Positions 1 to 64,000 of a stretch of DNA of 64,000 bases are shown here, one piece after another. Within the stretch, counting starts at the first letter, position 1; every line of letters starts with the position of its first letter. Position numbers and translations under genes: made by a program. Under the pieces are notes generated by a model, which worked only from the letters and a program-made list of their open reading frames with translations, did not search any database and was not told the origin of the DNA. The stretch is taken from positions 64,054,472-64,118,471 of the forward strand of contig NC_060257.1 in NCBI RefSeq assembly GCF_921293095.1. The letters are read 5' to 3'. Source of the stretch: Ischnura elegans (lineage: Eukaryota > Arthropoda > Insecta > Odonata > Coenagrionidae).

Positions 1-84
1 ACATAGCATGAACCTTCCCAAGAGATAGGACAACAATCGGGGCAATCTCAGCGCCTTAGGATAATAACCACGTCGTAGATTTAA

Positions 85-381
85 GGCCCCTTGCACACAC
101 ACCGATTTTGGACGGCCGGTAAAATATCGGCCGTCCACATTCCAATAGTGAACAATGGGAGAGCATTGGAGCTTGCACACGTACCGAACACGCGCCGGCA
201 CAGGCTAAATGCCGGTTAGCTGCCGGCCATTGTCACTGTGGATCGCCGTCGCCGGCTCAAAAACATAGCAACTTATCGTTTGACCGGTAAAAATCCTGCG
301 TGTGTGCAAGCATCGCTTCGCCGGTAAAATATCGGCCGATATTTTACCGGCCGTCCAAATTCGGTGTGTGTGCAAGGGGCC
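85..381. mobile_element. MITE with ~49-bp terminal inverted repeats
   Basis: A 297-bp non-coding element. Both ends begin GGCCCCTTGCACACAC, and the inverted match runs about 49 bp (85-133 against 333-381) with one mismatch. The motif GGTAAAATATCGGCC recurs inside next to the right arm, so the right end is itself partly palindromic. I could not find a clear target-site duplication (flanks TTTAA and GTTTTTT), so the superfamily is open. No transposase is present; open frames across it are by-products of the repeat. Confidence 0.85.
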
Positions 382-852
382 GTTTTTTCCTTTCCGGGAC
401 TCCATAGGAAAATAGGAAATTATCAAGTTACAGGGGATAAATGGAAACGCGTTTCATCCCTACCCCATCTCACCAACTGACCTTTTTCGGTCTACCAGGT
501 TCAATTCTCCGAGTTTCTGGAGGTCAAATGCTAGGTGAGTCACCTTCTGAGCTCGAAGATATCTCGATATCTTTCAGCAATTGTATGACACGCACGAGGT
601 TCTAAAAAGAATTAGACCTAACGCGACGTATATCTGACAGCATTTAAGTTTTTTGAGCTCTAATTGATTGACACAAAGATTTATAGCTAAAACAAGGCTA
701 CTAATATTCAACATAGTCCAAACAGCACAATTTCGGAAGAAACAAGCGTAGCATAAGCGCATTCAAACAAGACGAGACGGACTGGAAACTTCAGGCAACG
801 CAAACTGCGTATATCACATTGCTGTGCCTTCGCCTCTTCACTTTAAAGGCAA
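382..852. other. No gene or repeat recognised
   Basis: AT-rich sequence between the MITE and the Transib-type element. I see no convincing coding frame or repeat in it. Confidence 0.5.
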
Positions 853-857
853 CGACG

Positions 858-895
858 CACAGTGGTCCGGATCGCGAAAAAGTTGGACAAAAATC
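858..895 (+). other. RSS-like left end of Transib element
   Basis: Heptamer CACAGTG at 858-864 is identical to the V(D)J recombination signal heptamer. A 22-bp spacer follows (865-886), then ACAAAAATC at 887-895, one base off the consensus RSS nonamer ACAAAAACC. Confidence 0.75.
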
Positions 896-1464
896 AGATT
901 TTGGTTGGATGTCTTTAAAAATTGCTCTCTATATGTTTTTTGGCGAGCTATTTTCATTTCTGCAGTTATTTTTACGAAAAAACTATTATTTCATGCGATA
1001 TCGTGGAACTTTAACTTATTAACGGGCTAATTGTAACGCTGGCTGCATAGATAAACGGTAATCATTATAAAATATGAAAATAAATGATAATTAGTTGTAT
1101 AGAATGAGTTAATGATCTTTCAAAGTACTCAATAAACAAAAAAAAACGGCTACAAGTAGGGTTGTTGGGTGCATTGACTTACGTTAAAAAGGTGCGATTT
1201 CCAGATTTCGTGAGATTCTTCTGTATGGACTAAAAGTAATTATTAAATAAGTATCAAAATAGCATTTAAGTAACTCTTTTATTCTCATAAAAGCATGGAT
1301 AATTCCTCAGAAATTTACAATTATGTATTATTCAGCATCAGATTCTTCTGAATCCCACCCCTCCTCCTCTTCGCATTCGCTCGAAGAATTTTGAGATTCT
1401 TGCAGGACCAAGAGATCACGAACCTCCTGCGGAAGGTCTTTAAGGCTCCGGCCCCGGAAGATCT

Positions 1465-1701
1465 TTAAGATTTTGATTGCGAACTAGCTCGCCATCTTCT
1501 CTCGTAGGAATAAAAAAATTTCATGTTTAAAAAATTATTAAGCTCGAGTTTTGCCTCCTCATCTCCGTGTAATCTGAAACAACTCTCCAGATATGCATTC
1601 AAATTCCTTTTTCGAGCATCCATGGTTTTTCTTTTTTCTCCAGCATTTTTTCGTGCAGTTTTCGCCGCGTAAATGCCCATGACATTGTTGACAGTCAACA
1701 A
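1465..1701 (-). pseudogene. Unrecognised short frame inside the Transib element
   Basis: A 78-residue minus-strand frame, rich in Lys/Arg/Asn, with no motif I recognise. Just downstream (about 1340-1460, minus strand, another frame) is an acidic Ser/Glu-rich stretch that ends in a stop. The two could be pieces of one decayed C-terminus joined by a frameshift, possibly of the element's transposase. That is a guess: no catalytic motif is visible. Confidence 0.2.
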
Positions 1702-3304
1702 TATAAAACACAGGTTTACAAAAAGCTACACAACAGTCTTCTTTCTAAAAAGGTTAAACATCAAATAGAAGGGAAAATATGGAAAATTAGAGCGCTGCCT
1801 CGTCTCAGACCAATTAAAAAAAACGAAAACAAGAAACGAAAATAAATTAAACATAGTATACCTGCTCAATAATCCTTATTTATGTGGTTGTCAGGAACTA
1901 ATAAATAACTTAATCACAATTTTTTTAGTTATCACAACACTATAACTTCTTTGCGAGATCACTGTAAATCACAAAAACTGTAGCCAAAATAGGACTTCGC
2001 AATTAGTGATGGGTGTGTTCACATCGACAGAAAAGTTGAAACTGAAGGGTACCAAAATGTTTCGACCGAAATTTGGATGAGGTTAAAAAGAGGAGTAATC
2101 TTTACCCATGGAAATGTGGGTATTCCCCAGGATAACTGGTTGGGGTAAGGTTGGACCCCTTAAAGAAAATGTGAAATGTTTGGATTTTGTGCGAAAATGC
2201 ATACTAGCGGCGGACCTGCAATAAAACCTGTCCAAAAGGAAGCGGGTGGAGGGTAAAGACCTCATCTATTAACACGTGCAGCTTCACTTACAGGTCAGAC
2301 CGCCCCTAGAAAAGCAATAAACTCAAGTTGGGTGGTGCGCCAAGTGGCAAAATAGCAAGATGACAAAAGATGGCAAAATGTCCCGACTAAAGACCCCTTC
2401 CCACTTCCCTGAGGTCCGACACGTGTTCGGGTAACGGGTCTCTTGCCCCTTCGGATTGAAAGAAAGGGAGACGGTTGTGGGTTTTCCCGGTAGCAGTGCA
2501 TGTAGCCTGTCGTATTTACTTAAATCTATTACCAAATCGCGCTTGAAGTCGTTCTGAGAAGCGATCGGAAAAAATATTTTATCTCCTCTCCCAGCGTCCC
2601 AACTGCGCTTAACCTAATTCAAATTGTTCCGAAATTATTCTATTGGTCCACATACAGATAAAATTTGGATGATTACAAAGTATAAAATATGTTTTAAAAT
2701 GCTAAAATTCTTATTTTTGTGATTCTGGCCCATGAAACATTGGGAGACACAATTTACCATGTGCCTACACTGCGCTGATGCTAGCGTGTCGACGTTCACA
2801 TCTACTACGGCTAGGCATATAAATCGTTGTCATTCGCAAACTCGCACAGATTTGCAGCTGATTTCTTTACTTATATCTTTATGATAGTGTATTTTACTGT
2901 CACAAATAGCCGAATCCGCGCAAATCGACGTCACTTTTTTTATAACTCAACATTTATGCGATTTTTTCCGAAAAAAATTACTCCCCTTCAAATAATTCTA
3001 CAGCAATCATCAACATCTTTAAAAGGTTGAAATATATATTTTATGACAGTAAAATGTCTATATTACTATAGTGCAAAGTTAGTTTACGAATATAATTGGC
3101 GGCGTAAAGCCAAAAATAAATCTAAAATGCGTAATTTTCGAAAAAACGGAAAAATCAAGTTTCCTTAGAAATAGTGCTACTTTGACGCAATATATCTAAG
3201 CTAGCAATTTTTTTTATAAAAAAGTAAGCATGAAAGGTGATACCCCAGACATATTACTACATAACTTGTATAGTCTAAGCGAGTTTGAAGAAAGTCGAAA
3301 AAAT

Positions 3305-3342
3305 GATTTTTGTCCACCTTTTTCCGAATCCGGACCACTGTG
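3305..3342 (-). other. RSS-like right end of Transib element
   Basis: Read on the minus strand: heptamer CACAGTG (3336-3342), 22-bp spacer (3314-3335), nonamer ACAAAAATC (3305-3313). Spacing and nonamer are the same as at the left end. Confidence 0.75.
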
Positions 3343-3347
3343 CGACG

Positions 3348-3967
3348 TCACATGCAAGATCGGACGTGTTCTTCCCTGCTCCTTCGCTCATAGCCTCTTA
3401 GCTTGAAATATGGAGCGCGCTCCTTCCCCTCGACCTCTCCTTCAGCGCTAGTCCAACAATGAACACACTCGTTCGAATTTTTTAAACCGCAGGTTTTGAC
3501 ACCAATATAATTTTCAGTTGCAAAAATCCTCATATTAGCGTCTGAAGATAATTTTTGAAAAATCAGGTGCTCAGCGTAATGGAAATTGCTCGGCAAGACA
3601 GATGTTGACGAATCAGGTATGTCCTTCAAAACTACGCGTTTCTATACGTTTGATAAGCGATTACTATATGCAGTATAAATGCCACGGGATACCCACTCGT
3701 GGCAGTAAATTTAGCGCGCGCTCCGGAGCGAATCACCCCGCGCGATCTTTTCAATGTTCACCTCTGGGGTACCGACGTGACGGCGCCATGCTTACAAGAA
3801 ATTCAAACAGGAGCATTTTAAAAATACGTCACTGAGGGAGAAACTCCCCTACCTGCCGCTTGATTTTGACCCAGGGTTTCAGATGACTGACTCACGCTGT
3901 AAACCAAGGCCCCACAGTTCCCCTTGGACTTGCGACCGGGTAGGGGAGGGGGGAAGATAAGAAGTTT
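3348..3967. other. No gene recognised
   Basis: Mixed-composition DNA flanking the Transib element. Short open frames on both strands lack family resemblance. Confidence 0.4.
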
Positions 3968-4030
3968 GTGTAAGAGGCGCACCCCCATTTTCGGCTGCAA
4001 TGTTTGGGAAAAACGGTGCGCCTCTTACAC
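3968..4030. repeat. Short inverted repeat (perfect 15-bp arms)
   Basis: GTGTAAGAGGCGCAC at 3968-3982 is exactly inverted at 4016-4030, with a 33-bp loop. It could be a small foldback element or the end of a larger transposon. Confidence 0.6.
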
Positions 4031-4069
4031 GCACTTATACGGTAAATTAATTGCAATTATTAAATAAAA

Positions 4070-4172
4070 TTATTAATCAAATTAAGTCAAATGGATTAAA
4101 CTTAAAAGTTTCTCTCAGCTCTGGGGGGGGGTGGTTTATCCCCAACCCCCCTCCCCCTGCTGCGCGACTGCC
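4070..4172 (-). mobile_element. Fragment of a hAT-like MITE (same family as 11.41 kb)
   Basis: On the minus strand this reads GCGCAGCAGGGGAGG, then a C-run, CAGAGCT(G/C)AGAGAAA and a T-rich tail. It matches the + strand from about 11412 to 11510 with scattered differences. Only one end is visible. Confidence 0.6.
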
Positions 4173-4329
4173 TCTTCTAATCACTTTTTCACCCGGAAAC
4201 TTTCTCATAACACACTACAGTAACCAAAGCTTCTTTATTGGGCTCAAATATGTGTTTCAATTGCTCCCCAAGCTAGGTTTAAAGTTATCGTAACTCCCAT
4301 ATGTACGACCTCATCTGGCGAGTTCATTT

Positions 4330-4622
4330 TGTCCCTATTCTCTGTCCTCATCTCAGCACGGTCCACTTCACTCAGCTTCGGTCATCTACAATAGCTTACC
4401 ACCGAACATAAAATCCATTACATCCATATCCAATTTTAAAAAATGTCTAAAGGAGCTCCTAATTAAGAAAGCATACTACACCTTAGCAGAATATTTTGAT
4501 AATGACTGTGATTGTTGTAAAATGTGACCCTCTATTTTATGCCTTGTATATATTTATGTATGTATGTATACCTGACGATTTCTATGTTGCATAATGTAAC
4601 CAACAGAAATAAAATTATATTA
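4330..4622 (+). pseudogene. 3' end of a CR1/Jockey-type LINE
   Basis: An open frame running to the TGA at 4525-4527 ends with the pattern Y-N-S-L-P-P-N-I-K, then F-K-K-C-L-K-E-L-L. This is the usual ending of ORF2 in CR1/Jockey-like LINEs, just after the reverse transcriptase. It is followed by ~90 bp of 3' UTR and a short TATTA-type repeat tail (4610-4635), as expected for a 5'-truncated LINE copy. The upstream RT domain is missing. The family call rests on the C-terminal signature alone. Confidence 0.55.
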
Positions 4623-4639
4623 TATTATTATTTAAACTC

Positions 4640-5592
4640 CATCCACAATATATATAGGGGGATGGTAATAGCATATCTCGTCCTATGCAAGAAGTTTTTT
4701 GCCGTGCATTTGCTGAGATTTAGATCCGGTCCGTTTTCTTCACTGCACACATGAATGTAGTTATAGTCCAATGAGAGCTGAGAGGAAATACAGAGAGGAA
4801 CAAAGGAATTACAATGCTTGCATATTTTTCACTTGTTCGAGCAGGTTACGTAACATATTGTTCCGTGAAAGTTGGAGTGCCGAAATATTACCGCCATATG
4901 GCTTTAGTCTGGTTGTTTTTCTTTGTTTTCGTCTGCGTCGAAATATTCTAAGCCCAATGTAAAACGAATTGAGTTGATGAATAGAGCCGAGATGTGTGAA
5001 ATAATTTTTGTACCATTAGGATTTTTGGCTCCTCAAGGAAATTTTGTGTGCATGAAATTAACTAAGGATTTTTTCCTTAGTGGATATTTTAAGCTTATCC
5101 TGTTTCTGAAAATCAATATCTCTCTTTCCTTCCAGAACCATGATTGACGCTGATCACTCTCATTACGAAGCAATTGAAAGCTACCTGAAAGATTGCCAGT
5201 GCAAACAAATATACAACTGCCTGTAAAGTATTCATTGTAATGAATGTATTAATAGAATAATTAAACATAATTCTTTCTATTTCTTTCCCTGGGGTAAAAA
5301 TGTTGCGCTAACTTTTTCTGTGGATCTTTGTTCCCTTTAGTCGTTCATAATAAAATATTCTATATGCAGTTAGTATCTATTAAATTTTCATGCACTTGTT
5401 GGTAAGTACCGCTCTTTTTTCACGTGTTGGTGACGTCAATACTATCCAGGTCATGGATGTTTGTGATGCATTAATTGTTTTTCGTTTTTAACTTTGATCT
5501 AAAGAGTATAATGTGATGTTTTCAAGGATCATAAGAAATAAGTAAATAAACTTGTTCAAGGAAAATTTCTCTCCGTGTGAAGAAATTGTGCA
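4640..5592. other. No gene recognised
   Basis: AT-rich DNA with short open frames only. No coding signature or repeat structure stood out. Confidence 0.4.
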
Positions 5593-5873
5593 AATTATTC
5601 CAGGGCCGGCCTTAGGGCGGGGCGACCGGGGCGACCGCCCCGGGCCCCGCGCTTTGGGGGGCCCCGCGTTCGTGGAAAAAATATTAAAATATACGATAGT
5701 TTTGAAAACGCAATTTCAACTATTACTGTATTGTTAAGTCCGTGCTAAACAAAAAATAATATTATGAAAAAGGAATAATAGAGGGGTATAGAGTTTAATA
5801 TTTTAAGTGAATGGCCCCGCACTGAAGGTTCGCCCCTAGCCCCGCACCTGCTAAGGCCGTCCCTGATTTATTC
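5593..5873. mobile_element. hAT-type MITE with 8-bp target duplication
   Basis: The 265-bp element (5601-5865) has inverted ends CAGGGCCGGCCTTAG and, at the right, CTAAGGCCGTCCCTG. Flanking 8-bp repeats are AATTATTC (5593-5600) and ATTTATTC (5866-5873), one mismatch. The 8-bp duplication and CAGGG start fit the hAT superfamily. Just inside the ends are G/C-runs encoding nothing. Confidence 0.85.
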
Positions 5874-6933
5874 AATAGTTACATTAAAAATTTAGCTTAA
5901 TGATTCAGCGTTGTGGCTGGATTGGAGAGGGTTGAGCTCACCTCAGATTAAGCCACAGTCCTGTAAATATCTCATATTAAGGGAAGGGGGCAAGTTCCTT
6001 TCCTTAGGTCATCTTGCATTCGAGAAATATTTGATTGGGGCTGCTCAAACTCTTCACACGGGATTTGATCCTGGGGTATTTCGATCAGTTGTCAATCACT
6101 GCCAGTAGGTACAGTGATTGAAAACTCATCTGATTGGGCTATAACTTCTGCTCCCTCCCTAATTAGCGTGGATTGGATGCCATCTATCATTCTTATGCAG
6201 AGAATTCAGAAAACGGACGCAAAGACTGTATTGAAATTGACTTGAATAAATAGTTTTTTAGCCGAATCAATGTCTTTTCCGGAATTTACTTCTCCATATT
6301 ATGCTATATGCATATTATTTTTAATCCAAGATGTCTTATGACATGGTCCACGATCTGAATTAACAAAAAACTGGCAAAAACCGCATGAAACAAAAAAATG
6401 ACCACGACGAAGCGCATTCCATAAATATCTCGCTAATTTTCCCGTTAATTCAAAATCGAACAAACCCCACGGTAATTTTCTTAATAATAAGCGTTGGGGT
6501 ATTTAAGGAAAACCATAAGCGAGGAAAAGTCTCTATTTATTATTATACAGTAGAGCTAACTAAACCTGTCGCTCACACTGTAGAAATTGATTTTTTTCTT
6601 GGCTGCTTCGATATCTTTCCCGGAGTTCACTCCTGCATTCCATTTTACTCTCATGTTATTTTCCATCTCAAGATGTCTTCTTCCGTGACTAACGGCAAGG
6701 AGTTTGCATTAAGGAGGCCCAATTCCATAAATTAATCTCTATGCCCAATTCCATCCCAAAGCACGCTGATTTCTGTTGCCACTTCGGTCGCATTTTAACC
6801 GGTTTTCAAAAATGTCCGCGGCGCGGAGATGAGTGCAATGCGATCCTGTTTTTTTTCAATATTTTGAATTGTAATGTTTGTTATGGCGAGGTATAGCATT
6901 GAAAAGCTAAGAATTTGATAGATCACATCATCA
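5874..6933. other. No gene recognised
   Basis: A 116-residue open frame (6385-6735, +) shows no motif or family resemblance and lies in AT-rich DNA. I regard it as chance. Confidence 0.4.
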
Positions 6934-7103
6934 TGCACATAAATTTAGGTTAATACCCCATATATTACCTTATTTCCCCATGAAATTCGGATCAATTTGT
7001 CCGTCAGCGACGAGAATGGCGACTTCTGTGAACCCATTTAAATGCGCGATGCGTGACAACAAATTAGAGGCAGACTTGTGGACCCTCTTTTGCAATATTC
7101 GTG
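6934..7103 (+). repeat. Dispersed repeat, copy A
   Basis: About 170 bp matching 39500-39671 on the same strand. Shared blocks include GGATCAATTTGTCCGTCAGC, CCCATTTAAATGCGCG and TGCAATATTCGTG. The family is not identified. Confidence 0.75.
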
Positions 7104-8491
7104 AGTGACGGTTTGAATTAACAAAAAATGGGAATATAGCGCATGAAACCCTTTATCAAATGACTACTACAATGTGCAAAAATCCCATGCTAGTTTTCCC
7201 GCCATTTCGAATTCTCCCATGCTCCACTCTAATTTTATCTTCAATTTCAGCAAGTCCCGCCCTAATTTATTCTATGAACGCCGCCATTAATATATGGGTA
7301 TTGAAATATCACACTTAGTGCACCCTACGGATAATTATTGCTAATATTTTCTATAATTCGGCCTTTAGAGAGAAGACCTGAAGAACACAAAGAGGTTGTA
7401 ATCGAGGTAGTCCTAGTTTTGGGATCCCTACTCTAGTGAGCCACGTAATGGAGTCAGGAGAAAGGTATTAGATTCGGATTCCGTGCGTCACCTTGCCTTA
7501 GGGCGTATTCCCTCGAAAGCAATCGCTTAACCCAGAACGTCTGCTTCGGAAAGTCTAATTCTTCGGAGCCTCGGGGTGGAACTGTCCGTGACTGGCTATG
7601 GGGATAGGGAATAGGCGAAAGAAAATTAGAGTCGATTCGGTGGTGACACGAGGGCTAAGTCACTGTGAGATAGGTAAATTGATTTCCTCGTTTCATTCGG
7701 GGAAAATTTAATTTTGCCGAGAATACCGAGAAAGTTTTCCCTGCTTTCTGGAACGCAAATTAATTGCTGGAATGCTCTAAGATAGGTCCTTCCAGAAAAT
7801 GCCCTTAGGGGGAAACTTTCGTCCCAAAGTATGTGCTCTATTCAAATGGTGATTTTAATTTGTGGTTACGAATCAATTTAGGCTTGGTGGTGCACGATAC
7901 CGTTTAAAATGTGTTGAAAGACAGCATGAATGTAAGTTTTCATTAACTAAAATTAATGAAAAATTATGCTAATCGAATATTCTATGTGCATTACGAAAAC
8001 TGTATGTATTGTTGGGATTCTAAACTCTGGTTTTTGCTGTCCAAATGACAGCTGCTGAAGAACTTGGTCTGAAGAATCATCAAGTTTAGGTTGTATAAAA
8101 TTTGTGTTTTAGAAGAATTACGGCTAGGAAATTATCATTTTTAGGTGTTGGATGAAATAAAAATTTAGTGATTAGTCTTATTATGTAATTTAATACGTTG
8201 TGGCAGATTGAAGCACCGAGATTTTATAACCAAGACTAAACAATTGATAACAATGGTTATGAATTGTTAATTATGCCGAGTCTTCGTTCTAAATAAATGG
8301 GAAAATTTTTTTAAAGTGCCTTTATTGAAATGAAATTACCGTTAAAATAAGCGAATTGCTTTTATAGTGTGGTGGGTCCCCGATACGAAATTTTCTTCAA
8401 ATCGGGTAAAATTAACTGCCACCGTCAGTGTCCTAAAGTTTATTTAAAAAAAGGTGGATTTAGGAAGGGAACGCTAGCATAGTTCATGCCA
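7104..8491. other. No gene recognised
   Basis: Mixed-composition DNA. No open frame of note and no clear internal repeat. Confidence 0.4.
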
Positions 8492-8800
8492 TAATAATAA
8501 CGGTCATTTTGGAAAAACCAACGATGATTATAAATTTAGCGCTATGCAAACGATATTAATAGCTTATTAATGGAATTCATGATTTTTAGATACGTGGAAA
8601 TAGGTGAAAAATAATAAATTACTAGTTCAGAGAACCCGCTAACCTCCCAAGCACCCACAGAAGAAAAGTGTCTGACCACATGCTTTCTTCTTAGGGAAAA
8701 CTTTGACTCCCGTTGTTCTATCGCCCAATTTTACCCTCTTCGTCGAATTGACCTGTGGTATTTTAGTGTAATATATGGTTCGAAAAAGTTTTCCAAAAAA
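8492..8800 (+). repeat. Dispersed repeat, contiguous copy
   Basis: The left part (8492-8660) resembles 41002-41155 (shared AACGGTCATTT, AATGGAATTCATGATTTTTAG). The right part (about 8670-8760) resembles 42725-42815 (shared TTGCTTCCTTTGGAAACC-like and TCGCCCAATT). Here the two parts are adjacent; at 41-42.8 kb they are separated by ~1.6 kb containing LINE sequence. Confidence 0.65.
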
Positions 8801-8879
8801 TAAGGTGACGCCGCAATCGTTGTCTTTGACAATTAATCTGCATCTTTCGTGGTATGCCATTCCTAGATCTTGTAGCGAC

Positions 8880-9451
8880 GGAAATTTACGAGTAACGCGC
8901 GTAAATTTTAAAGGTAGGGTAACTGAGTTTGGTTACGCTCTACTCTGAGGAATTCATTCCATTCTATTCAATCTATTCTGTACTCTAAAGGTAATTTCTG
9001 TCCACATCCTCCAAATGTATTCAACAAAATAGATGTATCAAATAGAATACAGTTCCATTCCCCGTGCCGTGGAATTACTTACATGAAAATTTATCTGAAT
9101 ATATAGCGAAAGTTTTCATGATATAGACTACTAAATAGCTCATAAGAATCAAAATACTCAGCACAAACAAAATGCGCCTGACTTATATAAGTAACCCCTG
9201 AAAATTTATGAAGTATTATAGTATATAAAATCGCTTTCCACGATTTTTAAGGCTGTTACATGGAACAAACATCTCAAAACCTAAAAGTTAGGATTTTAAA
9301 GCTCAAATTATCTGCTAAAAATGACATACAGTTATGTGCACTAGTTAATCATGCAATTAATAAAAAAAACTGTCGATTTTGACATTACTGACAATTTAGA
9401 TAAAGTATAACTGATAACTTCAGGCTTTACTTTGTGAAACCTCTCCATATT
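8880..9451. other. No gene recognised
   Basis: AT-rich, no convincing feature. Confidence 0.4.
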
Positions 9452-9554
9452 GGAAGTAAAAAACTAAAACTTTGTTATGTTCACTATTATTATAAACAAA
9501 TAGATAATATTATGAATAATAGTGAACCTTACAAAGTTTTATTGTTTTACTTCC
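9452..9554. repeat. Foldback hairpin with ~40-nt arms
   Basis: Left arm 9452-9491 (starts GGAAGTAAAA, ends CACTATTATT) is inverted at 9515-9554 (starts AATAATAGTG, ends TTTTACTTCC), with a 23-nt loop and a few mismatches. It may be a tiny foldback transposon or a hairpin-forming transcript; nothing distinguishes these. Confidence 0.75.
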
Positions 9555-10272
9555 AGTTTAGATAGAGTAAGTAATTTAGCAACAAGATTGTTTATCTTGA
9601 ATTGTTTATTGTTTGTATTGAAGAATGGATTTAATCAATATGCCTGGTCTGAATTTAGGTCTGGATCGGAGTTGGAGCAAAAGGAATTTAGGTGGTTACA
9701 GATGTTACGTTGCTGTTTCATGAACGGATAAAAGTCACTCATTCACACACAAGAAGGCATTCTGTGCGGGTTCACTACTGTAATGTCGCCTGTAGGGCAT
9801 GCAACACATTCTTGCGTTGAAAAACATTTTCTCCCATGGAATTTCTGGCTAGGGTCTCTCCGTTCAATCCAGCTCCAAATGGCCTTCAATAATACGTATA
9901 TTATTTTGAAATTATTTGTTAGGGTTTGATCAAATTATTTTATGTATGTGGCTTGTCGAAAATTGTAATCACGTTTACTATTGCTACTCGCTTATGCTTG
10001 CATTTAAGTTTTTTTGTAGCATAAGGAACCCCGTTATCGTAAGTTATCTAGCGGCATCAAGGCCTGGCAACCAGCATTGGTAATTCCTCAAGGATGAATC
10101 ACTATAATAACTAAGTAAGTGAGCGGATAATTTGGGTCCACGGTGTTCGAGTTAGTGAAATGAAAGTGAGATCGTCGGAAGAGCTGGATAAATCACTGCA
10201 GTCTAAGTCTTTTTGTTGGTTATCAAATGGTTTAGCGTCGTAACTGTAGTGGAAAATGATCATGAGGTAGCG
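9555..10272. other. No gene recognised
   Basis: No supported coding or repeat feature. Confidence 0.4.
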
Positions 10273-10396
10273 CAGGCTTGACTTTTTTCTGCTGCTACTA
10301 CTACTATTGCTGGAATTTTTTTTTCACGACAAAACAACGCTGAAATTTACCAATTGTCCCTTTGAGCGACCGCTTTGCCATTTTTATATAGGGAAG
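10273..10396 (+). repeat. Local direct duplication, unit 1
   Basis: A 120-bp block (GGCTTGACTTTTTTCTGCTG ... CGACCGCTTTG ... ATTTTTATA) repeated in the same orientation at 10739-10860. Copies are diverged by several small indels. Confidence 0.75.
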
Positions 10397-10738
10397 TATC
10401 TTATATACGCACATGCGTTGTCGTAAAAGCTAAATTCAATCATTGGCGCTGCAGGGTGTCTCTTTTGTAGTTCCGTCTACATCGTTGGTGAGCGCCACCG
10501 GTCAAATGGGATATGCGACGATGTGGCGAAGTTTTGAACCTCCTCAGCGAAGAAAATTACTTTATCAGTAGGGTACTGGAATTCAAATCGCAGGGTTTTA
10601 CATTAATTCACAGTATGTGCCAATCTGTCGTAATTGCAAATTCTCGGTGCATTTTCTCAATTGATTTTAGTCGAATTGGTCTGGCTGGATGCTGGCGTTT
10701 AATGCGAGCTCGTCTTGGGTGGGCGGCATGGGGTCGCG

Positions 10739-10860
10739 CTGGCTTGACTTTTTTTTCTGCTGCTACTACTACTGTTGCTGGAAAATTTTCACAACAAACA
10801 ACGCTGAAAATTTCCAATGGTCCCTTCGACGACCGCTTTGACAATTTTATAAAGTGCAGT
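10739..10860 (+). repeat. Local direct duplication, unit 2
   Basis: Second copy of the 10273-10396 block, about 466 bp downstream. Overlapping open frames on both strands (10513-10932, 10608-11003) are probably chance. Confidence 0.75.
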
Positions 10861-11409
10861 AAATTTAAAATATTAAAACTGTTAGTCAGGGAAATTGAAT
10901 ATGGGAAGTTGGTATGCGAAACCCTACCGTAGTATCTGGTATTCACCTTTTGCTTGTTATATTCTCTATCTATCATTATTTTATCATTATCTATGATTCT
11001 CATATCATTCTATCATTGATTGATTACAGCAGGATTTGAGAAAAAAGTCAAAGTCTGTAGTCCAAGGCTATTGAGAGCTGCGATAAATGATCCTAAATGA
11101 TAGGTGTAATTCATAGTTATGAATATAACAAAATGATACTCGCGTAATTAATGTTGGGGTTAAATTTAAGATTTTGGACATTTTCGACCGATTCAGGCGT
11201 GAAATAATGGAAGTTCGGCGTATTGAAATGAAAGGTAGTTGCACTTTTCCACTCTTCCATTTCTATTTTCCCCACCCCCTTTGGCCTTCCCGTTTCTATG
11301 GTTCTTTGACCGGTGTCATTCTTTTAAAGTTATGACTAGACTCCTCCTTCTACCCCTGTTTTTTTTACGTATCTCTTTAATTGTCTCTTTTCTCACTGTC
11401 TCTCCACCA

Positions 11410-11640
11410 GTGGCGCAGCGAGGGGAGGTTTTGGGGGGTAAACCCCCCCCCCCAGAGCTCAGAGAAATTTTTAAATTTAATCCATTTTACTTAATTGGAT
11501 CAATATTACTTATATATTAGTGCAAGGAAAATTAAAATACCCCTCAGAAAGCCGTAAAACTCACCATTTTGAACCATTTATCTTAAAAGTTTAGGGGGGA
11601 GGGGTGAAGGAGGGGGAGGAACCCGCATCTCCCGCTTGCC
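11410..11640 (+). mobile_element. hAT-like MITE, diverged
   Basis: Begins CAGTGGCGCAGCGAGG, the TIR style of the other hAT MITEs here, followed by G- and C-runs. It matches the inverted fragment at 4070-4172. A clear right end and target duplication were not found; a degenerate end may lie near 11.73 kb. Confidence 0.5.
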
Positions 11641-11858
11641 CTGGAGGGTATTACATATCTTCCAGGCCCCCCAGTATTAGGTGCGTCTAAACCCCTACCC
11701 CCAGCCTTAATTCCTACCTGCGCGCCTGCTCCCAACTGTACGTCAATTTTCCCACCCCTTCCTCAAACTTGTCAAATCTTCCCTCATCTTTTCTTCAAAT
11801 GTATATATATGATGTTCTCATCAACAATTGTGTCCTCATCTACTATGATGTCTTGTAC

Positions 11859-11900
11859 CTGATGATGGCTCTATGAGCCATCTATGAGCCGAAACGCGTC
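11859..11900 (+). ncRNA. Hammerhead ribozyme motif, type I
   Basis: Core boxes are intact: CTGATGA (11859-11865), stem II GGCTC/GAGCC (11867-11871 with 11886-11890), GAAA (11891-11894), then palindromic ACGCGT (11894-11899) ending in the expected GTC cleavage triplet. This is the minimal type-I architecture with very short stem III known from Penelope-like retroelements. Stem I pairing is weak, so this copy may be inactive. No reverse transcriptase lies nearby, so the host element is not established. Confidence 0.65.
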
Positions 11901-11909
11901 TCTTGAAAA

Positions 11910-14138
11910 TAATTGTCTCTAATTTCTCTTTAAAATAATAGTGGAAGAGAGCAATTACATTTCAATTTGAAGATTGCGGATGAAATTCAGCTAAAATGGC
12001 TCAAATTTCGCAACTATCAGTTTTCTTGGACGTATACCAGACTCATCGCTAGGATGTGTGAGGATTTAGGAGGTCAAAGAAATATTGCTCCGTTACATGT
12101 GAAAAAGTATTAATGGCCGACGCTGCAAACTTATAGCAGTGGACCATTTTACTTTTCATGACAAAGCGTTAACTTTCCCTACTGGTCTAATTTGCTTCTG
12201 CTATCATCCGTACATCACCACTTCCTACTTTTTCATGTATTGCCTACGTTAGTGCTCGTTTATAGCTTTGTGTTCCGATACTTTCCCCTCAATTTGACCT
12301 TTTAAGTGAACGTGTGACGTGATTTAATCCTTTTTACTGCACGAGCAATTGGTTAAGTGCCCGTGGTCGGGAACTGCAGGTTAGGGAAGTTTACATCATA
12401 AGTTTGGTAAATTGTTGGCTCGACGGTAAGTGCATCACTCAATTTAATTATCTGCCCTTCATGGCGGGGACCGGTGTGTTAAGCGAACCTGTAAGTGGCC
12501 CTCTTTGATGAAAATGAAGCGCTCGAAGCTCAGTAGGGATGTAGAATTGGTGATAATGCATCGAATTGAAGCCTATCTGAATACGTTTCCGTTCTTTAAG
12601 TGTCATCATTGGTGTTCTACAGGTTTACAGGGGACGTTTCACCGATCAAACTGAGTTACTTTAATCTAAATTTGACTTTTTTAACGGCTGCAAGCATCTA
12701 ATTAGCCAATACATTATTGGAAGAAGTTAAACTCAAAGATGCGTGTGGAAGGTGGAATTATGAGGTTTCGCATATTTGGCCTTACGAAAAGGCCTAGCAT
12801 AATTTTATGAGTATAAAAAAACGAAAAATAACGCTATTATATTTAAGTAAAAAAATAACAACCGATTGTTGCCCTATGGGAGGCGCAGGATGAAGTGTAT
12901 AGAGTATGTAAGATAGTTATTTCTTGGAGTGATTGTTTTGGAGGTCATATTGTATGAAAAAGCTTTTATTTACTTTTTAGCTTAGTTTGAGCATTGTCAT
13001 TTAAAAAAATCGATAATAGACAACAACGTACCCAAAAATTGTTGATTCCGGCCATCTTGTCTAGGTTCTCTTGTTGTCTCCGCTTTATTTACGTGCTAGT
13101 TGATTGTTGATTAAAGTATTTTTTTGATAAATTACCGGGTCCATATGTCGCTGTATCTGCTATTCATAATGGAAGAAAAACAGTCTCATATTGGAATTGT
13201 TAAAATTTTCGGGGACTGCTTACTTTACACAGTTATTACTCGTAAGAGAATCCGTAGAAAGTGAGGGAATATAGTCAGTGCAATCAGGTCATCTCATTCA
13301 TGGTGTCAGGGAAATTTTCTGTCGTGAAACTCGAATAAAAGGCCTTACGAAAGATTGGTGGCTTGAGTATTTGAAAATAAAATATGTAATAGATCGTAGT
13401 AAATGAATTAATGCGGTATAAAACCTTTTCACTCGCGGTTTTAGGAAAATTTCTGGGCGTTTATTAAAAAATACGTTAAAAATAATTCGAATGTATTTAA
13501 AAAATATTTTAGTACTTAATTTACTCTCCAAAAATATTATTTTAATGAATGCAAGGAGAGAATGAAAGGAATTAGATGAAGATTCTTATCAGGGATAAGT
13601 CGGGGAAGAAGAATTCGGGATTAAAAATAGTATTATGTATATCAAATGAGTAACAATAGAAAATTCTTGTAACAACCCTGTTAAGGCACTCATTAGAAAT
13701 TGTACGCGTTTAAACTCTATCGTGGATCGAGTCCTTTTGCTGGCTGGCGCTGGTTGCGGGTAGGTTATTTAGGCCTGGACTCGAATCTCAACGGTGGTGG
13801 AGTTGTTTCAGAGGCCTGTTTTCTGGTTGGTGCCCTGAAAAGGATTTTCCAGCCGACTTCTTTAGTTTGGGGCGTCTGAAGGCTTACTCTCGGATTTGAA
13901 CTTGGGACATATTGCTACATGCCTCCATTCCATCGTGGCTGTATTTTCCGAGTTTTGCTCTTTACCATCTAAATCTTTCATTAAGTAGTAACTGAAGAGC
14001 AAGGTCTTCTCAATTTCACATAATTTACCTAACTCACCAAAATGTTGACTCACCTGTGTATGTCACCTAATGTTTATGCATGGTGATATGAAAAAAACCT
14101 TAACGTCGATTGTACATGAATTTCAATTAGAAAATATT
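11910..14138. other. No gene recognised
   Basis: About 2.2 kb with only short open frames. No repeat boundaries or RNA gene seen. Confidence 0.4.
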
Positions 14139-14202
14139 CCCCTGGACAGAGAATCGAACCACGGACCTTGGCTTTCCTGGCAGCTGCGCAGACTGAGGTT
14201 CC
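14139..14202 (-). repeat. tRNA-derived SINE head, minus strand
   Basis: The minus strand carries a B-box-like GGTTCGATTCTC (14149-14160) with an upstream tRNA-like segment. The acceptor ends do not pair as in a functional tRNA. It faces a related + strand head at 14309-14377. Confidence 0.5.
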
Positions 14203-14308
14203 TAAATTCCGATGGCAATCATATTGAGGCTTATGATACTAGATGTTTGGCCCACGAGGTCCATCAAGGATGGGAATGCGAAGGCCTAACTAGATATAAT
14301 TGCCATGG

Positions 14309-14377
14309 GAATTCATGGAGTAGCGTAGTGGCCTGGGAAGCCAAATGTCCTTGGGTCGATTCCCGGTCCTGGGGAAT
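14309..14377 (+). repeat. tRNA-derived SINE head, plus strand
   Basis: A-box-like TAGCGTAGTGG (14321-14331) and B-box GGTCGATTCCC (14354-14364) at normal pol III spacing, followed by CCTGGGGAATTTTTT, which resembles the segment next to the minus-strand copy. No acceptor stem closes, so this is a SINE rather than a tRNA gene. Confidence 0.55.
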
Positions 14378-14982
14378 TTTTTCATGGCAATGCATGTATA
14401 TTTCACCGCCGTTCACGAGGAAAGTTTAGAAATATTGCATTACGTCGAATAACAGAATAGTTCTACGTCGTAACCATTTTGGGTTGAATAAATAATGTGG
14501 AAATACTAAGTCCTTACCTATCATTCAAAATCATGAGAAAATCCACCCAGTCACAACTGAGACAATTACCAACACTGTGTAGCTTTGCGTACAAAAATTT
14601 TGCTCAAGTCATTCAAAATATACCTACTCCATAAACATTTTCATCATTAGACGACAATCTTGAGTGTGGTTACAGCCACCTCTCTAATCAACTCTCCTAT
14701 CAGCGAGTATTTCGATATAGACATGTTTCTTTTAATTTGCATCTTTCATCTCTTGTGTTATATTCGTACTCGAGGTCTTCCTTTGCTATTCTTCCAGTCT
14801 TCTAGTGTATTGATCTTCATCCCTCCATACTTTCATCGCTCTATCTTTGCCTCATCCATATCTGATAATAGCTTTGATAAGAATCTTCGGTATAAGTTGG
14901 ATTATTAATAATTATCATTTTTACTACATCTATTCTATGCCAAATCAATGATATTTAGGGCTGGGAGCAACTCCTCGGAGTT

Positions 14983-15259
14983 TGCTAACGCAGTGGCGTA
15001 GTCACGGAGGGGGGGCGGGGGGTTTCCAGGTTACAACCGCCCTCTTGAGCCTTTTAAAGTGGTGCCAAAACGAATAAGATGGCCTCAATAAATAAAACCA
15101 CTATATAGACTGTTTATGAGTCCTAAAAATTACGTTTTCTACACCAAATCTCCCAAAAATTTCTTTGCCTCGGGATGTTTGCCATATATCGCAGAGGGGT
15201 CCCGAAATATCCGGTAAAAATCCTCATTTCAAAATCCTGGCTTCTCTACTGTGCTGACG
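14983..15259. mobile_element. hAT-type MITE with 8-bp target duplication
   Basis: Element 14991-15251 (261 bp) starts CAGTGGCGTAGTCACGG and ends CCTGGCTTCTCTACTG. Flanks are TGCTAACG (14983-14990) and TGCTGACG (15252-15259), one mismatch. A G-run lies just inside the left end, as in the other MITEs of this type here. No coding sequence. Confidence 0.75.
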
Positions 15260-15539
15260 TGTGCCAAAATATTCATTCTGATAGTTAGTATTTACAAATA
15301 CAATATTTGGTTACGTAATATTAACAAATAATGTCTATGCATGCAGAGCCTATGTTACCGAGTCCGTGTCCAGCTATCCTACAGCTAAACTATCACAGGT
15401 AAAATGGTCCCTTATTTTACGCGGAAAAAAGACATCTTCAATATATCGGCTCATCAGCTCTCACCTTGTTAATTGCAGTTTTTCAAAAGTTATGCATGGT
15501 GGATATTTCGATTTTACACCTTTTTCCGTCGCCCAGTCA

Positions 15540-15920
15540 GGGGCTCATCTACCGCGCGAGAACGGTGAACTCTCGGTCAAATTCTCCGGCCGCCGGCACC
15601 CGCCGGGCCGGGGACCGTACATCACGCTGCCCCGGGGGCACCGCGAATTTCCCATCGGAAAGCTCCCCCCTCTCACCCGCGAAGTGCAACCGCCGAACAC
15701 CGCGAGCAGATCCTGGGCCTCATCCCGCGGTCTTACTTACTTACTTAACGCCGCTGCGCCCGCGGCCATAATTTACAAACTAAGAAGTGCTTTAAATGGG
15801 ATCTTCGCGGTAAATTAATTAAAACGGCCCCGCTGGGAACGAGTTGGGAAGGCCACAAAAAAGATTCTCGGGCACGTCCCGCGAGATCGGTGGGCGAAGA
15901 AGAACTGAGACGAACCCCCG
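15540..15920. promoter_or_regulatory. GC-rich island
   Basis: A sharp switch to CpG-containing, GC-rich DNA in an AT-rich setting. Long open frames here (15366-15818 and 15466-15771, +) overlap in different frames and look like composition effects. It could be a promoter-type island or part of a GC-rich repeat; no TATA box or splice site decides it. Confidence 0.3.
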
Positions 15921-16144
15921 ACCGAGGAGTTTTTTTTTTAATCCTTAAACATTCCGGGCGGCGAAAGATGAAGATGAAGTAATATAGTGCGGCGATGGTG
16001 TACGTATTTGGAGGGAATGATGTAAAAAAATTAAAATAATGGAAACGAAGAAGTGAAGCGGTGATAGGTATTAGTATGGGGCTTTATAGGGAAACACTAC
16101 CCTGGCGCTAAGGGTGAGGCTCAAGAAGTAATGGCATCGATTAT

Positions 16145-16624
16145 TCTCCATTTTTTGCATGAAAACTCCATGCAACTCTGCATTTATAGAAATAAATACA
16201 CAATATAGGTTAACCCTACTAAAATTTTGCGAATATCAGTGGAAACATCTCAAAATATCAAATAGCATTAAGTTCAATTAGGTAACATCCGAAGGTAAAG
16301 AACCAATATTTGCATTTAATAGGTAAAAATGTTAATTTTTGAGGTGGGAAATGCCTACATTTATGCGTGGGAAAAAAACTTTGCTTTAACGGTCCCCTTT
16401 TTTATGAAAACTCTATGCAACTCTGCGTTTATAATATGAATATACAGTATAGGATAACCAAACATATTTTAGTTTTGTCGATAGTCTCGTGCAAATATCA
16501 GTGGAAAAATTTCAAAGCATCCGATTGCATCAATTTCAGTAACATAAAATTAGACGGTAAAGAACCAATATTTGCATCTATTAAGTAAAAATGTTCATTT
16601 TTGAGGTTGGAAATGTATGAATGT
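16145..16624 (+). repeat. Tandem duplication of a ~245-bp unit
   Basis: Unit 1 (about 16155-16369) and unit 2 (about 16400-16624) share ATGCAACTCTGC, AAATATCAGTGGAAA-like, GGTAAAGAACCAATATTTGC and AAAAATGTTmATTTTTGAGG. Copies differ by substitutions and small insertions. Confidence 0.8.
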
Positions 16625-16659
16625 TTGTTGAAAATGTGGTAAAGAATGTTACTTACAAG

Positions 16660-16899
16660 TTTTACTTTTGATATTATCTCTTGAATGAGAGATGGGAAGG
16701 ATTGACTGAGGAATTCAATCGAAATACTTTTAGTCAGAGGCTCCCTAGAGCTCTGAACTCTTTTGCTATTTGCGATCACTTGGAAATTTTTTGTTCTAAT
16801 AGTGTAAGTCTGCGGAAGTTTGTATTGACTAATCTTCTCAAATTCCCACGCAGTTTTAAAACTAGACGGATTGTTTTGTTCTTGCTAGCTTTGTTCTAG
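16660..16899 (+). pseudogene. Possible LINE C-terminal remnant
   Basis: An open frame ending at 16899 contains F-S-Q-R-L-P-R-A-L-N-S-F and then S-N-S-V-S-L-R-K-F-V-L-T-N-L-L. This resembles the R-L-P-x-x-L-N-S-L-P ... S-L-x-x-F-K-x-x-L tail of CR1/R1-type LINE proteins. No RT domain is adjacent, so it may be coincidence. Confidence 0.25.
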
Positions 16900-18299
16900 C
16901 TTCGTGATATCACTCAAATGTTAGCCTTTTTTTGCGGAAAAGATAAAACTTAGCAGTTTTCCTCACGGTATAATTTGTTGTATTTGCCCTCGACTGGTCG
17001 GTTGGCTGTAACTACTTGGTAATTGCAATGAGGCGCTAAAACCCGTCAAGGACAAATAAATCATGTAGTTTTGTTTTTGACCCTGAAAATTTACATTTTT
17101 ATGTTTCCACGTAAAAGTTTCTCACGTAAAAGGAAGCCCGTCAACTACTAATTTTATTTAGCTATTCTTCCCTTGGTTGACCGGTATGAAATACTTATCA
17201 CAACAGTCTTTAAATTATATACTCTGTATCATAAGGATCTATGCTCTGAAATTTGCCGGTATGTATTTTCTCTCACTATGGCCACAATCGCAATGGTTCT
17301 CAAAATTTTAGCCGTAACGTTCTTGGTTGCCATTGGTAAATACTTAATAATTACTAAATACTTAATAATAAATTAAATACTTAATAATCCTGAACTTATA
17401 GGACTTTTATGTAGTACATGCAATTATGTTTCGAGATTTATAAGTAGTAATTTATAATAAAACGTTATTCACTAGTTTAGATTCATGCTAAATTTTTTCA
17501 GTATCGCTTTCAGTTACGGGATGGAAATATTTTGCGACATTTTTTAGGGGTTAGTCCAGTGCCATTTCATTCGCGAATGTTGAGTCTCTGCAAAAACCTA
17601 GTTTTGCAGATTGTTCAGTGATTGCATTGATCAATCAGTGAATCCATGCCCTCTGCAACCGTTACCTACATATTATGCCGTAGCAGCTGTGTGATTTTTT
17701 CTCTCACGCCAAATTTCACGGGACCAGTGACCCGCGAGCAAAAACACACTACGGCACCATTCGGATTCTACGTATTTAAATTGAGCTCGCTGTTTTAACT
17801 CGTGAATTTTTGATGCGGAGGATTTTAAATATTCAAAATCCGACGGGGCAGTCGTCACTGTGAATAGGAACGATTTGACCGAATCATTTCCAGCTTTGGT
17901 CGAACGCAGACCGATGGGAAGATCCATTTTTTATATATATTTTTGCTCTTTCATGTTTTGATTAAATTGTTAATGTTTTAAGGCCGTGGATGGAGTTTCA
18001 ATCACATCAATCGGGTTTTACCCTTTTCAAAGAGGAACTTTCCGCTACGTTAGAAGGATGCGTTATCGACGCGAAGCGTGGACAGGGTCACAGATAAAAT
18101 CTAAACCCCTATTATTTCTGATCAAAGACTTGTTTTTGCGTTTATATGGAGAATTCTGGAGTAGAAGCTGCAGGATTATACAGGATCAGGATTATATAGG
18201 TAGACACAGAATCTCTAAACGGTAATGCGCAGGTTGGGATAACGCTCAAAAACAGCGTCGGAATGCGTGTGAGAAGCTTTGTATGATCAGTATGGCAAT
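16900..18299. other. No gene recognised
   Basis: Only short unrelated open frames; no repeats with clear borders. Confidence 0.4.
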
Positions 18300-18606
18300 G
18301 TTATACTACTGTATGGTAAAGTTCGAGACTAAACCGGTAGGTACCGTACTGATATAAGTTTACATGCCTACGTCAAACTATGAGGATGAAGAAGTTGATG
18401 ACGTTTGCGAAGATGTCACGGAATTAACGAAACAGGTAAGGGGTGAAGAAAACGCTCTTGTTTTAGGGGATTGGAACGCTGCCGTCGGCAGTGGCCAGGA
18501 TGGATGAATAATTGGAAAATATGGATTAGGAAATCTAAATAAAAGAGGAGAAATGTTTCTGGAATTTTGTATGGAACACAACTTAGTGGTTGTCAACACA
18601 CAGTAA
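18300..18606 (+). pseudogene. LINE apurinic-type endonuclease fragment
   Basis: From the ATG at 18364 the frame reads with G-D-W-N-A-A-V-G-S-G, the conserved GDWNAxVG block of the AP-endonuclease (EEP) domain of RTE/CR1-like non-LTR retrotransposons. A Y-G-L-G-N-x-N-x-R-G-E block follows, also typical. An in-frame TGA at 18505-18507 and a stop at 18604-18606 show decay. Upstream (18300-18363) the domain continues in another frame. The enzyme would nick target DNA to prime reverse transcription. No RT follows: the copy is cut off next to a minisatellite. It may belong to the LINE family at 22.3 kb. Confidence 0.75.
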
Positions 18607-18989
18607 CACACACTTGAAAATATACTTTATTATTGTAATTGTTAGATTTCCGTTGGCTATATAAAAATTAAATACCAGTATATTTGCAGGTTAATGACTT
18701 TTACTTTTTTTTTAAATAAGTAGTTTTAATATTTTTAGGTTTGGAAAAATAACAAACTTTGTTTTTTTAGTAAGTAGTGTTGATATATTTTGGTTAGGAC
18801 AAATGAAAAAAACCTTTGCTTAATTAATACGTAGTGCTGATATTTTTAGGTTAGGAAAATAACAAACTTTGCTTTTTTTTAATAAGTAGAGTTTAATTTT
18901 TTAGGCTAGGAAAAATAAAAAAAAACTTTGCTTTTTTAATAAGTAGTGTTTATATTTTTAGGTGAGGAAAAATAACAAACTTTGCTTTG

Positions 18990-19163
18990 AAATGAAAATA
19001 CACAACCTTGGTAACTTTTCCCTGGAAAATTATCTATTGGTACGACGCGTATCGACGCTGAGGCGTCATTCTCAAGTACCAAAGTACTGAGGCGTCATAC
19101 CAAGGTTGTGTATTTTTATTTCGACCTGGATTTTCACAAAGTAAAAGCCGAATCAATTGAATT
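18990..19163 (-). mobile_element. Penelope-type terminal-repeat insertion in the minisatellite
   Basis: Flanked by the inverted pair ACACAACCTTGGTA (from about 19000) and TACCAAGGTTGTGT (ending near 19112). It contains a hammerhead-like motif on the minus strand and splits the surrounding minisatellite array. Assignment to Penelope rests on the ribozyme architecture. Confidence 0.55.
19037..19083 (-). ncRNA. Hammerhead-like motif, slightly decayed
   Basis: Minus strand: stem I TTGGTAC pairs with GTACCAA across the motif; then CTTGAGA in place of CTGANGA, stem II GACGC/GCGTC, GATA where GAAA is expected, and palindromic ACGCGTC. Stem I is the best preserved in the window, but the core changes make activity unlikely. 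Confidence 0.55.
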
Positions 19164-19239
19164 TAACTTTGCTTTTTTTAATAAGTAGAGTTGATATTTT
19201 TAGGTTAGGAAAAATAACAAACTTTGCAACTTCACTTTT

Positions 19240-19285
19240 AATCGTCGACTAGTTTCGATACACTGTATCATTTTCAAGGCTATCG
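19240..19285 (-). ncRNA. Decayed hammerhead-like motif
   Basis: Minus strand: TTGAAAA in place of CTGANGA, stem II GATAC/GTATC closing a 3-nt loop, an intact GAAA, then ACTAGTC (palindromic ACTAGT in the stem III position). One of two different hammerhead-like motifs flanking the end of the minisatellite. Confidence 0.45.
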
Positions 19286-20765
19286 GTACAAAACTCATTG
19301 GTAATTGGTTATACACCAGGTCGGGTGGTGGTTACGGTAGGGTTGGGGGGGAAGAGGGGTAAATATAGTCTTTACCCGGCGAATGATGTCTCTTAGTTTA
19401 ACTCGGGCTGTCCACCGGGTGAAATTCTCCATTGACGCCGCATTCCACACATTTTTCCGTGTCTCTATTCTAATTCTCTTGGAGCGTGATGGCAGTATTT
19501 TATCCGTGAATGCAGTCTTAGCTTGGGCTCTGCAAAAATTAATTAAAGGCTGATTTATTAAATATCTATTCCTGAAAATCTTACGTCTCTCACGTCCGTT
19601 CAGCGGTCACCCCAAGAAGCGTTCACTTTTCTTTTATCCAGTTTTCGCTGTAATTAACTGGAATACTTTGATGGTGAGGATTCCGATTTTAAAATACATC
19701 CTACCTCTAGCATTGATGTTTCTTGTGGTGCAAATCTGTCGGTGAGTCTGTTGGTGTGTGTAGAGTACATGAAGGCGTAACTTTGTCTTGTTTTTGTTTG
19801 TAATCGTCGTAACCAAGAAATAGTTTTTGCCAATTTGTATTACAATACTTTCAAATTATTTTGCTGCACCCTACATGTAAGTAAAATACAGGGATTAATT
19901 TCATAAAATAATTTCGCGTCATACCTCAGGTCTATGTGGTACAATTTTGAATTTGCATGAGGATGTGAAGTGTTTATTAACCTCCGATTAAATTATTTTC
20001 AAACTGAAAAATCTTTTTTTGCAAAGCTTTCTTTTTTTGGCAGGGTAATATGACCGATTTCTTTCGTGTTTTGAATAATTCTGTTTCTCACGGTTTATAG
20101 TTCATCAATTAGTTATGAACATGTTTTTTTATTCTTTAGGCACTTTTATGTATTTTCCGGCACTAGCAAGTACTGGAAGATTTGTAGGCATAGTTGTGCT
20201 CTCATTTATTATTTTTCTAGATTGGGGTGGGAATTATTTCAGTAATAAAATTACAAAATGTTTTAATGAAAACAGTCATTTCTCCAAATTCCGTATCTTG
20301 TCACTAATTTTGAAATTATTTTACTCCTCTGTCCATCCTCAAGCCAATTGCATGAATTGATTTCCCAATTATGAAATAAAAAATGACTATCAACGAGATA
20401 TTCATTATATATATCTCCCATTGACGATAAATCAGGTGCAGGCGCGAGATTTTCCTCATTGTGTATTTTGCATCATATTCTTGTGGTCGGCTTGCTGAGG
20501 TCACTCCTTCAAATTTACTCAGCATTGGGTAACTTCCTTTGGAACTGTCAGTAACATGTGAAAGTTTTGGTAGTAATCCTGACGAGGTTCCTTTTAATTT
20601 TACACGTTTCTAACTCATCTATACTTTTTCTTAACGAATAGTTCCGCTTCAGTCTTTGAATATTCGGAGAGTAATGCTTTTCAAAGATTCCTCGGGAGTC
20701 TTCTCCGAGCGGAAACGCGCATTCCATTCTCCAAAACTTTGATTCGTTTTCCCACCGTTTTATAC
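19286..20765. other. No gene recognised; possible Penelope-derived start
   Basis: 19290-19640 on the minus strand is a partly open, Arg-rich frame just upstream of the hammerhead-like motif, the position expected for a Penelope C-terminus, but no GIY-YIG motif is visible. The rest (to 20765) shows nothing. Confidence 0.3.
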
Positions 20766-22103
20766 CTCACCCATTAGGGTGGTCCTTATTTTTAAAGTTT
20801 TCGAATTTCTTTTGGGAAGTCCCCCAGTTTTGTTCCATTTGGTGAGAAAATAAATCATGGAAATTATTTTTGCAATCGGATCGGCCGGGAAAACGTGCCG
20901 CATCGCACCTAAAGTATTGAGATAGGGTATTTTTGGGTGTTTTTCGGACATAACTGAAGATGATGTCACTCACGGATTATTCTATTACTTTTTTGTCTTC
21001 TACAACGGCTCGTTAGACATTTTCAGAATATCGCCTCAAATTTCTTTCATTTCTGCCCTTTGGTTCCCGAGATATCGCACCGAGAGTGATCGCGCGCCAC
21101 CCCAGTCAGACACTTTGGGTTGCACGCGGGTTGCATACTCTCAATTTTTGTTGATCATTCTCACTCGTCGTAAAAGCATAAAATTCTTTAGATAAACTTT
21201 AAACTTCGTCAATATAACCTTGAACGTTATATTTACCACTGCTTATCACCAAAACGGACTTAGTAGCAGTGGTTTATTCTATCTAAATCTTATATCTAAG
21301 TGCTCCTATCTAAATTCAGCCTGAATGTTCGCAAAATCTTTAACTTTGGGGCCCGAGCGGCGGTGATTAATAACGTCCCATTTTGAGAAATTTCTGATCT
21401 GATCCCCTGATATAAGTTGGCAACTATCCCGCATAGGGAATAATTGATATCTTTCATTTCTGCCCATTGGTTCCAGGGATATCTGTAAATGTTGTGTACA
21501 AACTAGAAAATTAGATTTATTTGATGAGGCATTTTTAGTTGAAGGTAGATGGTAGGTGGTAGATGAGGTGGATAATGAGGATGAGGTGTTCGGCTTCCGT
21601 ATTTAATGAAATAAAAAGTTTTTTGTTAGTGAAATAAAAATTACTTTTTGTTAGAATTTCATAAATCTCTTCCACCAATTTAACTCCTCATTCAGGATTA
21701 TCACTGAATATTCGCAGATATTTTACTAGCTTTAATCATTGCTTATATGAGTTGTCACCTTTCCAATCAACCGGAACCTTCGATGTAAATGTCACAGGAA
21801 TATTGAATCTTTCGAAAAGATTTTTCGAGTGTCGAGAAATAAAATCCTAGAGTCCCTTGCGAATGAAGTGGACGATATCATTTGGAGGAAAAGAAATTTG
21901 TTTCGGTAACTCGTCTCCATTATCCGTTATATCTGACTCTAAGGCCTCTACCATTCGCTTTTTCGTCTCCACTGGTACATTTTCATCGAAAAATGAAAAG
22001 ACTACAGCTTGTGGGGAAAGGTACCATAAATGGTTCCGAAATTTGCTCAATGCCCTATCATTAATTCCACAATCTGTAAATAAGGACCACCCTACTCACC
22101 CAT
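20766..22103. mobile_element. TIR transposon with perfect 9-bp target duplication
   Basis: Element 20775-22094 (1320 bp). Ends are perfect 17-bp inverted repeats, TAGGGTGGTCCTTATTT at 20775-20791 and its complement at 22078-22094. They are flanked by identical 9-bp direct repeats CTCACCCAT (20766-20774 and 22095-22103). An intact duplication implies fairly recent insertion. A 9-bp duplication is usual for Mutator-like elements, though other superfamilies with 8-9 bp exist. The only coding remnant is a minus-strand C-terminus right beside the right TIR, so this looks like an internally deleted copy of a larger element. Confidence 0.85.
21847..22050 (-). pseudogene. C-terminal fragment of an unrecognised transposon protein
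   Basis: 67 residues ending at a TAG, starting about 30 bp inside the right TIR. The frame stays open upstream of the first Met almost to the TIR. Features: N-H-L-W-Y-L-S at residues 6-12, then F-S-F-F-D at 18-22, then a charged helix-like stretch. The pseudogene at 53.6 kb has N-H-S-W-Y-L-S ... L-A-F-F-D with the same spacing. I recall similar W-Y-L-S proteins in arthropod annotations but cannot name a family. No catalytic triad is visible in this piece. Function is unknown; the setting makes a transposon-encoded protein most likely. Confidence 0.6.
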
Positions 22104-22199
22104 ACTTTCTCCTCTTGCCTAGTATTTTATTTATTCATTTCTCCTTACTACATGGTGTTATCTCTTGCCTGAAAAATTTGCTATTGGCAGAATCCTAAA

Positions 22200-23172
22200 A
22201 TCAAATTCTTCTGGTCGAAATTTCGTTAGCCTATATAATATCGAGCATAAATGGTTACAGCGAAAATTCCAAATATATCTGTTCTACATTATATCTCTCT
22301 TATTTTATGGTATATTGTCATCTGATTGCAGCCTATCCCCAACCTTGTTTAATCTATATATAGATGACGTTCTGAGAACATGAAAGGAGAATAATGTATC
22401 ACCAGGCATAGAATTGGGACCATCTCAATGCTTAAATACAATGCTGTTTGCTGACGATAAGGTTATAATACAAGATAAAGAGGGCACACTCCAGATGGCA
22501 GTACACAGACTACACCAGTTGAGCAAACTATACAACCTGAGCATTTCAAAAACCAAAACAATGACTATGGAATTTTTAGGAAGCAACCCGAAACGAACAA
22601 ATTTTTTTATTGAGGATCAAGTCCTGGAGCAAGTGTCGCACTTCCAGTACTTAGGATGCGATATAACTTATGACGAGGAAAAAGATATTATAAATAAGGT
22701 CAACACTTTCCAGAGAACATGTGGCAAAATTAGAAGAACTCTAAAAATCAAAACAAGAAAAGAGAAACAAATAAAATTTTATAAAGTGATGGCAGTCCCT
22801 ATTGTACTCTACCGATGAGAATTTTGGGTACAAAAATAGAATGAATTGAGGCAGATAGAATAATTGGAAATGAAATTTTTAAGATCAATGAAAGTCTGCA
22901 CACGATTGGATAAAATGAGAAACACTCAAATAAGAGATGAACTGGGTGTCCAGGAAGTCACTGACAAACTACAAGACTACAAACATAGATGGAAGGAACA
23001 TATACTTCGAATGCCAAATAAAATAATTCCCAAACAAGCAACGGAATATCAACCATTTGGCAAGAGAACTATAGGAAGACCAAGAAAAAAGATGGGAATG
23101 TGGCGCCGGAACACGCTTAGTAGCCTAATCCTGGAAGGAAGAAGAAGAAGATTGTCATCTGATCCAACGTAG
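22200..23172 (+). pseudogene. RTE-like LINE reverse transcriptase, decayed
   Basis: In one + frame broken by stops (22381, 22816 and near 22840) the order is: L-S-P-T-L-F-N-L-Y-I-D-D (RT block 4), F-A-D-D catalytic motif near 22450, S-K-T-K-T (block 6), Q-Y-L-G-C-D-I (block 7). A C-terminal segment follows with M-K-F-L-R-S-M-K, W-K-E-H-I-L-R-M and G-R-P-R-K-K before the stop near 23170. This is the layout of non-LTR retrotransposon ORF2 proteins widespread in insects. The enzyme would copy its RNA into a nicked target. The 5' RT blocks and endonuclease are missing here. Confidence 0.85.
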
Positions 23173-23574
23173 TATCCGTGCGTTTGAAAGATATGGCTAA
23201 CTTCGTCGGAGAGCAAACTGCTCTTTTATTCACATAGGTTTAATCTAGTTTTCCATATACGGTCTGACAGTGATTCCCATCTGATTTCTTGTTTATGTCA
23301 GTAACAATAACAAGATTATCGTTACTGATTTTTACATACCTTACTGCTCTTCCATGTAGGGGAATGAGGGGCAAGAGTACGCATCTAACAAACAATTATA
23401 AAAATTATGCATACAGGTTCAAGCTTACTTTTATTTTTTCACAATTTGTTCCCTGTTTCGTATACTACAATACATATCTTCCATTGCTGCAGAATAAATT
23501 AATAACTGGAGTTATTCAGCAAAATATAAGAGAAAAACAAATAGGAAACTTGCCCCTCAGGTGGGGCAAGAGTC

Positions 23575-23727
23575 CTAATCACAGTTTTCAGATTTGAACT
23601 TTCTCTTTCCATAAAATGAGGTGCAAGGTTCTTTCCTCCATGTTTTACACTCAAAACACATTATCCAATTAACAATTGGTGGATCTGAGTACAATTTTCC
23701 ACAACCTACATAGTCATTATAATTTAT
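23575..23727 (-). pseudogene. Transposase C-terminal Cys-rich end (pogo/jerky-like)
   Basis: The minus-strand frame ends at the TAG at 23575-23577. It contains G-C-G-K-L-Y, then N-W-I-M-C-F-E-C-K-T-W, then E-P-C-T and a final C-D. The C ... W-x-x-C-x-x-C-x-x-W ... C spacing matches the small zinc-binding tail found on many pogo/jerky-type transposases. The frame upstream is cut by the Penelope terminal repeat, so only this tail remains next to its stop. Confidence 0.5.
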
Positions 23728-23775
23728 GTGAGTAAACTTCTCTCGGGTTTCCCACCGGGTTAAAGGCTTCATAAT

Positions 23776-23817
23776 GGCCGACGTTTCGAGCTCCGACTCG
23801 GCGCTCATCATCAGGGC
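23776..23817 (-). ncRNA. Hammerhead ribozyme in Penelope 3' terminal repeat
   Basis: Minus strand: stem I GCC (23815-23817) pairing GGC (23776-23779 region), CTGATGA, stem II GAGC/GCTC around an 11-nt loop, GAAA, then ACGTC (palindromic ACGT followed by the cleavage-site C). All core boxes are intact. It is on the coding strand, ~50 bp downstream of the ORF stop. This is the best ribozyme candidate in the window. Confidence 0.85.
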
Positions 23818-23870
23818 TACTGGATGCTGTGATGCGGGAATGGGCCTGCTTATATGCTGCCCTCCTCCGG

Positions 23871-25163
23871 TCAGGTTCCTCGGGATTGGCTGGTAGTTTC
23901 CCGCCTGGTGGGGTTGACTCCGGATTGGTCTGTCCGTCGTATCGTCCTTTCCCTGTATTCGGTCAGTTTTTTTAGAACGGGTTTCCAAGTGCTGCTAAGG
24001 GAATACCCTGAATCGCGATTAAAGTTCTTCCTCTCCAGTTTAATTTCGATGGCTTCTTTGGTGAGACGGTCCCAAAAACTTTTGGCATGACAAAGTATCT
24101 CTGTTTTTTCAAATTGAATTTTATGGGCGTGTTCGACACTATGCTCAGCAATGGCAGATTTTTCTAGCTGACCAAGCCTCAGATGCCGCTTATGTTCTTT
24201 AAGCCTGGTTTCAATGGTGCGGCCAGTTTCTCCAATGTATGCCTCACCGCACTCGCAGGGGACACGGTAGACACCAGGAATCTTGAGACCGGCTGGGTTC
24301 TTCGCTCGTACCAGCTGTTCCTTCAATTTCATGGGAGGCTTGTGGATGGTCTCGATGTTGTGCCTCCTGAGTATCCTCGAAATCTTCCCCGAAACTGATG
24401 AGACATAAGGCAGGCACGCTCTTGCAACCGGCTTTTCCTTGTCCTCTCTATGGCGCTTATCCCGTGGTTCGGAGGTCCTTTTAAGGGCCATGGAAATTTG
24501 GTGTGCATTGTAACCATTTTGTGCAAAGGTTTTCTTCAGATGTGCCAACTCCGAGGGTAAACTGTTTTGGTCAGAGTTCATGGCTCTATGAAACAGGGTT
24601 GTCAGTACAGCTGAGCGCTGCGAAGGATGATGGTGACTGCCTCCATTCAAGTACAAGTTGGTGCTTGTCGGTTTCCGATAAACGCTGTGGCCAAGAGTTC
24701 CATCGCTCTTCCGTTGGATGAGAATATCCAGGAACGGTAGCCGGCCATCCTTCTCTAGTTCCATGGTGAAGGTGATGTTGGGATGCCGGCTGTTCATGTG
24801 CTCCAAGAACTGGTCAAGGTTGTCCCTCCCGTGTGGCCACACTATGAAGGTATCGTCAACGTACCGGTAGAAATACTTCGGGCGTAGCGGAGCTGAGTTT
24901 AAGGCCTTCTCTTCGAAATCCTTCATGAAGAAATTGGCGACGGCGGGGGATAGAGGGGACCCCATGGCAACTCCCTCAGCCTGCTCAAAGAATTCACCGT
25001 TGAATTGGAAGTAGGTGGAAGTTAAAACGTGGTGAAATAATTTCACTGTGTCGGGTTCAAACTTGCGTTCCAAGAGACATAGAGTATCAGTCAAAGGAAC
25101 ACGGGTAAAAAGTGACACTACGTCTAGGCTAACTAGTAGGTCTGTTACCCATCCAGGTATTTA
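23871..25163 (-). CDS. Penelope-like RT/GIY-YIG endonuclease, N-terminally truncated
   Basis: An open frame from about 25163 to the stop at 23871; the first Met is at 25118 but the frame continues upstream (D-L-L-V-S-L-D-V-V-S), so the true start is lost. Numbered from that Met: G-V-A-M-G-S-P-L-S-P at 49-58 and Y-V-D-D at 86-89, the metal-binding RT site; T-F-T-M-E and L-P-F-L-D palm blocks at 116-131; G-V-Y ... Y-I-G at 282-296 with R300/R305 and E355-E358, a GIY-YIG endonuclease; C288, C290 and several His that fit the Penelope-specific metal site. RT plus C-terminal GIY-YIG in this order is diagnostic of endonuclease-bearing Penelope elements, which copy RNA and nick target DNA in the nucleus. 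No stop or frameshift over 415 residues suggests a young copy, 5'-truncated on insertion. Confidence 0.95.
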
Positions 25164-25384
25164 CAGAAATATTTCGGAAAAGGAATCTTGCCTCATGCGG
25201 ACTCTTGCCCCTCACTCCCCGACACGTTCTTTCTCTGTTTTAATGATATTTAGGGAAACAAAAAGGATGGAAGGGCAATAACAGTTGTTCCAAGACTCCC
25301 GAATTAAATTGAGCCGTAAATTCAGACCAAAATTGCAATTTATGTAAATAATTTGATTGGTGCAAAGGAGAGACTAATTTTGAC

Positions 25385-25965
25385 GATAAATATCTTCCCA
25401 AATCAGCTACTTTCTCGTAAGTTTACGATATGAAAAAGCAAAAGTAGACGCCCCTTTTCATGGTTTTGCTATGTAATTTACCCTATCTTCTAACTCAAAA
25501 TTATCCATCATCTATCGACAATTATTAAAATGATAAGTAGAGAACTTGCTATTCGATGTGATCAAGTACATTTATAATATGAACGCATAACTTTCATAAT
25601 ACGCAAAACTTTTCACGCCCACTTTTCCTAAGTTGGCGACGTTAACTTTATATTCTACCTCAAAATTATCATTCATCTATCCGTAATTATTGGAAGGTAT
25701 TTAAAAAACTTGTGCGATATGGTCTCGCAAGTTAATAATATGGAAACGCAAAAGTTGATGCCCATTTTACTCTAGTAGGTGACGCCTTTTACGTTATCCT
25801 GTACCTCAAAATTATCCGTCATCTATCGAAAATTATTAAAAGATATCTAGAGAAATATTTGTGCGATGTGGTCTCATTAGTTTATTAGATGAAATCTCAA
25901 AAGTTGACGCCCACTTTTAATGAGTTTGTGACGCCATTTACTTTATCTTTCTAAATTTTATCTTG
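25385..25965 (+). repeat. Degenerate tandem repeat, ~170-180-bp unit, 3+ copies
   Basis: Blocks recur in order: GACGCCCACTTTT, TACCTCAAAATTATC, CATCTATCGAAAATTATTAA and TTGTGCGATGTGGTCTC. Units are strongly diverged with indels. The spacing is satellite-like, but only one short array is present. Confidence 0.75.
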
Positions 25966-26049
25966 ATAGCCATACTCTGAGATAGATACTAGGTATAATG
26001 CGTTCTTCGCCCTGCTCCATCCCTTATAGCCTGCGCCTTCCAAGATTTC

Positions 26050-26380
26050 CCTGCCTTAGCACAAAACCCCGGGGGTCCCCGCCAGCAATTTGCAGCTCCC
26101 GCCCCTCCGTTTAATCAGCGGCCCGTGGCCGTAACTCTTCTCCCCTCCGCCGTCCACCCCTCCCACCACCCGTTAGATACAAACCCTGTGATCTCCCTCG
26201 GAGACAACCCCCTCCACTTGCGAAATTCGCTTCGCCACGGCGCGGCGGCTGAGGAATTCTGTCCGAAATAGGGGTAGGGTGGGTGGGGAAAGGGGCTCGG
26301 GCTATTGGTTGCCACTTCGTCGCGCATCCCTGAGTTCTTCCCTATGTTTTGCAGTACAGGCATGCTAGACATAGACCGCA
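26050..26380. promoter_or_regulatory. GC-rich island
   Basis: A 300-bp GC-rich patch in AT-rich DNA. No TATA box, start or splice site supports a gene. The minus-strand open frame across it (26115-26381) is Pro/Ser-rich and probably compositional. Confidence 0.25.
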
Positions 26381-26399
26381 CTGTTCGCTGAAATCGGGA

Positions 26400-29330
26400 A
26401 AAAGACAGTTTTCGAGGCAGTTAACTTTTGAACCATAACCGTCACCATATATGTTATTACAGAAAGGTCTTTTTCTGTCATTCCGTATATTCTCCGTTAA
26501 AACTGCAACTACAGTGATAAATGAGGAATCATTTTAAACGTTCAACCACCGGCTTCTGACGAAAAATACATCCTCAATCATTAACCCATTATTTTTCTTA
26601 ATAGTTTCGATTTTTCCATGTCGATTACTCGCTCGAGGAATATCAACTCCACATATTTTTTTTATACTAAACTTCAAAAAAGGTTTTAAAACCCGTTAAA
26701 TCCATAACTAAACCAAATGAACGTATCATAGCTAGAAAAATATTAAAATTAAAATCCAAGAAGTACGAAGAAACCCAATTACACCGCTTTATTAATATAC
26801 TTATTCCATGATAGCGTGTAAGTACGAAATTTTCGCACGGGTTATCTAGTCATTAATTATCAACATAGGTCGAGTCAAGTTTTCGAAGAAATTGGCTTTT
26901 ACACTATCACAATTATCCACTTTATTCTCATGAGTGGTGGAGTGAAGTTTTTGGGGCGGTTAACTTTTACGCCATCACCATTATTATCATGATTACCATG
27001 ATTGGTCAATATTAGTTAATTGAGAAATTGCAATAATTCCACAGGAATTATTCGAAAACGACGCGTTTCCTTGTGCAAACAACATTATCAAATGCCCAAC
27101 CACATTGTCAAGCATTGATATTGGCTCTTGATAATGTTATCATGCTCGAATAACTAAATAATTTTATCTATTCACTACCTACATTCACAGACATCTCGGA
27201 AGTCAAAGTAAGAAAAAAAATGGTGGAAAATATCTTATTTTACGAAATTACATATCAACGCTAAAATGCTTTTCTCTTGATGCGCTTTAAAAGAATTTTT
27301 GTTGCAAGTACGGCTTGTCGTGAAGATAATCTCCAGAGGAAAACCTACTCTAATTCCTTGTGGAACCGACGTGTTTTGATATCTTCCAGTTATTTGGGTG
27401 ATAATTAACTGTCAAGTTATGCAGGAATATAATTTACACCTTATTGCCTTTGAAAGGGCTGCTGAGGGATGAGAAAATAAGTAGAGTACGCCAATGAATC
27501 ATTGATTATAGGGTCCTTACTTGGATCATACTTCGTCGCCTAAGCAATGATATACTTAAATGCCACCAATTACCCGAAGATAATTTTTAACTTGATGCAT
27601 ACCTCGAGTAAATATGAATGCTTCGATACCGAAAGATTATGCAAAATACTCGGAATTACCTTACATGTTCCCTAGTAGAAAGATGATCATACGCTGTTCC
27701 AGAAATGTAGCAGTGAGAAAATTAAGAAATGCCGTTCTACAAAGATAATATGTTTCTCCGGTAAGCGAATTGGATCTATTTTAAAATTACAAACGTATTC
27801 CCTCCTCCTCCTATGAAGGATTCCGAAAAAGACATTTCAATGCAGTCTTTCCTCTATTCATACACTTTTGTTGCCTTCAGGTTAATTTCGCATTTGTTTT
27901 GGAGAATCGCTTATTATTACACGCTTTTTATTAACTTGCTTCGTCTGTTTGTCTGCTTTATCGATGAAATCTCATAATTGATTTTTAACCCACTTCACAT
28001 TGTCGGATCGGCTTGAAATTTAGCACAGTTGCTCGCTTCTGATGACAATGCTATTTTCAATAATCAGACATTTTTAATTTTGTTCTATCGTGATCTAATT
28101 AATTAACTAACTCTCCGAACGAAAATAGTTTTTATATTTCTGAGTAGTTGGCGCTAAATATTATTTATTGTGGTTGACATTTCTTCAACAGCTCTGGTTT
28201 ATCGATTACATGATTTACCACTAAAAAGAAGGAAAAAAAATATAATAATGGAAAGATGTAAAAAATATATTTTTCCTAAAACAGTATAAAATGTACTAAT
28301 AGGTAAAAAATAAGCTTTACATTACTTGGTGAGTAAAGCTGGGGTGCTGATTAGGTTTAAATTTTAATGTTTCGTGCCAATACCGCCTATCAGGCTCTTA
28401 TACAGTGATTTATTAAAAAAATAATCACCGTCTGCACTATATTTTCAGAGTGATTTAAAGATAATTTATTTATATTCATGACAGTTAATACCGATTGCGC
28501 AAACGTCGTGTTTCTCCAATCAATTTTTATTTTACTTTTATTTATAGGTGTCTAAATGGTGCAGCGTAAATATTTACATCGTGAGTTGAAGTTTTTATTA
28601 ATATTTTTTGTCTTGCGATAATTACATACCAAGTTTTCCCTGTTATCGGCAGAGTACTAGCATCCCCACATCGATTCTCTAGTCATTCCGCTTTCATCGT
28701 TTATTTCCTGAGCTCTCATCGTGAATACTAAAGTTGATGGGTGACTAAGAGTATCTCCGCCTTGCTCCCTTCCTTAAGTTCATCTCATTTGCATCGTGGC
28801 CTAATTTAATTAATCCTCTTTCAAATCATCGTCGCTCATACAATGTGAATATTAATCCTCCGGTGCCTCTAAATGAAATTCCTACAAAATTTTCTCTGAG
28901 GTCCGAATTCTATATCCATTCACTCTGTGGAATGCTTTCACGGTGAAACGAGTTTGTGCATGGACTTTTCTCGGAAGAATGAACGAAGAAAACGATTTTT
29001 CTTGCTATAGTCGTGTTTGGCTACGAACCTCTTGATGTCTTTTGCTCATTTTAACTAACATCGACTCTTGGTTGCTCTCCATACTTCCTCCTTTTTCATT
29101 AAAATTGTTCCTTTCCTTGACATAAAAGAAGTAATGATGAAATTATTTTATTTCCCTTGATGGCGATGAGAAAATAGGTAAATACACTAAATAAAGTGTG
29201 TAAATTACTACTATTCTTTTTATTTTATTATTTTTCTGCATTTCCACTTTAATACAAGTGTAATAGTTATGAATGCATGCCAGAGGGTCCTATGGAAATG
29301 AATTGACTTTGAACTCCGTACACATCGTAT
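26400..29330. other. No gene recognised
   Basis: About 2.9 kb of AT-rich DNA without a coding-like frame. Near 27990-28040 (CGGATCGGCTTGAAATTT) the phrase resembles non-coding repeats common near Helitrons, but no borders were found. Confidence 0.4.
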
Positions 29331-29334
29331 GGGA

Positions 29335-29685
29335 TTAACCCTTTCTAAACCAGAACTGATTTTGGGAGAAATCAATTTTCAAGAACTTTCATTTTGAAAA
29401 CTTGAAAATTTTACACTCAACTATAATTATCGGGGCAGCTAAATATTTCGTCATTAAAATTTACACAACAAAATAATAGGTAGTTTAGATATTTCCTAAA
29501 TAGAACTGAAAGTTGATGTTGCTTGAAGGAACATTCCCAGACGGCACAGAATCCTCCGTATCTAATTCGTATGCAGATAGTATCCATTGACTACCGCTCC
29601 GTCGCTTTTCGTCAATGGATACTATCTGCAAACGAATTAGATGCGGAGGATTCTGTGCCGTCTGGGTCGGGTTATGAAGGGTTAA
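29335..29685. mobile_element. piggyBac-type MITE with long palindrome
   Basis: TTAA at 29335-29338 and 29682-29685 bracket a 343-bp element whose ends are CCCTTTCTAAACC and, inverted, CCCTTCATAACC. A TTAA target and CCC-starting ends fit piggyBac. Its right half holds a palindrome: arms 29536-29591 and 29611-29666 (56 nt, about 3 mismatches), loop 19 nt. It has no coding sequence. Confidence 0.75.
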
Positions 29686-29764
29686 TTCTTTCTAATGTCT
29701 ATTGAAATATTATATTACTGAACCTATGCCGTTTCTGCAAATTAAAATTTGGTTTGTGCATGTT

Positions 29765-29930
29765 TTTTTATCAAAAGACTGAACGGAGGAAACAATTTGG
29801 ATGAGAAAATAGAAATAGAAAATTAAATTTATTATTCCGGAACAAGTGTATCCCTTATGAACGTGCATGATTGTAAATATATTATAGCAAAAAATATTGC
29901 ATAAAATATGAAGATTTAAAAGATACATCG
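29765..29930 (-). repeat. Dispersed repeat, inverted copy of 30.66-30.80 kb
   Basis: The minus strand matches 30655-30800 (+): shared AAGGG-CACTTGT-CCGGAATAATAAA and TTTCTATTTCTAT. Together they form an inverted pair about 0.75 kb apart. They could be ends of one element or two copies. Confidence 0.6.
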
Positions 29931-30654
29931 ACATAAAAAAAAAGCGACATAATATTTGACAAAATATAACAAAATATTTATCAGCAAGGTAAGCGTATGA
30001 AAAACACATGAAATACATCTGATTTTGTTAACTTTAGTGCAATAAAAATAGGTAAAGGTTCTGCACACAAAGTGTGTGCATAAACGAATATTCTTTATAC
30101 TTCATTTTTTTTATCATTTCATATTTACTAAAAGTGTAACGTTAGATTATAATTATGCTCATATTTTTGTGTTTAATAATTATTAATGCAAGTGCATTAG
30201 TAAGGGCCAAAAGTTCCCAAGGTAATCAATTGCTCACCTCTTCCCAATTAATCAATTCCCACGAAATCTCTTCCAACGAAACCGTCTCCCCTATATAGTT
30301 AGGGTAGAAGCTAAAACTCTTATACTTTCACAGCACTCTCGACAAGAAATGCGTAGAAATAACTAATGGAAGTACTAATAACTAATTAAACCAATAAGTC
30401 GAGTTTTTCCATTTTTTCCAATTTTCTTCCTAGATTTCTTCTTTTAAGCAATGGGCTTTCTAATAACGTTGTATGTTGTCTGGAGGAAGGGAAATTTTCA
30501 TACGCTAGTAATTCGAGTGTCCGCTATTGCAGGTTATTGAGGCAATAACATGCGGTTTCTGCTGTCCGCGTTCATTATTATGAGTGTCCGCTGTTTGAAG
30601 ATGTCCGTTATGAGATTTCACAGTAATTCCTTTCTCTATCAAACCCTGTCGCTT

Positions 30655-30800
30655 TCTGTGGCATCGATATTTGATGTAAATATACATATTATTTGTAATA
30701 TTTTTGACTCTATGATATTTATAATCATATGTGTTCGTAAGGGTCACACTTGTCCCGGAATAATAAATTCATTTTCTATTTCTATATCTTGCACAACATG
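30655..30800 (+). repeat. Dispersed repeat, direct copy
   Basis: Partner of 29765-29930 in opposite orientation. Both have open frames with similar hydrophobic translations, but these follow from the shared repeat DNA. Confidence 0.6.
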
Positions 30801-30879
30801 CATATTGGTTCGGCTGTGGGGTAATATCATCACGTGCCGTTATCTCTAATATACAAAATTCTCGTGTCATGCTTTTTTG

Positions 30880-31610
30880 TTTCCAAACTCCTCCGTAACG
30901 GCTGGGCCGATTCCTATGAAATTTGGTGTGTGTTCAGTGGGACTAAGAATATGTTGTAAACTATTTTTCATTCTTCTCCAGGGCCCATGAGGCCCTGGAA
31001 TGGGCCCTAAGTCATTTCCATAAGAAATACATGTAAAGTTCGTTTTTAGTGACTGTAGACCCTTTTCCTTTTGCATATTTAAATTAGTGGTAATGGTCAC
31101 ATCAAGTTGAGACATATACCATTGGAAAGAAAAGTAAATGCAAATTCTTATTCTTGCAATCAAATTTCGTTTTATAAGTGATTTACGATGATATCTGAAA
31201 AACAATGCATAAAAATACTGACATTTTAGCGTTTTTGGCTTACTGTCCCCTTGACGACCGTCAGTATTGTTTATGTAGTTTGACATCTCTGCGATCAATA
31301 CAGTTTGCGATACCAGCGAAGCTTTAAATTATCCGCATGAGTTTTTGAATTTATTGGATTTTCCAGGCATGCCGTTTAAAACAAGGTTGCATCTCCAGTT
31401 GAATGTGCTTCGTAATTTGAACCCACCACGGCTGTGCAATGGTTATTTTGACAGGTCGTCATCGTTCACAGCGCTACATTCCTCTTTAAGTCATATACTA
31501 CATCCCCACACACTTACAATAAATCTGTTATTTTTTATTTGACCACCAAAATAATCACTAGAAATAATTTATATGGCTAAACAACGATTGCCTTGTCAGC
31601 TAGTATCGTT
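30880..31610 (+). mobile_element. Helitron-derived segment
   Basis: Includes a helicase C-terminal remnant (31310-31445) and, near 30895-30935, an AACGGCTGGGCCGATTCCTA phrase like those common in arthropod Helitron non-coding DNA. A possible 3' end is the CAGCTAGT near 31595-31605, preceded by a weak hairpin. The 5' boundary is not defined. Confidence 0.45.
31310..31450 (+). pseudogene. Helitron Pif1-like helicase C-terminal fragment
   Basis: The + frame reads E-A-L-N-Y-P-H-E-F-L-N-L-L-D-F-P-G-M-P, then L-R-N-L-N-P-P-R-L-C-N-G. The pairs F-L-N-S-L ... G-M-P and L-R-N-L-N-x-x-x-G-L-C-N-G are the conserved motifs near the end of the Helitron Pif1-type helicase. In the intact protein this domain unwinds DNA for rolling-circle transposition. 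A short gap replaces the usual region between the two motifs. No Rep domain is present. Confidence 0.75.
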
Positions 31611-31879
31611 ATGAACTTCAAATGTTCGAAGAGTGAAATCAATCGTTACCGTCCGATCGTTAGGTTTCCCGCATCTTTCCGCTCCGGTGTTTAATCAGCT
31701 GACCGCCAATTTCCGCCTCGCAAGTTATTGCTTCGACATCCTTTTATGATGCACTACACGCGTACCGCCCTTGTTCCTCTCTTTGGTGAGGGGTACAAGG
31801 CGAGGCGGGGGTTATATTCAGCGCGCCGAAGCGTTCGTGTTGGTGAGGATTAGGTGGAGAGGGAAACGGATAGGACAAA

Positions 31880-32220
31880 GTTTGTCCCAGAAGGCAAGAA
31901 GGGAGTAGGAGGAGAAGGTGGTGGTGGTGGCTTCCGTCGCTAGGCGGCGCGTCTGTGCCGGCGGGGGTGGAAGGAGTAGTGTCGGAGCATCGTATGCGCG
32001 GGACGGTCCCAAGTTGCCTAGTGCTTGATGAAATTGCATTCCAGTGCATGAGGCGAAAGAGGCAAGCCTCTCCCGGATGGTAGTGGAAAGGTTCCTGGGG
32101 TTCTAGTGGGGGTGTGGGTTCAGGGAGACAGGTCGTAAGGGTTTTTTTGGGGGGGGGGGGAATCGGGGTGGTAGAGGGTAGGGTGGGGGTGGTGTGGGTC
32201 CCTCTCCTTTTCCGCTCCGG
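31880..32220. repeat. G-rich low-complexity stretch
   Basis: Strong G/C strand asymmetry with a run of 12 or more G near 32147-32160. Open frames (31744-32235 minus, 32114-32431 plus) translate to Pro- or Gly/Val-rich low complexity and are not believable genes. Confidence 0.6.
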
Positions 32221-32282
32221 CCGGAGGAGAAGCAACAGATATCAGTCGTCTCTGTGCCGCCAAACCACCCTCTATCTTCCTT

Positions 32283-33090
32283 CCTTTATATGTGCGTTGC
32301 TACTCACTCCCTCTGTGATACTGCTGGTTACCCACCATCGTGTAGTCGAGAAGTCTCCTCTTCTCCTGCTTCAATCACTCCACGAGAGGAATCATAATTT
32401 TCCTTTCCTCACGAAATTCTTAGATTCTTAGCAGATAGATTCTTGTACCCAGTGGCCTAACTAGAAATTTGCTTTGGGGGGGATGGATAAGAAAATAACC
32501 TCAGTTTATATCAATCACGTCATTCGCGTCCCTTTTTAAACTACAGGATACTCTCTCTTTGTATCATATGTTTGGAATATTACCAAATTGCCAAAATAAC
32601 TTCTCCTAACTTCCTTTATATCTGAGTCTCTTCTCACGCCCTCTGTGATACTGCTGGTTATCCACCATCGTGTAGTCGAGAAGTCTCCTCCTCTCCTGCT
32701 TCAATCACTCCACGAGAGGAATCATAATTTTCCTTTCCTCACGAAATTCTTAGATTCTTAGCAGATAGATTCTTGTACCCAGTGGCCTAACTATATGCTT
32801 TGGGGGGAATGGGATGGATAAGAAAATAACCTCAGTTTATATCAATCGCGTCATTCGCGTTCCTTTTTAAGCCACAGGATACACTCGCTTTGTATAATAT
32901 GTTTGGAAAGTTACCAAATTGTCAAAATACCCTCTCCTGCCTTCCTTTATATCTGCGTCTCTTCTCACGCTCTCTGTGATACGGTTGGTGAACCACCTTC
33001 GTGTAGTCGGGAAGTGTCCTGTACTCCTTCCCTCTTCCAACTCCAGGCTCGGAGGAATTAAAATTTTCCTTTTCTTACGAAATTCTCAAT
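32283..33090 (+). repeat. Tandem repeat, ~330-bp unit, about 2.5 copies
   Basis: The anchor CTCTGTGATAC starts at 32311, 32641 and 32972, giving periods of 330 and 331 bp. Copies 1 and 2 are close to identical over ~180 bp (TCGTGTAGTCGAGAAGTCTC, AAATTCTTAGATTCTTAGC); copy 3 is diverged. Each full unit carries CAGTGGCCTAACTA next to a G-run, resembling the left end of the hAT MITEs here, so the unit may include an old MITE. Confidence 0.9.
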
Positions 33091-33130
33091 GAATAGAAAT
33101 CAGAGGATAGAAGATAAAAATTTCTAGTTT

Positions 33131-33330
33131 CCGGCCTCGGTGGCGGCGGGGTAAAGACTTGGCCTGCCAAACAAGAGGTCGCGGGTTCGAGTACCGCCCG
33201 GGTAGGGTGCCTCTATCTAGGGTATGGATGTTCGTTGGACTATCAAGTTAACTACTCCGATGTGAAATGCCAATGGATCTGTTTTCGGAAATGCAGGATT
33301 AAGTGAATGAATATATTAATATAAGTTAGC
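33131..33330 (+). repeat. tRNA-derived SINE (Gly-tRNA-like head)
   Basis: The head resembles tRNA-Gly(GCC): A-box-like TGGCGGCGGGG (33141-33151), anticodon-arm-like GGCCTGCCAAACAAGAGG, B box GGTTCGAGTAC (33184-33194). There is no matching acceptor stem and an unrelated AT-rich tail follows, so this is a SINE. The tail boundary is approximate. Confidence 0.7.
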
Positions 33331-33614
33331 ATTTTAAGTGTTTATATAATATAAATCAATTTATTGTAAAACAAGAAACGCGTATGCTGTCTTTATTCAC
33401 AAACTGGCATAAATAAATAGACCTTATTTGTCTACATACGTATGTTTGGATAATTTCTATAACATCACTAGCAATGGCATGTATTTATTTACGGAAGGCA
33501 GTCTCGAGACAGGTGCTTGTACCTTTGAGGCTGCCTTAAGCTACGAATTAATTGTACATAAACAATTCAATAGTTATGGAATAAATATAAATTATTAGTA
33601 TGCTTTTGAAGAGA

Positions 33615-33812
33615 AGAGTAAAGAGTAACATTAAAATAGTAAAACAAAAACTGGGAGGGATGGATAAATTCTGTTATTTTGGAGGCAGGATAACGAGCGA
33701 TGGGAGGAGCAAGAAATAAATTATCGGCTGAATAGTCCATTATAAAGAGAGCATTACACCAAAAGAAAGATCTTCTTATCACGGGAAATTTAAATATACA
33801 AGTAAGGAAATG
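33615..33812 (+). pseudogene. RTE-like LINE RT fragment, 5' part of an interrupted copy
   Basis: Frame contains F-C-Y-F-G-G-R-I-T-S-D-G-R-S-K-K, equivalent to the Y-L-G-S-x-I-T-x-D-G-R block late in LINE RTs, then (after stops) a K-K-D-L-L-like stretch and N-L-N-I-Q-V-R-K. The sequence resumes at 34189 after a Penelope insertion, giving V-R-K-x-L-V-R-T-Y-I-R-S-M-L-L-Y across the junction. Confidence 0.7.
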
Positions 33813-33948
33813 TTTAAACTTTTCTCGTATTTCCGAGCGTGTGAGATATTCTAAGAGCGACGACGTTTCGCGAGGAAACCTGAGAAAAGTTTAAATATTC
33901 TTAGTGAAGAGTTCTCGGGATCGCCACCGGGTCAGGAACAGCATAACT

Positions 33949-33990
33949 GCCGACGTTTCGATGTCCGACTCGGTCATCGTCCTCGGGGCT
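33949..33990 (-). ncRNA. Hammerhead-type motif, left arm of Penelope pair
   Basis: Minus strand: CCGAGGA (one base off CTGANGA), stem II GATG/CATC, GAAA, ACGTC. Mirror copy of the motif at 34033-34067. Confidence 0.6.
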
Positions 33991-34032
33991 GTGAGTCTGT
34001 GCCTCAGGGCTGTTAGGGCTGTGACTCAAACC

Positions 34033-34070
34033 CTGAGGACGATGACCGAGTCGGACATCGAAACGTCGGC
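34033..34070 (+). ncRNA. Hammerhead ribozyme motif, right arm of Penelope pair
   Basis: CTGAGGA (34033-34039), stem II GATG/CATC, GAAA (34060-34063), ACGTC ending at 34067. Core boxes are intact. Confidence 0.7.
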
Positions 34071-34188
34071 AGTTATGAAATTCCTGACCCGGTGGCGATC
34101 CCGAGAACTCTTCACTAAGTCTATTCGCCGGGAAAGCACGAAATCTTTTTAAATATTCTGTTCGCCGGGAGAGTGTAAAATCATGCAT

Positions 34189-34618
34189 AAGTAAGAAAAT
34201 GGTTAGACAGGACTTACATTCGGAGTATGCTGCTTTACTTAAGTGGGGTATGGACTATGACAGCAGCGGAAACTTGAAGGATAGAGGCTTTCAGAATGTG
34301 GTGCTACAGAAGAATGATGAGGATCAAATGGATCGACCCTGCAGGTAATGAAGAAGTCATAAGAAGAGTATGAGAGAAGAGGGGCCTCGTGAAAACCTTG
34401 ATAATGAGACGGAACAACCATATAGGCCATATCTTGAGACATGATGGCCTGATGAAGGCAATCGTCGAGGGACAAGTGGAAGTCAAGAACGGAAAAGGAA
34501 GACCTCGAACAAAATACATGGATCAAGTAAAGAAGGATGTGAAAGAGATGAAATACGTAGGCGTGGAAAAATTAGCTAATTGGATAATTGAGTGGTTATC
34601 TGCGTCAAACGCAATTGT
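34189..34618 (+). pseudogene. RTE-like LINE C-terminal part, after the Penelope insertion
   Basis: Continues the LINE copy of 33615. In shifting frames it reads F-R-M-W-C-Y-R-R-M-M-R-I-K-W-I-D, then H-I-G-H-I-L-R-H-D-G-L-M-K, then G-K-G-R-P-R-T, the C-terminal zinc-ribbon-side segment of RTE-like ORF2. It is clearly homologous to 43745-44083. The 3' end is removed by another Penelope terminal repeat. Confidence 0.8.
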
Positions 34619-34621
34619 CGA

Positions 34622-34745
34622 ATATGATTTGATGCTTTCCCGGCGAATAATGTGGGTAAACTCTTCTCGGGATATCCACCGGGTTAATTTATCCATAATA
34701 GCGAACGTTTCAAGGTCCGACTCGGGGCTCATCCTCAGGGCTATT
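34622..34745 (-). mobile_element. Solo Penelope terminal repeat
   Basis: Minus-sense terminal-repeat blocks TTTCCCGGCGAAT (about 34638), CTTCTCGGG, CACCGGGT and a hammerhead core (34702-34740), fused directly to the end of the LINE. Contains no ORF. Confidence 0.75.
34702..34740 (-). ncRNA. Hammerhead-type motif, decayed stem II
   Basis: Minus strand: CTGAGGA, GAAA and ACGTT are present, but stem II no longer pairs well. Confidence 0.55.
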
Positions 34746-34779
34746 TTTTTTAACAGAATCATAATTGCTCTTCGTTAAG

Positions 34780-36830
34780 ATTGCCAATTGCCTACTAAAG
34801 AAAGTTTATTTTATACTTTGAAAATCTCGTATTATGTTGTCACACATCATAATTTTTTAATTCTTACCTCAATAGATATTAATATTACGTTCCAATCCGC
34901 GCTCACCCGTCAAGCTCTTCCGACTCATTTCTAATGCACCAAATCATCACCCTCACTTTATTTTCCGAGTGCTCTTAATGCTTATTTAAATCTTAATTTT
35001 TAAATTTTATGTATTCCGTAATATTTTTGAAAAAGGGTGTTTATTTTTGCATCAAAAAAATTATTTCAGTTATATTCAATAATAATAAAAGGTGAATGAA
35101 CGTTGGATCTCGATATGGAGTGTAAGGTCGTTGAACGCTACGATCCATGTATTGCGTGGACTGTTAACACGCCTGTTAAAATTTAGTAACTCTACGTGTA
35201 TCATTTAACGCATACCCGAGCGTCATTAAGCGGTCATTATCCCGTGTATTTTATGACCGCGTACATTTACGTTTCCGCGCTATAATTTCCCAGTATCAAC
35301 AAATATGTTCTCTCACGTCTGACCACAAAATTACGGTCCTGAATGGATGTTAGGATAACGCTTGTGGTTGCATTCCTATGGTAATATGGGTTGTGTTTGT
35401 GATCTTCGTTTAAAATCGTATTTGATCGTTCATTACAAGTTACGCGTACAAGCAGAGAATAATTCAAATTAATTTGAAGGATTTTGAATTGATCATGGCG
35501 ATAAAGCTTCCCTGTGGACATCGAGGCAAAAAGTTTAAAATATTATTCCATCCGTTTGCGTTCATAGGGTTTAGGGCCCAATGAAACACTTTTTTCGAGA
35601 TATATGCGTTTTATAAATGTATTTAGATGAGATCCATGCATATTATTTTCCAGTTTGTGCATCGTTTTTTTAATCGTGCAAAATAAACGAAATATTGGCT
35701 TTTCCGGAAATAGACTTTTGTTTTATAAATGTATAAAGGTTTACATAAAGTCAATTTTCCTGCAAATTGCCTGATTACCATTCAAAAATCTTCGAAATTA
35801 TCCATTAATATTGAAAAAAACTTTTGAGACCATATTTTTGGCATAAAACGATAATGGGACATTTTTTCATGTCAAAATTTTGGAAAATTAAATGCTATGT
35901 GATCGAGTATTGTAAAGTTTTTATTCCTACGATAGGTTGCATTCATGTATAACTACTTGTGAAGTATTTGTGTATAAATGTGAGGATTTCTTCATTTTGT
36001 CATTATTGGAAGTTGTTGGCGGATACTTGTTAATAACTCGTTGTCGTGTAAGTTTCCTCGGATTTGTTTGAGGCCTCTTTAAAGAATAAAGTAGTGTTAT
36101 AGAGGCATATTAGCGATTATGTAGTAAATATTGAAGCGTTGGTTGTTCTTTATTCTAATTTCCCTATTTTTGAATTTTACAAGGCCCATAAATGTCTACT
36201 ATGAATGTTCTATTCCTTAGTAATCCGAAACTGTTTCACATCGCAATATAGTTGGAGTTCAGGAATTAGCATTCCATCTTCAACTAAATTATCTGTGTGC
36301 CCTTACATACCTTATGTTTTTACATACCTTATGTTCAAAATACCTTATGAATTTTATTTTGTTAAATTACTTCCGGAGATTATCAATTTTATTTCTTCAT
36401 CTTCATACTACCCTGAAAGTAGTCTCAATAAACGTAAGGCCTTGTCTAAGGACTGGGGTCTAAAGGGGATGTTAGGTCACCAGCCTTTAACAAAAAAAGA
36501 AAAAAAAAAGATAATTAGAAGCGCGTACTCTGTCCCACGTAGCATTTATTGCAACCCTTTATTGTTCAGGAGAATAAATAATTTCCACACTTGTCCGTTC
36601 GGGAAAATATTTCTCTCAATTACGGTTTCTGTCAGACAGAAATACGGTGAGGTTCTTGGATGATGTTCCCCTTGTCACTCTATAAGTTATCTATTCTAAA
36701 TTGCTCAAACAATCAATTCCTAGCCCATAGCCTCTTAATCTATTACGGCCGCCAGCCTAATTCTTCTAAAAGCTGTGTAAACGATCGTAGCAATTTTTGA
36801 CGACCAGATAAACTTTAGTCATTGTTACGC
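34780..36830. other. No gene recognised
   Basis: AT-rich. 35680-36110 shares short phrases with 37550-37690 (for example GTGATCGAG and TTTATTC), so it may be the first, most diverged unit of the next array. The 152-residue frame at 36205-36663 has no motif. Confidence 0.4.
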
Positions 36831-36869
36831 AAGTGATGTTTATCCTTTAGTCCCCTTCCCTTTAGATTG

Positions 36870-39060
36870 TGCGTCTAAGTGATTTCATCCTTCGAATGTT
36901 TTCTTCTACACTAATCCGAGACAAAGAAGTATTTAGTGCGTTTGATTGAGACGCCAAATTTTCTCGTGGGAAACGGATTTTCTAGTTAAAAACGTTCATA
37001 ATCGCGTCCCACTGTAACGTTTTAAAATATTTTTACTGAGAACATGTTCAGCATGCAATGGTAATAAGGTATCTTTTAAATCTCAGACAGCTGGAAAAGT
37101 TGGTAAGTTTTAAATCCGGAACTTAGTAATGGAGTTAGTAATCTTTTATCTTCAAAATTAGCATAATGATCCGCTTAATCGCACATTTGTCGGTTTAATG
37201 CGTTTTGTTTTTATCTTTTATGAATATGGAGACTGGATAGACATAATCCATTGTTTTTCCCAGCATTTTTACCCTGAATTTTTTTTCCCTTAGGTTGAGT
37301 GATTGCATCCACTTAATTTTATATCCAACGCTAATCCTAGAAAACGAAGTCGTAGGTATCCCGCCATTGGGGTTTCGTGGGCTTGATTGAGAGTCTTCTC
37401 CTTGAGAATAAGATTCTCTCGTTCCACAGGGCCTTCTTGAACGAGCTCGTAATCAAGTCATACGGTTACGCTTAGAAAATGAGAATTATTAATTTAAATC
37501 ATGTGTATAGAAGAAAATGATTATATGTCTTGTTTCAATTTCGAACCGCTCAAAAAGTAAGTATTTTATGATCGAGCATTTAAAATTTTTATTCATAAGG
37601 CTGGTTACCATTAATTTATGTCTAAATTTATGGATTTATGTTTTATTTTCTTGATTTTTTTTGGCATATTTGCGTTGTAGTTTAGTTTTCGTCTCCTCAG
37701 TTGCAGGCTTAACTTCAGCCTAGATTACGGTTTTATTGCTCTGCGGCGGTCTATAGCATTGGAATAACCATTTTGCGATATTAATTGGAAAATAGGTGAA
37801 TGCTTTATCTATTTCTCCCTAGTATTGACTATAAAACTTCCGCAAATGTATACTATTTATCAGTCTTTAATTTTGTGCAGCAAGATAAAATGAACTTATG
37901 ACTTTCCAAATTATTCATGTACTTGATTAAACAAAGCTTATTGCATATGGGAATTAATTGGATGTGTAGGGGTCCATATTTCATCGCCATCAGAATATTC
38001 AGTAAACTCCAATTCACGCAACCTTAACGGCTGAATACATTTGATTACGCATCATTGTGCCCGAAGACAATAGCTATTTTTTTGCAAGTGAAGTTTATCC
38101 TGCATTCACATCCCTTTCGGATGAGATTTAGTGGGTCGACTGAGAAGTTACCCCCAACCTAACGTTTTGTCCAACACTAATCCGAGACAAGAAAGTCGCA
38201 TGTATCCCGCCATTGGACATTCCGTGTGTTTGATTGAGATGGTAGCCTTATTCGTGGGCATCGGATCCAAAACACAAGTTCGTCGGGGCCTCGTTGAACA
38301 TCCTCTTAATCGAGTCCTGCGGTTAGGTTCGGGGGAACAATGCACAGGTGCGCCCGTATTCGGCGATCTAAAGTTTAGATATTTGTATGCATCCGCAAAC
38401 CGTCGGGGTTGGTATACGCGGGCCATTCATCACATAGAGGAACTAGGGAAATCTTGGAAGGGTGAAGGTTCGTTTGTGGCTGTGAAGGGACAGAGGACGT
38501 ACTCTGGATGGAGGTATTGTTCTATTTTGGCTATACCTGCCGTATCTTCTGGAAATTGCACTTGAAAATCGAACCTTTACGTAAAAGTTCTCATGAAAGT
38601 ACTTTTAGTCATACTTACGAAAAATTTGGTTACGCGAATAGGCGTATCATTTTATTTTGGCTTTATGTGTTGTATTTTCTGGAAATTGCACCTGAAAATC
38701 GAGAATTTACGTAAAAATTCTCATGAAAGTACTTTTAATCATGCGAAAAATTAGGTTACTTGATTGTTTGTAGTATCTGTGTTGAAAATTTCACTGTCCA
38801 TCGTGGTATCGATGTGTATGGTATATTTTATTCAAAATGACATTTTTTTCCGAGCAGAACATGGTATGTATTTTCTTTTCTTTGCCCTAATAGGTCTTCC
38901 TAGATGATAATAAAGACGTTTTTATTCATTCCATTATGTCTCTCGATTGCAGGCCTCTTCAGCTTAGATTACGGTACATTTTCTGCTGTCTGAAACCATT
39001 ATTAAGGATGTCAGGTAATATTCGGAGGTAATAGTTCATGGTGTTTAAAGATTTGTTGCC
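36870..39060 (+). repeat. Long degenerate local repeats
   Basis: The phrase ACTAATCCGAGACAA (near 36911 and 38177; variant near 37330) sits in three related blocks, two of which also share TATCCCGCCATTGG and a TTGATTGAGA block. A second shared segment (GCTTAGATTACGGT-like) occurs near 37715 and 38965. Units are hundreds of bp to over 1 kb apart. No family was recognised; the 144-residue frame at 38131-38565 spans one unit. Confidence 0.65.
38512..38765 (+). repeat. Tandem duplication of a ~130-bp unit
   Basis: TTCTGGAAATTGCACTTGAA, TTACGTAAAAGTTCTCATGA and AAGTACTTTTA recur about 130 bp apart (units starting near 38519 and 38649). Confidence 0.85.
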
Positions 39061-39319
39061 ATTAAAAAAAAACTGTCAGATAATGGGATGAGTCCTTTGC
39101 TTGTTGTTTTGGTTTTTTCACTGTGTACGTCATTATGGGCTTATTCACTTTCCTCGGACCCTTCGTTGTATGTAATACCTCTCGCGCGAAAATGCGTCTT
39201 AGTTCTGACTTGCGTAGACAAGCTGCTTTTTGAAACTTATGAATTTTTTTCATGTTTGTGTAATACAAACTTTAATCGTAGAGCCGCCTTAAAAATTGGC
39301 ATCTTTTCAATTTTTCCAG

Positions 39320-39395
39320 GAATTACGGGGAGGGGGGGGGGGGACGGGGTACATTACCCAGATATTCTTTAGACGCCTTCGTGAGCTACCTGCCT
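39320..39395 (+). repeat. Small dispersed repeat shared with 40.2 kb
   Basis: A G-run followed by CAGATATTC and CTGCCTCAACAAAGCAT. The same CGGATATTC and CTGCCTCAACAAAGCAT occur at 40228-40260. Confidence 0.6.
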
Positions 39396-39499
39396 CAACA
39401 AAGCATCTACAGAAAAATCAGTGCAATATTTTTATAATAAAATATTCTTCCATTTCTGTTGGAACAGCAAATCATGGTATCACTGCATAGAGGCGTTTT

Positions 39500-39671
39500 A
39501 TGCACATAAATTACGGTTAAAATCGCCAATTATACCTTATTTTCCTGTGAAAGTCGGATCAATTTGTCCGTCAGCGACGTGAGTGGCGACTTATGTAAAC
39601 CCATTTAAATGCGCGTTGAGTGACAACACATTTAGAAGCATACTTGAGGATCCTCTTCTGCAATATTCGTG
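39500..39671 (+). repeat. Dispersed repeat, copy B
   Basis: Partner of 6934-7103 in the same orientation, sharing most of its length with scattered substitutions. Confidence 0.75.
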
Positions 39672-39679
39672 CTTTCGCA

Positions 39680-40800
39680 AATGACTACGTGGTGTTCCCT
39701 ACCCCATTCCTTCCTTGCCTATCCATATCCCTGGAGGCGGCGCACAGTGGGCGGAAAATAAAATCAGAATCTAATGTAATTTTTGCTGTAGACCAATCAG
39801 GGGGCTCTCTTAAACAAAATGGCGGAAACAGAAAAATACCCTTCTTTAAATATTAAAACTGCTGAATGTAAGACAGTAATAATTAAGTATTATATTCCTA
39901 CAAGTAATATCAATGAGGTAAAAACTTCGATACATAACCCTGAAAAACTTTTCCGAGAAATATCGATACGCGGTATCGATAAAATATCCCATATTTAGGA
40001 ATTTTATCAATGCATTCCACTGAAATTATATAAGTATTTTTAATTGCTTTCATTATGAATTAAAACATTTCTGTATCTGAAATGAATGAAGTCGGCGTAG
40101 GGCTCTCATCGCGGCGGCGCCTCCTATCCTTATTCCTTTCTCTGTCATTCCCATCTTGAGGTGTGCAGGCGTGAAGTGTCGGACTTATGTCCCGGCCCTC
40201 AGGAGTTAAACCCCCGCGACCCCTCCCCGGATATTCGTTTCCGCTGCCTCAACAAAGCATGGCTCGCCGGGAAACAATAGATTATGCCAGAGCTGGCTGT
40301 TATCGTCAATTTTACAAAGGTGAGGTGATTTCTTACGGCTAGTCAATTGAAAATTAATTAAAGTCTCAAGTAGCCGAGGAAAATTGGTTCCACTCAAGAA
40401 CACGGAGCTTGCGTGCTGGTTTACCAGGGAAATCCAAGAGGAATACCAACTACGGCCTCTCCACCAGAATACCCCGCTGTGGTGGTTTGCGGGAATGTAA
40501 CCTCCTTGGCAGTGACCACCAAAGACGCACACACAGCCCGGATAGTATTCTTTGCTGGGGCTAAAGGAACCCCGCTAAGAGTGGTAAGGTATTTACCTGG
40601 GATCCCTCACAGGGTTGATGGGACCCAGGGAGGGATGCCATGTTATTCACACGAAGACTCTTAAGAGTTAGAGACGCACTGAAGAGTTCATTTTAAATAT
40701 CTTTGCGAATGAAAGGTAGACTATAGGTATAAAATTTTATTTTAATTGGAATTTAGGAGAGATAACAAGAGAAGACTAGTATAATTGGTTCCGTCAATAA
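39680..40800. other. No gene recognised
   Basis: Includes the 40228-40260 copy of the small dispersed repeat. Open frames near 40206-40664 run on opposite strands over the same DNA and show no family resemblance. Confidence 0.4.
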
Positions 40801-40819
40801 AAAAACTGTTGGAGATAGC

Positions 40820-40985
40820 ATAAAAGATATTATGATAAAATACGGTATCAACAACAGGCATCCGCAGAGAAGTGTGGCTTTGTATGGAAGCAAAAAACAG
40901 GCAATGGGGAAGCCAGGCGAAATTAATTTTTTAATGGCTTTTGAGTCTTGGTGCCAGAAAAGACTGCTTCGCTAGACGAACTCTT
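40820..40985 (+). pseudogene. RTE-like LINE RT fragment
   Basis: Frame contains L-Y-G-S-K-K-Q-A-M-G-K and F-E-S-W-C-Q-K-R-L-L-R, equivalent to the L-Y-G-S-E-T-W ... F-E-M-W-C-x-R-R-M block near the end of RTE-like ORF2 (compare F-E-M-W-C-Y-R-R-M at 43755). It is cut by a stop right after. Confidence 0.65.
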
Positions 40986-41001
40986 ACGGAGGTCAAGCCA
41001 C

Positions 41002-41155
41002 AATAACAACGGTCATTTCGGTAAAAACCAACGATGAATATAAATTAAATAATATGACAACCAAATTTGTAGCTTATTTAATGGAATTCATGATTTTTAG
41101 CTACGTGGAAATTGAAAAAAAAATATTTCTTACCACCTAAGCAGCAATCAATATA
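41002..41155 (+). repeat. Dispersed repeat, left half of a split copy
   Basis: Matches 8492-8660. The continuation of the repeat is at 42725-42815. Confidence 0.65.
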
Positions 41156-41599
41156 CCAACAATATACAGAAAACATTATCGGCCTTAATCTATAACATAC
41201 GTGCAATATTCACGTTAATCTAATTAATATTGTATGGATATCCGTCAAATATCCAAAAGACCCCGCCCTTCAACGTTGAAGCGATGTCCAACAGTGGTCA
41301 TAGAGGTCCATATTACAACATCTCTCAAATATCCTTACAAAATCTAATGAGTAAATTATGCATGTTCTTATTATGGTTTTTGGTAATCCCCAGACACACA
41401 TACAAACCATTTGTGCTCTTCAATTCTATACGGAACATATACCACCTATGGATACTGCTTGGAATTACAATTCTTCAATATCACGGATATTACAACTTGG
41501 ATATCTATATGTAATGGTCTTTTTACAACTTGTCGTAGGCTTTACACATAGGATATCTATTTAAAATTGTCAAAATATCCATCATGTAAAAACAACGTG

Positions 41600-42480
41600 T
41601 TTTTATACGATAACGACTATTGTATCGTATCGAACGACCAGACGACGCTGTAGTTTACAGGGGAATCCGTTCAAGCAAAGATAGGGATGAACTAACGAAC
41701 GACCTTGCTGCTATCCAAGCGTGGTGCGATGCATGGCAGTTAGAATTAAATTAGAAAAAAATGCATGGTAATGAATTTCTGGAAGAAGAATAACTCCCCA
41801 CAACATAGCTATATCATTCGGGGCACCCAATAAATAGCAGTTGAATCCGTGAAATATCTAGGAATTAGACTCAATATTGATCTATCGTGGAATAAACATA
41901 TTCGGGAAATAACAGGTCAAGGTAATCGTAAAATGGGTTTTGTTAAAAGAATATCAGGAAAGTGCGACGATAAAGTGAGAAAAATTAGCTACTTCTCCCT
42001 CGTTAGATCCCATTTAATACGCTGCCGCAGTATATGTTCCGTTAAGAATAGAGTTTGGGACCCTCATGAAATAAGCTTAAAGAGTCTAAACGCGTGCAAA
42101 GAGGAGCTGCCAGGTACGTGAAAAGTCGTTGCAATAGTCTTGTTTGTGCAATTGACCTCTCTTGTTAGATAAACTCGGATGGGAATCTCTGTCAGACCGT
42201 GGGCAAAAAAATAGACTAAACCTGTTAGATAATTTCAAGAGCATTGTATTTTCTGACGAAGTTAGCCATATCTCACGAAAGCCAGCATACTACAGTAGAT
42301 CAGATCAAGTAAATAGAATAAGAGGGATAGATTGTAGATCAGACAGATTCAGAATGTTTTTTTCCATGATGAATAAGAGATTATAACGGCAGCGTTAGAG
42401 CTCATAAATAGATTAGATGGCATGTAGTGTAGCCTAATAACTTATGCAAAACTTAATGCATGCCTGAATTTTATTATTAT
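41600..42480 (+). pseudogene. CR1/Jockey-like LINE, 3' RT part, decayed
   Basis: Across frames: F-A-D-D-like start near 41610 followed by W-C-D-A-W-Q-L-E-L-N (41720-41750), V-K-Y-L-G-I-R-L-N-I-D-L-S-W-N-K-H-I (41846-41905), then R-S-H-L-I-R (after 42005), L-G-W-E-S-L-S-D-R (42170) and a C-terminal R-T-x-x-F-x-x-R-x-x-N-x-L-like tail ending near 42386. This is the standard sequence of late RT, thumb and C-terminal blocks in CR1/Jockey-type LINEs. Several stops and at least two frameshifts. It lies between the two halves of a dispersed repeat, so it probably inserted there. Confidence 0.8.
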
Positions 42481-42724
42481 TTCTAAAAGCGTGTGGTAGT
42501 ATAATTTGTTAGTATGCGTGACGTTTTTTGGACCGTGTGGTGTGCAAGTGGGAATCCAATTGCATGCTGCATGCTGGTGATTGATCACCCCCTGCCAAAC
42601 ACCCTGGAGGTGGTTCGCAGGGTATTATGTAATTGTACATGTCCACCTCATTTAGATATTTGATTGATATCATATACTGCTTGAGGAGTGTAGACAACCC
42701 GCACATCCTCACTTAAGCAATTTC

Positions 42725-42815
42725 ATGGCCACGTGCTTGCTTCCTTTGGAAACCTTTGACCCTCGTTGCTCATTCGCCCAATTCCACCCCTTTCTTTTGA
42801 ATCGACCTGCGTCTA
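42725..42815 (+). repeat. Dispersed repeat, right half of a split copy
   Basis: Matches about 8670-8760. See 41002-41155. Confidence 0.6.
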
Positions 42816-42947
42816 GTTCTAGTCATATTGATTTTCCCATTACACTTTCAGCGGAGATGAGGTCAACCTCAAGTACCTCTTTGAAAACAGAAATGTCAAA
42901 AGGAGATGGAATGCCGCTCAGTTTGTGTTTCAGACCATATACTTATT

Positions 42948-43582
42948 TGCTGGATCAAAGGCAGATTCAGGGAGGGGGTACGGGGGTACGTGCGCCCCCC
43001 CGGACGACTTAAAATGTTAAGAAGATATTTCATGCGGTTGTCATTACGTTTGTCTTGTTGTGTGTATTACGGAGCCTCAGTCATTTGAGCCTTGAGTCCG
43101 TGTCAAGAAGACAAATTTGCTGGTCATTGGTCATTCGCTAGACGCATTGGCGTAGCCTGGGGGGGGTTCGGGGGGTCCGGATTATTATTCTCCTTCACAA
43201 AAGAAAACAAAATATTGAAAAATCATGAATTTACAAAATATTTCTTTAAAAAATGAAGTTTTTCGATGATGGAAAGTGTTAGAATTAGTTTGAACCCATT
43301 TTTAGTACCCCGTTTTTAAAAAAATTCCCCCCCTGGTTTTGGACCCTCCCGCGAACGTAATTCCTGGCTACGCCATTGGCTAGACGGCGGTCGAAAAAAA
43401 GGGATTGATAACTATCGTTAGTATATGTGTGACTTATTAATATTCTCATTTTAAAATAAAGACAATATTGCGTATTTTAATTGTTGTATGCTGATTTTAA
43501 TCTCAAAAATGAAATCATTTGCCTGTCAGACCGTTGTACCCCCCCCCCCAGAAAAAATCCTGGTTCAGCCCTTGGGCTGGAT
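42948..43582. mobile_element. hAT-like element hosting a nested MITE
   Basis: Ends are CAAAGGCAGATTCAGGG (from 42956) and, inverted, CAAGGGCTGAACCAGG (ending 43574). Flanks TGCTGGAT (42948-42955) and GGCTGGAT (43575-43582) differ by one base, fitting an 8-bp duplication. A second hAT MITE sits inside (43145-43378). A related element starts at 43603. Confidence 0.7.
43137..43386. mobile_element. hAT-type MITE with perfect 8-bp target duplication
   Basis: Element 43145-43378 (234 bp), ends CATTGGCGTAGCCTGG and CCTGGCTACGCCATTG, flanked by exact 8-bp repeats GCTAGACG (43137-43144 and 43379-43386). A G-run lies inside the left end and a C-run inside the right. Confidence 0.9.
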
Positions 43583-43602
43583 AGGAGATGGTAGAGCATG
43601 TC

Positions 43603-44297
43603 CATAGGCGGATTTAGGGAGGGGGGCACGTGCCCCCCAGACTTGTAACAAATAGACGAGATTTTTAATACAAATATCAATAAATTTTATATTTTAATAC
43701 AAATATCCGGCCCGAAGGAAAATGTTTCAGCAGAGAAGTCAAGAGTGGAAGCATTCGAAATGTGGTGCTACCGAAGAATGATGAAGATAAAATGGATTGA
43801 CCGTGTAAGTAACGAGGAAGTGCTAAGAAGAGTGGCAGAAAAGAGAAACCTCCTAAAAACCTTATGCAGAAGAAGGGACAACTTAGTTGGCCACATTTTG
43901 AGGCTCGATGGTCTGATGAAGACAATCGTTGAAGGACAAGTGGAAGGGAAGAAGGGCAAGGGACGGCCCCGATTGAGTTATATAGGACAGGTTATAAAGG
44001 ATGTAAAAGAGAAGAAATATGTAGCTATGAAAAGATTAGCGGATAGGAGAGAGAAATGGAGAGCTGCGTCAAACCAATCTTAGGATTGTTGACTAATGAT
44101 GATGATGATGATGATGATTTTAATATAAAAGTTATAAATATTTACATATTGATAACTTTTATATTTAAATTGAGATTATTTTTCGTGGAGTGATTTTCCG
44201 TGTAGTTTTTAATCCCAAATATGAGACGATCGTTTGCCTGTCAAACCCCGGTGACCACCCCCCAGGAAATATATCCTCGATCCGTCCTTTCGCACAC
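43603..44297. mobile_element. Second copy of the 42.96-kb element, hosting a LINE
   Basis: Starts CATAGGCGGATTTAGGG with a G-run and GCACGTGCCCCCC. The right part (44200-44290) repeats the sequence before the right end of the first copy (TTTGCCTGTCA-ACCCC, then CAGGAAA-TATCCT). A LINE 3' end is inserted in the middle. No clear target duplication. Confidence 0.65.
43706..44116 (+). pseudogene. RTE-like LINE 3' end with TGA-repeat tail
   Basis: The frame 43745-44083 is uninterrupted: F-E-M-W-C-Y-R-R-M-M-K-I-K-W-I-D-R-V, H-I-L-R-L-D-G-L-M-K, G-K-G-R-P-R-L, ending R-A-A-S-N-Q-S and a stop at 44081-44083. It is followed by a short UTR and (ATG)n at 44097-44117. RTE-type LINEs commonly end in such trinucleotide tails. 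Flanks ATTTTAATAC (about 43693) and ATTTTAATAT (about 44117) suggest a target duplication. The 5' part is absent, so the copy was truncated on insertion. Confidence 0.85.
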
Positions 44298-44299
44298 CA

Positions 44300-44840
44300 T
44301 ATCCGGTAAATACTATGCATGACTAATAAAAACTCGCTCTTTTATAGCGGGACTCCAGTTTCCTTTAGCTCCAACTTCAACTACTCCCTGATTAGTGAAA
44401 ATTACATGTTTTCAAATATGGTCGTTATATACTTGTATTTTCATTAGTAGTGTATTGAATTTTCTGACGAACACTCAACAGTAAATTGTCACGCTATATA
44501 GACTCCAGATCTAGTGCTTGAGGGCAATCTTAAAAACACGATGGGGTGAGGAAGATAATAATAACGAAGCCCTGTTTAAAAAGCCCGGAATGAAAAGGAT
44601 CGAATTTATCCTAAGGAAACAGTGCAAGAAATATTTTGAAAAATTGGAATCAATCAATCATTCATCTATTATCAAAGACTTATCTATTACGAAAAACAAT
44701 ACTTGGGATAGATATCTAAGCAGCGCATGGTGTCTTAAAATTTAGGCAGGGGTAGCCTAAGACGAGGAAAGAAAAGACTTGCATCGCGAAAAATCGAAGA
44801 AAGTTCGATGGAATCAAATGAAAGCTAATTTCAGCCCAGA
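44300..44840. other. No gene recognised
   Basis: A short + frame (44518-44745) has no motif. Confidence 0.4.
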
Positions 44841-44845
44841 AATTC

Positions 44846-44905
44846 AGTCTTGAGGATGGCTCGTACCCCGAAACGTCGGCAGATAGGGAAGATATTACCC
44901 GGGTG
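44846..44905 (+). mobile_element. Penelope terminal-repeat fragment with hammerhead-like core
   Basis: TTGAGGA (one base off CTGANGA), then GAAACGTCGGCAG (44870-44882) and ATTACCCGGGTGG, the plus-sense order of the other terminal repeats. Stem II is poor. Confidence 0.6.
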
Positions 44906-45340
44906 GAGCACCCCAACAGCCTTCACCCTGGAGGCGGCGCGCAGGTTAGCAAGCGGATGAAGCGCTTAGCCACCGGGGATTGCAATGTGGATCATGGGGG
45001 AGCCTTTCCAAGTAGGTGGCCGATTGAATGAAGCAATGGAGCCCACTGGCCTTCCGCCCCATTCTCTGATAGTGTGGGAGGGGGCTGACCTTACCCTGTC
45101 CACCCTCGTTCTGGAGGGGGTGAAAAGGTGGTGGCATTTTGTCCCGTTCCACTCCCTCACCACCCGCCATGGGCAGTCACCACCCCTCCGAAAATTCCCG
45201 TGAACTCAACGGTGTCGTCATCCCTGCAATAAAGCCCCACCCCCGATCCACCCACACTACCGATTTCGTCAATTTCTGTCTCGCAAACTTACGCGCCAAG
45301 CATGGGCTCCGCTCCGTCATGTTTGGTCCTCTTCGGCATC
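44906..45340. other. GC-rich segment between Penelope terminal repeats
   Basis: Lies between two Penelope terminal-repeat pieces of opposite sense, so it may be internal Penelope 5' sequence. No RT or GIY-YIG motif is visible; open frames on both strands overlap each other. Confidence 0.3.
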
Positions 45341-45473
45341 GATGAAATCTTCTCGGGAAATCAGCCGGGTGATGATGGCCATTGCTGCCAACGTTTCGAT
45401 GGCAGAGAAGGCCATCGAAACGTTGGCAGCAATGGCCATCATCACCCGGCTGATTTCCCGAGAAGATTTCATC
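45341..45473. repeat. Perfect 63-bp palindrome of Penelope terminal repeats
   Basis: Left arm 45341-45403 and right arm 45411-45473 are exact reverse complements, with a 7-nt loop (45404-45410). The arms hold CTTCTCGGGAAATC, GCCGGGTGATGATGG and CCAACGTTTCG. The hammerhead 3' half (GAAACGTTGG) is present twice but CTGANGA is missing because the palindrome centre cuts it out. An additional block ATTCGCCGTGAAAG follows, as in other copies. Confidence 0.95.
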
Positions 45474-45761
45474 AACAGCATTCGCCGTGAAAGAACCAAA
45501 TCTTTCTTCTCTTCGGCATCGTCCGCCGCTCATCCCCGTTAGGCATCAAGGGGAACCAGGGAAGAGTTCTTCTCTCAGCGGTCTCCTACATCTACATAAC
45601 TCCTCAACGTTTGATAAAATCTTCTCGTATTTGGCACTTTAAAAGTTACACCATCTTGTAATTTTCAGACTATATGGGATAGAACCTTTTCATATTTTGA
45701 CCGTAGCTCAAATAAAAAATTGAACATTATTTTCTTGCATTTAAGATTTCTAGACTTCAAA

Positions 45762-46534
45762 TACGAGGGAGGTTTTTTTTCTACTTCCGATAGCTCAGCA
45801 AACCACCATACAAGCGACAGGCGGGTACTGCGCACGTAGGGAAATTGCGCGTCCTCCGCACCACACCCTCAAGTCATTTTTGACCGTAAGTTGTTAGTTT
45901 AAGGTTATAAGCAATCAAATAAACTACACTACCTCAACTGATTCTCCCGCCAAGTGCGCACTGCGAATAGACAGCCAGAAAACTCGCTGAATGGCTTTAG
46001 CATAGACCTGTATGCCGATAAAAGAGAATTTTTCTTTAATACAATGCGGATAGAGAGTGAAACAGTGTGGACATTACGTACATTCCCATTCAAAACAAAA
46101 GAAGAGACCTGCTGACTTCTGGAAGTCTTCTGATCCATGACAACGTCCGTCATCTCAGCGATGATGCAGCCCTACTGATCCTTGAGCAATTCCAATGGGA
46201 CATTTTCGATCACCCGCCGTGCAATGCCGACCTAGTGCAGGAGAACTTCCATCTTTACGCTGAAATGAAGATTTGGCCAGATGGCAAGTGTTTTCAAACG
46301 GGCGATGAGCTTCAGGGCAAAGGCATTATTCATTGAAAGTCATTGGCGGAAACATTCCATGAAGAAGATATAGTAATGCTTGTCCACAGGCACGATCAAT
46401 TCCTCAATCGCCTCGGCGATTATGTCGTAAGGACACCACAACTGTGCTCAATATTTAGCAATGAAATAATTTTTAATGAATGACTCCGTGTTCTGATAAT
46501 GACCCATCGGAGGTTGAAAAAAACGGCCCTCGTA
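45762..46534 (+). mobile_element. Mariner element, internally deleted
   Basis: TA dinucleotides (45762-45763, 46533-46534) flank element 45764-46532 (769 bp). TIRs of about 28 bp start CGAGGGAGGTTTTTTT and, inverted, CGAGGGCCGTTTTTTT, ending CTTCCGAT / CCTCCGAT. Full-length mariners are near 1.3 kb, so the 5' half of the transposase is gone. Confidence 0.9.
46067..46490 (+). pseudogene. Mariner transposase C-terminal half
   Basis: A DD34D-type transposase remnant (cut-and-paste). From the Met at 46067: L-L-I-H-D-N-V-R-H at 21-29, where D25 is the second catalytic Asp; Q-F-Q-W-D-I-F-D-H-P at 41-50; then A-D-L-V-Q-E-N-F-H-L. Thirty-four residues past D25 the third catalytic Asp should be at position 60, but it is Asn. 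The first Asp is in the deleted part. After a stop near 46336 a frameshift gives L-A-E-T-F-H-E-E-D-I and N-R-L-G-D-Y-V, the normal mariner C-terminus. Dead as an enzyme. Confidence 0.9.
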
Positions 46535-46875
46535 CAATCAATGGTTAATTAAGGTCTGCTTCGCATTCCCTGTAAATTTTCACATAATTTCATCACGGCG
46601 CAGTTTTCATGCGCTGTAACTGCGTTGTTTATTTAAAACATGTTTTTAATATCTTTCAACATGTATTATTTCAACGTAAACATCCATATACATCCCTAGT
46701 TCCATAGGTGTCTGCCGCGAGGCCACTCGAAACATTCCGAACTTGCACGACTGGGCCAGTCGCAAAGGTATTTGCAAAGGATCTTAGTTCCATGAGGTTC
46801 AATTTTCTGTGCCGGGGGCCAAAAAAATGTCCATCATTTGGTGGTGTCCATCCAGAACATTAGCCTAACCTCTGA

Positions 46876-46960
46876 ATATGGATAAAATCTTCTCGGGTTT
46901 GTCACCGGGTGAGGCTGTTTAAGGTCAACGTTTCGATTAGAACCTCCCTCATCGCCATCA
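46876..46960 (-). mobile_element. Penelope terminal-repeat fragment, decayed hammerhead
   Basis: Minus-sense blocks AATCTTCTCGGGTTTGTC, CACCGGGTGA and CAACGTTTCGAT. The upstream hammerhead half has lost CTGANGA. Confidence 0.65.
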
Positions 46961-48150
46961 ATGCTTACTGACTGCCGTATTTGGTCCACGCTGGGTTTTT
47001 ATTTTGTTCCGTTTGGACCCATTGTTGGCCCGCCGCGCCGATTCAAACTGACTCAGGAGGGCTGGAATTTGGAATGAGTCCGTGATCGTTGTATTTTATC
47101 AATTAACAGTCTCCATATTTGGCTGATGTTCTGCCATAAGTCTCGGTTAAGCTTTTTCTAAGCGAGACATATTTCTATTGCCTCTTTCACTACTCGATCC
47201 TGAGATCGACATAGGATTTTGGCGCCGTTAAAATTGAATGATTGCGCCATATCCAGCATAGCCTCGAAAAATTGAGAAATGATGAGACGTGACCGCTATT
47301 GAGGGATGTCCGCTACTTAGAGGGGGATTCCGTCCGAACAATTACGACGAAGTTTTTATTAGCTGTAACTGCCTCGTATAATTAAAATATAATGTTTTTA
47401 ATAAATTTCACATTAAAATGGAAAATTCGCGTAGTCTCACATCACCTTAAGCAATGTACTCGTGTCAGTAAAAAAAAGGAAGGGCCAATAACTAGTAGAA
47501 AAGCAGGGGTTTTCTCCCATTTTCATCGCTGAGACGGCACTCCTAAGAAGCGAAAATTTGTGACGAATTTGAATATTTATGGGAAAATATAAGTTCATTA
47601 GTAATTAAGAAATTTGTGAAAAACTGCCTGAAACTGGTAAGATCGCATGGTAACAACATCGCCAAACAAAAACCACTACAGTGAATTCACCTAAATTACG
47701 CAAATATATTCAGTTTCCCGGCATTTACATGCGTCTTACGTATATTTTGTTTACGAATTTTATTATTCAACAACTGTTTTAGCATGTAAGTTTCTGCTAA
47801 CACAACCACACCACCTCAAACAACACAAACAAATGCGCAAACTCAAATTGTAATGTAATCTGGCTAGTTGTGGTAAACATGGTCTACCGGTGCGGCGGTA
47901 ACGCGCCTTCGGCGCGACATTTAATGTGAGTATATTTATTTAGGATTTACCTCTTAGATAGTGAATATTTAGTCGAGGTTTGCCGTCAACAGCTCAGTTT
48001 GCAAAGTTTGGAAGGAGTGTTAAAACTAGTCAAATTGACTACTGTAAACACCTTTAAAAAAATCATTTTTGACGTTTGCATTTTGCTGAGGTGCAAAATT
48101 GTGCTCATTCCTAATTAAGTTTTCTTTTGTTTAAATTTTATTTGACGACT
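46961..48150. other. No gene recognised
   Basis: No supported features. Confidence 0.4.
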
Positions 48151-48870
48151 CTTCTCCGTGAATAATAGGTAGCTCGAGTACATCTCTTGACTTTAGTCGA
48201 TGTCGCTCTGCCTTTAGAAGACTCGGCGTCGCATAGGGCTACCACGCGTCCGTCGATAGCCCGGCGAAACTGAGCCTTCCCTCGCGGCGCTCCACCCTCG
48301 CACTTCCCCGCACGAGTCCGGGCCACGCGCCCGTCAAAACCCCCGCAGAGGTGAGCCTTTGAGCGGGCATTTAAACCCTGCGTCTCCGTCACCGCACGTG
48401 CCTCCATTCTCTCGCCGCGGCGCACGGTGTATGTGTGCTGGGGGAAGCCGGCAGTCGGTGTTCGCACGCGGGTACCACGCGCGCAAGATCCCGCGCACCT
48501 TCCCCCTCCGCTCCATGCATTACCTTCCCCTACTTAACCCCTCCACTTCCTCTCCCCCACCCCTCTTTTTCCGTATGTGGTGTTGTGCCCACCTCAATGT
48601 GACCGTCCCCCCCTCCCACATCACCCCCGTCCAGCTTTTCCGGCAAAACATTTCTCTCCCCCCACCCCCAAATCTTCTCTCGTCCCATACTCCCCATGGA
48701 AACTAAAGCGACGTGAAATCATGCCCTCCCTTACGCAGCTCATTCGGTCGCAGAAGCTGGTGGTAGGCGGACGTGTCCCGTCGAACGACAGCCAGGGGGG
48801 CTCTTTGGATGGATTCATCCCCCCCGAAAATTTTTCCTTTGCGGCGACTACTCACGATGCATCTGCCGTG
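48150..48870. promoter_or_regulatory. GC-rich island
   Basis: About 700 bp of CpG-containing, GC-rich DNA with C-rich tracts (48540-48690). Opposite-strand overlapping open frames make coding unlikely. It could be promoter-associated, but no initiator or splice donor stands out. Confidence 0.3.
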
Positions 48871-49067
48871 GATATCATACCCCTTGCACAAATGCTTCTG
48901 TCATCTACAGCTAAATATTATAATGTCTTGCAATATACAAAGATAGAATTAACTTAACAGCAGATGCAATCAAAATGTATGGCTGATTTAGTGAAATGCA
49001 TGGTTTTCCGTTGCGGGCGAATTAACAGTATATCATAACAGGCAACATTATGTAACAGTGTATGATC

Positions 49068-49174
49068 TTAGGTTTTCCCGGCGTATCAGGTGCAGAAAGT
49101 TTCTCGGGTTTTCCACCGGTTGATGTTTTCCATGTCTCCCGACGTTTCGAGCAGTTCATCCTCAGGGGATCTTC
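49068..49174 (-). mobile_element. Solo Penelope terminal repeat
   Basis: Minus-sense blocks GGTTTTCCCGGCGTAT (about 49071), TTTCTCGGGTTTTCCACCGG and an intact hammerhead core. No ORF. Confidence 0.8.
49137..49170 (-). ncRNA. Hammerhead ribozyme motif, compact
   Basis: Minus strand: stem I CCC/GGG, CTGAGGA, a very short stem II (GA/TC around ACTGC), GAAA, ACGTC. Both core boxes are exact, but stem II is minimal. Confidence 0.65.
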
Positions 49175-49179
49175 TGCAT

Positions 49180-51210
49180 TATGAAACGATATATCGGATA
49201 GGGTGAGTTTTCTGGAATATTTTTTAAATCACCTCACTTGCCTGCAATCCCTGAATCGAGCCTTCCTCTTCGATTGTGAGTAAGGCTTTTTCTCTTTCAT
49301 TTACATTTAAATCCTATCGTGTCACTATCACGGCTTTTAATATGCAAAATCACAGATAATTTATTCCTCCTCACAGAATAATAGCTCCAGTGCGCATTGG
49401 TTGCAATTGCGAATACGGCGGGACAAAATTATTTTTCCCAAAAACTTAGAGCTCTTGTCGTGCAAGCATTCAGAATTGCCAAATTATAGACATAAACTCA
49501 AAATAACTCTATCATAGGTGTTTTCAAGGTGGTTTTTATGAAAAAAATTGAAATGTAATTTAAAAAATAATTCTCATGCTACACAAAACTTAGAAAAATA
49601 CGAAGAAAATCGTTAAAATGTTTTATAGTAATGCGCTTTTCTTAATTTAATGAACTAATTACGTCACAAATATATTCCAAAACATAGGATTTAAACATAC
49701 AATCGTTTTTCACAGAAAGTGAACTGGGGAATATAGCCACTTTCATCACTATTACTGTCCTTATAGGGCAATTTTCTTCATCAAAGAAAACGAAAGGCAT
49801 TGATTGGGATTCGTTACCCACCATTAGTGTATTCATAATATGCAAATTATTTGGTTTTAGAAGTCTCAGTTTGGACGAATGTTAATGGTAAATTTAAACT
49901 TCAGTTGAAAAAGGCCAGATTGGCGCCCATGCGATGCCACTCCACGTGACGTCACAGGGACCTAGATACTATACGAGTACATAGGAGTTTTACATAGTCT
50001 GAGATTACCAATGCATACATGGGGACAGAGCTCAGGGAAACATCTCTTAATAATCACCTATTAAAATTGCCTAAGGTCGGAAAGTTTCCCTCGAAAAATA
50101 GGGTATTAATAATTCTTGTTTAAGCCAAGCGCTAGCCTGCATCATATCGGCGCACATAGCCTCGCACTAAGGTAGCCTCACACGGCGGCAACCGGAACCA
50201 GAACTTCGTCACACCGGCTTTTTCCAGCATTCATACATCGCGTACATACAGCGGTCGCGTTTTCGCGCGCTTGAAAATGTTCACTTTTCATTTAATCGCG
50301 AAAAATAGATATCGTCATTTAAAAATCTAAAAGCGTGAAACACGTACTCCAGGAGTAATAATCTTTCGATTTAGCCAATAAAAAAATAATAGGAAACCAC
50401 CCTATTCTCTTCATCTTTGACATTTACCAACTCCACGTCCTCCATCTCTTCGTCATCACTCATTTCAATAGGCACAGGTAATATACAGCGCTGCAGCGAT
50501 AGGTTTCCAGGGATCCAAAGAGTGTTCGCTCGGCCCATTAATTATTTTCTGAATAATGCGGTCATTCTCATCGCCCCTTTCCATAGCGTTCTGCGTCTCT
50601 TTCCGTATTTACAACTGTCATTCAAGGAAGACCCAAAATTGGCGTTACAATCGCTGACAGCGGTCCTAAGTTCTTATTGGCTGAAAGACGGTACCAGCAA
50701 TTGTTTCAGCATCGGAAAAAGGGACGTGCCGAGCAGTGACGTCATGCAAAAAATTAGCAGTGCCGTAACGCACTTCCCTTAGCTTTATTTAGAAGTGAAA
50801 TATTACGCTGTGTGTTTTTTATTTCTAGTTACTATTTACATTTTATTACAATTTTTTTTGTTTTGGTTGCGAATGTGTATGTTAGAAATTTTGAGGCCAC
50901 AAAATTGATAAAAGTGTTATTTGACTATAATTTCTTTTGTTAACCTGTGCCGGATGGGCGTTCCGGCACAATGACATCACTGGTACCGAGTGATGGAAAA
51001 GGGGGTGGGATATCCAGCCCTCGAGCCATCAGGGAAATTCGTCGCGTGAAATGGTCATTTATTCCCGCCCTCATTGGAGCGATCGATGGAATTTTCCCTC
51101 CAGAGGGATCGAAAAAATGATGAGAATTGTATTTTACTCAAAAATTGTAATTATCATTTATGCATTGTGGTGTTATAATCTTAAAACGGTGCATAACGAA
51201 TGAATTATAT
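49180..51210. other. No gene recognised
   Basis: A minus-strand acidic stretch near 50410-50470 (reads M-S-D-D-E-E-M-E-D-V-E-L) and the minus frame at 49642-49845 might be transposon-protein scraps, but I recognise no family. The + frame 50417-50782 overlaps the former and is probably its shadow. Confidence 0.35.
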
Positions 51211-51212
51211 GC

Positions 51213-51497
51213 GAGACGACCGGTGGCGTAGCCAGGACTTTCGTTCGGGGGGTGGAGGGGAGGGGTGGGGGGCAAAACCAGAGGTGAAAATTTTTGAAAA
51301 ACAGGATACTAAGTAGAGGGTTTTAAACTAATTTAAACACTTCTCATAATCGTATTAATTTCATTTGTTGAAGAAATATATTGTAAATTCATGATTTTCT
51401 CTCTTTTATGAAAGAAAATAATTGCGTTTTTATATTTCGGGATGGGGGGGGATTCCATATCCCCCAAAACTTCACTGGCTACGCCACTGGAGACGAC
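51213..51497. mobile_element. hAT-type MITE with perfect 8-bp target duplication
   Basis: Element 51221-51489 (269 bp), ends CGGTGGCGTAGCCAGG and CTGGCTACGCCACTG, flanked by exact 8-bp repeats GAGACGAC (51213-51220 and 51490-51497). G-runs inside both ends. No coding sequence. Confidence 0.92.
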
Positions 51498-52089
51498 TAA
51501 TTTAGATGTATTAGATATAAACCTGTATTGGAACGCCAACAGAGCAGAGGTCGGTTGCGGATGAAATGTATTGCTGAGGGTACACAGACTTGCTGATATA
51601 AAGATGGAGTCATGAGCACTACTGTGGCTGAGTTGGACTTGAACACATTAGTACCTCGTTTCCTCGTTTTTCGGCATTCTTTGAATTTATTCATGACGAT
51701 ACGTAAAAGTGATTAATTTACTTGCTTTCCTTTGACCAAATCCATTTTCATCATGCTACGTAATGGAGGAGCGTTATGACTAAAACCGAGGGTGGCTGGT
51801 GATGGAATTTCAGCTGAAGTCGATTGGGCATAGCATATCACCATCTTGAGAGAGACATGCACTAGATTGAAGAAAGGAGTCTTGGCTGGAAGATCTATGC
51901 TCAAGTAAACTGTATTCATCCTGTGGTGTCTGCCGAAATAACTTTTTTTGCTGAAAATATGCATTATTCGTTATTTTATTAGTTATATTCAATTAATTGC
52001 AATTTCAACAAGCCTACAGATTAATTTTGTAATGATATGCAAGTCGACTAAGAAGGACTTTTTAAGAAGTGCAGAGGGTTTTTTCATGC

Positions 52090-53100
52090 ATGAAATCCAG
52101 CATCCATTGCTGATAGAATGCCACGATCTTCTGCGAGAAAGGAACCGTCCCTATCTCACCATATAGGAAGATTGCTGTGAGTATAACCGTAAGGGTGTTC
52201 TAGTACAAATAATATTATATTTTCTCTATGATTATTGTCTTTCTTGACAACACCCCTAGAGCACTTAATGTTACTAATTTATGTTGGATATATTGCAGTT
52301 TCTACATTGATAAAGGCTAAGTATGGGGATAGTAGTCACGAATGAAACTAGTGAAACAGGCATTTCCCGTATTTTAATTCGAATTGAAACTCATTGCTGA
52401 TAAAATGTTAGAAGCTCCTGCTGATAAGAAGAACCAGACCACTTAAAAAAGGAAGGGAAACTGAGTGCGTGCCGTGGAAGATGTACATTCACATATCTAA
52501 AAATCGAAGTTGGATCTTCGTTTCCTTTGAGATTATGGATTTGCTTCGCGATATTTCAAAAAATTCTAATTTAATTAAATTTTACTCAAGCTATTACAGG
52601 CTAATTTACCAATAGGCTGGATAGTGAAGGCCTTACCAGCGAGGCGATCAAATATTGTGTAGGCTGCATGGAAATTTCATCAATAATCCGTTGAGGAATG
52701 AAATTCCTTGAGCTTCTGCGACAGATGCACGGTCTCCCCGATTAGGAATTCGTGGGCGCTCCCATGAAATTTGTATAGGTACTTACCTTCATATTAAAAT
52801 GAGATCTCCATTTCCCGCGAGATTAATTAATTAATATAATTGAAAACGCTGCAAAATCACTTAATTAAATTAATTTATAATCAGTTTATATCAGGGTTAC
52901 TATGCCAATTGGCTTGGTAGTGAAGGAGTTGAAAGATTGGTAACTAAAAGTGGACCAGATACATTGGAATACTATCTGAAATCCGTTGTTAATAAAATTA
53001 CTTCATCTGCTTTGAAGGATGCATCGGCCAATAGGGAAAGGCATGAAATCAAGACTAAATCCAGGCATTGAACTAGTTGAAAAAAAGTGAAGCAAAACTT
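52090..53100 (+). repeat. Degenerate tandem array, ~295-bp unit, about 4 copies
   Basis: Motifs like ATCCGTTGCTGATAAAAT and GCTTCTGCGAGGGATGCA recur at about 52097, 52386, 52680 and 52980, spacing 289-300 bp. Units 3 and 4 also share GGATAGTGAAGG / GGTAGTGAAGG upstream. A fifth copy is at about 55150. Parts of some units are open in one frame, so the array could derive from repeated exons, but stops break every copy. Confidence 0.6.
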
Positions 53101-53629
53101 GGCTGAAAGTTACCTACATTGAGAATGGTACTGTGTGTTTTCGCTATCACCTAATGGGTTCCAAATACATGAGACTTAGTACGAGAAAAACAGTAAAAAA
53201 TGCATTTCATCCATGGTACAAAACGAGAATTCCTGAATTACTACGGAAAATAAAGCGAACGAAAAGTTAGAAAAATTACTTACGCAAAGAATGGATGAAT
53301 GTGCGACGAAATATTGAGAGAGCGCGAAATACAGTGGATATGAAGTCGTAACAATACTTGATGATTTGTTTGACATTGCAAGTAGCGGTACCATTGAGTT
53401 TTTGACGCACGGGGAGGAAAGTGCAGTTAATCTCTCGGATAAATTTGCTTGGGCTGAGGAAGTAAAATTCTTACGCAATCAAAGAGGAGCACGAAATGCA
53501 GTTATTAGTGGAATAGATTTCAATATATTCAAGAAGAAAGAAAAAGATGTGGTTCTACGCTCCTTTTGGTGCATCTGCTCCCAACAGTGACCCGCAGTTC
53601 CTAAAAAGATTTGTTAATTACGAAAGTGT

Positions 53630-54156
53630 TAACCTGGACTTGGCGAAAGCAGTACAAAAGATGTTTTCAAACCACTCGTGGTACCTGAGTGAGGAGTTGT
53701 AGGCCTGGCATTCTTTGACGGATCCTTTTATAGGTATGAAAAGGAAAACGTGATACTCCGTATGAGGACATGTGAGGGAAAATATGATCCACCGAAGAAG
53801 GCATCTTATAAACATAAAGGCATGACTAAGGTATCTATATCAAATTTTGTCACCACTAATTCGAGAAAGCTATTTAATGCATTGTAAATATGCACTCCAT
53901 TCTTTGATGCTCACATGCGAGGATGGGATGAACAACCAAGACCGATTTGAAAATTATTCGGGGTCCACAAGTAAATGGTAAGTCCACAGGTAAATGATTG
54001 TGCAGAGAGAGGTGTGAAACAAATTCAAGGTTTTAAGTCAGTTAAGGAAGAAAGCTTTCAAAATTTATTACTAAGTGCGAATTTTCATCGCAGCACAGCC
54101 CCTAACGTGCGCAAAGACACTTTAATTACCAAATATGGGGTGTCAGTGAAAGATTA
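53630..54156 (+). pseudogene. Decayed protein related to the 21.9-kb transposon fragment
   Basis: In shifting + frames: F-S-N-H-S-W-Y-L-S-E-E-L (53665-53700), after one frameshift G-L-A-F-F-D (53703-53725), N-F-V-T-T-N-S-R-K-L-F-N-A-L (53837-53885), W-D-E-Q-P-R-P, and V-N-D-C-A-E-R-G-V-K-Q-I (53985-54020) to the stop near 54156. The W-Y-L-S ... F-F-D block matches the fragment in the 9-bp-TSD transposon. I recall V-N-D-x-A-E-R-G-V-K-L-I in unnamed arthropod proteins but cannot assign a family. Multiple stops and frameshifts show it is dead. No matching TIRs were found around it. Confidence 0.55.
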
Positions 54157-54159
54157 GAA

Positions 54160-55190
54160 GTACTCTGAAAATTTATTTTATTTTGGTTGATATCTACTGA
54201 AATTCATTACCAGCGTGAAAATAAATTGATCAATTGGATTGGAAATATTGTCATTGCAATTAAATTCTTTCTAGCGTTGGTAAATTTCTTCAGAGGCTAG
54301 ATCTTGCCAGTGGGAGCAAAGACTTTGTCGAGGGAGGAGAGGGGGTGGAGGGGAAGTGTCTAGTAAATGGTGTGGGCCGCGGCGCCGCGGTGCGGGGTGG
54401 CGCCCTGGGGGGTGGATTGCATTACGACGGACGATATCCCGTAAACGCTTAGAGATAGGTCAAAACAAACAGAAAATCGGTCCTCAAGGACTTTACGTTT
54501 ACGTTTTACTTAGGGATAGCACTTTTTCTGCTCCAAAAAACTCAATTGAGGGTCCTCAGTACTCAGGGCCCTGGGGCACGGGTTGCCGTTATTTTAAAGT
54601 AACCAACTTTTAACACGTGAATATAAACCTCATTTGGATCATTTTGAGACTAGGAAAACATAACTTTTCGCAATTCTGAAAAATAAGGGCCGGCCTACTG
54701 TACATAGAGATACACAATGTTTACCAATTTTTGGCACTAGAAAAACCGATGCTTGTACACGCCAAAGCGGCCACGCCCCACGCACGGTTAACCCGTTCGC
54801 CCATTAATTTTAACGGAAATTTTGGGCCTAAACCCCTTTATGTATTTATTTTTCTTAAAGGTTTCATTTGCATATCATTTTATATTATATGAAATTTATG
54901 ATAGGATTCATATATTTATTTAGGAGAGGATAATTATAGTCTTTTTGGTACATAATATTTATTTTTAGCATAAAATTAATTTAATAGTGTTTAACAGTTT
55001 AATATGCAACAATTAAAACCATGCTAACAGCGGTTCGCTGGCTGTTTACATTAAGGGACATCGATGCAGGCACTGCGAATCGCCGGCTATATACCCGAAT
55101 GGGTTAAAACGCATAGCGTACATTGGATGTCGCACAGAAAATCCACGGCGGATAAAATGCCACAAGCTTCTGCGAGGGATGCACCGGCCC
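54160..55190. other. No gene recognised
   Basis: Contains a GC-rich patch (54340-54420) and a stray copy of the 295-bp repeat motif near 55150. Nothing else supported. Confidence 0.4.
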
Positions 55191-56262
55191 GTTAGAATGG
55201 GAAGGAAGTCGTGGGCGCGCTGCCGTGGATCTGTCTGCAGTCCGGCTGGGGTACTACCCCTCCACCTTCCACGGCTTTCCGCTACCCCCTCCCCAGACCC
55301 ATCTCCACCCCTTACCCCCCTCCACTCCCAAGCCCACCCCCTCCCTCCGACCGCCCCCCCTCCACATTCCCGTGTCCTCCTCCCCTCCCCTTCATTCGCT
55401 CGTCTTTGGCTCCTCCTCCTGGAGTTTTAGCCCCTCAGTACCATTTCCTCGTGTTGCGTTCGGCAGTGTTACCCCGTACTCGCGTGTCTGTTCGGTGAGA
55501 GTGCCCTGGCCGGCGCGTGTGATTGCGTCCGGACTCCCCGACCGCCTCTCCCGGTGGCTTTTACGTGTGTCCCATCACTTCGACTTCCCTGCTTGACCAT
55601 TCCTGCCGGCCCTCATAGGAGAGAGATAGAGAGGACCGACCTATTGGGAACTTCCCCCTCAAAGCTTTGGGCGGAAACCAGAAATCGTTGTAGGGAGGTG
55701 TGTCTCAAAAGTCTTCCCGACCAACTACTCGAAACTGAAACTACCTCGGAGGAGCATCGTCAAGTTTGAGGGTTGGGTGTTTAAATACCTTGCTAAAGTT
55801 GTGAAATAATTAGGGGGAAGTCTTCAGGAAGACTTGAGGTACGTCTTTTGAATCTTTTTTTAAGTTTTGAGGACTCAACTGGAGCGAGTGTTCATTCCAA
55901 GATTACTACCACAGTTTTACCACGTTCCCAGAGTTCAGTTTTCAGCTCCCCCTTCCAGGTTTGGCTTGATTTATTTTCATCCTGCAAGTTTCATTATTTT
56001 AATTCACTCGATTTATTTCACCTTCGCCGATTAGAAGCGGAAGGGGGAGGGTGTTCGGATTTCGAAGAAAGAAGATTATAAAAACGTCGCAAAAGTTGTT
56101 GCCAGTTGGAAAGGAAAGCAGTTTGACATCTTTCGTGTGATTGTTTCTCCGTGTTTAACGTGGTCTGCCAGTTCCAGGGGACAGATTGGGAGTCACTGCA
56201 ACTTCTTAGTGAAAAGGAGCGGGCCACGGGAGCTTCGGACACACCGTGAAGTTGACCAGGTA
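55190..56262 (+). promoter_or_regulatory. Putative promoter and non-coding first exon
   Basis: A GC- and C-rich block (55230-55420) changes at about 55440 into a balanced, non-repetitive ~800-bp stretch that ends in CCAG|GTAATT at 56258-56263, a good splice donor. Several TCAGT/initiator-like sites lie near 55435-55500; there is no TATA box. Open frames here are short and overlapping, so the exon would be 5' UTR. DNA after the donor is AT-rich and intron-like. This is an inference from composition and one splice site. Confidence 0.4.
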
Positions 56263-59200
56263 ATTGCGGTAGCTCAAGTCATTCGACCGCGCTGTTAGCG
56301 GTGCGTCGACTGTTGGAGCTTTGTTATATCCCAACACCTAGATTGTGCTCTTAATATGGTTATGTCACCAACAGCGATTTGTCTCTTGCACATAGTTTCT
56401 GGTACTAAATTATTATTATAATGCAATCTGGGAAATCGTTAAACAGGATCCAAGTGGTTACCAAGGTTTCTGTAGCTAACAATTCTCCCTTGATATCTAG
56501 AATTCTCCGTTGAATGTTGAGTATCTTTCTATGAAAACAAATGCGGTATATTGCACTAAAATGGGGCGTGGTTATCTGTTATTGTTGTTGAGGAGTAGTA
56601 TGGAATTGTGCTAGACATGTTTTCTGATAATTATATCGTTTTTGGGAAAGGGATCTGCATTAAATTAGGAAGAAATAGCATTCCTTGCGAATTGCAGTTA
56701 TCCTGCCAGTTTTTGTAAACAAATTTCCTCTTGTGATGTGGGCAGAGTATGGCTTACTTCATGAAGCAGTGGCATGGATACGTTTTTTTATTGTCGTCAA
56801 TCGTTGGTTGGAAATCCTGCAGCTATTTTAAATACCTCTGGGCATAAATATCGTTGCTTGGCCGTGTTAATCTCATCAATGAATTTTACCCCTCATCATT
56901 TATTTTCGTGCATTGCGAGAGTTAACTTTGTCATTTTTTGCTCGTTACAAGAGATTTTCATCTTGAAGGGGTGGTTGAATCATTACTATCGCCCATAACG
57001 AAATCATTTTCGTAAATTTGTTCAATATTTACTAGCATATGCCGCGCAAAATATTAAAAGTGCGTCTCATTTATCAACGAACTCGTTATATTGTTCACAT
57101 TTACTCATTTTTTCGTTGTTTAATATCACTAGCGTGAAGAGTATTAGCTTGTAACATTGGCCGCTATCTTCATGGTTCATTTTTTAAAACTCATAATCCA
57201 CCTTATTACCGACGGCCCGTGGGAAAGAGTTCATCATTCATATCGGCTGATCTTTGTTTACCTTTTTAATGGAATTAATACTCTTATCTCTATCTTGACG
57301 AATGTGATGATTTTAAATCGTGTTCAGTCTCTTTGCGAAGCCGCTTTGCTCGAAAAGAGGCCCTATTTTATTCCCCCGAACAGGGCTTCGGCCATGTTTT
57401 GTATCGCCCGTCACCCATTCAATCGATTCCGTCTTGGCTATAGATTAAATGGTCTCGTTTATTTCAGTGTATTCTTTTAAATACGCTGAAATATTCATCC
57501 AATTTATGTCTCACGCAAGGAAAATTCGTGACTTGAATAAAAATAGTGTTTTATGTTTTCCGAATAAAAGATATCCGAAATTTCAATTTTTCAAAAACTA
57601 TTTATCATGGAAGCATTACGTGAAACCACAGCTAACTCTTCTGTTTGATAAAACGAAGATATTATTATTTGAAATAAAGTCTCGTGCTTTCTCTATCGTC
57701 GGTTAGGATACACTCCGACAGTTATAAATATTTTTATTACCAAATTACCGAATGAAACGAATATATATTAATTATTCTGCGTGAAGATCTGCGAATAATA
57801 ATCCAAATCTTAGCCTTGGGCGAATATTTGACCATCTACGGCTCTTTTTCAAAGCATTATTTAAATCTGATGTAGGTAGGGAAAATTGTAGTAAACGTTA
57901 AGTTTTAATTACTGCAAAATGCACGACATTCATGGAAGTATTTGTTTTAGCCCTGGAAAGAAACGAAAAATTTCCCAATACGTCTATTTATGGTTTATAA
58001 TTAGATCTAAAACTTTCATCGCAATTAGAAAAAAGTTATTACATAATGACTGCTAAGGAAGTATTCATTGTTAAAGTGAATTTGCTACATGAATCCTCAG
58101 TTTTTACCCCACACCGAGCCTCATAAAAACAGTTCACCAACTCTTCGTTCGTAACGCCAGACCGAAGTTATTCTGATGGAAATTTTATAATGTATACCAG
58201 GTTGCAACGAAAGAGTCCTAATTTTCTAAGATAATTTTGACCCACGTTGTTATTTTTATTAGATCAAATTACTGTTACTATATTGTTTTATTCAGGCACC
58301 GGGGGATGTTAAAAACTGTTGGAATAGCCAATGAAACTGAGCATTTTTGATATCACGAGTGCCTCATTTGTGACAATAATGAAAGAATGATATGAAAATT
58401 AAAATGAAATAACGATGAGATATTAAGATAAAATTTTCGCCATGCGATTTCTAATGCTGAGAGTAGATGCATAAAAATAATTTCTGTGATATATTCTAAA
58501 AATCGAAAAAAAGCGTATATCGCGACGAATAGTATTAAATTATCTCAAGACTTATTGCTGGAAATGAACAGACGATGATCGATTTTCATAATCAACAATC
58601 AGCATAAAAATATATTATTTTACACTACTGTCAATTTGTGCTAAACGAGTACTAGCTTTGTATGAACGTTTTCGTTCCTATGCAACCGCTCGGATGACAT
58701 GTTTAGAATAATTGAAGAGATAAAGGCCTTGTTGAGGCATTGGAGAAGTCCAAAAGGCTTTTCAAGCCTCAAATCGTTTCTATACGGATTACCGTAGACT
58801 TCATTTTACAAATTCAATGCTACAAAGGGGCACTCAGAGTAATGATCGGATTTGACTTCTGTAAGAGGAGTTTATTTCATTTTTATCGTGTAGTCTAATG
58901 CTAAGTGTCATCATGATAATTATAATTGTGAATGTTTTTGGCTATTTTTAGTCCCTGGCTAATTTTCCACTTGAATTAATCAAGTGAGGAGATGGTTGTA
59001 ATGATGAGAGTCCTTGTTTTTCATCGAATAAATAAGTTTTCTCTTGCTGAACGAGAACAATATCGGGAGATTTTAGTGCAGCGAGAACGAAGAAGTTCTC
59101 TGCGATGGAGGATAACGGTTGAGGTACTGCAATTGTGATTTCGCTTTAGATCTCATTGAGGAATGCATGCTAAAAACTTTGTTAGTAGAAAGTATTTGGA

Positions 59201-62200
59201 AGTATATTTCCAGGGGTAGTGAATTTAATAGGATTTTAAAAGGTTATTTTTTCAGTGTGCCAAGTGCTTGAAGATCGTAGTGTTTATCAGCCACACCCAT
59301 TTTGACATCTACGTTCAGGCTGAATCACTGAGTGACCCATATATGCGAATGAAAAATTTCAAATCATCATAAGAGGAAACATCAATCCCTCTCAAAATTT
59401 TTTTCGCGTCTTACTGCTTTTTAAAAACCCACTCTTTATTTGTTAAATGCCCAGGATATGTAGGCTAATTAATGGTTTCCTCTATCTTGAGTATGAAGAA
59501 TTTTACCTCAGTTTTTTATCGAAGGTATAAGTTTTATTTATTTGATGTGCAGGAAAATTTTGAAAAGAATGAACTATAAATATGAAAATATCAAGATAAT
59601 AGCATGAAAACATACCGAGGTACCAAATTAGCCATGTTTCACGAAGGTGGCAAAATCGAGCAGGAGTGTTGCGTTTTCTTAAACCTAACATTTCAATAGA
59701 AATCTACCCGTAGATTATCGCACATAATATTTTCAATTTCATATTCAAAGGTACCAGAAAACGAATATGAGTTGTACTTAGTCGTACTCATTACATCGGA
59801 AATTAATGTAGGTAGGAATAGGAGATCACACATTTGCTAAAATGTTATTCTGCTTCGTGGACTCAAACTTTCCCGTATCAACTTATTAATATCAACTACG
59901 TTTATCAAGAAATTCATGAATAGGAATGCTCATTACTGCCGAATCAGTAGGTATCACACAAATCTTGTCTTTCACTAGCTCTAAAAAAGAAAATATCCCA
60001 GGCAAATAATAATTGTGTATTATCGCGAGTTTTCTTGTCTGAATGGCTGGGAAGAATTCCATCTCGTGTAATTTAATTACCTTTTGCAAGTATGAGCCTT
60101 AGAAGTAATTCCTTTGGAACAAATTTGTGATTATGCGCCTCTACCACATTTATATTATGGCTACCATCCACTCTATTGTAACGCGGCCATTTTCTTGTAG
60201 CAGTCCTCAGTCAGTAGAAAAGGACACCTATTTGAAACTAGGTAATATCACTCTACGGTGTTCTCAGTGCGAGGCAATATCCACAGAGCGAGGGCGACTC
60301 GCTGACAACGGCCCCGTTGCGACCATGGCAACTGCCGGTTCGGCTCGCCCGGACCTCGGCAAGATCCGCGTACGGATAGGGTGGAATCCGTCTCCCGTGC
60401 CCCTGTGAAAAGTCCCTGTGATGGCCACTCGGTATGTGAGCTTATATCGAGATAACCCAATGGCTGGTGAAGGGCAATGAATTGACAGGTTTGCACGGGA
60501 CTATCTGTACATTCTAGCTTTGGTGAATGTACGAATCTTCCTCTCAGAGGTTGAAAATATTCGATTTGAATGGTTCCTCATAAATCCGCTTAAAAAGGGC
60601 ACATCCAATCTATCCGACGTGTATCCTTTCGTTAGAAAAGCACTGCCATTTAAAATGTATTTATCAGTGCGAAATGAGAAGTTTTTTTCTCAATTTATTC
60701 ATCAGTCTAAGATGATGCGTTGCTGGAGATGGTATTCTCATTTTAGGGATCAGACTGATGTGGAGTTTAGGAGCAATAGGTTTTTTTAAAATCTCCATTT
60801 CATTTCAATTTTCGATTTCTCGTTTTCCAAAGGCAAGTACTTGCAGTATGATATTAGTAAGGCAAGCACTTGGAAGGATACAAGTTCAGGTTTGGAAAAT
60901 TGGATATTTTCATTTTTAGAGCCATTGAAAGGCAAGATTTATGACGTATCTACTGACACGATAGTTATTACCTTTCCAGTAAAGTTTGACTTTCTTGATT
61001 AATAAACGTCTCTGATATAAATTGGATAACATGGAAATGCGAGGAAAAGGGTGTGAAAGGTTTATCGCGAGATTTATTGCCTAAATAGTTTAGAGGAAGC
61101 TCTATCTCATATAATTATATTAACTTTGACAAGCATGAGTCCTCGGAGCAATTACTTTGTTCTAAAATTAGCACCTGGTAAAACTGACGGAAGAGATTTT
61201 GCTGAACTAAATGAGTTTGTTTTAGATATTTTAGGACGATTATGCATTAAAAATAGTTAACCGTTTACTTTAACCATCGATTCAATCTCATGCTGTATTT
61301 TGTAGCTATTACCATAACTATTTAACCATATTTAGGTTATTTAATTAGGATGAATGGAAATGATACGGCACAGTGTATTCGTTTGCAATTCGTTTTCGAA
61401 ATTTCATTCTGGACCCGATTGAGATGGAGGTTTAGAACGTGATCATAAGGTTTAATTAGTACTAGTGTGCAAAACTGTCTCCATATTAATTTAAAATCCA
61501 TCATGGCAGTTGTTAGAAAAAAGAGTTTTAATTTTATTATGTAGTTTGGTGCTGAGTTCTTTGATGTGACAATTTTTTTCTGCATATGGCATTCCTCATG
61601 ATAAACATAGTTTAGGCAGTAATCGGTAGCTTTGCAATATGAAGAAGACAAGGGTATAACTTTAGCTGGGATTTGATTCTGACGATACCTATTATCGCAC
61701 TGAAAAGTGCCGTTACAGATATTTGTGGACTAACAGGCGAAGTGTTTGGAAATGCATATCTAATTGCAGATTTCTGACGTTTCTGAAAATAAACATGGTG
61801 ACTATACACGTAAGTTTTATCAAAGGGGGATTGATTTTATGCCTTTCGTACTGAAATAATCCAACATTAGTCTTTCGGCGGTGCTTTGATAGACGTTGCA
61901 TTTTTAAATGTAAGTAAAACGATTCTGACGAAAATGTTTATTTAGGAATAACTAACTAGGTACTATTTTTGCTGATTTTTACGAAAATATTTACCGCAGA
62001 GTGTTATGTTGTGAGGTCGTTCTTGCTTTCGGTTGAAAATATACCGTTTTAAGCCATCTATTTGACATCTTCTTTTTTTTTCAATGAATGCCATGGGGTA
62101 CATAACTTTGATTGCGTTCAAGAACAAAAGCTTTTCTAAGAAAGTTTACGACGAATAAGTTTTCGTTCAGTGAGGTCTCTTCCTGGAAAATAAGTCTATC

Positions 62201-62216
62201 CAGTTTCTCTTGCTAG
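56263..62216. other. Intron-like, repeat-poor DNA
   Basis: About 6 kb of AT-rich DNA without recognisable transposons or long frames, in contrast to the rest of the window. One GC-rich patch at 60260-60420 is listed separately. Confidence 0.4.
60127..60408 (+). other. Open frame over a GC-rich patch, uncertain
   Basis: A 93-residue + frame whose second half (60260-60408) is GC-rich with C-S-Q-C-E-A and an R-P-D-L-G-K-I-R-V-R-I-G-W stretch. It could be an exon or alternative promoter, but an antisense frame covers the same DNA and I recognise no domain. Confidence 0.2.
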
Positions 62217-62397
62217 AAACCAAAAGTTGCTCAAGGTGTGCCTACTGCCTTGAAGAAGCGGGCGTGGGTGCGGTCTCAGCGCCGCACCCCGGCTGCCGTG
62301 CCTGCGACTACGCAGCCAGCGTCTTCCCGCTTTGAACTCCTCCAACGTCTTCGTGCATTAGACTTTATAGCTGAATTGATTGCGAGTTTAATGGCAG
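62217..62397 (+). CDS. Possible coding exon, unrecognised
   Basis: A 181-nt segment with acceptor-like TTTCTCTTGCTAG just upstream (62204-62216) and donor-like GGCAG|GTGTAT at its end (62398). It is open from the acceptor, in frame 0, for 60 codons: a Lys/Arg- and Ala/Pro/Thr-rich first part (K-K-R-A-W-V-R-S-Q-R-R), then an amphipathic F-E-L-L-Q-R-L-R-A-L-D-F-I-A-E-L-I. A TAG follows the donor. It lies in otherwise AT-rich, repeat-poor DNA and is locally GC-rich. The same bases also contain GGTGCGG/CCGCACC, which can form a hairpin. No family recognised. Confidence 0.3.
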
Positions 62398-62399
62398 GT

Positions 62400-64000
62400 G
62401 TATAGCCAAATTATTGAGCTTAATGGAACGATGATTACTCTGTCAAAGGGAAATCTAATTTATTGACAGGCTACAACGAATAACGTTTATAGAATGGATA
62501 ACTATTGCCTGTACCACTTCTTATTTATATAAAATAAAGCGACCCGGTTTTCGTTGAATGATTATTACAATCAGGAGTAAATTATTATGTACTTAATTAG
62601 ATTATCTACCAAATAATTAAATAATTCATATCTGATAATGATGATTATGCATTGAAGCCCGTGTCGCCCTATTATACACAAAAAAGAAGTGGAATGAGTA
62701 ATGGTTAGCCAACCAAGAATCCTTTAAATGGAATACCACACAGTTTAAAATGAGTTAGAGAATTTTATAACGAATAACGTTCGTTTTCGGTGACCTGAAG
62801 AAAAAGTGATTTACTTTTTGGCTATTTTTTGCAGTACATTGAAGAAAATAGGAATTTTAATCGACCTGTTCTAATTTCTGCTAGGAAATTGTGCGCGTTT
62901 AAGTGTTCATGTGACACAGAAGGATGTGGAAATACTAATTTAGGTTTCAAAGTTCATTAAAAGCACAAGGTGAGCTGTCGTTAGTGAAGTGTATCAGAGT
63001 GTTTAATAATATGAAGAGATTAAGAAGTTAATCTCTTTATAAACTTAGTTTCCCAACGGTTAGTCATATGATTAGCATAACTAGTTTCCATTTTCCCAAA
63101 GAATGCTTGAGGCAGGGAAAATTCAGATTTCATAGACACCATTTTTAAGGATTATGACAATTATTAGCCGAAGTAGATTAATTTTTACGAAGTAAGTTGG
63201 TGTGTAAATTGCATTTTTTACCGACATTCTTGGTGATTATGATATATTTAGGAATTGTATATTTTAGTGGTTGTTAGTATTAATAACACCATGAAGTTAA
63301 TTCTGATTGCGGACTAATAATTTAAAATAAATATAAAATTTACTTGTAATAAACACCTTTGGATCATCCCCATTTCATCGGCGCTTAAATCATAACTTTC
63401 CAAAATTATTGTTGTAGGAGTTAAAATAATTTTTAGGCTGTGAAATTCAAAATTTATCTATGTAGTTATCTGTGCCCGTCCTCGAATGAAATATGGTTGA
63501 TAAGATATTTCAGTTATTGTGATCGTAATTGTGATAGAGAACAATTCATAAAATGAAAATAGCATGATGGAGTATCTCACGTGATTATATGTGATTCAGA
63601 TTATGAACCTGTGTTTCGCATTTTGCTTCAAAACTTTTAATGTGATTTGTGCTTGAGACAAACCCTCAAGTACTTGAATATGTACTCATCATCGTCGATT
63701 AACGTGGAATCTGGTTGGTCATTCGAATTATCTCCGCATGGAACTTGTTCCTGGCGCAATGCAATCAATTTTGTGCCAGTTTTCCTCTTTGTTAGTGTGT
63801 TCAGGATCGCTAATTTATGTAGTAACGTGTGGGTATGCCTAGTTTAATGCGTGCTGGTTTTATGTCGTGTGTTTGGCTTAAATTCATGCTAATATAGTCC
63901 TGCTTTTTGAATAAAACCAGAGAAATTGATATTATCTGATGCATATCTATAATGATACAAGGAATATGTATTGATGAGGAGGAGCAGAATCGATGCTTTA
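62400..64000. other. No gene recognised
   Basis: AT-rich, intron-like. The + frame at 63647-63847 has no motif. Confidence 0.4.

Follow-up and report, generated by a model that had tools for sequence, protein, structure and literature searches.

Which group of transposons does a short, sharply delimited insertion in Ischnura elegans belong to, and does the protein fragment that it carries derive from a transposase? The insertion lies in a 64,000-nucleotide stretch of contig NC_060257.1 (the window, to which all coordinates refer).

Borders, ends, and fuller copies

The element spans 20775–22094 (1320 bp). Its exact 17-bp inverted ends, TAGGGTGGTCCTTATTT, occupy 20775–20791 (plus strand) and 22078–22094 (minus strand), and it is flanked by an exact 9-bp target-site duplication (TSD), CTCACCCAT, at 20766–20774 and 22095–22103, with 9 of 9 bases identical. 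Both features had been claimed in the sequence-only reading, and both stand. The window contains 122 inverted 13-mer pairs spaced by no more than 5 kb, a single one of which, the pair delimiting 20775–22094, has an exact flanking repeat of 8–10 bp. An inverted pair with a flanking repeat occurs in none of 100 first-order Markov sequences (mean of 10.6 pairs each). The window element is firmly bounded. Within it, a 37-nt direct repeat (21040–21076 and 21447–21483) is 89% alike between its two units.

The host genome searched comprises 1.72 Gb in 110 contigs. The end sequence TAGGGTGGTCC occurs in it 971 times, versus 316 times for a reversed-pattern control, such that the recurrence of the ends, which the sequence-only reading had singled out for checking, is borne out. 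A DNA search with the element returns at least 62 matches among the 40 candidates scored out of 1897. The element is a member of a large family in the host genome. Among the loci examined, window-type ends form eight non-redundant pairs, three of which (the window copy, L030, and L047) are flanked by an exact 9-bp duplication. Near-duplications are found at L003 (8 of 9 bases) and L050 (7 of 9), L020 is better described by an 8-bp reading (7 of 8), and no duplication is found at L006 and L064.

Fuller copies reveal the architecture from which the window copy derives. L047 (2890 bp) and L050 (2620 bp) harbor 547-bp inverted arms that are 96.5% and 97.8% alike, respectively, and in copies of this type the coding region sits between the long terminal inverted repeats (TIRs). 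The window copy has kept the left arm (20775–21319, plus strand, element positions 1–545), which matches both ends of L047 and L050 in inverted orientation, followed by a further non-coding part of the shared left end (21320–21533, up to element position 759). Its right arm is reduced to the terminal 17 bp, which adjoin the coding remnant. The 17-bp inversion is thus genuine but represents what is left of a much longer arm, and with the left arm kept and just 17 bp of the right arm remaining, the window copy is an internal-deletion derivative.

The two arms within a single copy (L047, L050, L072, and L073) are 96.5–98.2% alike, and identity to the window copy is 83–90% for most of the matches listed. 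The higher similarity between arms than between copies reflects either recent insertion of these four copies or homogenization of their arms. More distant ends, TAGGGTGGTCCTCAATGGTCCTTATT, are found at L001:1501 and L002:1501, which are approximately 73% related to the element; an identical 12-base sequence, AAGCTTGACCAT, precedes both, and the two loci are perhaps parts of a duplicated segment.

The coding remnant and its intact relatives

The coding remnant runs from 22074 to 21649 on the minus strand, i.e., inward from the shortened right end, and covers the tail of one exon plus a portion of the following one; its alignment contains three in-frame stops. It aligns with residues 583–722 of the spliced L069 protein (34% identity, E 1.1e-17, tblastn) and also with the L076 and L077 proteins. 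Pfam contains no match to the 82-aa open piece, which has at least 149 matches in the host genome at E ≤0.1 among 150 scored of 397 candidates. The sequence-only reading had recognized a C-terminal piece; homology to intact relatives confirms it as the C-terminal part of a transposase, although the remnant extends beyond what that reading had noted.

The remnant directly adjoins the right end of the window copy, as might a passenger gene captured from the host, which would be uninformative with respect to the transposase. This explanation has practically no probability left. In three sister families (A, B, and D), elements with TAGGGTG ends have this protein as their long gene, and in fuller window-family copies the region lies between the long TIRs; together, these observations refute a passenger origin.

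In sister family A, the first-exon frame encodes 657 residues; five matches cover the entire frame, and three of the five have no stop. The spliced transposases comprise 756 (L069), 748 (L076), and 775 (L077) residues. The alignment of L075, a decayed member of the window family, starts at residue 228 and includes stops. Over 3514 bp, the family A elements L069 and L070 are 99.6% identical. This near-identity, together with their open first exons and exact 8-bp TSDs, suggests recent movement in the host genome. Alongside the window family, the host thus harbors intact members of a sister subfamily that are nearly identical to one another.

A set of residues is invariant across six families, of which three are decayed: the aspartates of DGK and DTT, the cysteine and histidine of CxxH, the tryptophan of RW, and the glutamate of AE in VND.AER. 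The conserved D, D, and E are candidate catalytic acids on the basis of sequence conservation; in the three intact proteins, 65–66 residues separate the first from the second aspartate and 329–335 the second aspartate from the glutamate. A third acid within HLWYLSE was considered and dropped because the residue at that position varies, whereas the AE glutamate is kept in all six families. None of the Cys or His residues before the first aspartate is invariant in the three full-length proteins, which means that a conserved N-terminal zinc finger of the kind represented by the hAT BED domain is lacking. A single-sequence structure model reached a pLDDT of 36 and gave no usable fold.

Profile searches agree with the sequence-only reading that the protein cannot be assigned to a known transposase family by this route. 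The three intact transposases match nothing in Pfam above noise (best E 0.024), nor does the L069 first exon (best E 0.016), both values being short of the curated cut-offs. The hAT C-terminal dimerization domain, PF05699, goes undetected in hmmscan searches (E up to 10) of the three intact transposases and of three C-terminal pieces. As a positive control in the same genome, all 150 candidates scored (of 1723) match this model, although a divergent domain could escape it. PDB sequence searches returned nothing worth keeping, the single match (E 1.9, a lipase) being taken as chance, and viral contigs, phages, prokaryote genome contigs, and PHROGs yielded no confirmed relative of the transposase.

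The 9-bp duplication had been read as a hint of Mutator-like chemistry. The 547-bp TIRs of the fuller copies are likewise compatible with a MULE derivative, and MuDR/MULE transposases share the CxxH motif after the second aspartate. However, a MULE should score against a MULE model, and the Pfam matches obtained at E ≤10 include no MULE-type transposase domain, which disfavors such a derivative. Sister family A, moreover, has 8-bp TSDs and a 13-bp TIR. A Mutator-like origin is accordingly rejected as highly improbable.

Target-site and TIR lengths across the families

TAGGGTG termini are common to the window family and to sister families A, B, and D; the length of the duplication differs among them. 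Of 11 family A copies retrieved, 10 are flanked by an exact 8-bp duplication, and the remaining one, L074, has no recognized end pair within its stretch. Exact 9-bp duplications flank all four family B copies examined and the single family D copy examined, L073. The ten 8-bp sites have T at position 2 in nine cases and A at position 7 in nine cases. All eight exact 9-bp sites have T or C at position 2, and six have A at position 8. TIR length also varies: the arms extend over 547 bp in L047 and L050, 341 bp in L072, and 180 bp in L073, and the exact TIR of family A (L069 and L070) is just 13 bp. In an unrooted tree, the 8-bp family A falls among families with 9-bp duplications, and the deep nodes are weakly supported (57 and 38).

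The split between 8 and 9 bp among related subfamilies offers a modest handle on what sets the target stagger and is the sole aspect that specialists might find of interest, although the occurrence of both lengths in hATm is already in print (PMC6004678).

Relation to hATm and other named groups

hATm, a group that has received little study, was proposed in 2018 as a fourth hAT family. According to its description (PMC6004678), its members have TAGGGTG/CACCCTA termini, TSDs of 8 or 9 bp, and long TIRs in several cases (417 and 575 bp in two members), and they include non-autonomous derivatives. The same termini are found in the window element and in families A, B, and D, and the TSDs are of these same lengths (9 bp in the window element, B, and D; 8 bp in A). 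This agreement in termini, TSD lengths, and long TIRs is specific. Thus, the window element is likely a non-autonomous, decayed internal-deletion copy of an hATm-type cut-and-paste DNA transposon. Membership in hATm is probable by ends, duplications, and long TIRs, each set against the published description, and the inclusion of hATm within hAT follows PMC6004678, whose tree of 102 hAT elements recovers hATm as one of the hAT families.

Several observations run counter to this assignment. PF05699, reported for hATm-6 (PMC6004678), was not detected here; the exact TIR of family A is 13 bp only; and two of the eight window-type end pairs have no duplication, while one fits 8 bp better. The 8-bp TSD of hAT is found in sister family A but not in the window family, which has 9 bp.

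The sequence-only reading had suggested an undescribed or poorly described superfamily. The second term is apt, given that there is no Pfam match and that the published description is short. The first is not supported: the termini, duplication lengths, and long TIRs are those given for hATm (PMC6004678), and on this match the reading as an undescribed superfamily was set aside. With hATm already in print, the element is well bounded but ordinary.

A rival reading is that the TAGGGTG families constitute a separate superfamily within the CxxH clade (hAT, P, MuDR, Kolobok, and Dada), hAT-like in end sequence and duplication length only. They would stand beside hAT, with an N-terminal domain without conserved zinc ligands, a VND.AER region without the hAT dimerization domain, and a TSD length that is fixed within each subfamily and differs (8 versus 9 bp) among subfamilies. 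The lack of any Pfam match, PF05699 included, the absence of an invariant Cys or His before the first aspartate in the three full-length proteins, and the 9-bp TSDs of several families argue for such a separation. In contrast, the nTnnnnAn-like targets, the late glutamate with its spacing of 329–335 residues, and the published hAT tree argue against it, and we regard a separate superfamily as unlikely. If it were real, its sister transposases could reveal how the stagger length of a DDE transposase is determined.

As an hATm-type transposon, the element would be served by a transposase of approximately 750 residues, supplied by intact relatives, that recognizes the TAGGGTG ends. Excision would proceed by DDE chemistry, with the D of HWDGK, the D of DTT..N.G, and the E of VND.AER as candidate residues, and reinsertion at a staggered target cut, followed by gap repair, would leave the 9-bp duplication. 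The enzyme presumably adopts an RNase H-like fold and probably moved the window copy in trans; the element probably works like hAT.

Among hAT elements, Hermes prefers nTnnnnAn targets (PMC10368747), and the 8-bp TSDs of family A, in which T predominates at position 2 and A at position 7, resemble this pattern. The candidate order of D, D, and a late E is also shared. Unlike Hermes, the window family has a 9-bp TSD, and the transposases described here have neither conserved N-terminal Cys/His residues for a BED finger nor a sequence match in the PDB set.

Three further groups were considered and set aside. Merlin elements share with the present families TSDs of 8 or 9 bp and TIRs, which in Merlin are 24–462 bp long (PMC8101967), but their termini begin with GG rather than TAGGG, and no Merlin domain was matched in Pfam. 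Dada shares the C/DxxH motif after the second aspartate (PMC3706591); it differs in having TSDs of 6–7 bp, no terminal inverted repeats in the families shown, and zinc fingers, and it inserts in small RNA genes. AcademH combines a TSD of 9 or 10 bp with an encoded helicase (PMC10045372); here, the TSD is 9 bp in some families and 8 bp in family A, and no helicase is among the profile matches of the three transposases.

The present analysis provides firm borders and a probable name for a repeat family missed by Pfam-based annotation.

A reverse transcriptase remnant, probably non-LTR, adjoins the right side of the element (22123–22815, plus strand); it includes the stretch LSPTLFNLYIDDVL, and its portion at 22384–22815 matches RVT_1 at E 8.5e-5, short of the cut-off. 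A 429-aa open frame on the minus strand (23874–25160) contains an RVT_1 domain (E 2.1e-13) and, by its motifs, is presumably Penelope-like.
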